Positions 1 to 64,000 of a stretch of 64,000 nt of DNA are shown here, in pieces. The notes below the pieces were generated by a model, which saw nothing but the letters and a program-made list of their open reading frames with translations, made no database searches and was not told where the DNA came from. This DNA comes from Microthyrium microscopicum. Lineage: Eukaryota; Ascomycota; Dothideomycetes; Microthyriales; Microthyriaceae. The translations under genes and the position numbers were made by a program. Numbering within the stretch: the first letter of the stretch is position 1; each line of letters starts with the position of its first letter. Location of the stretch: NCBI GenBank assembly GCA_010405405.1, contig MU004233.1, positions 492,370 through 556,369 of the forward strand, in the 5' to 3' direction.

Positions 1-165
1 CCATGTCCCTTAAGTCGCATGAGAATGAAAATGACAGCCGGTCCCGATGTGATTAACATTGGTCCTATGACAACCTGAGAGCATACATATAACTCCAGAG
101 GATCCCATCGGTGATATCTGCCTCAAACCATAGCATCAAATATCATTTTGCAAACCTTCCACAAC

Positions 166-746
166 ATGTCTGAATACGATAAAAATCCTCACGCACCAAA
201 CGGCAAGCAAAGCAAGCTCATCAAGATAACAGAATATCTCAAGAAATTGCCAAACATCACTGATGAGCAATTTCATCAGCACTGGAATTCTACTCATGTT
301 AATATTGCCATGAAGAGTCCCCTGTTTCGGAAACATGTTCGCTACTATAATCAGGTTTGGCACTCGCTCCCCCAAGACCAATTGGTAACTGAGATTCCCT
401 AGTTCCATATTACTCCCGAAGATCGTGCATTGGCAGCAAAGCTAGGTCCCGTGCTAGAGTATGATGGTGTAGTCGAGTTGTGGATGGACAGCATGGAAGA
501 TTGGGAAGCAATTGTCGCGGACAAGGAGTTTTTGGCGACCATTTTCCGTGAGCTGAGACGTTTCTGGGAAGGGAACTGTGCTAATGGTGTGTAGCTGATG
601 AGAAGAAATTTCTGCAAACGCCGGTGCAGTTCATGATTGGAAGAGATACACTCGTTATTCCATATAATGAGAGTAATGAGGATGCGAAGGACATGAGGAT
701 CAAGACTGGAAGAGAGTCAGAGCCTGCAGAGGCCTGTATACCATAA
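166..746 (+). CDS. EthD-domain protein, 161 aa, three exons
   Basis: Small protein of the EthD family (dimeric alpha/beta-barrel fold), found in fungi beside catabolic or secondary-metabolism enzymes; substrate unknown. Exons 166-354, 403-547 and 595-746 give a continuous frame. Introns are 355-402 (48 bp, GTTTGG..CTAG) and 548-594 (47 bp, GTGAGC..GTAG, with CTAAT before the acceptor). Splicing restores the family runs YNQ-FHITPE and ATIF-PDEKKF; without it the frame meets TAG at 400-402. Other visible motifs are ITDEQFHQHW near the N-terminus and VLEYDGV in the middle. The start is the first ATG of the frame. It converges on the MFS gene 85 bp downstream. The family is clear; any enzymatic role is not. 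Confidence 0.85.
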
Positions 747-831
747 ATTCTGATATTTGTTACTGTTCTTAAAGGCAGGCTCACTCGTCTATGAGAAGGT
801 CTAGTGTCTAGAATGGAGCTATATTCTAGTG

Positions 832-2475
832 TCATTTGTTCTCCTGTAGCGCTTTTTCTGCTCTTTCGTCGACCGTCAGCTCGCTTTTTGCCTTTCCTAT
901 TTTGACAAATACAGCGATGATGACGAGGGACATGATTGCACATGCAGTCGCCAGCCAAAAGGCTGCCTTGTATGTACCATTCGTATTCGATTTCTGGCTT
1001 GCTTCTGCCATATCTGCAACTCCAAGCCAGAAACTCATGCCCAGAAATAGGACGCTGTTGATGACGGCACCGGCTAGACCCTGTCTACGTTTGGGTAAGC
1101 TGGTAGTGATGAAAATGTTGGCTACGCCGTAGGTGACATCCACGCCAAGGGTGGCACCTAGCATGGCTGGAAAGATATACGCCCAGTAGCTCGGATTACC
1201 TGACGGTATCGTTGCTAGAAGCACAGCACAGACCAAATATCCAAGAGAGGCAACGAATAAAGCCACCTTGCCAGACAGGAGATGAAGGGTGAAACCCCCG
1301 ACTGTAGCGACGAATATTCCTCCCAGTGCCATGGGAACGTACCAAGCAACACAAAGAAGACCAGTGACACCGCGAACGTATTGAATACTATTTGAGATTA
1401 GATCAGGTCGATGTGATGCAAGGAGACGACTTACTAGAAGCTCGAGTACAGCAGATATATTCCAAAGACTCCAAAGGAGAAGAAGCAAGAGAACAGTAAA
1501 GGAACCATTGACTTGACCTTGAATAAATCAAAAGGCAGCAGCGGCGATTTCGACACCCATCCTTGCGTGTAAAATGCGGCGATTAGAAACATCGTACCAA
1601 ATGTGAACGTCAAGTATATTTGTGGTGATCTCCAGCCGCCTTCAGTATGAGCGCTGTCTGTCAACGCAAATACAACTAAAAGTAAGCCGGGCACGATTGT
1701 AAATACTCCCCACCAGTCCATCGTGGCTCCTTCTGTCTTGATCGTTTCTGATGGAGCAGCCAGCAATGCCATTGGAGCAACGACGAAGAGTACGATTGCA
1801 CCAATCCAGAAATACCACCGCCAGGAGAGATATTGCGTCGTGATACCACCTGAAAAGATGCCAGCAAAGAAACCAATAGGCGATAGAGCTCCGTAAAGAC
1901 TGAAGACGAGATTCTTTCGTGGCCCAGGACGGTATGTGCTTCCCATCAACATAACTCCTGATGGTAAGAACGCTGCTGGGCCGAGTCCTTGCAGAGATCG
2001 GCAAATTATGAGCATGATGTAAGTCTGGCTGAATCCACAGATCAGGGACCAGATTGCGAACCAGAACAGTCCGCAAACAAACACTCGATAGCTACCCCAG
2101 ACGTCGGCCAGGCGAGCGAATGGTAGCAAAACTGCACCGGCGACGAGCGAGAAGGCGCTTGCAGGCCAGATTTGTAGCTCTTCTGGTATGTTGAGTTCTG
2201 TTGCCAGTGTGGGAGCGATTAGTCCGAATCCGCTGATGAAATATTCCTGGACAATATTTTAGGAACCATAGAGTACACTAGTTACCGGGATAAACACTTA
2301 CCGCTATGAACATCGAGGCGAGCAACGAGAAGCAGAACCCGATCTCTGCAAACGATGTACGGAAGGCATCAGGTCGTTGTCTACCGAGCCTTTCAATGTC
2401 TGCTTCTGAGAGTATGCCGGCTGGTAAACCCAACTCGGCGTCCTTCGATACATGGTCATTTCGTTCCGCCTTCAT
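832..2475 (-). CDS. Major facilitator superfamily transporter (DHA2-type, about 14 TM), 513 aa
   Basis: Plasma-membrane proton-coupled exporter of the fungal DHA2 drug/metabolite family by overall pattern; the substrate cannot be told. Exons on the minus strand are 2475-2302, 2246-1435 and 1387-832, with introns 2247-2301 and 1388-1434. Joins give MFIA-EYFISGFG and YSSF-YIQYVRG. After a cytosolic N-terminus the hydrophobic segments run to about residue 490. Family motifs are LARLADVWG-like (LPFARLADVWGSYR) after TM2 and RSLQGLGPAAFLPSG in TM4-5. The soluble C-tail is short and charged. Its 3' end faces the EthD gene; a functional link to it would be inference. No disabling change seen. Confidence 0.9.
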
Positions 2476-2892
2476 AGTCTGGGTACCTAATTACCGACTT
2501 GGTGAATGGAAAGATGCATCTTGAGCATAGAGAAGTCTGGACATATTTATGCGCGACGAACTAGCTTCGAATCCCATCGAACGCGCCCTATAGAGGACAA
2601 GTTCGTCATGCTTATATTTGCGCCGTCGCGACTTGTATTTCAAAGCCGGTTCTCACAATCAATGCTCGAGCTAGTGTCGATGAGATTGGACGTTCTTGAC
2701 GTTCCAATGATGAAGAAAGCCCGCAAAGATGACGATCTAGTCCGAAATAGGAAGCCAAGACACAACTCTTGCATCGCCAGGTTTTAGCGTCGGATCGTGA
2801 GTTCGTACCTAACCTAACTTCACTTTCCCCAGATCAGAGCTTGCCAGTATCCGAAATGTAGGTTTGACCACTTTCTTATCATTCGTTATCAT
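2476..2892. other. Intergenic, presumed promoter of the MFS gene
   Basis: The region lies between the start of the transporter and the stop of the next minus-strand gene. Open frames here are short and show no family motif. No TATA box or repeat is obvious. Confidence 0.5.
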
Positions 2893-4682
2893 CTAAACGC
2901 GACTTTTTGGGTTTGTGGGCAGCTCAATGATTACCGAGCTTCCACTACTCATTTCCACTCTGCTTTGGCCATCCAATTCTCCTGCCGTTGCACTTGCAAC
3001 GCCAGCATCTACTTCGAATAACTGGCTCTCTTCGAGCTTCATGGAGGCGCCAACCTCACCAGATTGCTTAGAGATCCGTACTTTTTTACTTGCATTTCGA
3101 CGCCGCAAGATTAGCCCAATGAAGGCGGCAAGACTGAGCATACCAAGAGTTATGCCAACGCTGACACCGATTATCTTTCTCACTTTGCTATTATCCTCCG
3201 CAATACCTAGTGGGACGATAGCAGTGAGGTTAGGACTTGTAGCTTCCCAGTTGACTTGAGCAATTGAAAAATTCTGCCGCTCATAGTCTGCTATGATATA
3301 TGCTTCTTGAAGAAACGCGCGACCAATTGTGAACTATGAAATCCTTTCATTAGCTTTCACCGCTATCATTTAAAGGGGATTGATGTATTACCTGTGTGTG
3401 GTTGGCTGCTCGTTTCAAAGGAAAGTACTTTCTGGGGCGTGCAACAATTGGAAGATCTGCTGTCAGGTCGAATGAGCCATATGGAATGTGGAGGTCAATT
3501 GTCTTGGCAGACGATGTATCATCCGCGAGTGTCATTACCACTGTCGTGTTACCGCGAAGTAGTTCGGAATGAATCGTTTCATTGATGAAGTACATGTTTG
3601 CTGTCTCGTTCCAAGAAAGGCCAAATGCGAGCTCAAACAACCGGCAGTCTTCTGCTGGCAACCAAAGATTTGGCCGACTCGAGTCAAGAGCAGCTAGGAC
3701 TGGTGAGTTTATCAAGGGTTCTTGACCTGATTCGTCTGCAATCTTCTTCATACTACGGATAGCAACGACTAGTTCACGACCAGTGTCTCGGTTGAACTTG
3801 AACGATATCGGCTCTCCGACAAAGCGAGAGTTGTCGTAGCCACCCAGGACCAGCGAACCAAGTGAATTTTTATAATATTGTGTTCGATAGTAAGAACCTG
3901 GGTTGAAACCCCAAGAGAGGCTTGGGATCTTTCCATTTTGTTTAAGCAGTGATAGATAACTCGGTGTCTAGAGAAGCTTGGTAAGCAGAAAGTTAAATGT
4001 GCCATATTCTACTAACCCTGAACATAGGCTGACTACGGAGTTTTCCAGTGAAGTTTGATACTCTTGGACTCAATCCAAACTGGCCAATATAGTAGTCGGG
4101 TGTCTTAATGGTTGCTACAACAGTCTGATTCAATGTTGCTGATGTTGATTCGTTCCATGAAAGAGCTACAGTTTCAAGAGCATACTCACCACGCTATACA
4201 TGAATATGTCAACGGCGGCGCTGATGCTAATCGAAGTGAACGTACGTCATTGACTCCAAGGCCTTTACCGACAATATCACCAAGACTGAAGTATTGTTTA
4301 TAATCGAATGATCGCGTAGAATTCCACGTCGATGATTCATTAATGCGGAAGATTCCTCCTCTACGTTCGCCACAAACATTGAGGTCAATGTCAACACATC
4401 CATAAGGTCCCACTAGTAAGGTTTCTTGATTTGTTATGGCAGGTACGACCCGAAATCGCTGTGGAGGTGTTCCGGCTTGTATTGCGAATGTCGACCATTT
4501 CCCATCATTTCCCTCCCTGGAGAAACTGGTCAAAATCTATAAGCCACAGGGAATAGGAAAGTTGCCACTAACCATCGCTCAGTTGGGTCAACCACAAGTG
4601 GGGAGAGACTGCAAGACACAGCTATATCAAGCAACAACAGTATAATTGCGATATCAAAGAGCAGCCTCGAAAATTCATACAT
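2893..4682 (-). CDS. Aspartic-protease-like (A1 fold) membrane-anchored protein, 527 aa, probably inactive
   Basis: Type I membrane protein with a pepsin-like ectodomain, of a fungal family that often lacks the catalytic motifs. Exons: 4682-4573, 4525-4246, 4193-4017, 3967-3392 and 3333-2893; all joins keep frame. The N-terminus is a hydrophobic signal segment (residues 1-24). GNDGKWSTFAIQAGTPPQ starts the A1 fold, but the position of the first DTG reads VPAITNQ (64-70). The second site is D284-S-S rather than DTG/DSGT. Conserved late motifs are GSLVLGGYD (228-234), KYFPLKRAAN before the exon 4/5 join, and TIGRAFLQEAY. One TM helix (about 434-457) precedes a basic cytosolic tail. Extra ATGs near the start make residue 1 slightly uncertain. 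A receptor- or adhesin-like role is inference. Confidence 0.85.
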
Positions 4683-5320
4683 AGAGGCTGAGAAATGCTG
4701 AAATGATATCTATAATCTCGGAATTGTGTCTTTTGTCACATTGAGTTTATGCAGGTAGTCTCCAGTTTGTCTGAATTTCGACGTCTCCTTGTAGGTTAAC
4801 ATTCCCGAATTTGATTTCCCATAGAAGCCAATTAATAGATATCTAAAGATAGCCATCAGGATGGAGTTGGTCATGGTTGGGTCCCAATAAATAACCTTGG
4901 ACAACACATTTGATTTTGTGATATTCGTGAAACTATCAATAAGTAAAGGAGTCGCATGCAACATCTCAACCTACAGATTATAGCCTATTCGTATTGTTCA
5001 TGTATACAAGTCATGGGCTCAAATTATCTAACCTATAGAATGAATGGACATTAGTTCACCTACAGCTCATAGTGTGCCCTATCCGTTGGGGGCTGGGATT
5101 ATTTAGAGTATTGGGGGTAAGCGTCAACTGTCCATGGGACCCAAAGGTATCAAGGCGTAAATCCAGAATTCCTACAGGAATGAGCTCGCCTCTAATACGG
5201 TAGGTGATTGATGAATTCAATCATGAAAACTTGATCCTAATCTTTTGGAAGTTAGGTTGATGAAGATAAATATATAAGTTAGGTTCGTTGTGAAATGTGA
5301 ATCAAGCTAACGTAGTGAAT
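4683..5320. other. Divergent intergenic region with one unassigned minus-strand open frame
   Basis: This separates the protease-like gene (minus) from the chitin-binding gene (plus), so it probably holds both promoters. Minus-strand 4710-4964 is open for 84 codons and hydrophobic in the middle. It is preceded by a possible acceptor (CTGTAG), but I recognise no family and find no convincing upstream exon. It may be a relic. Confidence 0.35.
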
Positions 5321-6192
5321 ATGAACTGGCTACGTATAGTCTTATCATTATTTGTCGTGGTATCAAACTGTAGGGCGCGTAGTCCTGACAGCTATTTAGC
5401 GTAGGTTCATACTCAAATCTAGAAATCGAAGTTGTCTAATGCAATCTTGCCAGGCGAAAACTTACTGCACACTCGAGCCAATCCAATACTACCTACAGCA
5501 GATGTGGACCAGATTTTGGCTCGTGTCTTTAAGGGCATTGCTGTAATGAACTTGGACAGTGTGGAACAGGAGAAGCGTATTGCGGATCCAGTTGCGAGCC
5601 TCGTTACGGTGACTGTGATCGCATTGGCAGATGTGGGCAAGAGTTTGGATCATGTCCGCAAGGAGAGTGTTGCAATGCATTTGGCTCTTGTGGGAAAGGA
5701 GAGCTGTATTGCAAATATGGCTGCCAACCTGAGTACGGCAACCGTGATAAGATGGTTGGTAGTGGCGGCTGTGGCCTAGGCTTAGGCTCCTGTCCCCTGG
5801 GCTATTGCTGTCACGTATTCAATGGCTGTGGGAAGGGAAAGGTCTACTGTGGCGCCAATTGTCTGCCCGATTATGGCAGCTGCGACAGTGCTAGCAGGTG
5901 TGGACCAAGCTACAGTTCATGTCCCGAGAGCGCTTGCTGTTCTGTCCGTGGGACATGTGGGAAAGGACACGACTATTGCGAACCATGTATTTGTTCGCCA
6001 GAATATGGGTTCTGCGACTATAGCAAAGGAAACTGCGGGCAGAACCTCTCCCCCGTAGACGACAAGGACGGATTCGACGATATTGGGTCACTCAAGCCTA
6101 CCTATTCTTATCTGAATATGCCCGCAGTCACAGAAATCCTTGAAGACGAGAAGCTTGGAAAGGAAAGCTTGTGTCCCACAGGTTTACCATAA
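5321..6192 (+). pseudogene. Secreted protein with four chitin-binding type-1 (hevein-like) modules, interrupted by a stop
   Basis: Exon 5321-5400 encodes a signal peptide (MNWLRIVLSLFVVV..). Intron 5401-5453 (GTAGGT..CCAG with TCTAAT) joins it to a cysteine-rich exon from 5454. Four ChtBD1 modules follow, each with CG..GSCP.G.CC and CG.G..YC patterns, beginning near 5508, 5612, 5767 and 5900. The family binds chitin in the wall. In module 1 the codon between C-L and G-H-C-C is TAA (5530-5532), where related modules have a sense codon; CAA to TAA is a RIP-type change. Module 2 also has R where the last Cys is expected (GNRDK). After the last module comes an acidic tail ending at 6192. Further open segments (6182-6267) suggest the 3' end is incomplete or decayed. 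A sequencing error at 5530 cannot be excluded. Confidence 0.75.
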
Positions 6193-6714
6193 GTGGGACG
6201 ATGATGGACCGCAGTTATGCTTTTGTAAAACTGATCTGGACGAATCATACCCTCATGCCAAATAGTATTTCATATGCTCTCGCTGGTCTTCGGCTACGAA
6301 AAGATTGCCAGTGATGACCAAAGAATCGACTGCACACGGCTCCTGCCCAATGCCCAAGAGTCAACAAACCGGTTTCGGCAGCTGTGAGAGAATTTATGTC
6401 CAAGCTATTAGTCACCGCTCCTTTATGTATCCTCAGGAATACTCAGAGAACAATGAAACCTAGTGCAGAGATGCTTCGAACAGCGCTATTTCAATTTTCC
6501 TAGGTGTTGTCGGTACAGTGAATGGTCAAGAACCAAAGAAGCCTTGAGTTCTCTCGAAATGATGATGGAGGAATCACAACTGATCTCTCGACTTCTTGAT
6601 GTTGGAACACAGCTTACTGTCTATACCTAGTGGCTAGCAATCATAGTTTGATATTCTTTGACCTCAGGGCTGTGAAAATATATTGAGAATCTGGATGACA
6701 TTGAAAGTGATACC
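6193..6714. other. Intergenic; possible decayed 3' part of the chitin-binding gene
   Basis: Plus-strand open segments at 6182-6267 (..WDDDGPQLCFCKTD..) and 6273-6461 follow the chitin-binding gene in other frames. They look coding-like but match no family I can name. The rest is unremarkable and includes the 3' flank of the DUF4246 gene. Confidence 0.35.
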
Positions 6715-8835
6715 TCAATGCTCGCAGAAGTTATAAGTCTCAAAGTTGTTCTCAACAGCGTTCGTAAAGCCAGTTCTCTCAGCCATCAACTCCAGTCTCA
6801 GTCTTTTAGCCTCTTCCAAACTCATCATCCCTGCAATAGCCTCTTTCGTAATCATATCGGCGAGTTCATGCGGCAGTTTCTCCACGTTGCCATGTTTCAC
6901 TGCTTCGGCAGCCCACTCCTGTTGCTGAGGCGGCACGTTTGCTGTCGATAAGATACGATAGTGCGGATCCACGAGCCAGAGAACCAAGAGTCTTCGATGG
7001 CCTTTCTTAGTCGGATCAACTAGATGAAAAGGCTCAACCTTGTGCTGCAACGCATTCGGGAAAACAAGTAATCGATCTCCTGGCGTAGCCACACTGCCAA
7101 TTTCCTGAACTGCAGGCTCATCACTCAATCCCTCCGTCCCAAACACAACAGACAGCGGTTGATGGTCGTCCTGTTCATTTTCCATATTCATATCATCCAA
7201 CTTCGACTCTTGGCGAAATCGAAGACGAGCTTCACTGACATTTTCGACATCATAATAGTAGATCGCTGTTGCGACAATATGTTCGTTCCGCATGCCTTCT
7301 AGATGCCAATTGCCACCCGCATATTCCGGCTTTTCCGGGCTCAACTCAATTGAGGACAATTTGACAATGACCTGTAAACCTTGCTTGCGAAACTTCTCTT
7401 GAAGCTTGACCACGTTCGCATCTCGAGGGGCACCACCGGTTTTGCCATAGTACGGTTTACCGAAAACACCGTTGCCAGTGTCGCCGCGCTTCCATTGGTC
7501 GTAGGAGAAGCTGATGCCCGGCTCGGGATGTAGCACCTTACGCATCCGAATCCATTTCCAGCGAATTGCGGATTCGTCAAGCCACGCCTCTTCGGACTGG
7601 TAATCGTCTTCATCGTGTTCCTCGTCATGTGCGAAGCCTGGACGATAGTCGGGGTTGTCAGGTTCTCGGAGATATTCCCGGACTTTGGTGAAATCAGGGT
7701 CTTCGCCAAAATCAGGAGGCTCTGCAGGGTCCAATTCAGCGCCGTAAGTGCGGATGCGAGGACTCAAGTAGCTGTGACCGCTTAGTAGAACCTGATTCCA
7801 AAGTGGTATAGACTTGGCGATTACGGACTCAATGATCTGGTACAGCGGCTGATGCAAACTAGGATTAAGATTGTTAATGTAAGATGTGATATGGACGGCG
7901 GTGTCGTCAGGGTCTTCCGAATTGCGAAATTTGACCTCAGCTGGTAGCCATTGGAAGCGATTGGACCAGAGTGGCTCATTAGAGATGCTGCTTTGTAACC
8001 ATTGTCCCTGTCTGGTACGAGCAATAGTCTGGTTGGCGGCCGCGATATCTCCTTGGCCGGAGGAAGCCAGGCAGTTCAGGAGACCAACTTGGCCAGTTTG
8101 CAAAACCCGGGTTTGGCCATAGACAAGAGGATACAGAGACGGATGTACGAGATTGAGGACTTGATCGTTGGAATTTGGGTGCCAATCCTTTTCAGAATCT
8201 TCCACACTGAGTAGCAGTTCAACGACCTTTCTCAGCTCGTCGCGTAGTTCTGATGGAATAGTACTGTCACTCTTGATAACACTAGATTCGGTCTCATATG
8301 TTCGAATGAAGCCATCCTTCACAAAGTCCGATGCACGATCACGGAGCTCGATGATGCACCACTCAAATGCCTTTTCGCTCAAAAGTCCATCAGGTAAAGC
8401 CGCTGCCTCGTCTTTCCACTTGTTAACAATTTTGTCATCAAATATCTTGGCATTCCAATTTGGCTTCTCCGTCAAGGCGTCCATAAAGCGTAGCATGGAA
8501 ATTTCTCGCACTGTTAGCCTTTCGGCAACGAAATCGTTGGCTCCATGGCGGAAGTAAAGCTCGCAGTCTGGATAGGAATTGAAGCGGCGCGGTTCATAGT
8601 CTATCGCAACGCCAAATCCAGGAACTTGTAGTTTGCCCTTTCCAGAATTGTCTAGGTCCATATCTGATGAGCGATCGGACATTTTGAGATGATTGATGAA
8701 CCGAGCGAATTTGGCCGAGCAAGAAGGTAGTGCGAATGGATCCGTTTTGTGACACACGCCTGTCGTTGAAATGTTGATTGAATGTGCTCTCGAGAAAATC
8801 AGTAGTATCGCGAAAGTAATGTACGACTTGCGCAT
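6715..8835 (-). CDS. DUF4246 family protein (2-oxoglutarate/Fe(II) oxygenase-like), 706 aa
   Basis: Single-exon member of DUF4246, a fungal family with a jelly-roll oxygenase-like C-terminus. VPGFGVAIDY and DCELYFRHG mark the family N-terminus. Near the C-terminus H511-L-E513 within WHLEGMRNEHIVATAIYYY and H598 (LQHKVEPF), followed by GHRRLL, fit an HxE..H metal site plus a basic 2OG ligand; that assignment is inference. The first ATG is at 8835; the frame is open further upstream but has no ATG. This start gives a hydrophobic leader (MRKSYITFAILLIFSR) that looks like a signal peptide, unusual for the family. A later ATG (residue 51, at 8685) would give a usual cytosolic form. TTTATA at 8885-8890 is a TATA box on this strand, about 50 bp before the first ATG. 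Confidence 0.88.
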   Translation of the reverse strand: MRKSYITFAILLIFSRAHSINISTTGVCHKTDPFALPSCSAKFARFINHLKMSDRSSDMDLDNSGKGKLQVPGFGVAIDYEPRRFNSYPDCELYFRHGANDFVAERLTVREISMLRFMDALTEKPNWNAKIFDDKIVNKWKDEAAALPDGLLSEKAFEWCIIELRDRASDFVKDGFIRTYETESSVIKSDSTIPSELRDELRKVVELLLSVEDSEKDWHPNSNDQVLNLVHPSLYPLVYGQTRVLQTGQVGLLNCLASSGQGDIAAANQTIARTRQGQWLQSSISNEPLWSNRFQWLPAEVKFRNSEDPDDTAVHITSYINNLNPSLHQPLYQIIESVIAKSIPLWNQVLLSGHSYLSPRIRTYGAELDPAEPPDFGEDPDFTKVREYLREPDNPDYRPGFAHDEEHDEDDYQSEEAWLDESAIRWKWIRMRKVLHPEPGISFSYDQWKRGDTGNGVFGKPYYGKTGGAPRDANVVKLQEKFRKQGLQVIVKLSSIELSPEKPEYAGGNWHLEGMRNEHIVATAIYYYDVENVSEARLRFRQESKLDDMNMENEQDDHQPLSVVFGTEGLSDEPAVQEIGSVATPGDRLLVFPNALQHKVEPFHLVDPTKKGHRRLLVLWLVDPHYRILSTANVPPQQQEWAAEAVKHGNVEKLPHELADMITKEAIAGMMSLEEAKRLRLELMAERTGFTNAVENNFETYNFCEH

Positions 8836-9466
8836 TGTGCGAGGCGTGAATATACTCGTATCTGTAGAAAAGACTGGACTGCCCTTTATATTGTTGCCGT
8901 ACACATCTTGAATCTAACAGACTTTGACACCAAAAGAATCCTTCAAGGCAGCAACACGATTTCCCTGTATGGGATCCAATCAGACATACAAACGGTCTGG
9001 AAATAGATCCTTGGGTTTTTAAGTTAGTGATGCCAAGATGAAGATCGGGCTGAGGTGCATGATATTTGGACTTCTCAGCGACGGCTGCTGAGATTGGTGG
9101 ATATGTTGCCTATCCTCAGGGGTCGGCTTTCGGATCTTCCAGGCCTTCAGCATCCAGCTGCTTCACCCTGAACAGAAGCCGAATCAACGGCAAGTCCGAA
9201 CCTGCAAATCGAATTGCGTGACTTGTGAGCGACGTTGTTGGAGGTTCTCGGAGTTGAGAACAGGATAGGGGCAAATGAAAACAACAGGCGTCAAAACGCG
9301 CTAGCCCAATCGAGACATGAACCGTTACTCCCTTCGGTCCTCTGGGACCATTTAGTTTCTGTCCTTCGATTTCTCACAACTCGATTCGGTCTCCTCCATC
9401 ATTGAATGAATTTGCCTCTGACGGACGCCGGTTGCTTTTTGTCATGGTATATCCAACCCACAAGAC
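8836..9466. other. Intergenic between DUF4246 and the damaged HET gene
   Basis: Promoter of the DUF4246 gene on the left and 3' flank of the HET gene on the right. No coding pattern, repeat or RNA gene seen. Confidence 0.5.
8885..8890 (-). promoter_or_regulatory. TATA box of the DUF4246 gene
   Basis: TATAAA read on the minus strand, about 50 bp upstream of the ATG at 8835. It supports 8835 as start, although a cap site 30-40 bp downstream would leave only a very short leader. Confidence 0.45.
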
Positions 9467-11372
9467 TCAAATAATAGTGATCTCCCTTCTTTCTTCAGCC
9501 ACATTGATCCACTTATTTGTGTCAATCATTGCTATGCCAAACCTCTTGAACTGAGTTGACATCCCATCGGGTTGAAATAGAAGGAGCAAGATAGTTCTGC
9601 CTTTTGTGGCAATAAAACCGCCCGATCCAAGACGCAAGCCAAAGGCCGTGCCTTTGCTCCTTTGAATAGCTTCTTGGTCATCTTCAAATGCATCTGGGTA
9701 GAATTTAAGGTAACCAAACATACCAGAAAACCCAACAGATGGCTTGGAAACATCATCAGGCCACATCCCAATTACCTTACCTGTTGCCAGATAACCAGTA
9801 ACGCAAATATGTCCTGAAGATACCGATCCCGTTGGATTGCTTGTAGTAGGAATGCAAACCGAGCTCTGAATATCGATATGATCCTTGTTTACCCAACGGC
9901 TTAAATGCGACACTTTCCCAAGAACAGAGCACCAAGACCAGGAGGGTGCCAGGTACGATTGTGGTCGTCGACCATACTCAGCAACATGCCAACACAGATC
10001 ATGGATAAGGTTGTCTTTCCACAAACCAGCAAGATACTGACTTCCTCGAATGACTTGAAATCTTTGTGCTATGCCTGACAAAGCAGGTAGCCGATCCTGC
10101 TCATGGGTGATGTCTTTGCCAGAGTAAAGCTCAACAATGCGTTGCCAAGGTTGTGTGCACTCGCGTTCTTCGCGTATGACGTCTGCAAACATTGCTTTTA
10201 TGCCGTCAAATCTGTATACGCGCGTACTGCAATAACACTGAAGTTCTTGATTGCATTGCCAGTAGAGCTCATGGTGCCCGCAAAAGAGGACCCTTGGAGA
10301 GAGCAATTGCTCTTGATAAGCCCAGGCTCGTCGGAGTAAAGGGTGCTCGTAATCCCATTCTTCCCGTCCGTCTCCCGGTGTCGGTGTCAGAAATCTAAAT
10401 TGGTCATGGGCCACATACCGGTAACTGCGTACGAACAGGCCCGTAGAAGCTCCCAGTATCAACGGATCTGGTACTTCGATTTGACCAGCACTATGGGAAA
10501 CTCGTCGGAATATTCCCTCTGTAGAGTTCACAGAGACAGTCGCGGAGATGGTCAAGAAGGAACCGCCATAGATGTTGGACATTTGCGGTGATTGATTAAC
10601 CCAATCCTGAGTGTCATCCTGTATGATGCACAAACAATCAATCCACAAATACCGGATCCCCAAGTATCTTGTGAGTTTCACTGCGTCTCGAAATGTTGCC
10701 GGTAAAGTCAACCATGGAATCCCTGCAGCATGTTGTTGATAGTTGTTTTTCTTTGTCTGGAGGGGCAGATATATTTGGCGTCCATATCCAACTTTTCCGT
10801 GGCTAATAGTTTCACAAAACCCGCATTATCTGTACCAACGTCTAAAACCCGTGCCGGCATGAATTGCTCCCCTTGGCTGTTGCATTTTAGGTGATTCTGG
10901 GAACAAGCGTTGATCCAAGGCATGATCAAGTCGAGATTTGCTTTCGAACCAACGTAGAGTTGTTGCTTTCTCCCTAATGGGACTAAAGGCCAGGTTGTTT
11001 CATGACCTAGTTTGTCACCCAGAGGTCATGATATTCACCCAAATAATTTCCTTTAGGGAAGGACTTACTGGGAAGGGTAAACATTTGAAAGATCGGCTTA
11101 TCGTTCATAGAGATGTCCCATAAGCCAGAATAGCCCTCGCGAATATCTACTGCACAATCGCTATCTTGGTCAACCTTTTTTGAGAATAGTCTAATAGCTT
11201 CCACCAAGATGGTACAAAATTGGCAGCCTTGAGCAGAAGTCAACTTAAGCTCCTTGAGCCCTACTTCTGTTGTATTAGTTTCCTGGTCCAATTGTCGGTA
11301 GTATGGACAACTATTTGAGTCATGACCTCGATATTCATTTGACTCCATGTCCAATGGCTCTGAGTAGAGCAT
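9467..11372 (-). pseudogene. HET-domain protein gene, damaged at the first conserved HET block
   Basis: HET proteins trigger heterokaryon incompatibility or similar cell-death responses. Exon 1 (11372-11069) joins exon 2 (from 11006) across a 62-bp intron with a perfect GTAAGT donor, giving FTLPS-HETTWPL then NLDLIMPWINACSQNH and ARVLDVG, the normal lead-in to a HET domain. After MDAKYI (about 10770) the block expected next, Y.xLSYCWGG, is absent and the frame shifts. From 10766 the sequence resumes in another frame as LPLQTKKNNYQQH, then LPATFRDAVKLTRYLGIRYLWIDCLCIIQDD and MSNIYGGSFLTISAT, all typical, to a stop at 9467. No GT..AG intron fits the join. A deletion of about 26 bp between similar TATCTGCC-like sequences would explain it (inference). 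The product would be truncated or dead. Confidence 0.75.
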
Positions 11373-11842
11373 TCGTGTGTTCTAAGAAGCCATCAGTGTT
11401 TGCTCTCCCGCTGATATCAGAGCTAGAGGCTTATGCTACCAGTGCCGTGTAGACTGCGCCCTTAAGCTTTCACTTCCTTCCACAGTCGCTTGTCTTCGAA
11501 AGAGTATTAGTCTTGTGACTTTCTCCCCAACCTTGACTTAGCCGCGTGATGCATGTGACTAGTGGAGGCGTAGCTTGGCGTAGTTACCGCGTACCGCTGC
11601 CAAGTCCTTGCTGACCAGTTGCTGACTAGATTTACGCCCTCGCACTTTAGCAGCCTGGATGACCGTCAATACGACGCGACTGCGAGATCTCAGACAAAAT
11701 ATCTACCTACATAAAATACCAAACAGCCATGGTACTGTATGTGTTCACCTGGGCTCCAGCTCTGCGCGCGGATCGAGTGCACCAAACTGTGTAGATGCCG
11801 CACTAGCACTCTGTGACGACACTGTCGAGTGAGGAATCGAGG
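11373..11842. other. Divergent intergenic region between HET and Zn2Cys6 genes
   Basis: Shared upstream region of the minus-strand HET gene and the plus-strand regulator. No TATA box or clear operator seen. The sequence is GC-balanced and has no coding pattern. Confidence 0.5.
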
Positions 11843-13455
11843 ATGATTCATCGAAATGGGTCAGCAAGCAAAGCTTGTCACAATTGTCGTCAAAATCGCC
11901 GGAAATGCGATCGCTCGGTTCCTACGTGCAATAAATGCCACTCCACCAGGCAAGAATGCCTTGGCTATGGGAAACTTTTGCAGTGGACCAACAGTGTTGC
12001 AACTCGCGGGAAGATGATGGGCAAGAACTTTTCAGCTGCCGGAACATCGCAATCAATTGGTGGTCCTGGTTTTATCAAGATCTCCAAGCAAAGTCAAGCG
12101 TTTTTGTCTTCGACATTAAGGTCAAGTTGGTGTTTACAACCCAGCGATCCCCCTTTCAGCGACCTGAGCAAGACATCAAGATTCTATTTGTCCTATTGTA
12201 AGCACAAACGAAAACTGCCTCATAGTTTGTGCCACTGATAACTTATAATACCAAAGATGATTCACAGGTCTGCAAAGATCTTGTACTTCAAGATGTACAC
12301 GAGCATAATCCATTCCGAGATCTCTTATCTCTCACTGGCGATTACTTGGTCTTGCGAGAAATAATCATTGCGAACTCTGCACTTCATTTTGCAAACGTAA
12401 CGAAAAAGGGCACGTTGAAATGTAATATCGGATCGGCTTCGCCTTCAGAGGCGTATAAAGATGCTCTAGTAGCCAAACAACAAGCTCTGCGCTTGCTATC
12501 TGATGCTTTGTCTAGTGGTGATTTTAGAAACTCGGCTATCATCCTCGCCTCAATGATGCTTTTTATCAAGTTCGAGCTTTTGGACTCGGGTAGAAATGGC
12601 TGGAGGTTTCATACAGAAGGTGCCCGACAACTCATGGTGTACCTACGCGACAACGGGAAACCAGATCTGCCTGCTCTTTACAATTTAAAGCACATTCTGA
12701 TATCGAATTGCACAATGTAAGGACCTCCAGTAAGTCATACAGTTACCAAAATTCTAAATCGAAACAGATATGACATCCTTGGCACTACTTTAACTGCCTC
12801 AGCGTTAACGAGGAGCTCAGATATCGCTTTGCTCAACATAGCCTCGAAGGATATTGACGAAGATATGGCCAATGGCTGTCTGTCCTGTCCGCCGTTGCTA
12901 CTTCAAGTCATTCGCGATGTATCCCGCTTTTCACAGTCAACCAGCGAATCCAATATGATTGAAAACAACGCTATCCAGCTCTTATCGGTGGTGGATGCAT
13001 TCAATCCATATGCCTGGGCAAGCTCCCTACAGAAGATTTCCACGTCATTCGACCTAGACAAACGTGCTCATATAGGTTGCGCATACAAGGAAGCAGTGAA
13101 GATCTATATCATTCGAGCTACGAGCGCGGCCAATTCGCCTGCAATTCATTCGGATTCGCTTGAAGATCTTGTGTCCGAAATTATTCTCCATTTGACCCCT
13201 GTCCCACCGGAGGACTCCTTTTTCAAGGCAACTTGCTGGCCTTCATTCATGGCAGGAGCCGAGACCAATGATCCTGCCCAACGCAAATGGGTTTTAAGCC
13301 GTCTGGAAACTGGTTTAAATACTCTTCCCTGGGGATTCCTCTCAAGTGCTGTTGATCTATTGCCTCTCGTTTGGGACTATAAGAGTCAGTATGAACCAGG
13401 ACCGGACTGGTTGATTCATCTGAAGCTCTCGGATAATGACTGGCTCATTGCATGA
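11843..13455 (+). CDS. Zn2Cys6 fungal transcription factor, 500 aa
   Basis: Nuclear DNA-binding regulator with an N-terminal binuclear zinc cluster: C12-x2-C15-x6-C22-x6-C29-x2-C32-x6-C39, starting at residue 12. Exons 11843-12197, 12257-12716 and 12768-13455; introns 12198-12256 (acceptor AAAG) and 12717-12767. The joins read FYLSY-YDSQVCKDLV and NCT-IYDILGTT. Exons 2 and 3 encode the usual fungal middle region, including HNPFRDLL, GRNGWRFHTEGA and, late, FFKATCWPSFMAGAE. The C-terminus DNDWLIA is typical of this subfamily. The frame is open upstream to a GTG, but the first ATG is 11843. It diverges from the HET gene; target genes are unknown. Confidence 0.9.
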
Positions 13456-13854
13456 TCTCGAAGGACGTTCTCACTGCAAAACCATGGAATTTCCTGAAAG
13501 GAAAAAACTGCCTTATGGCCACCAGCAGGCTCAGATAAGGACGGCGACAGACATATATCTAATCTGCACCTCCCTCAAAATCCTTACAGTGAGCCTCCGA
13601 AAGGTACACTTGAAGCTCAATCCGGCGACTAGATGCTCGCCTGGTCGGCTTCGCGTGTAGAGACTCTTGACTGGCAATGACCTTATATTAGATATGCTTA
13701 GGTAAGGCGGCCATTGCGGTTAACTTTGTAGCTGGAATCAATCTAACTGAATACCATTCGAAGAATCATCTAAAACTCAAAGAAAATCCAATTCTCTCCT
13801 CTAGAGTTATCTTAGGCAAATCCCACGACCAAGGCTAATGGCCTCCTTTTGCAA
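13456..13854. other. Intergenic, 3' flanks
   Basis: Lies between the stop of the Zn2Cys6 gene and the 3' end of the minus-strand relic. Short open frames only, with no motif seen. Confidence 0.5.
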
Positions 13855-14628
13855 CTAATCTTGAGCTCTGTCTCTTTCCAATGTGCCTCCTTCGATCATG
13901 GTAGATCGCGTTGCAGTAATTGCTTTTGGCTCTCGTTCATGAATGGCTTGAACGTGTTCTAGAAACTCTGATGGCTACCACCAGCGCTGCTTACCAAAAG
14001 GGGCTGCACTTGCCATCGTATCTAATGAATGCTCCCATTCCGAAAGCCCTTGATAGCAGATAGAACACTCGATAACAGAGCGTAGCTTCTGCGCGCCATC
14101 TGAGTTGATGGGAGTACGCCATATATTTTGTCTCTCAGTTGCCAGTCTTGATATCTATGATTGGGCGCTAGCTGTCAATCTGTGACAGATAAGCGCTAGC
14201 AGTCCATCTTCATAGCTGCTCGCTAATTTTTTGAGTTTCTCAAATGTCTGGGTTTCATTGCAGATAGGATTGACAATATTGATCAGAGTTGTGAGAGGAT
14301 GCGAGAAGTTAGGAAATCAAGACGTGAAGTTACACGGTTGTGGACTTGTTTCCGCCCCGGTTACTGCGCCACAAGGCTTTTGATCGGTCACTGCCATGGC
14401 CGCTGATCAGAACCTCAGTCTGGGAAATTTGGATTCTTTCTCCTCTTTGGAAACACAATCTTGTTCATCATTGTTTATCATCCGTTGAAGAATTCCACGA
14501 CATGGGCTTCCGACATCGAGGCACCGCTGCGTCTCTGCATTGAGAAGATCGACATTGAACTCATCAGCATCATTCCCTTCTTGGCTACCTAGTAGACGCG
14601 ATTTCCTAAAGACCGACCAATATATCAT
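13855..14628 (-). pseudogene. Decayed coding relic of an unassigned fungal gene
   Basis: On the minus strand several open segments in changing frames look coding: 14628-14407 (..LLNAETQRCLDVGSPC..), about 14318-14210 (..NPICNETQTFEKLKKLASS..), and about 14152-13855 (..TERQNIWRTPINSDGAQ.., then after a TAG ..HEREPKAITATRSTM..). They are separated by in-frame stops (TAG/TGA) and no introns repair them all, so I read this as a mutated gene copy. The piece at 14102-14134 resembles 29530-29562 in a second relic. I do not recognise the family. Confidence 0.45.
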
Positions 14629-14662
14629 ACCGTCAGTCGAGCTTAGCGAATTCGTCTACAAA

Positions 14663-16974
14663 ATGCCAAAGATTAGCAGCAGGGGTCCCGCCTTTGGAAG
14701 AAAGAGAAAGGCTCCGGCAAAGCAGCCAACTGCTGGTATCAGAACCTCGAAGCGACTTCAAAAGGAAGAGATGCGGGTAGCAGCACTAGCATCTGCATCG
14801 TCTACCACAAATGTGTCAGAACTCCAATTGTGCTGCTCCTATTGCACTCGCAATGGGCTTGGAGATATAAGTGCTTATGTTATAATCGAGTCGATAAATC
14901 GAGATGAATTGCGCCATATTCTGCACAATATGAATAATTCAGCTTGCAACTCTTGTGAGCTTTTGGGCGGTGCCATACGCATGACCGACCTCCTGCCAGA
15001 CAGAGAAGGAATTGGGTCTGGAGATCTCAACTCATTTGCCCCATTTAAAATGACGACGTACAAGGGGAAGCTTGTGATTAGCGATTCGCATAAATCATAC
15101 GACTCCGTGGTAGGTGTAAACTGTCCAAGTACAATCAATAATACTCATGGCTTATCATAATACAGCTTCTCGACACTAATCACGGCGACAATCCCATCAC
15201 CATTCCAGAATCGATCGACTTCGCCGCTCCTATAGCCTGGCTCGAGCATTGCAAAAGAAATCACGAGAAAGGTTGCGGTCAACGAGACGTTGCGCTACGA
15301 CACTTGACGCCAATAGATGTCATCCTAGTTGACGTGAATAGAGACTGTTTGACGATGAGTACAACTGCCTCTACATACTTTGCCTTGAGCTACGTCTGGG
15401 GTGGTACGGAGATTGCAAAGACAACCATGAATAGTCAGGCTGCCTTCAGGCAACCTGGGTCATTGAAAGATGGATTAACCTTGCCTAAAACTATATCCGA
15501 CGCAATGTTGTTGACCAAAAAGATGGGAGTGGGGTATCTTTGGGTGGACTGTCTTTGTGTCGTACAAGATTCTCCGAACAAACACCAAGAAATCGGTAAT
15601 ATGGATATCGTGTATTCGCAGGCTGAGCTCACGATCGTAGCCGCCAATGGAATGGACGCCGACTCCGGGCTACCTGGTGTTCGACCAAAGACACGCCGGG
15701 AAACAGTCGCGTCTAAGATCCAGGGACCATACTTCTTAAAAAGACAGATGCCAGTGGATAAGCCCAGCATTTTTGATCAAACTACGTATAGTACTCGTGG
15801 ATGGACATTCCAGGAGCTGACTTTATCAAAGCGAGTACTTTTGGTTACGAACAATCAACTCGTATTTCACTGCGACACCACAAGATGTTCGGAATCACAG
15901 TCGGGAGAAGAGAGTCACCGTAATGGAGAAGTTGGTGCTGGCATAATTGATCTGCGGAATAAGAAAAGTTCAACTCGAAGCAATATTTCCATTCTGCAGT
16001 CATACTTTGCAATGGTCACGGAGTACTGCAAGAAGCGACTAAGCTACCAAGCAGACATTGAAAATGCCTTTGCTGGACTGGCTTCCATCCTACAAGAATG
16101 GTGTGGGGAGACTCCGGTCATCCATGGAATGCTGTCTAGCCTTTTCGGCCATTCGATGATGTGGTTTTTCGATACTCATCAGCATCTGTTTAGCGCCTAC
16201 TCTCTGACTGAAAGAGGGAAGAGAAGAGACGGTTTCCCATCGTGGTCTTGGACCGGCTGGATCGCCTGCTACAGCAACTTGAACAGTGACTCAAACCCAG
16301 AATTGCCAGTTCAGTCACTAATTGATAATGTCGAGATAACGATCTATAGTGAACGTTATATATCATCGGAGTCTTTAAGCATCGCAGACAAATCATTCAT
16401 GAGGGAGGGCGCGGTTGGGACTGGACAGCAAATACAGGTCAACTTGGAACCTACGCAGTACAACTCGAGTGTCGGTTGTTCGAGTACCCTAGCATTTGAT
16501 GGAGAGCGAACGGAGTGGAAAAACTTCGCAGTTAAAGGCACAACTGCTCATAATGCAACATTTGCCTTCGCACGCTCCGGGAAAACACTGGAGTGTGGTT
16601 TCCTTTCCGTAGCGCCAGAGGCAGAGATTTGTCACGAGATATATGAATCAGCAACAGATCCACTATCAGAGGCTGATTGCGGTTGGAGTTTAGTGCGACT
16701 CTATCATTTGCGGATGGCAAAAGAGGCTCAATTTGAGGGCCTCCAGTTTACATTTGAAAGAATTGAGAAAAACTCTGAAGGTCTTGAGAGCGGTTTCGCT
16801 GAGAGGTTTCAGGAGCGACTACAGGCAACTGATCTGTTATTTGTTTTGCTCATTAGACGCAATGGTCAACATTGGGAGCGAATAGGCTCGGGTGTGATGT
16901 TCCAGAAAGACTGGCCGTCGACTAGCAAACGAGCCAAGGTTCGAGCATATCGCGAGAGAATAGTGCTTGTTTGA
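14663..16974 (+). CDS. HET-domain protein, 751 aa, apparently intact
   Basis: Heterokaryon-incompatibility family protein in two exons, 14663-15109 and 15166-16974, split by a 56-bp intron (GTAGGT..TACAG) with phase 0. The start is the first ATG of the open frame. A basic stretch GRKRKAPAK near residue 12 could be a nuclear signal. The HET domain begins at Y220 (YFALSYVWGG), continues through LPKTISDAM and YLWVDCLCVVQD (about 271-282), then YSQAELTIVAA and RGWTFQE. A 400-residue C-terminal region of unknown fold follows, containing the usual FPSWSWTGW. Unlike the HET gene at 9.5-11.4 kb, the LSYxWGG block is present and the frame is unbroken. What it recognises is unknown. Confidence 0.9.
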
Positions 16975-17513
16975 TTATGGAAGACGATCGACGATTTTGG
17001 AACGACGCTTTGATCTGAAAGCCAATGACGCCATGAAGTATTCGGGTACAGGATGGATTACGGAACAACCTCACTAACGAGAGGTTGGCGCTCAGCTTTA
17101 CCAGCGTTCATCACTGCGTGATATTGATATCTGGCAGCCGATGGAATATTAAGGTCTCATGTATATACAACGATTGACCAAATTCAATGGTTGCGTCCGT
17201 GAGGAGGCGAGTCAATGTAGTGCCTCCAGTGTCTATTCAGCAATGACCAATAGATGACTAGGTAGGTAGGAAAACACATGCATGAGATATCATTGCGTGA
17301 ATTGGAAAGGATGAAGAAAGTCAGCAATCAAGATGAGCATGATGTGAAGTACAGTAGTAGAGACGAATACGCTAAGCCCATTTATGGCCCGTGATTGGCC
17401 CGAGCTACCTGGCTACGATCTATGATGTTTACTCTCCTCTCGCCTCCAAAACATTTATGGATACCGTTATATCCACCACCACTTTCGTATAACTTGCCTT
17501 TACAAGGGATGGC
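16975..17513. other. Intergenic upstream of EXO5
   Basis: 3' flank of the HET gene and promoter of the next gene. No coding pattern, TATA box or repeat seen. Confidence 0.5.
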
Positions 17514-19361
17514 ATGGCTACTCTACCAGAGCCTCGCCCACCACATATAGCACCCGACAGCGCCACTGACTCCGACGAATATGGCTCCGATATTGACATG
17601 ACTATCGATCTCGAGCCCCCAGCACACCCGGACGCGGGCATAACCAGCGCCCAAACAAGTTTCCTAAATAATATCGACGCTACAAGCGACTACGGCTCCG
17701 ACCTGAACTCCGACGAAGAACGCGAACTCTCGAAAGTCCTCGGCGAAATCGAGGCGCGCGGAACAGGAGGCGTAGACATCAAAGTATCTGAAGCAATCGA
17801 TCAAGATGTCTCCTACATTGATGTCGTGGCGCGTGTGCCAAAGTTCTTGTCTAGCCAAGACAGCACAAAGACGGGGAGCACTGCCTTCTACACTGCTGTC
17901 GAAAGTTGGAGTCAAAGCACGGGCAAGCGGAGTGGTCGGCCGAGTCTCAATCAGGAGGCAGGCCAGGTGGTATCAGTCGGCAGTAGTAAGTTCTTCGTGA
18001 GGTTGCATATAGGCGTGTCTGACTGACTGTAGCGATTAGTCGCGAGAACAGTTGACGGCGACATATTAGATCGTCCTGGGTCCATACCCAATCCTGCCGA
18101 AAGCTTAGCTAAACCACCACCAGAAGCACCCTTAATCGAGGTTACGAAAGAGCCTGAATCACCGGATCCATCTCCTCCGGTTACATGGCAGCAGCTGGCA
18201 GATAAGATCGCGCCAGTCAAGCGATTTCGGGAATATCGGCCTCTGACGGTGAGCGATCTAGTGTCACCAATGTGGTGCGAATTACAATACTTCAACTCCT
18301 TGTCGAAATACGGGAAAATAAAACGAAGTGCACAAATGAAGCGCGGTGGCGAAGTACACAAGAAGCTAGAACTGGAAGTACATGAGTTCGTCCCAGTCGA
18401 TATCCAGACTCGAGAAGATGGCTGGGGTCTACGTCTTTGGAATATCATACAAGGGCTCCGCACTCTTCGGGTAACCGGGATGACTCGAGAACTCGACGTC
18501 TGGGGCATCGTCAATGGTCAAGTCATATCCGGAGTCATCGACGAAGTCAGCTACACCTGCCCAGACCCGGAGCTAGAAATAGCTCTCTTAGCCTCTGCGG
18601 AGGAAGCGAAAACCGGAAAGAAGGATCCAGATCAGATGTCGATCGAAGAGTTCTTTGCCAAGCGCAAATCTCGTGAAGACAAACTCACTGAAGCCGGTCC
18701 TCGAGTCTACGTGATAGATACCAAAACACGCGCCTATCCCAGTCTTCCCTCCGCCGCGAGTTCGAGGGCTGTTAAGATGCAACTTATGCTCTATCGTTTC
18801 CTCATCACCCAACTGTGTACTGACAAAGTCTCTGGCACAGCCATATTCTCACGGTACGGCGTGGACGCTAACGTCACATTCTCCGAAACCTTCCTCAAGC
18901 AAATCGCCGAGCTCGAGTTCAACTTCAGCCAGCAAGCATCTAGTGCAGAGGCCGCATTATCATCCCAAGCGAGCACCTTCAGCGAGCTTAGAGAGCACGC
19001 AAACTTGTCCACGCTTTGGGATCTCGTTATACGAGAATATAAGACGACATTTACACCAGCCATGCTATCGCCTGTCCTCACGGCGGTGTTCCGCACACAG
19101 TCGATGGGTGCGTACATAGGACAACGAACCTTTGTACACGACGACGCTGAGCTAGAGAAACATGTCGTGGATGAATTGGCTTGGTGGGCAGGTCAGCGAG
19201 CGCCCAGAGGCGTCGATATCGAGGATGCATTCAAATGTCGAATGTGTGAGTTTGCGGAAGGATGTGACTGGCGTAAGGATCGCGAGAAGGAGGCCATGGA
19301 GATGGCGAAGGCGAAGCGCGGCCGGCCAAAGAAGCGGAAAAGCGATGAGACAAGTCCGTGA
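17514..19361 (+). CDS. EXO5: Exonuclease V, iron-sulfur 5'-3' exonuclease (EXO5/DEM1), 597 aa
   Basis: Single-strand DNA exonuclease needed for mitochondrial genome maintenance in yeast. Exons 17514-17985 and 18040-19361; the intron 17986-18039 ends at GCGATTAG, which keeps frame (VGS-IARTVDGD). The N-terminal third is acidic and Ser/Asp-rich with two near-repeats (YGSDIDM, YGSDLNS). The nuclease core starts at VSDLVSPMWCELQY. Candidate [4Fe-4S] ligands are C237 and the C-terminal C557-x2-C560-x5-C566. Nuclease residues sit in GVIDEV and YVIDTKTR. The tail is very basic (KRGRPKKRK), so nuclear as well as mitochondrial location is possible. The ATG at 17514 is the first of the frame. Convergent with the next gene. 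Confidence 0.92.
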
Positions 19362-19545
19362 AATGGTATGTGAGAGCTTTGTACATTATATTTGATCGAT
19401 GACACTGTAACTATACTAAATATATAGGCCCTATGACACCTTATATTAGTCCATAATGAAACGACTGTAATGCTTGCTAAATCCATTGTACATCACCGAA
19501 TACCTCAGTCGCTAGATCCAACCCATCCTCTTATATCAGAACACA

Positions 19546-21779
19546 TTACTCCATCCATCTTGGCCTCGGCGTCGCTCCACCATCCATCTCAACTCGGTCC
19601 AGCGGCAGCGCATACGCAGCATACCGATCACTGGCAGCACTCATCTCCGAACTATGCGCCTGACCATATGCCTGACCATACGTCTGCTGCGCCTGCTGCT
19701 GATGCACACCCGCCGGGTACCTCCCTCCAGGCATCGGCGCTGACCCACTCCACTCCTGGGAATCCGCCTCCACCGGCGCCACATACTCCTTCCCTGGCAA
19801 CTCCGTATATCTACTGACGCCCAGCGCACTCGCCGGGAACTGCGCACTCGTTGGCATCGACTTCATATTATCCGGCCGCTGCGGTATAGGACGCACATAA
19901 GACTGTGGTTTATACGCAGTCTCATCATCCACATATGCCGGCTGTTCGCCCACAACACCAAGTTTCGGGCTCGTCCACGCAGAGCTACCAGGTTGTACCT
20001 GCGTCAGCGTCGACCCCATTGACTGCCGATGAGGATTCGCATAAAATGGATTTCCCTGCTGCGTCGTCCCGGTCCCCTGCGTCCAAGCACTAACCTGACT
20101 TTGGGTCTGGCTCATCATCCGTTCCCTCCGATCCTTCCTGCGCCAAAGCGTACACCAAGCCAACAGAATGAGGGCAATCAGTGCACCGAGACCTGCGCCG
20201 ACGCCGATGCCGATCTTGGCGCCGAGGCTTAGACTGCTGGTCTTGTGGGTGACTTCGACGCCGTTTTTTAGGGGTAGGAGGAGTGCGAAGATTTGGTTGG
20301 TGATTACGTTTACGCAGACGGATGCTGAGGCGGCTGTTGCGGTGGCGGCGATTATGGCGGAGAGGGATGATATTTGGGAGGATATTTCAGCTGGAACGGG
20401 CAGAGATGTGGATAGGATTGTGTAGCAGGGGGTTTGGTTGAGGAGTCGTTGGTTGTAGAGAGAGAAACCGCTGGAGCATTTGTCAGTGGTACGGATGGTG
20501 GGAATGGGAGAGGGTGGACTTACACGGGGCAGCAGTTTGAGGCGGTGGAGGTGTAGTCTGCTGGACAGAGGGTGAGAGGGGCGGCATTGAGTGCTGATAC
20601 TAATTCAGAGTTTGCTTGACTTAGAGGTATGATGCTGGCGGTGATTGTTGGTGTGGAGCCGCTTGCGGTCAAGGGTGGACAGCATTCTGGGTTGGCTTGT
20701 CCGCAGCCTACAACTGGGAATAGGGTGTATGATCCATCGGCTAGTGGGAAAGCAGTGTACTGTGGAATTGCACATGTTGCTGTGAGAAGAGCTTGTCCGG
20801 AATAGGTTGATGATGCTACTTGAGCTATGGGATTTGGAACAGATGCTTGTGGTGAGGCGAAAAGTGACATGGTTGGCACGACGATCTCAGTTGATATTGC
20901 TAGAGATGCTATTTTGCTCGGTGTTGTTACGGGAGTTGAAGTGGACGATGATCCAGAAACAACAGAGCTTACTGCATTCGGGGTTGAAATACCGGAAGCA
21001 TTGAGGCCTGTGGCACTAGTTCCTCTTGAGATCGCTCCAGAAGCAGAGTTCGCTACTCCTGGACTAGATCCAGCCGCTATCGTCGAACTGGATGCAGCGT
21101 CGCTTGCAGAGATAGAGCTCACTGCTGACGCTGTCCCAGCCGTCGTAGTCTGCAGCGTTGTTATAGTTATGCCCGCGGCTGTCGTAGATATCACCGTATT
21201 TATGTTGGTGAATGGAGTAGTTGTTATTTGAGCGACAGTTGTAGGCGCTGCTTTGGTTGTAGCGGTGGTCAGAGCAACGCTTGCTAAAGTCACAATCAGA
21301 TTGTTTCAAGGAGGACAGATTATTCGAATCATACCTTGACGTTTCTTCAACTCCAGCCGTTCATCCCCAGGGAGGTTCGGACAGGACTCTTCTAGAAGAC
21401 GCAGAGCGAGTTCATAGTCCGATCCTGCTCTGGTAGAGCTTTGTGAATGTGTGCAATAGGAGGAAAGATTGTAGATGTAGCGATCGACCTGAGAATCATA
21501 AGAGTAAGAATGGGTAGGATTATCGTTACTTCATACTACGTCCTGGTTGCCACAGATCTTTCGAATGTCATGGGAACAATAACTTCTCCTTCGTTTGATG
21601 GGCTTCTGATATGCTTCGTGAAGTGCTAAAACCTATTGCAAAAGCGTTAGGCTGAGTCTGTGTGAATATTGCCTGGATCTACTTACACCACAGACTGGTA
21701 ATGTGTGAGCGATATCCTTTTCTGAACTAGAGATTAACGACTTGAAGAATCTCAGAGTATGATCAACCATTTGATACAT
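19546..21779 (-). CDS. Ser/Thr-rich single-pass membrane protein, 674 aa
   Basis: Likely cell-surface protein with a mucin-like ectodomain. Exons: 21779-21687, 21632-21540, 21488-21335, 21283-20524 and 20470-19546; all five joins keep frame with GT..AG introns of 51-55 bp. The ectodomain is about 250 residues of Ser/Thr/Ala, then a Cys-containing stretch (CGQANPECCPP.., SNCCPV-GFSLYNQ). One TM helix (KIGIGVGAGLGALIALILLAW) precedes a basic stop-transfer and a Pro/Gln/Ser-rich tail. The part before the ectodomain (DYELALRLLEESCPNLP..LELKKRQ) is seen in related fungal proteins. No signal peptide is visible at the chosen ATG. The first two exons are the least certain; they could belong to another transcript. 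Confidence 0.7.
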
Positions 21780-23158
21780 CGTGACCTTTCGGGCCTTTTG
21801 TTGAAGAAGATAGAACCTCAAAAACGGAAGTAGTCAGAATAGGCAACGAGCAACATGGTAACCCGGGCCGGCAGATGGGCCTTTTGAACGATAAGAGGAA
21901 ATCAATCATAGCAGAGAAAGCAAAACAATGCCAATACTCTGCACAGTAGGCGCTTTAGAGCTTGCATGCCCAGAAAGCTGGGCGAAAGTCATACCACACT
22001 CTACGGCGCCTTTGGATTCGAGACTCAGCCTCGAAGGTTCAGCTGCTGCATACTGGAGGCAACTTCATTGGATACGGCATATTGGTGCATTCCCCAAACG
22101 TAAAACACTTTTAGAAGCACAATTGCTGAGACAAGTGCGAACTACAGACATGAGGTTTCTTCACCGGGAAGTTCCGGCTCTTGCTGCAGTGCTGTAATCT
22201 GAGGATGCCATCATTGTCGAGAGCATGATCAATAGCCTTTGATGAGCATGAAACTCTTCTTACGATTCATTAGCGAAGGGAGATGGTGTTGGTTAACAAG
22301 TGAAGTTAGAGTTCGGAACATTTGCAAGACACCACGGCGCAGATCCGGAGTCGTTTCCGAGGCAGCCCTGGAGGTCTCCACGAAGTTTGATTGTGGCTGA
22401 GCGGTTTACGATCGCCAAAAATAGATCATGAAGTGCTACAAAAAGAACCATAACCTTTGAAGCACGAGGTCATCGCTGTACGCTGCAAGAAATACTTGGA
22501 GACGTAATTGTGATTCGCTAGGTAGACTTTTTGTTGCTGTGAACATGAAAACTGGAACAGCACTTTATCCTTGCTTTTGGTTCAGCCTTATGGAGGTTGC
22601 CTGTGAAGCTGAAATGACATGACCTCAAAATTGAAAACCTCATCCATTCGAGTTATTACCTCGGGATATGCTCCCTTTGTACAAGGGTTAAGAAACTAAA
22701 GGTTAAGAAACTAAATGTTAAGAAACTAAATGTTAAGAAACTAAATGTTAAGAAACTAAAGGTTGACGTTTATGCAATAGCATTGACGTGTGGTTCATGT
22801 GGTGGCGAATAGAGTACACCTTTTGGTGAAGGAGCCGATCCACTGCTCGTTGTTGACCATCCAGAGATTGATCTTAAATCGTGATAGAGTAGGTAGCAAT
22901 AGGTACTAACAGGTAGTACGATCAAGCAGGTGCAAAAAAGGAAGAACAATACATGTAACAAAGGGAGTAAAGAGTGGTACCCATGGAAATTACAAGGCGA
23001 GGCCCCGCGGTTCCGACTTCGGCCGATCGCGTCTTCATCTTCACCAAAAATCTGAGGGCCAGGTTTGTCACATGAAATTGATTAAAAAAAATCCAATTCT
23101 AGGAATTCGTTCTTAGGACCACCTACCAAACAAATTCAGACAGAACTTCCATATCGAA
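21780..23158. other. Intergenic between divergent Ser/Thr-rich protein and ATIC genes
   Basis: Carries upstream regions of both genes and a five-copy 15-bp tandem repeat (22687-22761). An open frame at 21928-22197 shows no family motif. Nothing else recognised. Confidence 0.5.
22687..22761. repeat. 15-bp tandem repeat, five copies
   Basis: Unit GTTAAGAAACTAAA followed by G or T, five uninterrupted copies that differ only at the last base. It lies about 400 bp upstream of the ATIC gene. Confidence 0.95.
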
Positions 23159-25228
23159 ATGGCAACTGATACACGCAAAATTGGTATGTAGCCCTTCAGT
23201 GACGCGAGAATAAATCTAACTTTTTCTAGCCATTCTGTCAGTCTATGACAAAACTGGTTTGCTTGATCTTGCTAATGGCTTGCTCAAATCAAATGTCCGG
23301 TAAGATAGTTCTAAAATTCTGACGGCATCCTTCTTATCTTTCCAGGTTACTCGCTTCAGGAGGTACTGCGCGTATGATACGGGATGCTGGCCTTGAGGTC
23401 GAGGATGTCTCCAGCATCACCAAGGCTCCTGAGATGCTTGGTGGTCGAGTCAAAACGCTCCATCCAGCTGTTCATGTACGAGTTGAACATTTGCAGAAGT
23501 GGTCGAATTACTAATATCAAATGTAGGGAGGAATTTTGGCACGAAACATAGAGTCCGACGAGAAAGATCTTGCGGAGCAAGGCATTAGTAAAGTCGATTA
23601 TGTCGTGTGCAATCTCTATCCATTCAAAGAGACTGTTGCGAAAACCAATGTTACCATTCCAGAAGCAGTGGAGGAGATTGATATTGGTACTTGGAAATCA
23701 TGAAAATCATGCATCTTAAACTGACTTGTTCAGGTGGCGTTACACTTCTCAGAGCCGCGGCCAAAAATCACTCAAGAGTGACCATTCTCAGCGACCCAAA
23801 TGACTACCCAAGTTTCTTGAAAGAAATAGAAGGTGGACAAGTATCAGAGCAATCGCGCCAACTATATGCCTTGAAAGCATTCACTCACACAGCCGACTAC
23901 GATAGTGCGATATCAGATTATTTCCGAAAGACATGGTCAAGTGAGCAGCAAATACCCCTGAGATATGGTGCAAACCCACATCAAAAACCAGCAGCAGCAT
24001 ACGTCAAGGAAGGAAAGCTACCATTCAAGGCCCTCGCAGGACAACCTGGATACATCAATCTTCTTGACGCATTAAACGCATGGGCTTTAGTAAAGGAACT
24101 TGACGAAGCTACTGGACTTGCCGCTGCTGCTAGCTTCAAGCATGTCTCCCCAGCTGGAGCTGCAATTGGTGTTCCTCTCTCTGAATCCGAAGCCAAGGTT
24201 TATATGGTACACGACATCGCAGGCATCGACGAATCACAACTGGTATGTGTATTTCAAATATTTGGCATTCATGCTGACAGTTCCAGGCACAAGCATACGC
24301 AAGAGCTCGTGGAGCCGATCGCATGTCGAGTTTCGGTGACCTGATTGCTCTTTCACGAAAAGTTGATGTCCCCACAGCGAAGATCATCTCAAGAGAAGTT
24401 TCCGACGGTGTAGTCGCTCCCGATTATGAGCCCGAAGCATTCGAGATCCTCAAGAAAAAGAAGGGCGGCAAATACCTGGTCCTCCAATTCGATAAATCAT
24501 TCGTCCCACCAGCACAAGAGACAAGGATGGTGTACGGCGTCTATCTCCAACAAGGACGGAACGACGTACAGATCAAAGCCGACGAAACATTTTCCAATGT
24601 GTTAGTTCCCAAAGGCGCCGACAAACTCCCCGAATCAGCTCGACGAGATCTCACAGTCGCCACTATCGCTCTCAAGTACACACAGTCCAATTCAGTATGC
24701 TATGCACTAAACGGCCAAGTTATTGGTCTCGGCGCAGGCCAACAATCACGTATCCACTGCACCCGTCTAGCCGGTGACAAGGCCGATAACTGGTGGATGC
24801 GATTTCACGAGCGCACACTCGCCCTACAATTCAAGCAAGGCACCAAACGCGCCGACAAGAGGTATTTTACTCCCGCCCCATGAAATTTCTGATACTAACA
24901 GATCTCTAGCAATGCCATCGACATGCTCTGCAGCAACCAAGTTCCCGCTAGCGGCGTCGAGCGCGAAGATTTTGAAAAGAATTTTGAAGCAGTCCCCACT
25001 CTCTTCACGCCTGAGGAGCGCAGTTCGTGGCTCTCCAAGCTGAGTGATGTAGCAGTCAGCAGCGATGCATTCTTCCCGTTCAGCGATAATGTGTATCGAC
25101 TGGGTCGCAGTGGAGTCAAATATGCGGCAGCACCCACGGGCAGTGTGAATGATGGTGCGGTGTTTGAGGCGGCGGGGAAGCTGGGGATAACGTTTGTAGA
25201 GCAGCCGATTCGTTTGTTCCATCATTAA
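23159..25228 (+). CDS. ADE17: Bifunctional AICAR transformylase / IMP cyclohydrolase (ATIC; ADE16/ADE17 type), 595 aa
   Basis: Catalyses the last two steps of de novo purine synthesis, AICAR to FAICAR and FAICAR to IMP, in the cytosol. Seven exons: 23159-23183, 23230-23299, 23346-23475, 23527-23686, 23734-24242, 24287-24861 and 24910-25228; introns of 44-51 bp, all GT..AG. The cyclohydrolase half shows [29 protein letters not shown] and CNLYPF. The transformylase half shows [18 protein letters not shown] with the catalytic Lys-His, GDLIALS and [16 protein letters not shown]. It ends in [25 protein letters not shown]. Length matches the family (about 590). Yeast has two isozymes; which name fits here is open. 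Confidence 0.97.
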
Positions 25229-25816
25229 AAGGATTGGAGGGTGGTCTGAGGAAGCATGGGAGTGGATAAAAGAGGCAGTTGCAAAGATGTACTGTAGTTC
25301 AACCATGTATGAAACGATAACGGCATACATTAAAATGCTGGAAATAGTATAAAGATGACTACTATTGCATTGAATCTCGATTGGTACTACGAAAGTTATC
25401 CACTGGCGCGACCGTGGATAATGAATACAATCGTGTCGATATACTATCCCAAGACCTATTTCTCCTCCCAGGTGCGGAGATTACCATAACTGGTAGGAAC
25501 AAGCCTAAGCTAGATCTCATACAGGCAGCTAAATTATTTTAGGTTCGACTAAAGTTATACCGGTATGTTCGTAATCCATCCGCTAGCCATCGACGATGGA
25601 GGCTTAATAGTGAAAGTCAACATTAGCTTGTGGGTTTTGGTTTGGATGCCAAACTTGAGGGTAGTCGGTCGCGAAGATAGTATGAAGAGAAGTATTTCAT
25701 ATATAAATCATGAATTCATTAGATGTATCTAACATTATTTTCCAATTTCCCATTTCACTGCCACTCGCATCCTCAAGATGGCGGCATTTTTCATATCATC
25801 ATGCTCATGTAATCAT
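25229..25816. other. Intergenic, 3' flanks of ATIC and the repeat-peptide gene
   Basis: The two genes converge here. No coding pattern or repeat recognised. Confidence 0.5.
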
Positions 25817-26623
25817 CTAGACATCAGTGCCAGCAGTGTCCAAGATCCCGCCAACTGGTGCAGCAAGAGTTGGCAGTCCAAGGGCTGTGACGAGGCCGGC
25901 AACATCAGGGCTCAAGTCGTTGAGAAGTTGACGTTTCTTCAAGTCAGTTCCAGCAGTGTCGAGAATTCCGCCGACTGGTGCGGCAATTGATGCTAGACCA
26001 AGAGTTGTTACGAGGCCGGCGACGTCGGGGCTGAGATCGTTGAGGAGTTGACGCTTCTTGAGGTCACTGCCGAGTGTGGTGACAACACCGCCGACACTTG
26101 GTGATAGCGTGCCGAGACCGAGACCAGCGAGCAGACCGGCAACGTCGGGGCTGAGATCGTTGAGAAGTTGGCGTTTCTTAAGGTCACTGCCGAGTGTAGT
26201 GACAACACCGCCGACGCTTGGTGATAGCGTGCCGAGTCCGAGGCTAGCAAGCAGGCCAGCAACGTCTGGGCTAAGATCATTGAGCAGCTGTCGCTTTTTT
26301 AGGTCGCTGCCGAGTGTAGTTACGACGCCGCCTACTGATGGTGATAGCGTGCCAAGTCCAAGACCTGCTAGAAGGCCGGCGACATCAGGGCTCAAGTCGT
26401 TGAGGAGTTGGCGTTTCTTGACGTCGTTGCCGAGGGTGGTTACAATGCCGCCTACGGAAGGTGATAGCGTGCCGAGTCCAAGACCTGCGAGAAGGCCTGC
26501 AACATCTGGGCTGAGGTCGGTGAGGAGTTGGCGTTTGTTGTTCTCTGGTTGAGGGTTTGCTACTGGAGCAGCGATGGCAGCTGTGGCCAATGAGGCGATT
26601 GTGATTGATTTGATGAAATGCAT
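25817..26623 (-). CDS. Kex2-processed repeat protein (KEP): secreted precursor of six 40-residue peptides, 268 aa
   Basis: Signal peptide (residues 1-19, MHFIKSITIASLATAAIAAP) and a short pro-region are followed by six repeats that each begin right after a KR: residues 32-71, 72-111, 112-151, 152-191, 192-231 and 232-268. Each starts QLLNDLSPDVAGL and the first five end in KKR, classic sites for the Golgi protease Kex2. The peptides are hydrophobic, rich in Gly, Leu, Val and Ser, with no Cys, Tyr or Trp. Repeats 1-4 share LGLGTLSPSVGG. Repeats 5 and 6 differ (LA..APVGGILDTAGTD). Relatives of this architecture include mating factors, repellent-type surface peptides and dikaritin RiPP precursors. 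Lack of Tyr and of a UstYa-type neighbour argues against a dikaritin. TATA at 26760-26767 supports expression. Confidence 0.88.
   Translation of the reverse strand: MHFIKSITIASLATAAIAAPVANPQPENNKRQLLTDLSPDVAGLLAGLGLGTLSPSVGGIVTTLGNDVKKRQLLNDLSPDVAGLLAGLGLGTLSPSVGGVVTTLGSDLKKRQLLNDLSPDVAGLLASLGLGTLSPSVGGVVTTLGSDLKKRQLLNDLSPDVAGLLAGLGLGTLSPSVGGVVTTLGSDLKKRQLLNDLSPDVAGLVTTLGLASIAAPVGGILDTAGTDLKKRQLLNDLSPDVAGLVTALGLPTLAAPVGGILDTAGTDV
25820..26530 (-). repeat. Six tandem 120-bp coding repeats
   Basis: In-frame DNA repeats of the KEP gene. Units 1-4 are close at the nucleotide level; units 5-6 form a separate diverged pair, which suggests two rounds of duplication or homogenisation within each subgroup. 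Confidence 0.9.
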
Positions 26624-26759
26624 TGTGAAGTAGGGAATATGATAGTAGATGTAAGAGGTCTTGGGGTAGAAGAGATATGGAAGATCTTATTGGAGTAGAT
26701 GATGGAGTTGGAAGTATTGGTTGTTGATGAGATTGGTATTTCGAGCAGTTTGGGTCGTC

Positions 26760-26767
26760 TTATATAC
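26760..26767 (-). promoter_or_regulatory. TATA box of the KEP gene
   Basis: TATATAAG on the minus strand, about 137 bp upstream of the ATG at 26623. Confidence 0.5.
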
Positions 26768-27194
26768 ACCTGCTTGATGCTTTCTCGACGTGACAGCACA
26801 TGTTCTTCATTCTTGGACAGAATAGAACCATCGTCATCTTCGGATACACCGTTCTTGAGATCGACAATGTAACTGTTGAGTTGTGGATGTTGAAGCACGA
26901 TCGACAGCAGCGATTTTGACAGCTTCCTTGCCTCAGCTGAAGCCATTCACAGTTGGTTGTTTCTTAGCCTTGACACATGCAACGTTGAGACCTTGGACTC
27001 TGCATCTCTGGTCATTTTGCTGGTTCAGTGTGAAGATCGTTCTTAACTTTCATGGATGATTGGAGTCTTGGAGATGTGGTAGCTGAAGATCGGCATGTGT
27101 TTGGCCCGACCTGTAGGCAACACTGATGGATATCACGGCATAGAAGTCTCGGAGGTCGGATAATTTCTTTGAATCCTGAATCTGATGATGGGAC

Positions 27195-27597
27195 CTACTG
27201 TGCAATTACGTCAAAATGCTTTGGGAGAAGGTCAAGTATAGTCGCATGGCCTTTTTGACGGCTGGCTGGTGTGAGACCATCGGAGGAGAATGTGGTGGAT
27301 GGCACGCTGGCTAGGAAGTCATTATACTCAGATATCCAATGTAGTGGTTGTAGTAGGACTACAGGCAGTCGAACGAACGCATGTCCCTGCTTGGTACAAC
27401 GGTAAGGCTCTACCTATACTAACGACTAGCTCGTTGAGATCTCCGGCTTGCGGTACGGTAGCCAGATGCGGGCGGGATCGACGAACGCTCCCATCCACCG
27501 AGCTTGTGAGAATATCGTGACACCAGCGAAGCAGTAAGCGTGGGTGATGAATATGTCCGTCTTGACACTGCACGTAAAGCAACCGAGGTCGTCTTCA
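27195..27597 (-). pseudogene. Possible coding relic, unassigned
   Basis: Reading the minus strand from 27597 in one frame gives protein-like sequence (..TDIFITHAYCFAGVTIF.., WLPYRKPEI, then after two stops ..CTKQGHAFVRLPVVLL.., DLLPKHFDVIAQ). The two in-frame TAG codons and absence of a start argue for decay. No family assigned. Confidence 0.3.
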
Positions 27598-28830
27598 ACA
27601 GACTGAAGTTTCTAGATCTTGGTGGGATTCGAAGTCGTCGAACACTCGCAACGCATTCGTAGATGTTGAATTCGAGGCTCATCACTCGAGTACAAAATCA
27701 TCAGTGGGGGAAGAAAGAGAACCAGGGACATGGCTCAGGCCCGGAAAGGGTCCGCGATTATGTTCAATCGGAAATACCTCCGATATGGTTGCACCACGAT
27801 CTTGAAGATCTCCAAGATCTGCGCTTGCGCCAAAGCATACCAAGATTTAACGCGCTTTCTTCCAGTTAGACCCTGCGATTTCAACGACGGCTCCTTGACG
27901 GTGCACTTCCATCTCGGTTGCCCATACTGCATAAGACCTTCGCTTAGTGACTGAATGTATTGGGCCACTCTGCATGTACTTCAATGGATCTAAGACAACC
28001 ACGATCCTGGTTCCCCAGCTCCTTTGGAACTGCCGTTGACTAAGACGACGAAAAACATCGTCATATTTGGCAGTTTTGGTTCCTTCCAAGAAACTTGACC
28101 GTCGGTGTGGGACAGAGCCGCATATCCGACAGGCGGATGGCTGGCTCAAAGTGGAACCACTAGACGAGTATCCATGCTCCCTGTCTAACTTCAACCCAAC
28201 TCTTGCCAACTGACTACCGTAGACACATGCGAGGATTACATTCGAAGGTGATCTGAACGAATGATAATCTGGATCAAGAGAAAGGAACACACTCCATCAA
28301 GTCAGTGTTTCACATATTCTACGGGATTAGGAGTATTCAGGAAGCTCATGTCGTTGAAATCAGAAGATTCCAATGCTAGTATCAAAAACCTGCAGCATAA
28401 AAAACGCCCGAGTTTGAGAAGCGAAAAAAAACTTGCGCCCTAGCGCACGCTCCGTTTCGCGGTCTACAAAAAAGAGGAGGGTGGAGTGTCCAGAAAGTGG
28501 CAGGTGTAAAATGGCGCCATGCAGGCGTGCTCAGATCTTCCCTGTGGACGAAGCTTGGAACTTGCAAGATACCTTCAAAGATCGAAACTCATGACTTGCT
28601 TCGATTCGGGACTTGGCTGGGAATCGTGAGTTCATCGAAGCGAGTTATCTTCGTGCAATTGGCTGGGAAGGACTTTGGCGATCCCAATGTGACATGGTGT
28701 GGAGGACTTGGAACTTTGGAAGTATGTTGCATCGTGATCTAGGAGCGTAGTGTAAGTCAACGAAAAAGATAATACCTTTTAAGTCATTGTAAAGACCGAG
28801 AGCGGAAGATGATCAGAGTCCTCAGTCCTA

Positions 28831-29600
28831 TCATAACTGCAGGGTAAGAGACCTTATCTGTTCAAAAGCTATGTCGGCGAGTTTCGCAAGAAGCAGCCCA
28901 ATCTTGATTTTTGATAGAACCTGACAACTTGTTTCGGAAACTGACTTTTGATGAGCTATTGGAAGGCAATATACAACCAAAGATAGCCAGTCCACTGTTT
29001 CCTCGTGAATAACTTCAAAGTGAAGTTCCACGTTGTCGGGAAACTTCATTTCTTCCTTGTCTTGGTCACTGCCTTCTGAATTGTACCTGAGCTCGTACAG
29101 ACGCACCTTCATCAAAACCTTAAAAAGAGTGTGTGACTAGAATGGTCTTCAGGAAGCCAATCTAAGCTTCCTGTCAAGGGACCAAAACTGGCTTGCCTGA
29201 TTCTACCCGTCAAGTGCAGAGTTGCTGGAAGCACTTCTTTGCAAGCAAAGTCTTATACTCCGAGCCAGACATGGACGAAATCCTATTGATAGAGGGAATA
29301 CCATGATTTAGCCAAGCGAGGGAGTGTATATTCGGAAAATCTATCTCACATATTGCAACCGGTTGACAAAATAAATGGCGTGCTCCCATCAACTCCGGTG
29401 TCTCCCATCGCGCACTAGGAAGAGAATATGCTTCAACCCCCAGCGCAATCGATAGAGAATCAACGGTTCTACGCAATTACAGGGTAATAAAGTACTCGGT
29501 CAAGAAGCGTAGCAGATGGTAGCCACTACACTTGATGGGAGCGCGCCATTCGTTCTGTCGGCTAGTTGATATTGGTTTTGCCACATAATGCTGTGATCCT
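28831..29600 (-). pseudogene. Decayed copy of a conserved fungal gene of unknown function
   Basis: Minus-strand coding-like segments lie in the order ..SRQNEWRAPIK.. (29530-29562), ..SLAWLNHGIPSINRISSM.. (29476-29210) and ..NVELHFEVIHEETVDWLSL.. (29115-28831). Between the last two, an otherwise protein-like stretch (RVESGKPVLVP..FLKTILVTHSF) is cut by TGA (29210-29212), TGA (29174-29176), TAG (29162-29164) and more. Such clustered stops with the rest readable fit C-to-T mutation of a formerly open frame. A short part resembles the relic at 13.9-14.6 kb. Function unknown. Confidence 0.45.
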
Positions 29601-30510
29601 TTGCCAGAAAGGTGCACTCAGCATCAGATACTGCAGCTGCAGGCCTTCGGGACTACTCTACGTATGTAACATAAAAATTTACTGGGGATCGTCGTGAAGT
29701 CTACAAAAAAGAGCTCAAAAACAACGAGTTTAGACTGTTATGTGACCAGAACAAACCATTAGAGACTAGCCTTCGTAGTATAGATAGAGAGTCCTGCAGT
29801 AGTATACAGTAAAATTTGAATTACAATTAGTATCTGCTTTCTTGTTAGATTCGGAATGCAGGCATCGAACCTGTAGGCTGTAATATCCTTTTGAATATAC
29901 AAATACAACGCTTGATGCAAAATTTCGATTGAAAGTGACAGAAAATGATAGTCGGCATACCTTAGTATGAAGAATAGTATGATATATGAAGAGAGCAAGC
30001 AGAGGACATTCTGTGGTTTGTATACAGTAATATCAGTGATATGAAAAAGTTCAATATCAAGACAGCTTGGGTAGCTCTTTTGATTAGAGCGTTGCACTTC
30101 CAGTATTGAGCTTTTTCTGGGGTCTCACAGCTACATTTTTTCACTGTAGAGGCATTGGCTTCCAAAGTTGTGCTGGCCTCGATAATTTTTGGACTGACAT
30201 CACTGACAATCAAATCTGGGACTGGAGTTGTTGTTGAAAATGTGAAGCTCAAAATGTGGTGTAAGCATCCCTGGTCGGCGCTAGCTACAAATCAGGGATA
30301 GCGGGAGCTAACCCCTGCTCACGCCACCATAGATTCCTGAGCTTCATCAAATCGTTGACCTATCTTTCTCAAAATCTAAGGCCAAATGTGAGGAACCATC
30401 GCCCTCCCGCCTCATATCTCTCCCATTGGTGTCGCGTGTGTATTCTTTCGTCATGAACCAATGCTGTGCTGTGCTATTTCCGAGGTGTCTGAACCGAAGA
30501 GCTTGTTCCA
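29601..30510. other. Intergenic, upstream of the FUSC-like gene
   Basis: Minus-strand open frames at 29759-30097 and 29962-30252 encode hydrophobic stretches but have no convincing start or family. The last 200 bp are the presumed promoter of the next gene. Confidence 0.4.
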
Positions 30511-33500
30511 ATGGCATCGACATCAGAAGCATCCAAAGCGCCTCGACGGTTCATACGGCCTAGTGTATGTCATACAACACCCTCTCCCATAAAGAACTAT
30601 ATTCTCTGACCGTCGCTACAGCTTCGACAAGCTACGCTAGTTCTCCCCAAGACTGGAGAACATGTCCGTCGCGTCTTCACCCTTACTCCCAATGGCAACG
30701 ACTCGCCCAATGCCTCCTCCTCCGCTGTGCCTACCCGTCGACGCCCGCTCCTGCGGGGCAGCCCAGACTCGCTGTTAGAAATACTCTCCGTCTTGTCCGG
30801 CGGCTTTCTTGAAGCAGCAAATTCGACGACGGGACGCGGCGTCTTCAAATGCGCCATTGCGTACACACTCGGCTCGCTCTTTACATTCGTGCCTGGGTTG
30901 ACAGACCTGCTTGGCCATGGCGATGGAAAGCATATGGTGGCTACAGTTAGCGTATACTTTCACCCGGCGCGCAGTATGGGCAGCATGCTGGAAGCGACAG
31001 GTCTGGCATGCGCGGCATTCGTATATGCCGCTGTCGTGAGCTTTGCTAGCATGGCAGTCAGCTTGTTCTTCGGGCGGCAACATATGCTCACAGCAGGCCA
31101 CGTAATCGTGTTGATAATATTCTGTGGTGGTGGACTTGGCGCGGTGGGCTGGACGAAGCAGAAACTGGGCAACCCGCTTGTCAACGTTGCGTGTTCGCTG
31201 GTTAGTCTAGTGATCATCACAGTACTGACGCGCGAGGGCTCGGTACAAGCCGCGAAGTTTTCGTACGACAAGGTGGTGCAAGTGCTCAAAATGGTGTCGA
31301 TGGGCGTTTTGGCGTCGGCCCTGGTCTCGTTTTCGATCATGCCGCGTTCGGCGCGTAAAGAGCTACGTGATGATTTGGTTAAGATTACGGATTTGTTGGA
31401 GGAGATTTTGACGGCGATCACGAGGGGATTTTTGAGCGGGAGCGAGTATGATTTGGATAATGATTCATTTCGAGCTGCGCAGCGTGGATATAAGAGCACG
31501 TTTACCTCGCTAGTGAAGAATTTGCGAGAAAGCAAATTTGAGCACTATGCAGTCGGTACCGCAGATGAGCACGAGATGGAAGTCAAACTGGTTAAATGCA
31601 TTGAGCGTCTTGCGCAAAGTCTATTCGGGCTCAGAAGTGCAGCCTCTACACAATTTCAGCTACTGGAAAAGGAACAAAATGGTTATGGAGGTCTTTCAAG
31701 GGTGTCATCTGAGGGTGACATGTTCTCGAGTCCAGTGCAAACGATGAATTCAGTAAACTTCGATCGGCCGACACATCTAACTTTGGATGCGATAGTAGAG
31801 CTTCCCGAATCACCACAAAATGAGCTAGATCGAATGATGACTGCGGAATCTCGAGGCTCTGTAACAGCTACTGGTGCAGCAGAGATATTTTCCATGTTCA
31901 TCAGCCAATTGGGGCCACCCATGAAATCATTGGCATTTACATTGAAGGAAGTGCTCAACGAGTTGCCTTTTGGGCCACCACCAAAATATGACATTACCTT
32001 CGATCAGAACTTCACCCATAGCTTAGAAGATGCGCGAGATCTTTATATCACGGCAAGAAAGGAGGCCTTGGAAATGTTGTATACTCAGCGAGTATGGGCA
32101 AGGAATCGATCTCCAGAGGTTGCGGCCGATTATGAAGAAGTCGCGGCAAGTTGTGGGCATTTCAGTTCCTCCCTTGAGGATTTTGCAGAAGATACGATTC
32201 ATTATTTGGAAATATTAGACGATCTCAAGGATCTTCTTCAAGCAAAACCACGACAGCGAAGTTGGAACTGGTTAAAATTCTGGAAACGCAAGTCCCCAAA
32301 AACCGAGCATTTACGTGAGGAAGAGGAGCGTCTTCTGGGTAGTCAAAATCCAGAATCATCGACTCGCCGAGAACCAAGTCCGCATCTCATAAAACATCCC
32401 CGAGAACAAAAGATTGTCAAAAACAGAGATGAAAGCCATAGATCAGTACAAGTCTGGAAGCTCCTAGCTCCATTACGTCGGGAAGATATCAAATACGCGA
32501 TCAAAGTTGGAACTGGTGCAGTCATATACGCCATGTTCTCGTTCATACCAGCAACTAGGCCAATTTATGCTCTGTGGCGTGGCGAATGGGGACTTTTGTC
32601 ATACATGTTGGTAGCCTCCATGACGATAGGAGCGTCTAATACTACTGGCCTCCAGCGATTCATCGGTACATGCATGGGGGCCATCATAGGAGTTCTGTCA
32701 TGGATCATATCAACAGGAAATCCAGTCGCACTTGCTTTCTTCGGTTGGTTGGTATCACTGTGGTGCTTTTACATCATTCTGGGGCAAGGGAAAGGACCAA
32801 TGGGTCGCTTTATCTTACTAACATACAACCTCTCTTGCCTATATGCGTATTCGCTGTCCGCAAAAGATGACGAAGACGATGACGATGAAGGTGGTAATAC
32901 ACCAGACATCTACGAAATTGTCGGCCATCGAGTGGTTGCTGTTATCAGTGGCTGCCTCTGGGGCATCATCGTGACACGACTTATCTGGCCTATTTCTGCT
33001 CGTCGCAAGGTCAAAGATGGGACGGCCCTATTATGGCTACGAATGGGTCTAATCTGGAAGCGCGATCCACTGCAGATTTTACTCGATGGGCCAACTCGAA
33101 GTACTTACATGGACATTCGAGAATCAATTGACTTGCAGCGTTATCTCAATCGTCTAGAAGCGCTGAGGAGTAGCGCCACACACGAATTCGATCTGCGAGG
33201 ACCTTTCGCCGATGCGACATACAGTCAGATTCTAGAGCGGACTGGAAGACTACTTGGCTCGTTCCATGCAATGAGCGTGGTAATATCCAAGGACCTTAAG
33301 GCATCACCTGGCGAAGCCGAGTTACTCCAACTAACAACCGGCGAGCGCAAAGAACTCTCTGCTCGCATCAGCCATTTGTTCTCCGGTAAGTTCCTTGATT
33401 TCTCACTTACTTCTAGAAATTGACAAGTGCCAGTCCTCGCATCGTCCATGAAGCTAGAATACCCCATGAACGACACCCTCCCAAACATTGAGCATGCTCG

Positions 33501-33750
33501 TGATCGCTTTCTAGCCAAACTGTTCGCTTGCCGCAAACAAGAAAACCTAGAGAAGAAAGCTACAGACGAAGACTTTGAGGTTCTCTACGCCTACGGTATG
33601 ATTTGCACTCGACTGATGTTAGCAATCAGATGTTGACTGAGGATTATAGGTCTTGTAACTGGCCAGATCGCAGACGAAATTGAAGGCATTGGCAAGTGTA
33701 TCGAGCAGCTCTACGGAGTGTTGGATGAAGATAGCTTGAAGTTGCGGTAG
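30511..33750 (+). CDS. Brefeldin-A-sensitivity / FUSC-like (DUF2421) polytopic membrane protein, 1026 aa
   Basis: Large membrane protein of the fungal BRE4-like family, related to fusaric-acid/aromatic-acid exporters and plant ALMT channels; substrate not established. Exons: 30511-30564, 30622-33385, 33434-33595 and 33650-33750; joins keep frame (RPS-LRQATL, HLFS-VLASSM, YAYG-LVTGQ). The first hydrophobic block (GVFKCAIAYTLGSLFTFVP onward) holds about six TM segments. A long soluble middle with coiled-coil-like helices and a basic stretch follows. A second TM block begins at IKVGTGAVIYAMF and includes RGEWGLLSYMLV and LGQGKGPMGRFI; an acidic run (DDEDDDDEGG) lies in a loop. The start is an ATG in a short first exon. 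Convincing and intact. Confidence 0.88.
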
Positions 33751-34517
33751 ACCGGTCCAGAATGGGTCATCAAACATTTACTCAAGTGAGGCTCAAGATC
33801 AGGGTTCAGATCAACTCACATCACGAAATAGATCTGCTCCATGACGGACCATTACTCGGGCCATTTTCTAACCCAGTTCTGATGGCTGGGATCGGTCACA
33901 GGGTACCTTTCTCGAACAAGCCGCTTCCCACCAACTGGATTTGGCCCCAACCTGAAGTAATTCGACGTCTAACAAATTCAAACGAATAATTTCGAATACC
34001 CTTTGCAAGTGGATCGTTCTTCAACTTATACCCTAAATAGAGACAGAACTGACCCCACAGTAAAAGGTTATTTGTTGCTGTTTTTGGGTTTCTCGAGCAA
34101 TTGTCTCCTTTGGCTTCTGGAAGTATGCGCAGCCTGCGAAACGCCAATGGCAAAGAGAGGTGTTTGAAAACACTAGCCCGTGGCTCGAAACGTTCAGACC
34201 TTCCAAGATCTTCTTTAAGAGCCTCCAGGAACCGACAGGGGTAGGGTGTTGTGATTGGTGTGGAGACCTGTCAATATGCACATCATTGTTTTAGGTTCGC
34301 AGATTCAAGACAACTTCGCTACACCTTCAATGTACTGCGGATCTCGCAGCTTGCAACACCAAAAAATGTTATTAACTTTGCCGATTTGACAAAAACCCGG
34401 ATTTCATGTGATTTGCGAGTATGGGTAGAGTTATTCCTGGTATGCTGATTTTGGGAGATCGATCATGGTTGAGTTGGGGGTCAGAGTTGGTTGTTTCAGT
34501 GCTTATGGGATATTTGG

Positions 34518-34552
34518 GCGGGAGGAATTGCGGGAGGAATGGCGGGAGGAAT
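34518..34552. repeat. GCGGGAGGAAT, three copies at 12-bp period
   Basis: Three exact GCGGGAGGAAT copies separated by a single base, about 600 bp upstream of the cutinase-like gene. Confidence 0.85.
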
Positions 34553-34987
34553 AACTCTATATTTCGAAGAGTCTAGTTGATTCTCACAGGCAACGCGAAA
34601 TACTTTCTGCGAGTATGCTAACAGCAGTGTGGTTGACAACTTCGGCGTTGCATCCATACTACTCTACTCGAAGCTTGATGCCTTCAACAACCAAATACGT
34701 CTTCACCAGCAATCAACCATGTTAATTTGAGAGGCTCATCAAGTAACAAAATGTTCTCCGCTTTCATGGATTAAACTAACATTTAATAGGTATTATGCAG
34801 ATTTACAGGCCACAGTTTTGCACTAGCCAGGAACGCTGGATACTTCCGCAACGAACCCACTGTTTCGACTCCCGCATGTCACTTCTTGGCCGCATGATCG
34901 ACAACGGAGAATCGGACAACTAACTAACAACCATTAAGCAATTTTCGCTTTTCATACATGTATCCTGCATACAACATGTCGGAGAAA

Positions 34988-34993
34988 TATAAA
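34988..34993 (+). promoter_or_regulatory. TATA box of the cutinase-like gene
   Basis: TATAAA about 136 bp before the ATG at 35129, which itself sits in a good context (CACCATGG). Confidence 0.5.
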
Positions 34994-35128
34994 TTCTGTA
35001 TCAACGCCGGTCTTTTCTGCCCTTATCCACCAGATCGCTGATATCATTCCTTCTTCAGCATCTGTTCGAACTTCGCCTTTAAACACACAACCCACACTCT
35101 TTCAGCAACTACAATCACTAAGCTCACC

Positions 35129-37520
35129 ATGGTTCAATTCAACGCCATTGTTCTGGCTGCGGCTATTGCAGACTCAGCATTAGCTGCTCCGGCTTTCGGT
35201 CCTTTCGGCTTGAACTTTCCTGGCCTTGCGTTCCCAGCGTTTAATCCAGCTGCAGCAAGTGGACAAAATTCACCAGCTACTGGCAATACACCGGCTACTG
35301 GCAATGTACCAGCTTCAGGCAATGCACCGGCTATTCCAAAGTTCCCCAGCTTTCCCAAATTTCCAAAGCCGGCGGGCGCGCAAGGGGCCCCGCAAGCTTC
35401 AATAGCAGCAAATCCAAATGTCCCGCTCGGAACAGCAACTCCTAACGTTGTGCCAGCGATTCCAAATGGTCCAGCTGGTGCCTCTCCGAAAAGCCCCAAG
35501 GTACCAGCTGGTGCAGCTCCAAATGCGCCTCTTAATGGCCCAGCGACTGGAGTCTCGCCTTTGAGCCCAACAGTCCCAAAGATTCCAGCGGGCGGCGCCA
35601 ATCCACGAGCTTCATCGTTTCCAAAGATTCCAGCAGGCGGCACTGCTCCCAAGATCCCAGCAGGCGGCTCTTCTCCTAAGATTCCCGCCGGTGCTGGTGT
35701 GGGTGGAGGAGCTGGTGCACCAACACCTCAAGTTTCGACGCTCCCTACTGTGCCAATTCCAGCTTCAAACCCATCGCCAGATGCTCCGCTATTCCCAAAT
35801 ATTGCGGGTGGTGCCTCGCCAAATGTTCCAGCAGTCCCGAATGTGCCCGCCGGAGGAGCATCTACCAACGGCCCAGCCACTGCTGGAGGAGCTTTGCCAA
35901 AAAGCATCATCCCTAAGGCAGGCGGAGGAGTCGGTGGAGGAGCCGGATCAGCAACAACGCCCTTTGCCATTCCCAAGCTGCCCAACTTCCCCGGATTCAA
36001 CGGCCTGAGCTTTCCATTCAAGAAGGTAGCGCAAGGCGCCCAGATGTTCACAGCTTCCGATGTTTCTGATGGAAAGTGTGCGCCAGTCACTCTCATCTTT
36101 GCCCGTGGAACTGGCGAAATTGGCAACTTGGGAACCGTTGTTGGACCACAGCTCGTTGCTGCTTTGACGAAGGTTTTGCCACTCGATTCGCTCGCAGTTC
36201 AAGGAGTCAATTACTCCGCGTCTGCGGCCACAGCGGCTGTCAACGCGTTCAATCCTAAGGGTGCGGCCGGTGCTGTCTCCATGGCGTCTTTGATCAACAA
36301 TGCTGCTGAGGCTTGTGCTGATACCAAGGTCGTTCTTGCTGGGTATACGCAAGGAGCGGATATTGTTCGTGGTGCTTTGATGAATCTGGGACAAAACAAC
36401 AGTGTTGCCGTAAGTATTTCTGCAACGACCAAATGGGGTGCTTGCTAACATCGATTAACAGGCTGCTGTGACATTTGCCGACCCATTGGCCAAGCAGAAA
36501 TTCGTCAACATTGATCCAGCAAAGACCAAAGTTAGTGGTTCTTCGGGTGCTGGAGCTATTGGCCTCGGAAGTGCAATTCATGTTTCTGGTGGTATCGCCA
36601 AGTCCATTGCAGCGGATGTTGCATTCATACTCAAAGCTGTTGGCATCACTGCCGCCAATGCAACCATTCCTGCCGCCAGCCCTGTGACGGGCGCCCCTCC
36701 AGCAGATGCTTCTCCAGCAGTTTCTGCCGTTCCTGCGGCATCTGGTCCTGGTGTTGGGGGTGGAGCCGGTGCTGGCTCTCCTGATGCTTCCTCGCCCACC
36801 GATCTTCCACCCGCAGATGCGTCTCCCATAGCTCCATCTCCAGCAGCTCCAACCGGATCTGGTGAAGGTGCTGGTGCTGGCTCTCCAGATACCGTGCCCG
36901 CCAACGCACCACCCGCTGGTGATGGCTCTTCGGACCCTACCGATCCATCTACTCCAGACGCTGGTAGCGGCCTTGGAGGCGGCCTTGCATCTCCTGCCAC
37001 TGGCGACCCAGCCGGCGGCCTCTTCCCTACAGGTTCTACCCCAGGTTTGGTACCAAGTCTTCCACCTCTGCCACCACTGCCAGGTCTCAACCAAAGCTTG
37101 CCATCAATCCCCGGCCTACCAACTGGTAACAGCCCTCAGCTCTCAGGTCTTTTGGGGTTCTTGTCATCTCTTGGACTCAAGAAGTCTGCCAAGTATCGCC
37201 GCTCAATCACTCGAGCTGGCTCAAGTCATCCATTGATTCCAAACATTACCCCAAGTGCCGGAGCAAAGAGCCCAATTGCCAGTGTCCCAATCGACGGAGG
37301 CGCTACAATTCAAGGAAGTGCTCCGCCAGCTTCCGCACCAGGATTGGTGCCAAGTATTCCTCAATCTCCTGCTGTGCCAGGCTTGAACCTTACACTCCCC
37401 ACCATTCCCGGCCTTCCCACCGGCCACGCTCCCGAGATCTCTGCGGCCGGTCTTCTTAGCTTTTTGCAATCATTGGGAGTCAAGAAGTCACCAAAATATC
37501 GTGCCCCAAGCCGATCTTAA
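35129..37520 (+). CDS. Secreted Pro/Ala/Gly-rich protein with a catalytically degenerate cutinase-like domain, 779 aa
   Basis: Exons 35129-36409 and 36462-37520, intron 52 bp. A signal peptide (MVQFNAIVLAAAIADSALA) opens the protein. Residues about 20-300 are low complexity (PATGN, KIPAGG, PNVPA repeats). A cutinase fold follows: CAPVTLIFARGTGE (from C314) and a second Cys in EACADTKVV. The nucleophile motif GYSQG reads G405-Y-T-Q-G with Thr for the catalytic Ser. The catalytic Asp region (usually C.SGD.VC) reads VSGSSGAGAI, so Asp and the second Cys pair are missing; a His remains (AIHVSGG). The C-terminal 250 residues are again Pro-rich and hold a duplicated segment (PGLPTG..LKKSAKYRR and PGLPTG..VKKSPKYRA). 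I infer a structural or binding role in the wall instead of ester hydrolysis. Confidence 0.85.
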
Positions 37521-37827
37521 GTAATGATAAGGATATGACTTGAAAGTCTTCTGAGCACCGGAAAATAGTGATCTTAATTTAATTGTAAACTAGATAGTAA
37601 ATCCATGTTCCTTTAGCGATACCACTTTTCCAGCCTTGCGTGACCAATGTGTACATTATTGCTTTTGCAACGGCTACAAGGCTGAGAACATGTGCCAGCC
37701 TTGCGCTAGTTGTCAGTGGCGACCAATCATAGGGCAAGCTTCGATCACGCCATTGAGCCTCATTCCATCATATGGATACTCAATCGTTCGGAAAGCACAG
37801 CTTCAATTGTTTCCTATCACACACAAA
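37521..37827. other. Intergenic, 3' flank and PRX1 promoter
   Basis: Short interval between two plus-strand genes. Nothing recognised beyond flanks. Confidence 0.5.
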
Positions 37828-38685
37828 ATGGCGACCTTATTTTCTCGAACAGCTGCGCGCTTTGCCGCGCAGGCCGTACGGCCAAAATCCACACCAATAC
37901 GCCCCGCGCAATTGTCACAATTTGCTCGTCTAAGCAGCACGCAAGCCGAGCAACCAAGATTGCGCATAGGGTCACTCGGTAAGTGATAACAGCTTCCAAA
38001 AGCTCCAAGTAGACCCGAAAACATTCCAATGGCCATGCCAAACCAATTAATGAGCTAACGAAAGCTCCAAACAGCACCGAACTTCCAAGCCCAAACCACC
38101 CACGGCGACATCGACTTCCACACCTACATATCCGACTCGTGGGCCATCCTCTTCTCCCACCCCGCCGACTTCACACCCGTCTGCACAACCGAGCTCGGCG
38201 CCTTCTCCCGCCTAAAACCCGAATTCGACACCCGAGGCGTCAAACTCCTCGCCCTCTCCGCCGACCCGCTCACATCCCACGAAAAATGGATCGCTGACAT
38301 CAACGAGACGCAAGACACTTCCATGAGCTTCCCGATAATCGCTGACCCAGAGCGCAAAGTCGCTTGGCTATACGATATGTTGACGGAAGAAGATGCGCTG
38401 AAAAAAGACATTGCGTTTACGATACGGGCGGTCTTTGTGATTGATCCGAGTAAGAAGATACGCTTAACGATGTTATATCCAGCGAGTACGGGGCGGAATA
38501 CGGCGGAGGTGTTGCGGGTGGTGGATAGTTTGCAGCTGGGTGATAAGAAGGGGGTTGCGACGCCGGTGGATTGGGTGGAGGGTGGGGATGTTATTGTGCC
38601 GCCGAGTGTGACGACGGCGGATGCGAGGAAGAAGTTTGGGGACGTTAGGGAGGTTAAGCCCTATTTGAGATATACGAGGGTGTAG
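37828..38685 (+). CDS. PRX1: Mitochondrial 1-Cys peroxiredoxin (Prx6/PRX1 type), 253 aa
   Basis: Thiol peroxidase that reduces peroxides, in yeast imported into mitochondria. Exons 37828-37978 and 38075-38685 with a 96-bp intron, longest in the window (LRIGSL-APNFQAQTTHG). The first 45 residues are basic and hydroxylated (TLFSRTAARFAAQAV..), a typical matrix-targeting peptide. The peroxidatic Cys is C87 in HPADFTPVCTTELG. A second motif, LYPASTGRN, and the long C-terminal extension (VDWVEGGDVIVPPSV) mark the 1-Cys Prx6 class. Length is right for the family. Codon use changes within exon 2, from mostly C-ending to mostly G/T-ending after about 38400. Confidence 0.95.
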
Positions 38686-39365
38686 AATTAAAACAGCGTA
38701 GGTGCGCTGCGGTGGCTCAGGGACGAGATAGTATCATAGTAATGTATTTGTGAGCTCGAAGTCGTCTAAAATGGACCCGCTCCTTTATATTAGAGGAGAC
38801 AGTTGTAAATAAAACACCAGCTTCCACATATTTTGATCTATAAGGTTCATAATGACGCAGAAAATACACTACTAGTAAGATAAGAGATGGCGTCCCCTTT
38901 TCTGCTCATCTTCCTATTGTTACGTTGAGAAGGGGCAACCAACAGGGGCTGTTTCAGCCAAGAACAGGTGTTATTTAGATCTCTGAAGGGGCTGAGATTC
39001 TGGTTCCTTAAGCATATTTTAACCAATACAAATACCATCAAGATCCTCTAATGCTGCTCTACATACATCAACGTTTTATTCAATAAGTTTCCTATCTTCC
39101 AGCGTGGGGTAGATGCTATATCAATTTACAAGAATACATGTAGAGAATATTCGACAAAAACTTGTTTTCTAGAAAACGGTCTTCATGGAACATCAACTTG
39201 CAGACGGTACTCAAGATGCGCTAAATCTTATATAACGTCGAACCTCGGACTGCCATATCAGCCGATATGACTCACAGATAAGCAAGCTACTCTAGAAAAG
39301 ATTTCAAAACCTTCAATAACTATCAACATTCTACAAATTCATTGCACGCTCTAAAATATTGAAAC
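38686..39365. other. Intergenic
   Basis: Between two plus-strand genes. Short frames only; no motif, TATA box or repeat noted. Confidence 0.5.
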
Positions 39366-40073
39366 ATGTCACAGAGCACTCCACTCTTGGGTGCAATAGT
39401 CTCCAATACTGAGCCTTCACAACCCCCAGGGCCAGAGCCGTTGATAGGCAAACATGTCAGACTAGAGCTTCTAGAGGCCAAACACTACCCCGATCTCTGG
39501 GAAAGCTTTGGAACCCAAAACGATCTTTGGACATATTGGCTTGACGAGCCGCCCAGCTCGCTCGCTGAATTCAAGACCTACTTTGAGAATTTCTCAACCA
39601 CGGCTGGCATGCCGGATCTCTACGGCTACGCCGTTATCCCTTTATCCGGTCCCCACAAAGGCAAAGCACTCGGTATAGGCTGGGCACTCGTTGAAAATCG
39701 CAAGAATCAAGTCGGCGAATTAGGCGCCTTCTTTGGACCCAAGTTATCCAGAACGCGAGCAGGCACGGAAGCGATCTATCTACTCGTGGATCTCATGTTT
39801 AGAAAGAATCATCGACGACTACAGTGGAAGACAAATGTGCTGAATGTGGCTTCTAGGAGGGCGGCGGAACGGTATGGGTTTGTGTTTGAGGGGACTTGGA
39901 GACAGCATATGATCAATAAGGGGAGGAGTAGGGATAGTTGTTGGTATTCGATTATTGATTCGGAATGGCCGGTTTGTAAGGAAGCGTTTGAGACGTGGTT
40001 GGACGATGGGAATTTTGATGAAGAAGGACAGCAGAAGAGGAAGATTGAAGAGATTAGGGACAGTCTGAAGTAG
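39366..40073 (+). CDS. GNAT-family N-acetyltransferase (RimJ/RimL-like), 235 aa
   Basis: Single-exon acetyl-CoA-dependent acetyltransferase of the RimJ/RimL-like type common in fungi and bacteria; substrate unknown. The N-terminus has IGKHVRLELLEAKHYPDLW. The acetyl-CoA binding region follows VGELGAFFGPKLSRTRAGTEAI, where the usual Q/RxxGxG/A reads SRTRAGTEA. LNVASRRAAERYGFVFEGTWRQHM is the conserved C-terminal motif (N.aS.raaerlGF.fEG). The C-tail is charged. The ATG at 39366 is the first of the frame. No break seen. Confidence 0.92.
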   Translation: MSQSTPLLGAIVSNTEPSQPPGPEPLIGKHVRLELLEAKHYPDLWESFGTQNDLWTYWLDEPPSSLAEFKTYFENFSTTAGMPDLYGYAVIPLSGPHKGKALGIGWALVENRKNQVGELGAFFGPKLSRTRAGTEAIYLLVDLMFRKNHRRLQWKTNVLNVASRRAAERYGFVFEGTWRQHMINKGRSRDSCWYSIIDSEWPVCKEAFETWLDDGNFDEEGQQKRKIEEIRDSLK

Positions 40074-40467
40074 ATATTTATATTGTATATCTATACTATG
40101 TGACTTGTGGGAAGAAAAACAAAAGCAAGGCATGCTCTTGGTAGACTCGCGAGTCACACAAACTCGCAACCATCATAACCTAAGAGCCTTGCGATCCAAT
40201 CTGTTGGCTCTCATACAACGAATCCAAAGAAGACTCTTGAAACAGCACAACATTTCCTTAATTCCTTGCCATATTTCCCTGTACTAACAGGTATGTGACA
40301 GACCTCCTGTTATGCTCGCGAGTGAGCGTTCCCCAATCTTCTCTCAGGCTATGACCTTGAAATATACCGTCGAGCAACAGGCTTGAATTGAATCTATCAT
40401 TGTAGTAAGGAGCACTTGCCTTGCACTCCCACCATAGTGACAACTGACAATACGTCTTCAAGCTCTC
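40074..40467. other. Intergenic, convergent 3' flanks
   Basis: Between the GNAT gene (plus) and the first F-box-like gene (minus). No coding pattern seen. Confidence 0.5.
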
Positions 40468-41529
40468 TTATGCTATACTTGATGTCGACGCGTCCGGCTC
40501 CGATGGAAGCTTCAACTCCTCCCCGTTCTTTGTCACCCAAATCTTGAAGTTTTCGTCTTCCAGAGTGTTGACCTTAGCTTTGAACTCGATATTTTCGAAT
40601 CTCAGAGTCAAGGTATCTTGTATTTTCCATGTCTCCCAACGAAGAGCAAAGCGGAAGAACAATCTAATTATAGCAGGATGGTGTTCCTGCAAATCCCAAG
40701 AGCTTGGCTCGCTACCAATGCCGTAGTCTTTGAGGTCTGGAAACGGGAACTCTTCGATGTTGAAAATCAAGTTCTTGAATTTTGCGCTTCGCGTATCGCT
40801 TACAGTTTCCTGTGTTTTCTTACGATGCCCCCAGAAATCAGAACGGGCAAAATCCAACGCCGAGTAGGTGTGATTTTTCAGCAGTATGTCCAGAATGCAT
40901 TGGTCGCATATCGGATCATACTCACTCTCATGGCGCCATTCTATGTCGAAATCACCGTACCATAGCTCTATATCGGACCGCTTCTTTGTGTGCAGTTCTT
41001 TGAATCGTCGAGGTGGTAACTTGCAATCGATCGTCAGCGATTCGTACGTTCGTCCTGCCAGTAATTCTGGTTGCTGGGATATTTGACAAGGCAAATGCGT
41101 CCAAGTCAGGCGCTGGTGTTCTGAACCGTACGAATCGCGTCTCAAGCCCCTCACGAAGGTCAACTGGAATTTGAGTGGAGTCCGATCAACAATGCGAAAC
41201 TCGTCTATAATATCAGATATTTCTTTCGATGTTTGTCTAAGAATAGTTTCGTTCGAAAATGCCAGATCTGTCGTGTGAGCAGTTCTATTTTCGGAATCCT
41301 CGCCCTCGGAATCCTCGCCGTCGACCGGGAAAGCGTAGTGCACAGATTTCGTAGTGGCTGGCTTACTAGCATTGTTGATGGCTTCCTCTAGAACCATGAC
41401 CTTGATTTCTGTAGGGAGCCCGGCCCAGTTGAATGCTTGATCATAATCATGGGCTTCTTGAGGCGTGCGCACTGCGGCGTTACTCTTGCTAGCGAGGTCT
41501 TGTTCGGCGGATTGGTTGGAAAAAGCCAT
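40468..41529 (-). CDS. F-box-like hypothetical protein, 353 aa (paralogue of the gene at 42.5-43.5 kb)
   Basis: Single-exon protein of unknown function. Near residue 35 the stretch WAGLPTEIKVMVLEEAINN resembles the start of an F-box (LP.Ei...il), so it may be a ubiquitin-ligase adaptor, but the rest of the box is not clear. Motifs shared with the neighbour at 42451-43524 are LSNETILR/LAFSNETILRQTSKE, VDRTPLKFQ, RLTWTHLP, YESLTID and FKNLIFNIEEFPFPD. The second half ends in TLTLRFENIEFKAK..NTLE and IWV. Its own ATG is at 41529; the frame is intact. Expression and partners are unknown. Confidence 0.75.
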   Translation of the reverse strand: MAFSNQSAEQDLASKSNAAVRTPQEAHDYDQAFNWAGLPTEIKVMVLEEAINNASKPATTKSVHYAFPVDGEDSEGEDSENRTAHTTDLAFSNETILRQTSKEISDIIDEFRIVDRTPLKFQLTFVRGLRRDSYGSEHQRLTWTHLPCQISQQPELLAGRTYESLTIDCKLPPRRFKELHTKKRSDIELWYGDFDIEWRHESEYDPICDQCILDILLKNHTYSALDFARSDFWGHRKKTQETVSDTRSAKFKNLIFNIEEFPFPDLKDYGIGSEPSSWDLQEHHPAIIRLFFRFALRWETWKIQDTLTLRFENIEFKAKVNTLEDENFKIWVTKNGEELKLPSEPDASTSSIA

Positions 41530-41919
41530 GCCGATCTGGAATTCTATTTTGCGCGATGTGTTTAGCGGTGGGAATAAGCCTGGATTGCTGTAGCTGGTGC
41601 CGGAATGTGAAGGAGTCTGGGAAAGGGCGGTAAAGGATTGGTAAAGAAGTGGTCAACGCGATTTGAAGATGAGGGGAAGAGGTGTTGGGAGAAAGACAAT
41701 CAGCAAGACTTCCCTCGATGCTTTATAAGAATGATGGTCATGGATAACGGTGACTACAAGTCGAAGTAGTGACCGCGGTTTGTACTAAGCTGATATCGAG
41801 TGTGGCGAGGTGACCTCCAATTTAAGGTGACAGAAGGGAGCCCGACCCGCCTAACTTCCAGAAGAAGAGAAGAAAAGAGGAATAAAACAGAAGAACAGAA
41901 GAGTTATAGAGTTATAGAA

Positions 41920-42110
41920 GTATAGAAGTATAGAAGTATAGAAGTATAGAAGTATAGAAGTATAGAAGTATAGAAGTATAGAAGTATAGAAGTATAGAAG
42001 TATAGAANNNNNNNNNNTAGAAGTATAGAAGTATAGAAGTATAGAAGTATAGAAGTATAGAAGTATAGAAGTATAGAAGTATAGAAGTATAGAAGTATAG
42101 AAGTATAGAA
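41920..42110. repeat. 8-bp minisatellite GTATAGAA, interrupted by a gap
   Basis: Near-perfect GTATAGAA array on both sides of 10 N (42008-42017). Two diverged units (GTTATAGA) precede it. The true length is unknown because the gap falls inside the array. Confidence 0.97.
42008..42017. other. Assembly gap (10 N)
   Basis: Ten undetermined bases within the minisatellite. Fixed-length N runs usually mark an unsized gap. Confidence 0.95.
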
Positions 42111-42450
42111 GTGGTGTAAATTGAATATACCATCGCTTTTTAAAGTCATGCATGACTGCAACTATGAAACCGCGGAAGTCTTCATAATTGGGTTTCGTGA
42201 GGATTATCTATATGAGACAATAACAAACATGACTTGTCGGCAATTGGAACAAACTAAGGTCCTCTTCTTCATCTGAGATTATTACCCATTGTGGTGCAGA
42301 AGTCCTCATGTCTCTCCCACATGCCCTCGACATTCAAATTGACTGACAGTCGAATCGCATCTCCATCACGACTCTGATCGACAGTTCTCGTTCAGTAATC
42401 CATAATCATCAGTGACAGCTTGCGAGCGTGAGCCATGAATAGCTCACTAC

Positions 42451-43524
42451 TTAGCTTGCCACCGAATCAGCAGTAACTGGCTCCATTGGATTCACGCTAT
42501 CCTTCCCAGTGTGTTTGACCCAGATATTGAAGCCTAGGTTTTGTAGGCTGTTCATTTTGGCTGTAAATTGGATGGTGTTGAATTTTACCGTCAAGGTTTC
42601 CTGTATTCGATTAGGCGAGCCACGATTCATCATCGTGTCACCAATACCCTCAAACAAGTATCTGATGGGAGCATTCAATACTTTCTGGTAGGAATACCAA
42701 CCATTCTCATAAGCAATTCCGTGGCCTTCAATGTCAGGGAATTGAAACCCCTGAAAGTCAAGAATCAAATGTTTGAATTTGGGAGCATTGTCATGATCAT
42801 GCCCCTCGAAATCGAGGTTCCAGAATTTCATATGATACCAGACTTCCACATAGCAAACTCTGAGCATTTGGATCAGGACTCTTTTGCCACTTAGTGGCTG
42901 ATCCATGTTCTGGTGTACTTCGATATCGTCGGGGCCAAAGAAATCAAGATGATACTTTTCGAACAGCTTGGACTTCTTCTCTGTCCGTAAGATGTGTAAT
43001 GCCGCTGGTTGAAGTCGAACATCAATGGTCAAGGATTCATAGACAGCGTTATTCGACAAATCCAGTGGGCGAGGTACTTGTGTCCACGTTAGGCGAAACC
43101 GGTACTGATTCGGTGTCTTTGTTTGCAGTCCAGTTAGAAAAGTGGCTCGAAAATGCAAAGGGGTTTTGTCGACAGTTCGGAGATTAGCAAAGCCGTTCAC
43201 CGGGTCTGTCAATGGCTTTCTCAGGATGAAGCGATTGAGAATCGCTGACATTTCTTTCGACGTGTGTCTAAGAATAGTCTCGTTCGACAATGGCTTGTTT
43301 GTTATGATGGTAAGCCGACCAGGCCACTCGGGCCAGTATTCAAGGTGCGTCGTTGCTGTTATACCTTCGTTGTTGATGGATTCTTCCAGAATTTGGATCT
43401 TGATTTCCATGGGAAGATCATCCCAGTACAATCCTGGAAGACGGGCATGTTCTGCGACTGTTGGTAGTTCTTTTGGGTAGATCTCGGTGAGGTGTGGGCT
43501 GGTTGTTTGCTCAGACGTAGCCAT
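42451..43524 (-). CDS. F-box-like hypothetical protein, 357 aa (paralogue of the gene at 40.5-41.5 kb)
   Basis: Single exon, unknown function. YWDDLPMEIKIQILEESINNE aligns with the F-box-like start of the neighbour, followed by PLSNETILRHTSKEMS, TVDKTPLHFRATF, RFRLTWTQVP, YESLTIDVRL and FKHLILDFQGFQFPD. Overall order of motifs is the same, but identity looks only moderate, so the duplication is old. It carries an insert (RKPLTDPVNGFANLR) before the VDKTP motif that the other lacks. ATG at 43524; the frame is open throughout. Confidence 0.75.
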   Translation of the reverse strand: MATSEQTTSPHLTEIYPKELPTVAEHARLPGLYWDDLPMEIKIQILEESINNEGITATTHLEYWPEWPGRLTIITNKPLSNETILRHTSKEMSAILNRFILRKPLTDPVNGFANLRTVDKTPLHFRATFLTGLQTKTPNQYRFRLTWTQVPRPLDLSNNAVYESLTIDVRLQPAALHILRTEKKSKLFEKYHLDFFGPDDIEVHQNMDQPLSGKRVLIQMLRVCYVEVWYHMKFWNLDFEGHDHDNAPKFKHLILDFQGFQFPDIEGHGIAYENGWYSYQKVLNAPIRYLFEGIGDTMMNRGSPNRIQETLTVKFNTIQFTAKMNSLQNLGFNIWVKHTGKDSVNPMEPVTADSVAS

Positions 43525-44432
43525 TTTGCTCTCGAGTTCCGTCCGATGAGCTTAGTTTGTGATAAAGGCTGCGAGTTCTGGCGTATGTAGAATTGCGATA
43601 AATTATAGGAATCTCTGGCGCAGAATGGATGAAGGGTAGTGTCGAGACAGTTTGGACTCTGAGGGCGGACGAAGGTGTTGGGATGAAGACGGCAGTTTTG
43701 TTAAGCCCCAGGGCTTTAGTGTAATGTTAGTTGCTCTTGGTAGTGACCGCAGATCTAAGCGGTGACTATGAATGCGCTAAGCTGGATTCAAGGATCTTGA
43801 GGTGAAGCTCACTAGAAGGTGACTGAACAGAGTTTCATTATACCTACCAGACACCTCACGCGAAACTAAGCTATCTAGTATTGGTTATCGCTGATCTTAG
43901 GCCTCTCTTCTAAAGGTTGCCGTCACGGCTGCGATTATGTTCAAGGAGAACTTCTGGCTTTATTGACGCGGAGAAAATAGAGTGTGAAACAGACAAAATG
44001 TAGCGTCAGAAACCTCAAAGACATCCGACCCAGCAGTAGTCGGCACAAGCCGGAAGTTCTGCGACCACACAGCGCATTTCGAAGTTGCTACTATAAGGCT
44101 GATCATGGTAGGATATGATTGGCTGATAGTCACTGCTTGAGATTCCCGCCTCGGTGTTAGTTTCGCCCATCTACATCTTTGATTGCCTCGACGCCAAATT
44201 GCTCCATTTTGTGTCATCTTTATCGATGAGCTAGTCTAGTTGTTGATCGTTAGCCATGGCAAGGCATGGGTTATCACACCTATGACGATTCGGATGGACC
44301 CTGGCATACATTGACCGATGCAATCATTATGACTTCATTACAAACAACTGAGAGATTACACCATTGAATATTCTTCGCGCTCAGTTTTCATCATCAATCC
44401 AAAAACCTTAGGCGTGTATCAAGTGGGTGATA
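43525..44432. other. Divergent intergenic region upstream of catalase
   Basis: Contains one copy of a 71-bp dispersed repeat (43844-43914). A minus-strand open frame at 43960-44217 has no motif. No TATA box clear. Confidence 0.5.
43844..43914. repeat. 71-bp dispersed repeat, copy A
   Basis: Direct copy of 49464-49534. Differences are mainly C/T and G/A (CCAAG vs CTAAG, GCTG vs GCTA), as RIP would leave. Confidence 0.85.
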
Positions 44433-46166
44433 ATGTCGAACGTGAGTGGTTAAGCATTCAATACAATAGACGTCAAGCTGATACCACATTACAGTCTACA
44501 GAACCTCCAGTATATACTCTCGCAGAGGGTAGACCTGTTCAAGATCCAACTTCTTCCGTTGTTCTTCGGGGCCCAAAAGTTCGAGGTGGCGGAGTCTCAT
44601 TGCTGGAAGACACCCAACTTATCGAGACATTGGCACATTTTCCGCGCGAAAGAATCCCCGAAAGGTACGGCCCTTTGAAACCTATTTCATGCAACTTGCT
44701 AATCGAGGTCAGAGTCGTTCACGCAAAGGCTGCTGGCGCATGGGGAGAATTTGAATGCACTCATGATATCACTGACTGGTGCTCTGCTGCTCCTTTTCAA
44801 AAGGTCGGTAAGAAAACACAGGTTCTGGCACGAATCTCAACCGTTGCCGGTGAAAAGGGCTCTTCAGATACCGCGCGAGACATTCGTGGATTCGCACTGA
44901 AGTTCAAAACTGAAGAAGGGAACTGGGACTTTGTTGGCAATGACCTTCCTGTATTCTTCATTCGAGATCCAACCAAGTTCCCATCTCTCAACAGATCCCA
45001 CAAACGCCATCCTCAAACTGGTGTAGCAGACATGTCCATGTTCTGGGATTTCCACAACAACAATCAAGAGGGTGCACATTGTTTGATGCAACTTTTCGGC
45101 GGTCGAGGTGTTCCTGCGTCGCTGCGCAACATCAATGGCTTTGGTAATCATACCTTCAAATTCGGCAAACCAGAGGATGGTTCCTTCAAATATGTCAAGA
45201 TTCATTTCAAGCCTGATGCTGGCGTCAAAAATTTATCTCAAGCAGAAGCTGTTCGCCTGGCTGGTGAAGAGCCCGATTACCACGTCAAAGACATGTTCAA
45301 CGCCATCGAACGAGGTGAATATCCTTCTTGGACTCTGAACCTTCAAGTCATGGATCCAAAAGATGCAGAGACATACAAATGGAACATCTTTGACATAACC
45401 AAGATCTGGCCACACAGTGATTACCCTCTAATTCCAGTTGGCAAACTCACACTCAACAAAAATCCCGAAAATCATTTTCAGGACATTGAACAAGCGGCTT
45501 TTTCGCCATCAAACCTGATACCAGGAATTGGTCCATCTGCAGATATCATGCTACAAGCCCGTATGTTCAGTTATCCAGATGCTGCACGATATCGTGTTGG
45601 ACCCAATTATCAGCAATTGGACTGCAACAGAGCACTAAATGTATATTCTCCATATCAAAGGGACGGACCGATGCGTATGGACGGAAATTACGGATCTGAT
45701 CCGGATTACGGTACCCAGTTCTTCAAACCCCCTGACACCCTTTTACTGACCCTATCACAGTTCGTTCATCTTTCCGCAAGATCAAAAGCGGTCCAGCAGA
45801 TGTTGCCCACGATGAATGGGTTGGCACCGTCCAAGGGTATTCATCAGAAGTGACGGACGAGGACTGGGAACAACCTCGTAACCTCTGGGAGTTGTTCAAA
45901 AAATCCGGCGAAGATAAAGAGTTTTTGAGCAATCTGTCGGGACATGTTAACAAAGCCCTGCCGGAAGTCAAAGAAGACACAATCAGTGAGTATCATCCTG
46001 CAACAAAAAGTCAAGCATTGTACTGAGAAAAGTACCAGAATCCTGGGGTAACGTAAGTGAAGAAATTAGCAAACGACTCGAAGAGGCCTTGGATAAACTT
46101 GATGGAAATCCAGACCACAGTAAGGTGCCGCCAAGTCAGGCTGCTTTGGCCACGAATAGGAAATGA
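44433..46166 (+). CDS. Heme catalase, 509 aa
   Basis: Disproportionates hydrogen peroxide. Exons: 44433-44441, 44495-44664, 44713-45710, 45761-45985 and 46039-46166; a three-codon first exon (MSN) is followed by STEPPVYTLAEGRPV. Intron 2 (44665-44712, 48 bp) is a multiple of three without a stop and must be removed to give IPERVVHAKAAGAWGEFE. Catalytic H63 lies in VVHAK; the distal Asn is in NWDFVGND; the proximal heme Tyr is Y347 in RMFSYPDAARYR. Splicing at 45711-45760 gives DYVRSSF. The size fits small-subunit catalases. The C-terminus (NRK) is not a peroxisomal PTS1, so cytosol is likely. It converges on the molybdenum enzyme gene. Confidence 0.95.
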
Positions 46167-46663
46167 TCATGAACAATCGACCTGCTAGGAATACAAGCAA
46201 CTCACACAAGCATCAATGTCCCTTTGAACAGTTACCCTATACAATCTTTTTCTAAGCAATCAACTCTTTTACTCCCCAAGACTCCCATCTACCCAGTGCA
46301 CCTCTAAATACTCACTACCTAAGAAAATACAGTCAGATCCTTGACTGTGTAATGTTATGGATAGCTGTTGCTCAAAGTCCTTGGTAATCGCAAAAAAATG
46401 ACCTGTTCACAATGAAAATAACGTGTGCATCTCATTAGTGACGGACATGTTACTTCAATTTTTCAACTTTATTTCTAACTGAAAGATTTAATTTGATATC
46501 CTGGATTGCAAGTCATTCTGTTTGGTCTTATGGCGAAGATTTACATGATAGCTCTTCGGATCGCGTTGTTAAAACGGTTTCTACGGATTATCGTTACTTT
46601 GGGGTAACATGTTACCTTCGTTTCGTAGCAGAATCGAGACATTCGGCTACCAATCATCGCATC
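46167..46663. other. Intergenic, convergent 3' flanks
   Basis: Between catalase and the molybdenum oxidoreductase. Nothing recognised. Confidence 0.5.
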
Positions 46664-48531
46664 TCAATCCTCCAAATCTCTTGAATCATATTCATTTTCT
46701 GCATCGCGAGGATCGTGCTGCTTCCAGTAGTTTTCGTAGTCATCCCAGCTTTGGATCTGCCATTCTGTAGGATTGGTGATTGGAGCAAATGGCACACCAC
46801 GATCTTCGTATTCCTTAAGTCGTTTCGCTGTGGTGGGTTTCGTTTTATTGACACTGTAGATATTGATGCGGTGAGCGCTACTTGTGACATGCAGCCCCCA
46901 ATTCCAACTGGATCGCACAGTCAGAGGTTGAGTGTTGAGAGAGTTATCCCAACAACGACAAACAACTTCAATCCAGCCTTCCACATCACACGGTATGTCG
47001 ATCTCCCAAGTACGCCAGGCGTATTTGTACTTCTTGGACATATTTTCGGGTGGGACGGGATACCAGTTCTGTCCACCATCAGTGGAAACTTCAACTCTCT
47101 CAGGCCATCTTCCTCCTCCAGAATATGCCCAGCCTTTACACTTAATGACTCCATTGTGTACAACAACTTGCTTGGTCCAGGGAGACATGATAGCGGAGCT
47201 GACAGGCATCTCCTGGATCTGGATACCATCGGTCATTCGTTGATTGTGCTTTCCAACTTGTTGGTTGAAGTAGAGGTACTCTTGTGACTGAACCGGGGCT
47301 CTGGACGGATTCTCGATCGCTTTGATCCGATAAAGCCACTTTACGCTTCGAGCACCAATGTATCCCATGACAACAACTCGTAGTGGGTAACCATGTATCT
47401 TTGGCAGAGGTTCTCCATTCATCTCCCAAGCCAAAATCACTTCATTCGCTCTTACTTTCGACCAAGGCACGCTCACCACATAGTTCATGACTTGATTTTT
47501 CTTGAAGTAGGTGTCAGCTCCATAGAACTCAAAGTGTTTACCACCGTTGACAAGCCCGCCGCATGCTTTAATAACCTTCTTCAGGCTAACGCCTACGTAA
47601 CGAGCAGTTCCAATAGCGCCTTTGCAGTTGTCAGCAAGCATATACTAACTTCAGTTTCAGTCATATACCTTCTGCCCATGGAGCATTAATCATTTCATCT
47701 CCTTCACCAGCATACAAAGAAATTTGTTCCACTCGACGGGTTCCAGAACATTGAATGGTCACGGTTTTCTCGATCCTTGGAAACTTATTCTCATCTTGCA
47801 AATCTTTCAAGGTGAATGTTTTTGGGTTTGCAACGAGGCCGTCCAACGACAATTCAAACTTCTGACTATCGATGATGGGAATGCCGCCATGATTCCTTAC
47901 AAAATGTAGGGGATTGGGTGTCATAGGTTCGGCAGTGACAAGTCTTTTTGGTGGTTCGCCGTTGTAAGGAAACTGTAAAAGATGAAGCATATCAGGGTGT
48001 TTTTCCTTGACGATAATCTCCCATGAATCTTCCGGTACAGTACCCAAAGCACCGCCGATAGCATAATGCCACATCTTCCAGCGAATACCTTCCAGAACAG
48101 GATTTGTCTCGGGAATTGGTCCCATTTGGAACTCTGGTGGTGGTGGAAACTGCAACCTCAAATCAATACACTACCAATCTACTGGAAGTGAACTGCATAC
48201 GTTTTGTGAGGTCAAAATCTTATGTGCTTTAGCCTTTTTGTCCGGATACTTTTCCCATTCAACGTAACTAAAATCACCGCGTTAGACTTCTTCTATTGTA
48301 AAATCTAGATCGTGTATCGTTCACTCACCCTTTCCAACCATCAAGCTCTTCTGCGAAGAGTTGATCAAGGTCGCCAACAGCTGATATCGCAGCCTCATCT
48401 TTCCATTTCTTGAATTCTCCTTGAGGAGCAATCATACGAGGTTCCGGTCCAGTCTGATCAAGAACAGGCAATTGTCCTCCTGAAAACCCTTGCTCAATCT
48501 TCCATTCATCAGGGCGGTTTTTCAAGTCCAT
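46664..48531 (-). CDS. Sulfite-oxidase-type molybdenum cofactor oxidoreductase, 568 aa
   Basis: Protein with the Mo-cofactor and dimerisation domains of sulfite oxidase / nitrate reductase, but without the cytochrome b5 and FAD domains of nitrate reductase; electron acceptor unknown. Exons: 48531-48329, 48267-48201, 48149-47669 and 47619-46664. The Mo-ligand Cys is C223 in IQCSGTRR. HFVRNHGGIP, FYGADTYFKKNQV, LPKIHGYPLRVVVMGYIGARSVKWL and RWPERVEVSTDGGQNW are standard. The N-terminal DLKNRPDEWKIEQGF region is also typical. I start at the ATG 48531; the frame is open upstream to an apparent acceptor near 48549, so a further 5' exon may exist. The C-tail is acidic. Confidence 0.9.
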
Positions 48532-49094
48532 TTTGAGCTCCGCTGGATCACTGCAAATTGTGCAAATTATCAGGATCGATGACTGGTCAAGGTAATTCAA
48601 GCTCACAGAGTCAACAGAAAAAGTTGTACCTAGTAAGCAGCTGGAGGAAAGGAATGTGACTGATGATTGAACCCCCTTCTACGTTTTACAGTTACATGTC
48701 AACGTCATTGGTACTATGTATTGTGGGTCGACCTCAACCCTGCCATAACGAGACCTCGGATGATTCAAAGATAAGTACACAGTCATGATTACCCAAGCAA
48801 TTATCAGCCTGGACTAAAGCCTGATGATTTACGATTAGGAAGAACTCTAAATTTGCTGGAGAAGGCTGATGTCTGTCAACACCGTGGCTCCCAAGTCTTT
48901 AAGCTCAGCCTTGCTATTACCTGCGTACGACTTTGGCTCAGACGCATCAATGCTGACGACTCCCCAGATATTCCAGCTAGTTAACATATCTTTTCAACGT
49001 CACATACGGGCTTAACAGTATTCGAAATTTGCACCGGGATTACTACAGATTTTCTTGTCAACGACCCAGAGTGAACCCTACATCCAATTCAGAT
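48532..49094. other. Intergenic, promoter side of the molybdenum enzyme gene
   Basis: May hold a missed first exon of the neighbour. No other coding pattern, repeat or RNA gene seen. Confidence 0.4.
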
Positions 49095-49468
49095 CTAAGA
49101 ACTGGGAAACACTAAACCCTCAAACTCTTCATCAACAACAACAACAACAAGTGCACCTAATCCACCTTCTTCAACAACTTTCGTCTCCACAACAAAAGTA
49201 ACAAGAATAAGATAATCTTCCGTCTCGCTGGCATTGGCGCTGACTCTATGATGGCAGCCAGGGGCTTCATACCATGTTTCTCCCTCCGTGAGCAGCTGAG
49301 TAGGTGAGTCGTTCATTTTGTTGTAGCCGCTGTCTTGGAGGGTTACAGCTGTAACGGAGGCACCTCCATGAAGATGAGGTGGAGAAGATGCACCTGGGCT
49401 AAAGAACACTTGGAGGCCAATGATTGAAAAGCCTGGAACATTCTTGAGGGCGTTTGTGTATATCTACC
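49095..49468 (-). pseudogene. 5'-truncated cupin-domain protein
   Basis: The minus-strand frame reads NALKNVPGFSIIGLQVFFSPGASSPPHLHG, TVTLQDSGYNKM-like text and YEAPGCHHRVSANASETEDYLILVTFVV, a cupin barrel with metal-type His in PPHLHG and GCHH. The 3' end (stop at 49095) looks normal, but the frame hits TAG at about 49470 exactly where the 71-bp repeat begins, and there is no start codon. The first part of the gene is gone. It is the last recognisable gene before the AT-rich block. Confidence 0.7.
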
Positions 49469-49534
49469 AGACACCTCACGCGAAACCAAGCTGTCTGGGA
49501 TTGGTTATCGTTGATATCAGGCCTCTCTTCTAAA
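49464..49534. repeat. 71-bp dispersed repeat, copy B
   Basis: Direct copy of 43844-43914; forms the breakpoint of the truncated cupin gene. This copy keeps more C and G, so it is the less mutated of the two. Confidence 0.85.
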
Positions 49535-49894
49535 AGTGATTCATGGGCTCTTTTTTGTTATATATTGCTTTCTTGCACGCGGCTTGAGCAGAAAACCTGT
49601 GGAGCACGCTGAAACTTGCTTTGCAGTACTCCAGGACGATTTATGTATAACAAAAATGCAATATGTTTAGCAAACATGTTTGCAATTCGTTTGATCTATT
49701 GCGCAACTCGACTTCTACTAATAGGTTTTACGGAAGATGCCCGTTTTAGCAATATAATATCCAGGGTTTATCTGCCTCTCGTGAATCCATTTGCTATGAG
49801 GCTGAAGCCTGGTGGTCTGTGTACCTCATTTGTCGGGTGCAGAATTATTTTCCCTCCGTGCACGGGCCTTTTAAAAAAGACAGATCCAACACCT
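49535..49894. other. Transition zone before the AT-rich block
   Basis: Ordinary base composition with an open frame at 49616-49897 (plus) that shows no family motif. Composition changes abruptly near 49895. Confidence 0.5.
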
Positions 49895-51342
49895 TAAACT
49901 AAGTATACAACTCTCTTAACTTAAGGCTAAAATTGCTAAAGCCTAGCTTGTTAGATATAGAATATCAAATAATGCATCCTTGTAGGCTATTACTTATTTA
50001 TTTACGTTATTAGGTGAGCATATCTAGCTTGAAAGTAGTCAAAAAGGTAAAGCCAAAGACTTAAGAATGTAAATAAGGCTGCTAAGCCTTGCTAAGCCTT
50101 TAGATCAAATCTTAAGTTGTTAAGCTTTCTAGACGTTTATTAAGTCTGCTCTATTACTATTAATCTTTAAAGACTCTAGGCTACTAAGAAAGATACATAT
50201 TCTTAAGATATCTTATCTTATAAAAGGTTAATTTTAATTAGATTTGTAGTCATAACGTAGACGTAGTTATTACTCTAAATCTAACTTTAAGATATTAGAT
50301 CTTTTTTTTTTAAAAGGCCTATGTACGTTATCTTACTTAGTTAGACTTATAGTAAAATTATAGCGTTTACTAGTATATATAAGGGTATATTCTAGCTAAT
50401 TAGAGCTTATTCTACTCCCTCTAACTTTTTACTATAATATTTAAGCAACTCTTATAGATATTTATTAGTATCTTAGCTTAACTTTTTAGCTTTACTTGCC
50501 TATAATAAGTTTTCTTATAAAATAGGCGCGTAAATTCCTAAATCTACTAAAAAGAAATTATATAGAATTAACTATACTTTTAAATAAATATATTTTTAAG
50601 CTACTAACGCTTCTAATTATTTTAGTAATATAATTCCTATATAATAAAAAAAATTGCTAGCTTAGTTAACTTTTACCCTTCTTTGCTAACTATTAATTAT
50701 ATAATAATAATATAATTTTATTACTTTAAAATACTATATAATACTTTATAATTAGCTATTCTATTACCTTGTATATTTGTTTTTATTATAAAATAGTATA
50801 GTTATAGATTCTTATTTATCTTTTAGTTAATCTTATATTTAGTTAGACTAGGCCTTCTTTTTATTAAGACTTCTTACTACTATCTCTATCTTACTTATAT
50901 AAGTATCTCTATAAGTCTTTATGAGTTCCTAAATAGCCTATATTTACTCTTTATTACTTTTTATATATTTAGTAGTATTCTTCTTAGTTATTTTTATACC
51001 TCTAGCTATATATTAAGCTTATATAAGTATCTTTATAAGACTTTTCTAGTTTCTTACCTACTCTTTATAATAAATTAGTAGCTCTAGTAAAGAGTAAATA
51101 AAGGACTAGGAGGGTCTTATGTAAAGAGTAAGCTCTAGTATTTAGGTAGCTTTAATATTTTTACGTCTTTAGTACTTTAGTACTAAATAACTATATAAAA
51201 GTATTAGTAATATTTTTACTAGTTTTTATATTACTTAGTTTTATTAAGTAGGTTATAGTAGTAGTTTTGTTATAGCTAAGAAATCTTATAAGCTTAAAGA
51301 TATAGCCCTTATTCTTCTTACTTTATTTTTTAGACTTAGTAT

Positions 51343-51461
51343 TAGTATTTTAATACTATTAGTATTCTAATACTATTAGTATTTTAATACTATTAGGGTT
51401 CTAATACTTTTAGTATTCTAATATCTTTAGTATTCTAATACCTTTAGTATTTTAAGTATCT
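51343..51461. repeat. 17-bp tandem repeat, seven copies
   Basis: Unit TAGTATTCTAATACTTT with C/T variation, seven units in register within the AT-rich block. Confidence 0.85.
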
Positions 51462-53216
51462 TTAGAGAACTTACTTCTTTATAGATACTAATAGTATATT
51501 TAGCTTACGTAAGCATCTTTACGTAACTTAGTAGAACCTTTATACGCCTTTAGCTATTCTTTATACCTTTTTTTTAATTAGTTAGTATTATTTATAAGTT
51601 AGTAAGTATAATAGTTAGATATAGGTTATTATATAGTATACCTTAGTAATAATACTAATATTATCTTTATAGTATTATAAGTAAAAGGAAGAACTAAATA
51701 GACTAATATCTTTAGACTTTAAAACTAAGACTAAGACTACTATAATCTTAGTACTTATAATTACTATAATAGGATTAGCCTAATTACTTATTCTTATAAT
51801 TGCCTAAACCTTATCTCTTTTAGAAATCTAAGAAGTTACTTAAAGTTATATATATTACTCTATAACTAGGATTAGTTAATGCTATTTACGCTCTTATATA
51901 ATTTATTTAAATCTAGCTATTAGCTAAAATATAAGAGTATATATTATAATTATACTTATAGAAGTTAACTAGCTATAACCCTTATTCTAAATAAGTTAAG
52001 GCCTTAAGGTTTTTTATATATAGAGGTTATAATATCCTACTTATTACTTATACTAGATAAAGTAAAAGTTTAATATTATATAACTTTTCTATATTAATAA
52101 AGAAGATTACCTTATAGTTAATTCCTATAAACTAATTAAGAAATAAATAATTTAATAGTATTTTAGCTATCTCTAAATCTAAGCCTATTATTATTTATAG
52201 TAAGATAATAACCTAGTTAAAAGATATTACTACTAATATTATATCTAGTTAGTATACCTATATATTAATTTTATTAGAGACTACGTCTAGTAGGCTCTTC
52301 TATATTATATTAGGTAATTCTATTTTCTAGAATAGAATTAGAATAGTTACTATTAATAAATACTACTTAGTTAAATAGTAGTAGGATTTTAAGTCTTAGT
52401 TTATTATAATTTATAAGCTTTATATAATACTATACTAGGACGTTATATAGTTTAGTTATACTAGCACCCTAAGTTTATCTATATAATAATTTGTTCTTTA
52501 TTATAGTAGATTTTAAGAAGAGGGACTATATAAATAATAAACTACTATTATACGCTCCTTTATTAACTATTAAGATATTATAATCTAGTTTAAGCCTATA
52601 CTTAAGTAAAGGTTAGTATCTTTTAATAGACTCTATTAAATTTTAAATACTATAGTTAACTCTAAAGCTAAGAAGGCTACCCTTAAGTTAATTAAAAAGA
52701 TTATTATATATATTAATAGTAGGTTAAAGATCTATATAGTATTAAAATACTTTTAGGCTACTCTAGTTAGTTTAATTAAAGACTTTCTAGAAGATTAGTA
52801 GTATACTTATTTTAATAAAAATAGCGTACGTTATATTTATAACTTTATTTAAGAAATTACCTCTATTATTTTTAGCTATAATAAGATAGTTTAGTACTAA
52901 GAGTTTAAGCTTCTAGGTTTGCTTTATTAAATTATAATTATAACTATAAGCCTAGGACTTAGTATTAATATATTAGATATTATATTAATTATTATTTAAG
53001 AGTTCCTAATACTATATAGTCTTATAAATCTATAGTAGTATATTAGTTATAGTAGGCGTAGTTATAGATTATTTAGTATTATTATAGTATTTCTCTTATA
53101 TTAGATATTTAATATATTTAGATAAGAATAACTTAATCTATAGAAAGATATTTAGATAAGTTTACTAACTATTTAATCTATTTAGGTTATATCCTCTTTA
53201 TATAGAACTTAAAATT

Positions 53217-53226
53217 NNNNNNNNNN
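53217..53226. other. Assembly gap (10 N)
   Basis: Ten undetermined bases inside the AT-rich block, same length as the gap at 42008, so probably an unsized join. Confidence 0.95.
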
Positions 53227-53640
53227 TAAGAAGCTAATATACTACTAGATAGTATATCTAGTTTAATTCCTCTATTCTAGTTTAGAGCTAAGGTTAAAAC
53301 CTATAGTAAAGTCTTATATAAATAGTTTATTATTATAAATTATTTATACTATTTCTAGAGAGCTATTCTTTATAAGCTAGATAAATTCCTACTCTAGATA
53401 ATAGATTATAATCCTATACTAATTTTAAGGTATTATAATAAATATTATTTAGATAAGTTTTATAAATTAGTTTAGCTAGCGCTTTTACTATATAAGTAAG
53501 CTCTAAATAAGAATAGTTATAAAGCTATTATAAGAATATAATTATAGGTCTAGTCCTTAGTAGTAGAAAAGGCTATATATATAAAGGATAATTATAAGAG
53601 TAAATATCCTTAAGGTAAGGACTAGTTACTAAATAATAAT

Positions 53641-53733
53641 TTAATTAAGGAATATTATAATTGGCCTCTATATTCTAGATATTTGGCTCTTAGATTCTAG
53701 ATATTTAGTCCCTATAGTATCCAAAGCTAAGAT
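53641..53733 (+). repeat. Left terminal inverted repeat of the MULE
   Basis: Pairs with 56605-56698. Contains a short direct repeat (TTCTAGATATTT twice). Confidence 0.85.
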
Positions 53734-56604
53734 CTTAGGGCACAAAGCCCTAGCTCTAACTTAAACAAGCCTAGCGGCAGCTATATTTAGTTTAGTCTTA
53801 ATATAATTACAATAAGGTTAATTACTAGCGTTAAGACCTACGTAATAATTCCTTAAGTCCTAACTTTAAGTCTAACTTTACGTTATTATAATAAATTCCT
53901 CTATACTATAATAATACTATAACATTATAACTATATATAATGCTGCCTCTAATTCTAAACCCTCCTAATAGTTTATAGCTATCCTCTAAAGTAGTAATTA
54001 AAGCGATTAAAAAATATAGCAATTTATATAGTTACGCTATTAATACTCGTTAATTAAAGCCTAATAGCACTACACTAAATATTTTAGCTAAAAAATATAC
54101 TTATTATCTTAAATGTAACCTATCTCGCGAGCCTAAGAATATATTAACTAGACTTTAAAATAATATAGGATTAAAATAGTAAAATTGCCCTTAGAAGATT
54201 ATTATACGAAAAGACGATATAATAGAATAATAGGCCCTTAAATACTATAAGTTTGAATATAACTATAATTCCTCTTAAGATCCTTCTGTATATATATTAA
54301 ATTATTGCAACGATTTAAAGAAGAATAATAGTATTAATAAACTTCTTAACGCCTCTCGTAATAGTATCTAAACTTAATGCTTAATAGGTACTATTATTAT
54401 AGAGTAACTAACCGTATTTAATACTAAAGATATTACTAATCTCTTTTAAAAAGAACGCTATTTATAACTAAAAGGGCGCACCCTAATTAAAGCTATAATA
54501 GACACTCTAAAAGAAGATAAAGATTAGATTTATAAAGCACTTTTAAACAAAAATAGTATATTAAAAACTTTATTCTTTATAATATTAGAGCAAATTAAGA
54601 TATTTTAATTATATCTAAATATCTTGCTAATAGACTTAACATACTATATAAACTAATATAATATACTACTATTTTACCTTACTAGCGCTATACTAACGAA
54701 CTAATACTTCTCTATAGGATTTACCTTCTTATCTAGTAAGAATATTCTAGATTATATATAGGCTTTTCACGTATTTAATGCGCGTATTTAATATAATAAG
54801 TTAAAGCCTCTAAATATTATTCTTACTAATAAATATAATAGTTTAAAAGCAGCTATTAAGGTCGAATTCCCTAGTATTTAATAGATAATATATATATTTT
54901 ACGTTAATTAAGTAGTTAAAGCCTACTTCAAGTTAACATTTAGTACTATTAGTAAGCCATTAGGTTCAATTGCTTTTAATATATTAATTTTAAAGTAAAA
55001 TACTACTATATTAATATAGTAAGATGTTATAAACGCGTACTCTTTAGAGACACATAATACTACCTAGTTAAGCTTCGTTAGTACGTTTAATAGTAAATAG
55101 GACCTATTATCCTACCTTTGCGATTATTAGTTAACTATTTAAGACGACTTCTATAAAGCGTTCCTAAAGAATACTCTCTATTTTAGTATTCTTACTACTT
55201 TACTACTAGAGGGCCTCTATAGCGTAATTAAACTCTAGTTATAAAGCGTACGCTTAAACCTTAATATAGTAGTTAATATATATAAGAAATAGATATATTT
55301 AGCTATTAATAATATTTAAAAAGCTATAGCTAAAGATATGCTTTAAATTCTATCTTAACTCTAACCTTTAGTTATTCTAATCCTTTCTCTATATATTTAC
55401 GCCGCTATATTGAATTACGCCCTTAAAATAATTGCTAACTAATAGCTTTTAGCTAAAAATCTTATATACTTAAACCCTTGTAGCGACATCTTTATCTTAG
55501 TATTTAGTCTACCTTGTTGCTATTATATTTAAGATCGTCGTATATAGAATTTAGAGTAGACTCTAAATAGAACTAACGTTAATTTATATTAGTACTATAA
55601 ACGACCTTAAGATACTAAAGAACCTATTCCTATAGCAGGATTCCTACTAGAGCCTAAGCTTTCTTAAATTCTATAAGTTCTAGTACTAAATAATATACAT
55701 AGTAGCAATTACTCTTAATCTAATAAAACAGCTACCTCTACTCGTTAAGATTCCTCGTTTTAAGAGATTCCTACTACTTTAATGGCTTTAGTACCTTTAA
55801 TGGCGCTAACACCTTTAATAGTATCTTTAATAGCACCTCTAAAATGTAAATAAGGACGCCCTTGTAAGAATGTGACTCTAGCGGCGTTAAATGGTAGTAA
55901 TTTAGCTATAATAACTTCATTAGTGCTCGTAGTAATTAAGGAGGACTTTAATAAGGATTTTAAGGACATTAACGCAATTCTTAAAGCTCTACTAGATCCT
56001 GTTTAGACTGTTAACTTAGCTGAAGATACTAATTAGGCTAAAAATAGTAATTAGACTAAAGCTAAAGCTCTATAGCGTAAGAAACGCGTTATTAAACTAT
56101 TAGCGCGCGTCCGCAAGAATATTATGGCTAATAAAGATCTTAAGATAGTAAAATTACGCTACTAAATTATAACTCTTTAAGCCGCTTTAGCTTGACTAAT
56201 ACTATAACGCGGAGGATATAAAAGACGCGGATCTCGTAGAGGACAAGAAGGACGAGCTCGTAGCAAGTAATTATAATATTGCTATACTAAAAATAGGATT
56301 AAGATTAAATATAGAATACTTAATTTATTACTATACTAAAAACGAGGTTAAGATACATTATAGAATAATTATTTTATGCTTTAAAAACGATAAAGAGATA
56401 TTATATAGTTAGAATTCTATAGATCTTATAGTTTTATACCTAAAATTGTAGAATTCTTAGGATTATAGCTTTAAAGTTACTAGCGTAGTTTTAGTGTTTT
56501 AGCTTTTAAAATATTAGATCTTTAGACACTAAAATTATACTTTAGTACTATTGCAATACTATAGATTATATTACGGACTTCCTATTTAGGAATAGCTTTA
56601 AAAT

Positions 56605-56698
56605 ATCTTAGCTTTAGATACTATAGGAGCCAAATATCTAGAATCTAAGGGCTAAATATCTAGAATATAGGAGCTAATTATAACATCCCTTTAATTAA
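56605..56698 (-). repeat. Right terminal inverted repeat of the MULE
   Basis: Reverse complement of 53641-53733 with about ten differences, nearly all transitions. Confidence 0.85.
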
Positions 56699-58154
56699 GT
56701 AGCTAGCCTATCTCTACGCTACTAAATTTCCTTTTAATATTTAGTATTCTATCTAGGATGAATTATATATATATATTCTTAATTTAGTTAACTAGACTAA
56801 TACTATTATATTAAAGGAAAAGCTATTATTTATTCTTTAAAAACTAGAAACTATTATTAAGTAGTTATATAAGGATATCTATAAGGCTAACTAATTAGTA
56901 CGCCTTACGGCTAAGGAAGTAAAACTCTTAAAGAAAATATAAGTTATAGCATTATAGTTAGAGTCTTAGTTATAACTATTTATATTATCTTAAACTAGTA
57001 ATCTTTAGCACTAGGTTCTTAAGAAACTAATAGATAATAAGTTAATATAAGAAAGGGCTTATAAGGTATAAAAAGAAGATAAAAAAGTTTATTTATTTAT
57101 AAGTTAGCCTATTAGATATATATCTACTCTTATTAGTTTATTTAGAAGTTTTATATTAATAAATATTCTAATCTTACTATCTACTAAGTATTAGTAGAAT
57201 ATTATAGATTTAGATAATAGTAATATCCTAGATAAATATAGAAGATTTATAGATACTAATTCTAAAGATAATACTAATTCTAAAAATAATAAAGGAGATA
57301 TAGATAGTAATTTATTTAATTAGCTAATATCTATATTAGATAAAGATAGTATTACTTTACTTACTACTTCTTATACTTATTACTTAACTTATACTTAATA
57401 AAAGAGTTATTTACTAAGCTAAGACTTATTAAGCTAGTTAATACTATATTGTTACTAAATTAGGGCTAGTATAAGATAGTTCTTACTTATAACCCTAGAG
57501 AAGAATAGTTTAACTACTACTATTAGAAGGACTATAAAAAAGAGTATAAAGAAGTATTCTCCTTAACTAATAAGAAAAGGATTAAAGATAAGTAAGAAGA
57601 TATTATATCTAATATTAGAGTAGGCTAGACTTAGTATATAATTCTAAATATTTAGTTTTTTAACTATTTTATTATCCTAGGTATTATAATAAACTCTATA
57701 AGATTATATAGGATTCTAAGAAGTAGGTAAGTATAGTTATATAAGTACTATATTTTATATTTTTAATCTAAAGGTTTATAGATATTAGTATTTAGGGTTC
57801 TTATTTATTATAGGCGTTATATTCTTTTATATATATTTATAGTATATTATATTTATTAGTTTATTATACCTACTTTACTTATTTATTATTATTATAGTAT
57901 CTTTAATAAATAGATATTTAAGTATTAAGCCTTATTACGTAGCTTATATATTATAATATACGTTATAGAAGAAGCTCTTTATAAGTATAATAATAAGGAT
58001 AAATTTACTAGTCTATATAAGATTAGTAAGTATATTAAAGTATTCCTAAGACGTAATAGGATATTACTATAAGTATTAGTAAAACTTAGATAGTATCCTA
58101 ACTTAGATTTATTTAAATATAGTATATATATATCTAAGTAGGAAAGTTATTTTA

Positions 58155-58370
58155 GTACTTAGCTTCTCTACGTTACTTAGTATTATAATAGCGCTTAGTT
58201 TCTCTATATTACTTAGTATTATTATAGCGCTTAGCTTTTTTATATTATTTAGTATTACTATAGTACTTAGCTTCTCTACGTTACTTAGTATTACTATATT
58301 ACTTAGCTTCTTTATATTACTTAGTATTATTATAGTACTTAGCTTCTCTATATTACTTAGTATTACCTAC
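58155..58370. repeat. 36-bp tandem repeat, six copies
   Basis: Unit starts GTACTTAGCTTCTCTACG and ends TTAGTATTACTATA; six units in exact 36-bp register with C/T variation. The period equals 12 codons, so it may be a former coding repeat of a transposon protein. Confidence 0.85.
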
Positions 58371-61300
58371 TTATTAGTTTTGTTAAGTAATAGAAACTAG
58401 ATACTATAATAAGAACTAGATATTAGAAAATCTAACGATAAGTAGACTCTATTTAGCTAAGGCTTATACTTTAATCTCTTATACGTAAAGCTAATATAGC
58501 TAATTATTAGTAGCTTAAGTACTTTACTTTTTAACGTTATATATAGAGACGTAGAGTTAAGTAGGTTTACTAGAAATTTATATTAAGGAATATTTAGTAT
58601 CTTACTATTTAACTATTTAGAAAGCATAGTTTATATACTAGCCTTTAAGAGACTATTAATTATTCTTAGTTATAAAAATAGTAATTAAGCTATATTAGGA
58701 GATATAACTATAGTTAAAGTACTATTTAAAGAGTAATATAATTTAGAGTATAGAGTTAGTATTACTAATAGTATTAAATCTATACTAAACTTTAGTAGAT
58801 TAACTTATAGGTACGCTAATATTAATATATATTAGAAAGTACTAGTAGTAAGTATTTTTATTATTTATTTTATTCTTTAGTAGTACGCCTTACTCTTTAA
58901 TAAAGACTTTCTTACGAATTATTATAATATTAATAAACTCTTATAAGACTCTATACTATTAATTTAGTAAGATAAAGTAATTATAGTTCTATAAAGCTAA
59001 TTTATACTTTAGCGTTAGCTTAAAGTAAGTAGTAAACTTAGTTACCCTAATACTTATTAGGGAATATTAGAAAGAATATAATATAAATAGCTAAATAGCC
59101 TATCGCCCTCTATTATTAGTATCTTATTATATTATAGTAGTTCTTTATTAAGAACCTTTCCTATATATATTTTCTTAATATTATTACTACTTTGCTAAAT
59201 CTTTATTATAAAGATAAAGAGAAGTTTTATTAGACTCTCTTTAAAAGCGATATATCTATTTAGATTAAAACTATTAAGTTATATAGAAACGCTATATATT
59301 ATTAATATAAAGAGTTAGTTTTTAAGCTAGTAGTTATTTAAAGTTATAAGGATTATAATTTTAGTATAGTATTTAGTCTAAGAGATAATATTATATAATT
59401 CTATATTAGTATTTTATAATATATTAATAAATAAAATACTATATAATATATCTATTTTACTAGTCTAAGTAGAGGCTAGGTTAGATAGGAATAATATAGT
59501 AAGTATAAGTATTTCCCTTTAAGTAATTAATACGCTAGTAGAATATACTTAATAGATCTTTCTATTATATATAATATATCTTTTACTTATTACTATTTTA
59601 GTTATACTTTATAACTAAATAGTATATATATAATAAGTACAAACTATATAGTAACTCTTACTATATATTTAACTATTTATAACTCTTTATAATTAATTAA
59701 GACTATTAATATTATAATTATATTATCTTAATCTAGTAATAGTAAGAACTTTATAAAGTACTACTTACTATATCTACTACTTAAATAGTATATTCTTTAC
59801 TATACTAGATATATTCTCTTCTTTTTTTTATCTTTATATACCTTTAGGTTTTCTCTTAAGCGGTTCTCTTTATACTTAACTAGACTACTTTTAAGAAGGT
59901 TAGGCCTTAGGTCTTTATTATACTTTTTTAATATAACTTTTAGGCCTTTAATACTTCTTATATATTAACTAATTCTATTCTGTTTTTTTTATTAGATAAG
60001 GGCCTTATAGGAACATAATAAGCTAATTAGGTATTACTAAATTAAGTAATTATAACTATTTAATAGCTAATACTCTTAGTTAGACTAAGTATTTAAAACG
60101 GTAAGACTATAGTATTATAGTCTTTTTAAAGCCTTTATGCTTTTTAGCTTTTAAATTTTAACTTCTTAACTTTATAACTTTATATATTTATATTTTTTAC
60201 TACCCTTAAAAGAAAGATATACTCTTAATACTATTCTATGCCTAATATATATATTATCTACGCTTATTAGCTATTTAATAGTCTTTTATTATCTTAGCTT
60301 ATTATAGTAATAAAGTTAATTCTTTATAGTATACTATACTAAAAAGGTAAATATACTTATCTAGAAGGCAAGATTTCTAATTATATTATAAAGCGTCGCA
60401 ACTTTAATAATTTATAAGTTCTAGTATATTACTTATAAATATTAGTAATAATAATTATAGTTAGTAAGTTAAGTTTAATATTTACTAAGCTATTTACTAA
60501 GCTTATTTAGCTACGCTTATTAAGTAAGAAAAGAGTCTCCTTTTTATTCTAAATTCTTATATATTTAGCTTACCTAAGCTATCTCTTTTCTTAGGTTCAC
60601 TCTTTAATTTTAGTAATAATAAGCTAATAGATAATAATAGCAACAACGATAATAAAGATAAAGAAAACGACGAGACTCTTATTAATCCTAACCCTCTTCC
60701 TTTTTCTACCCCTCTCCTTACTAAGGCTAAGTACAACGTACTTATATAAAAATTTAACTCTAGCTTAATAACTAGAATTAACCTTAGCTAGCTAGGTCCT
60801 ATAGAGATAAAGCTAATTCTAAATATAAAGTGCCCTACTATGCTTAATAAATAGTAGTCTTAGACTATTAAGAAGTAAGACGTCTTAACGTCTAAAAAAA
60901 AATAATTACGTAGTAATATTAGCTATATAATAAAAACGACTTTTAGTAAATACGTATTAAATACTATTATATATTTAGCGTATATTAAGCGTAGATAGAA
61001 ATATTAATAGTTTATAAAGAAAGTAAAGACTATATAAAGAAATCCTAAAAGTTATTATATTTATTATATTATATATCTAAAGGACTATATCTTTAGAAAT
61101 AATTATTATAAATCTAAGAGTAAAGTTATAAAGTATAAGAATTTAAGTAAATTATCTAGTCTATAGACTAGTTAGAAGATAAAGATTTAAAGAGTAATAG
61201 TTTAGAGTAGGTAGTTAGTATAGAATAGTATATTAATATATACTTCTTATAATAATAGTAACTATCTAAGCGTTTAGTATTTTACGCTTCCTTTATAATT

Positions 61301-62504
61301 ATATTATTTAATTAGGTTCTATAAGAAATAAGTAAAAGTTGCTCTAAAAGCTATAAGTATCCTATAAGATATATATTATAAGAATTATAAGTATATCTAG
61401 TATTTTTTAATATTTTTATAATTATATTATTTAATTAGGTTCTATAAAAAGTAAGTAGAAGTTACTCTAAAAGCTATAGATATCTTATAAAGCGTACGTT
61501 ATAAGTATTATAGATATATAATAATATATTATAGTTATTTAAATTAATTATATAGAGTATATTAATTATATTATTCTTATTATCTTATTATCTATTATAT
61601 ATGCTATAATATAAATATTAATATTAGTAAATAGTTAGTTATAAATAAGTAAAGTTAGAAAATATATAATATCTATATAGCTACTATATATATTATACTA
61701 TCTTCTACTTTATTCTCCTAATCTAATAGTTATTCTAGTATACTAAGCTACTATATTATATTATCTTTAGTTTATCTATTTCTCTTACTACTAAAACTTA
61801 CATTCTTATTAACTATAGCTCTACTAATACTAGAACGCTATCTACTTTATTCTTTAAAAGTATTTAGAAAATAGTAATGAATAGCTTATATCCTTTTTTA
61901 GCTTTAGTACTAGCTTTTAATAGGCTATATTAAATAGAAACTACCTTTACTATCGTACTTACTAATATATATATATATTAGCCTTTACTATATATATTTA
62001 GGTTATACTATTAAACTAAAGAATAGAAACGCTAGATTAAGAGATAGTTATTAGTTTAATTAATAGAGAAACTAAGAAGGTAACTTAATAGTAAAAGCGT
62101 AAGAGTATAATAAGTATTATTACTCTTAATATAGTAGTAGGTAATAGCTAAATTAGCGTAAGTATATATAGTATATAGTTTAACGCTAGAGAATAATCTA
62201 TTATATTGTATTTATATAGTAATATTTTAGCTACATATAGCTAGTAATAATTAGTTCTACTATTTAGTAATAATAGTAGGTATAAATATCTAGGCTAAAA
62301 GAATGTATATTATTACTAATAAACAAGACAGCCTAGAATAATATAAGGCTAAGAGATAGGTAGAATAAGATAAGTTTATATCTTATAAGTACTTATAATA
62401 AGTAGTAAAATATAAATATTATAATCCCTTAAATACTTTATAAAGACTTAATTAGAGTATATACTCTTACCGCTAGACTATAGTATATAAATTTATAATT
62501 AAAC

Positions 62505-62600
62505 TAGACTATTATAATTCTTAAGGAGTAGAAGGGCTAGACTATATAGTTCTTAAGAAGTAGAAGGTTAGACTATATAGTTCTTAAGAAGTAGAAGAGT
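62505..62600. repeat. About 32-bp tandem repeat, three copies
   Basis: TAGACTATATAGTTCTTAAG.. repeated three times (31-33 bp units) in the AT-rich block. Confidence 0.75.
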
Positions 62601-64000
62601 CTTTAGTAAAAAATACTAATATTAACTTAAGTTATTAGGTTTCTATTAGTAACGTTAACTTTAAAGTCTATAACTAAATAATTTTTAAAAGAATAATAAA
62701 TATTTACTACGCATAGTTAGTAAAGATTAGTTATACTATAAATACTTTATAGTATAATTATTAGGTTCTAAACGTAATAAAGTCTATAAATATATAGTAC
62801 TATAGAGTTCTTATAGATATTAACGTATATTAATTAAATATTATTATAGCGTTTAATATTTAAACGTTATAGTGTCTTTAGATAGCTTTATTAAATAACT
62901 TTTAAGCTATATAGAATCTAAGTAGCTACTTATACTAGAGACTTATAAGTTTAAGGCCTTCTACTTAACTAAGATTATAAAAGTAAAGTTCTCTTATTTA
63001 TTAACTAGAGTTACGCCTTTTCTAATAAGGTTCTAGGGTTAGGATAAAGTAATTATATAATTAGCAAAATATATTAATTAATAGATTTAACACTACGTTA
63101 GTAAGTAGATATCTACTTAGGATAAGGCTAAAATTATTTTAGCTTACGCTTATTACTCTTAAGTCTTATCTACTAGTATTATATTTATCTATATAGGCTA
63201 TTTCTAATAGGCTATAAGAATAACGTACCTTCTTATAAAACATCCTACTAATAAATAGTTTTATCTTTAAAGTATAAAAGGAAATATTTATTATTAGAAT
63301 AAAATACTAGTACGTAAATCTAGTTATTATAGCTAATAAGTATTTTAATTAGTATTCTTCTACTATCCTAAAGCTTAATAAGCTTATTATAACTAATAGT
63401 AGGAATTTAGGTAGGCTAACTATATAAAGTTATAGGAATTAGGCTTAAAGTAATAAATAGTAGTAGATATTAGTAGTTAGTAAAGTTTAGAATATAGAAA
63501 GTTAAGTAACTTAAAGATTTTGCTATAGAATATTAGAGATTATAGTTAGATTATAATAATATAAGTATATCTACTCTACCCTACCTTATCTATATATATC
63601 CTACCTTATCTAGATATAGCTAAATACTTTGTAATAATCTTTTTAGAGTTAGCTTATATTAAACGTTATCTACTAAGATTATAAATACTTAAAGTTTAAT
63701 TATTAGCTCTTTATAAATTTTATTTAAAAAATTATTAGCCTATAATAAGTAGGTATAGAACGTAGCCTAAAGATACTATATATTTTAAGTAAGGCCTTTC
63801 TACTTATATTAGGATAGCTATATATTATCTATTAATAAAATAAAGAGTTATAAGTAACCTAGTAAGCTATTACTAGTTTATATACTTAATTATATACTAA
63901 GTAGCTATCTATTAGATAAGGTTACTCTATAAGTAGTACTTAGGTTATATTAATAATAATATAAGTTTATAATATTAAGGAAAAGGTTAGATCTAAATAG

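What the first reader, a model, noticed from the sequence alone, without database searches (positions are those of the whole stretch)
25817..26623. Kex2-processed precursor of six hydrophobic peptides in two sequence classes
Signal peptide plus six 40-residue units cut by KR sites. Peptides 1-4 are one class (LSPSVGG), 5-6 another (APVGGIL). They have no Cys, Tyr, Trp or charged core beyond two Asp-type positions, unlike mating factors or dikaritin RiPPs, and resemble repellent-type surface peptides only in being hydrophobic. Homogenised DNA within each class suggests selection or gene conversion. This is the best candidate for an undescribed secreted peptide system.
Basis: partly seen in the sequence, partly recalled or inferred. 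Interest (0 to 1): 0.75.

Follow-up and report, generated by a model that had tools for sequence, protein, structure and literature searches.

The report
Six-peptide secreted precursor, widespread mould family
A filamentous fungus carries a gene whose secreted product is probably cut into six nearly identical oily 37-residue peptides, and the same peptide module turns out to be built, four times over, into a conserved but apparently undescribed secreted protein of many Aspergillus and Penicillium moulds.

Summary
The frame is real: 268 aa, a signal-peptide-like start, a short pro-segment and six 40-aa units, five ending in KKR; the last stops exactly where KKR would begin. The host is Microthyrium microscopicum or a near relative (neighbouring protein 100% identical). 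'Homogenised DNA' is wrong: units 2 and 4 are identical proteins, yet 23 of 40 codons differ, all synonymously; 13 of 15 pairs look like random codon choice. So the repeats are old and under purifying selection. The unit is widespread: a profile of the six units scores 26.9-60.5 bits on all 123 relatives analysed (shuffled at most 6.3): two metagenome proteins with KR between units, and 121 others, the named ones Aspergillus or Penicillium plus one Canariomyces. Of these, 120 have four units; 119 have a dibasic site right behind unit 2, and 118 of those 119 end 3-4 residues behind unit 4. Kex2 would mainly give two matching ~119-aa fragments there, though 24 of 120 have a further KR before unit 3, and six free 37-mers here. 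Both KEP surveys' rules exclude two-fragment forms. Function is inferred, untested: an acidic, cysteine-free, self-assembling surface peptide, repellent-like in action.

The parts
25817..26623 (-). whole precursor gene, 268 aa, one open frame
26570..26623 (-). signal-peptide-like N terminus MHFIKSITIASLATAAIA; start context CACAATG
   Evidence: sequence; the following A19 P20 are nearly invariant in alignment A1; no signal-peptide program was run
26531..26569 (-). pro-segment APVANPQPENNKR ending in the first Kex2 site
26411..26530 (-). unit 1, class 1 (mature 37-mer 26420-26530 + KKR)
26291..26410 (-). unit 2, class 1 + KKR; protein identical to unit 4
26171..26290 (-). unit 3, class 1 + KKR
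26051..26170 (-). unit 4, class 1 + KKR
25931..26050 (-). unit 5, class 2 + KKR
25817..25930 (-). unit 6, class 2, 37 aa then stop: the C terminus equals a mature end
26759..26766 (-). TATA-like TATATAAG about 140 nt before the ATG (inferred promoter element)
   Evidence: read; no expression data

Best explanation
A secreted precursor is cut by Kex2 after each KR and trimmed by a Kex1-type carboxypeptidase to six acidic, hydrophobic, cysteine-free 37-residue peptides, whose N-terminal Gln may cyclise to pyroglutamate. The 33-residue core (LLxxLSPxVxxLxxGLGLxxxxxxVGxxVxTxG) is a defined structural module, probably a capped helix, a Gly turn and a second helix. It acts by self-association at the cell surface or an air/water/cuticle interface, the way Ustilago repellents do, and is made in bulk by repeating the unit. 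In Aspergillus and Penicillium the same module works in pairs, mainly in two homologous ~119-aa fragments released by one conserved Kex2 site. Shown by sequence: the units, the conserved dibasic sites and matching C termini, purifying selection, homology. Inferred: cleavage in the cell, the fold, and the surface role.
For: Six units in exact register, last one ending at the mature end. Third codon position takes 105 of 131 pairwise differences in units 1-4; pair 2-4: 0 amino-acid changes and 21 of 37 mature codons changed. In the two metagenome relatives the spacers differ (KVKRR, KAKRQ, KRDVEKRQ) but all four joints seen hold a dibasic site. In four-unit proteins, 119 of 120 have a KR with 3 (105) or 4 (14) residues between unit 2 and it, and 118 of those 119 end 3 or 4 residues behind unit 4; N and C halves are 54% identical at the median. 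Control: best domain 26.9-60.5 bits in 123 of 123 relatives, at most 6.3 in 123 shuffled copies, none above 0 in 120 unrelated proteins. One P-domain convertase match in the genome. Six copies, GRAVY 0.79-0.82, no basic residue: suits bulk surface material better than a cationic toxin (inference). Fixed L, SP, LGL and G positions over 471 ungapped units point to a specific fold.
Against: No transcript, peptide or phenotype is in hand. AlphaFold gave helices but poor confidence (mean pLDDT 56.8, pTM 0.22) and failed on the Aspergillus type (37.1, where the model even mixes strands and helices), so the fold is not established. Helical hydrophobic moment is modestly above shuffles for the second half of each peptide (fraction 0.018-0.032) and not clearly for the first (0.049-0.102). 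Repellent membership was not tested by sequence. In P0002 the first unit is preceded by PNP, not KR, P0014 lacks the middle KR, and 24 of 120 four-unit proteins have another KR just before unit 3 and 7 just before unit 1, so the two-fragment picture is not uniform. No relative of solved structure: none with P0001 at E up to 1, and the A1 profile gave one chance-level hit, E 0.24, a phage fibre.
Confidence: 0.45

Rival explanations
1. The peptides are membrane-active, competition or host-directed peptides in the manner of Ece1-derived peptides: Kex2-released, helical, inserted into other cells' membranes.
For: Hydrophobic 37-mers with Gly spacing and helices in a low-confidence model; Ece1p is a 271-aa precursor with seven KR motifs giving eight peptides, one an amphipathic helical toxin (PMC12153327, passages).
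Against: All six units are near copies, whereas in Ece1p one peptide is the toxin. They are acidic with no basic residue. The core is conserved over many Aspergillus and Penicillium species without the diversification expected of an arms race (rows were chosen by similarity, which inflates this).
Confidence: 0.2
2. The protein stays in one piece or in large fragments as a structural wall protein; the KR motifs are incidental or cut inefficiently.
For: In the Aspergillus/Penicillium type 87 of 120 four-unit proteins have KR/RR only behind unit 2, so the module is kept in pairs and works without being freed singly.
Against: Dibasic sites sit in all five joints here and in all four joints seen in P0002 and P0003 although spacer letters differ; the precursor stops at the mature end.
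Confidence: 0.15
3. The peptides are diffusible signals (pheromone- or hormone-like) read by a receptor.
For: Same precursor logic as alpha-type pheromones; KEPs include pheromones (PMC6339444 abstract).
Against: 37 aa against 9-24 aa given for alpha-type pheromones (PMC6339444 section 6); no MF_alpha Pfam match at E up to 1; strong hydrophobicity; the module is also used in pairs inside ~119-aa fragments.
Confidence: 0.08
4. A RiPP precursor whose units are cyclised or otherwise modified (dikaritin type).
For: Kex2-cut repeats are the usual layout of such precursors, and 22% of KEP genes lie near DUF3328 genes (PMC7329392, passages).
Against: No Tyr in the peptides; 0 of 22 UstYa matches on this contig (the tool calls such counts lower bounds); none of the nine neighbouring frames scanned is such an enzyme.
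Confidence: 0.02

Closest known systems
KEX2-processed repeat proteins (KEPs; Le Marquer 2019 PMC6339444, Umemura 2020 PMC7329392)
   Same: Secretory start, at least 3 near-identical units between Kex2 sites; 40 aa lies within the published size range
   Different: The unit matches none of the conserved motifs listed in PMC6339444 section 10. Its Aspergillus/Penicillium relatives (mainly two ~119-aa fragments) fall outside both surveys' rules (at least 3 repeats; in Umemura also none above 100 aa)
Repellent Rep1 of Ustilago maydis
   Same: Kex2-cut into 10 small peptides of 35-53 aa (plus one of 228 aa) that are surface-active (PMC4617103, passages)
   Different: Basidiomycete; no sequence relation tested; here units are nearly uniform and acidic, and fibril formation is untested
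Ece1p / candidalysin precursor of Candida
   Same: Similar precursor length (271 aa) and number of KR sites (seven); short helical peptide (PMC12153327, passages)
   Different: In Ece1p one of eight peptides is the toxin; here all units are one sequence family, with no basic residue
HsbA (hydrophobic surface binding protein A)
   Same: A source names four relatives 'Hydrophobic surface bind...' (P0074, P0092, P0103, P0122; name cut off in the listing; the completion to HsbA is mine)
   Different: None of the four lists the HsbA Pfam family at E up to 10, though HMMER filters drop most matches above about 0.1; the name looks automatic

Membership tests
KEP | signal peptide for the secretory pathway | tested here: inconclusive
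   N terminus has the form of one and A19 P20 are nearly invariant in A1, but no predictor was available
KEP | at least 3 repeated units between KR/RR/KK sites, each 8-100 aa | tested here: met
   6 units of 40 aa, sites at 40-aa spacing
KEP | Kex2 present in the genome | tested here: met
   one P_proprotein match, E 1.4e-25, open frame of 891 aa
KEP | released peptides detected | not testable with these tools
   needs peptidomics
Repellent (Rep1 type) | sequence relation to Rep1 | not tested
   no Rep1 sequence came from any call
Repellent (Rep1 type) | Kex2-released peptides of 35-53 aa | tested here: met
   predicted 37 aa; range from PMC4617103; release itself not shown
Repellent (Rep1 type) | amphipathic | tested here: inconclusive
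   hydrophobic moment modest
[quoted passage not shown]
   bench only
Dikaritin RiPP | UstYa/DUF3328 gene nearby | tested here: not met
   22 matches in genome, none on contig C4
Alpha-type pheromone | MF_alpha Pfam motif; 9-24 aa | tested here: not met
   no such Pfam match; 37 aa
Hydrophobin | eight conserved cysteines (PMC2253510, start of abstract in search listing) | tested here: not met
   no Cys in the protein
HsbA (Pfam) | match to the Pfam family | tested here: not met
   not listed for P0001 at E up to 1, nor for P0074, P0092, P0103, P0122 at E up to 10
DUF2523 (Pfam) | a matched domain | tested here: not met
   whole-protein score 33.2 bits exceeds the cut-off 22.1, but 0 single stretches pass and none of ten relatives scanned lists it; read as a repeat artefact
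Candidalysin precursor | basic helical toxin as one of several unlike peptides | tested here: not met
   six alike units, 0 basic residues in each mature peptide; candidalysin's likeness to cationic antimicrobial peptides is from PMC12153327 passages

The most novel reading that the evidence does not exclude
A widespread ascomycete family of cysteine-free, Kex2-released peptides built on one 33-residue helix-turn-helix module forms a surface-assembly system parallel to hydrophobins and to Ustilago repellents. It is deployed as free 37-mers in Microthyrium and as paired modules in Aspergillus and Penicillium, and was overlooked because most of the latter carry only one Kex2 site.
Probability: 0.3. 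Interest if true: 0.7.

Novelty: new variant of a known kind. Interest (0 to 1): 0.52.

Why it matters
KEPs are widespread but highly diverse, most types being found in a single genus (PMC7329392, passages). Here one module is followed across three classes of Ascomycota (class of Aspergillus, Penicillium and Canariomyces recalled), with a change of precursor layout, a fixed cut site and clear purifying selection. Because relatives sit in moulds such as Penicillium rubens and P. chrysogenum, the function of a hydrophobic KEP-like peptide becomes directly testable. It also shows that survey rules (at least three repeats; in one survey none above 100 aa) hide a conserved two-fragment class.

Tried and rejected
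Homogenised DNA or recent gene conversion across a class: rejected by codon comparison and a random-codon null. A four-codon patch (GGC ACG CTA TCA) shared by units 1-4 looked like a conversion tract, but a permutation test gave P 0.11. Pfam DUF2523 (33.2 bits, above its whole-protein cut-off of 22.1, but no single stretch passing) and NCBIfam Anth_synII (15.6 and 24.6 bits against a cut-off of 320) are read as repeat artefacts: short hydrophobic words counted many times. Dikaritin, pheromone and hydrophobin were rejected as above. Prokaryotic or viral relatives: one genome-contig scan with A2 (43 pattern matches, none confirmed) and one viral-contig scan with A3 (14 matches, none confirmed) found nothing. 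Paralogues in the own genome: P0001 and P0005 found only this gene. Plant-type glutaminyl cyclase PF05096: 0 matches; the other cyclase type was not tested, so pyroglutamate is only a possibility. Fold search was not run because the models were too poor. Literature on the Aspergillus/Penicillium relatives: six locus tags in one search, 0 papers; string SGLGLP, 2 papers on other subjects by their listing; topic searches. Supplementary KEP tables could not be opened, so the gene or its relatives may be listed there.

Full report
WHAT IS THERE. Window 25817-26623, minus strand, encodes 268 aa: a signal-peptide-like start, the pro-segment APVANPQPENNKR, then six units in exact 40-aa register, five of them ending in KKR. 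The sixth unit has 37 aa and stops where KKR would begin. A TATATAAG lies about 140 nt before the ATG, and the start context is CACAATG. Among the neighbours, Pfam names an AICAR transformylase/IMP cyclohydrolase gene (frames at 23682-24883), a cutinase (35042-36448), a 1-Cys peroxiredoxin (38059-38685) and a GNAT acetyltransferase (39363-40073); four of nine frames scanned had no match. The frame at 30610-33423 belongs to a membrane-transporter-like family by its relatives (PF13515).

HOST. The window lies in a 36.9-Mb assembly of 20 contigs. A 927-aa stretch at 30640-33420 is 100% identical (99% covered) to a protein of Microthyrium microscopicum, the next best being 71%; this is a dothideomycete. 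The precursor itself was not returned by its own search, which covers proteins of about 147-469 aa, so it is probably not annotated in that genome as read here.

SELECTION. Units 2 and 4 are identical in protein but 23 of 40 codons differ. With 37 mature codons and a random-codon null from the gene's own usage (2000 draws a pair), 13 of 15 pairs are not below expectation at P 0.05 (lowest of these 0.067), and only pairs 1-2 (P 0.001) and 3-4 (0.000 as printed, of 2000) are. Summed over the six pairs of units 1-4 the differences fall 16, 10 and 105 on codon positions 1, 2 and 3. The repeats are therefore old, and each copy has been held to nearly the same peptide.

RELATIVES. A single-sequence search gave 13 proteins (only the 7998 candidates sharing most words were scored). 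A profile of those and the query (A1) gave 196 at E up to 1e-3, of which 120 were listed. I analysed the 123 relatives P0002-P0124 of the two listings; the 76 unlisted rows were not seen as such (P0002, P0003 and P0014 are not among the 120 listed). Reading the names in the two listings, every row with an organism is Aspergillus or Penicillium except Canariomyces notabilis (P0005). A profile HMM built only from the six window units hit every one of the 123 (best domain 26.9-60.5 bits); shuffled copies reached at most 6.3, and none of 120 unrelated membrane proteins scored above 0. Of the 124 proteins including the query, 120 have four units, three have three (P0002, P0003, P0100) and the query has six. 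The unit core over 471 ungapped units of 495: L1 100%, L5 100%, S6 92%, P7 96%, V9 93%, L12 97%, L16 99%, G17 97%, L18 100%, G26 100% (rounded; rows were gathered by similarity, so this is an upper estimate).

PRECURSOR LAYOUT. In 119 of the 120 four-unit proteins a KR (or KKR) follows unit 2 with 3 (105) or 4 (14) residues between (commonest KNLKR, ENLKR, TSLKR); the exception is P0014. In 118 of these 119 the protein ends 3 (111) or 4 (7) residues behind unit 4 (QNL, KNL, ANL); one has 64. The two halves are 54% identical at the median over about 119 residues. Cleavage and trimming at the middle site would give two fragments with alike C termini, the same logic as in the window, where the last unit ends at the mature end. 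The picture is not uniform: 87 of 120 have KR/RR only behind unit 2, but 24 have another KR directly before unit 3 (as in AKRLLIQLSP, the place where the window has KRQLLNDLSP), 7 just before unit 1, 1 just after unit 4 and 2 elsewhere. In the window and the two metagenome relatives the spacers differ (KKR, KVKR, KAKR, KRDVEKR, KREVEKR) but each joint holds a dibasic site; in P0002 the first unit follows PNP and not KR. P0003 looks like a partial gene model with an unspliced or misread stretch. In a tree of 56 units from 14 of the 124 proteins (the query, P0002, P0003 and 11 four-unit proteins), the 12 units of the KR-rich type form one group (support 93/98, below the tool's star; 94% of 200 bootstrap trees), but only 37 columns were available and most forks are open. 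Which layout is ancestral is not settled: the root is arbitrary.

MECHANISM. One convertase P-domain match is in the genome. No UstYa match lies on the contig. Mature peptides: 37 aa, three or four Asp, no Lys or Arg, GRAVY 0.79-0.82. AlphaFold predicted helices throughout, with block means of 74-87 in residues 231-268 but 56.8 overall; the Aspergillus type failed at 37.1. SP followed by D/E before a hydrophobic run looks like a helix N-cap (inference). I favour a self-associating surface peptide: bulk production by repetition, no positive charge of the kind used in membrane disruption, broad conservation in moulds that are mostly saprotrophs (recalled), and use of the same module in tandem within larger fragments. 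Rep1 peptides of Ustilago, 35-53 aa, form surface-active amyloid-like fibrils (PMC4617103, passages), and they are the best analogue. This step is inference only.

KNOWN OR NEW. It meets the repeat and site rules of KEPs (PMC6339444 section 24; PMC7329392 section 13). The conserved motifs listed in PMC6339444 section 10 do not include it, and text searches for LSP, GLGL and LLND in that paper and LSP and GLGL in PMC7329392 found no such unit. The supplements were not readable. The two-fragment relatives fall outside both rules. C. cinerea knock-outs of six KEPs showed no apparent phenotype (PMC9769878 section 10), a warning that a deletion here may also be silent.

PAPERS SEEN: PMC6339444 outline, sections 6, 10, 24 and passages; PMC7329392 passages and section 13; PMC9769878 outline and section 10; PMC4617103, PMC12153327, PMC5241404, PMC8329847 passages; others as search listings only.

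VERDICT. Observation largely right, DNA claim wrong, context much larger than supposed. New variant of a known kind, interest 0.52.

Noticed in passing
35042-37520 (+): Cutinase gene with a long Pro/Ala/Gly-rich stretch before the catalytic domain and, in the next frame, two similar blocks (LPxIPGLPTG...SFLxSLGxKKSxKYR); the change of frame between 36448 and 36459 suggests an intron.
   Followed up: partly
5533-6192 (+): Cysteine-rich repeats (GxCCNxxGxCGxGxxYC...) resembling chitin-binding type 1 domains (recalled; not scanned).
   Followed up: no
26052-26552 (+): The opposite strand of the repeats is open for 166 codons; the third-position bias of the minus frame points to a shadow frame.
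   Followed up: partly
window 25817-26623 versus protein databases: A neighbouring protein is found 100% identical under Microthyrium microscopicum, but this precursor is not among returned proteins (about 147-469 aa), so it may be unannotated.
   Followed up: partly
own genome, contigs C9:1831997-1834222, C8:231785-233706 and others: 22 UstYa (DUF3328) matching stretches elsewhere, some side by side, suggesting several dikaritin-type loci in this fungus.
   Followed up: no
P0074, P0092, P0103, P0122: Aspergillus relatives carry a name beginning 'Hydrophobic surface bind' although no HsbA Pfam match is listed.
   Followed up: yes
P0005, P0009, P0013, P0055, P0058 and 19 more relatives: 24 of 120 four-unit relatives have a KR directly before unit 3, at the same place as the window's KR before each QLL, perhaps a step between the two layouts.
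   Followed up: partly
26291-26530 and 26051-26290: Only neighbouring unit pairs 1-2 and 3-4 keep DNA likeness beyond random codons, as if single-unit tandem duplications were the latest events.
   Followed up: partly
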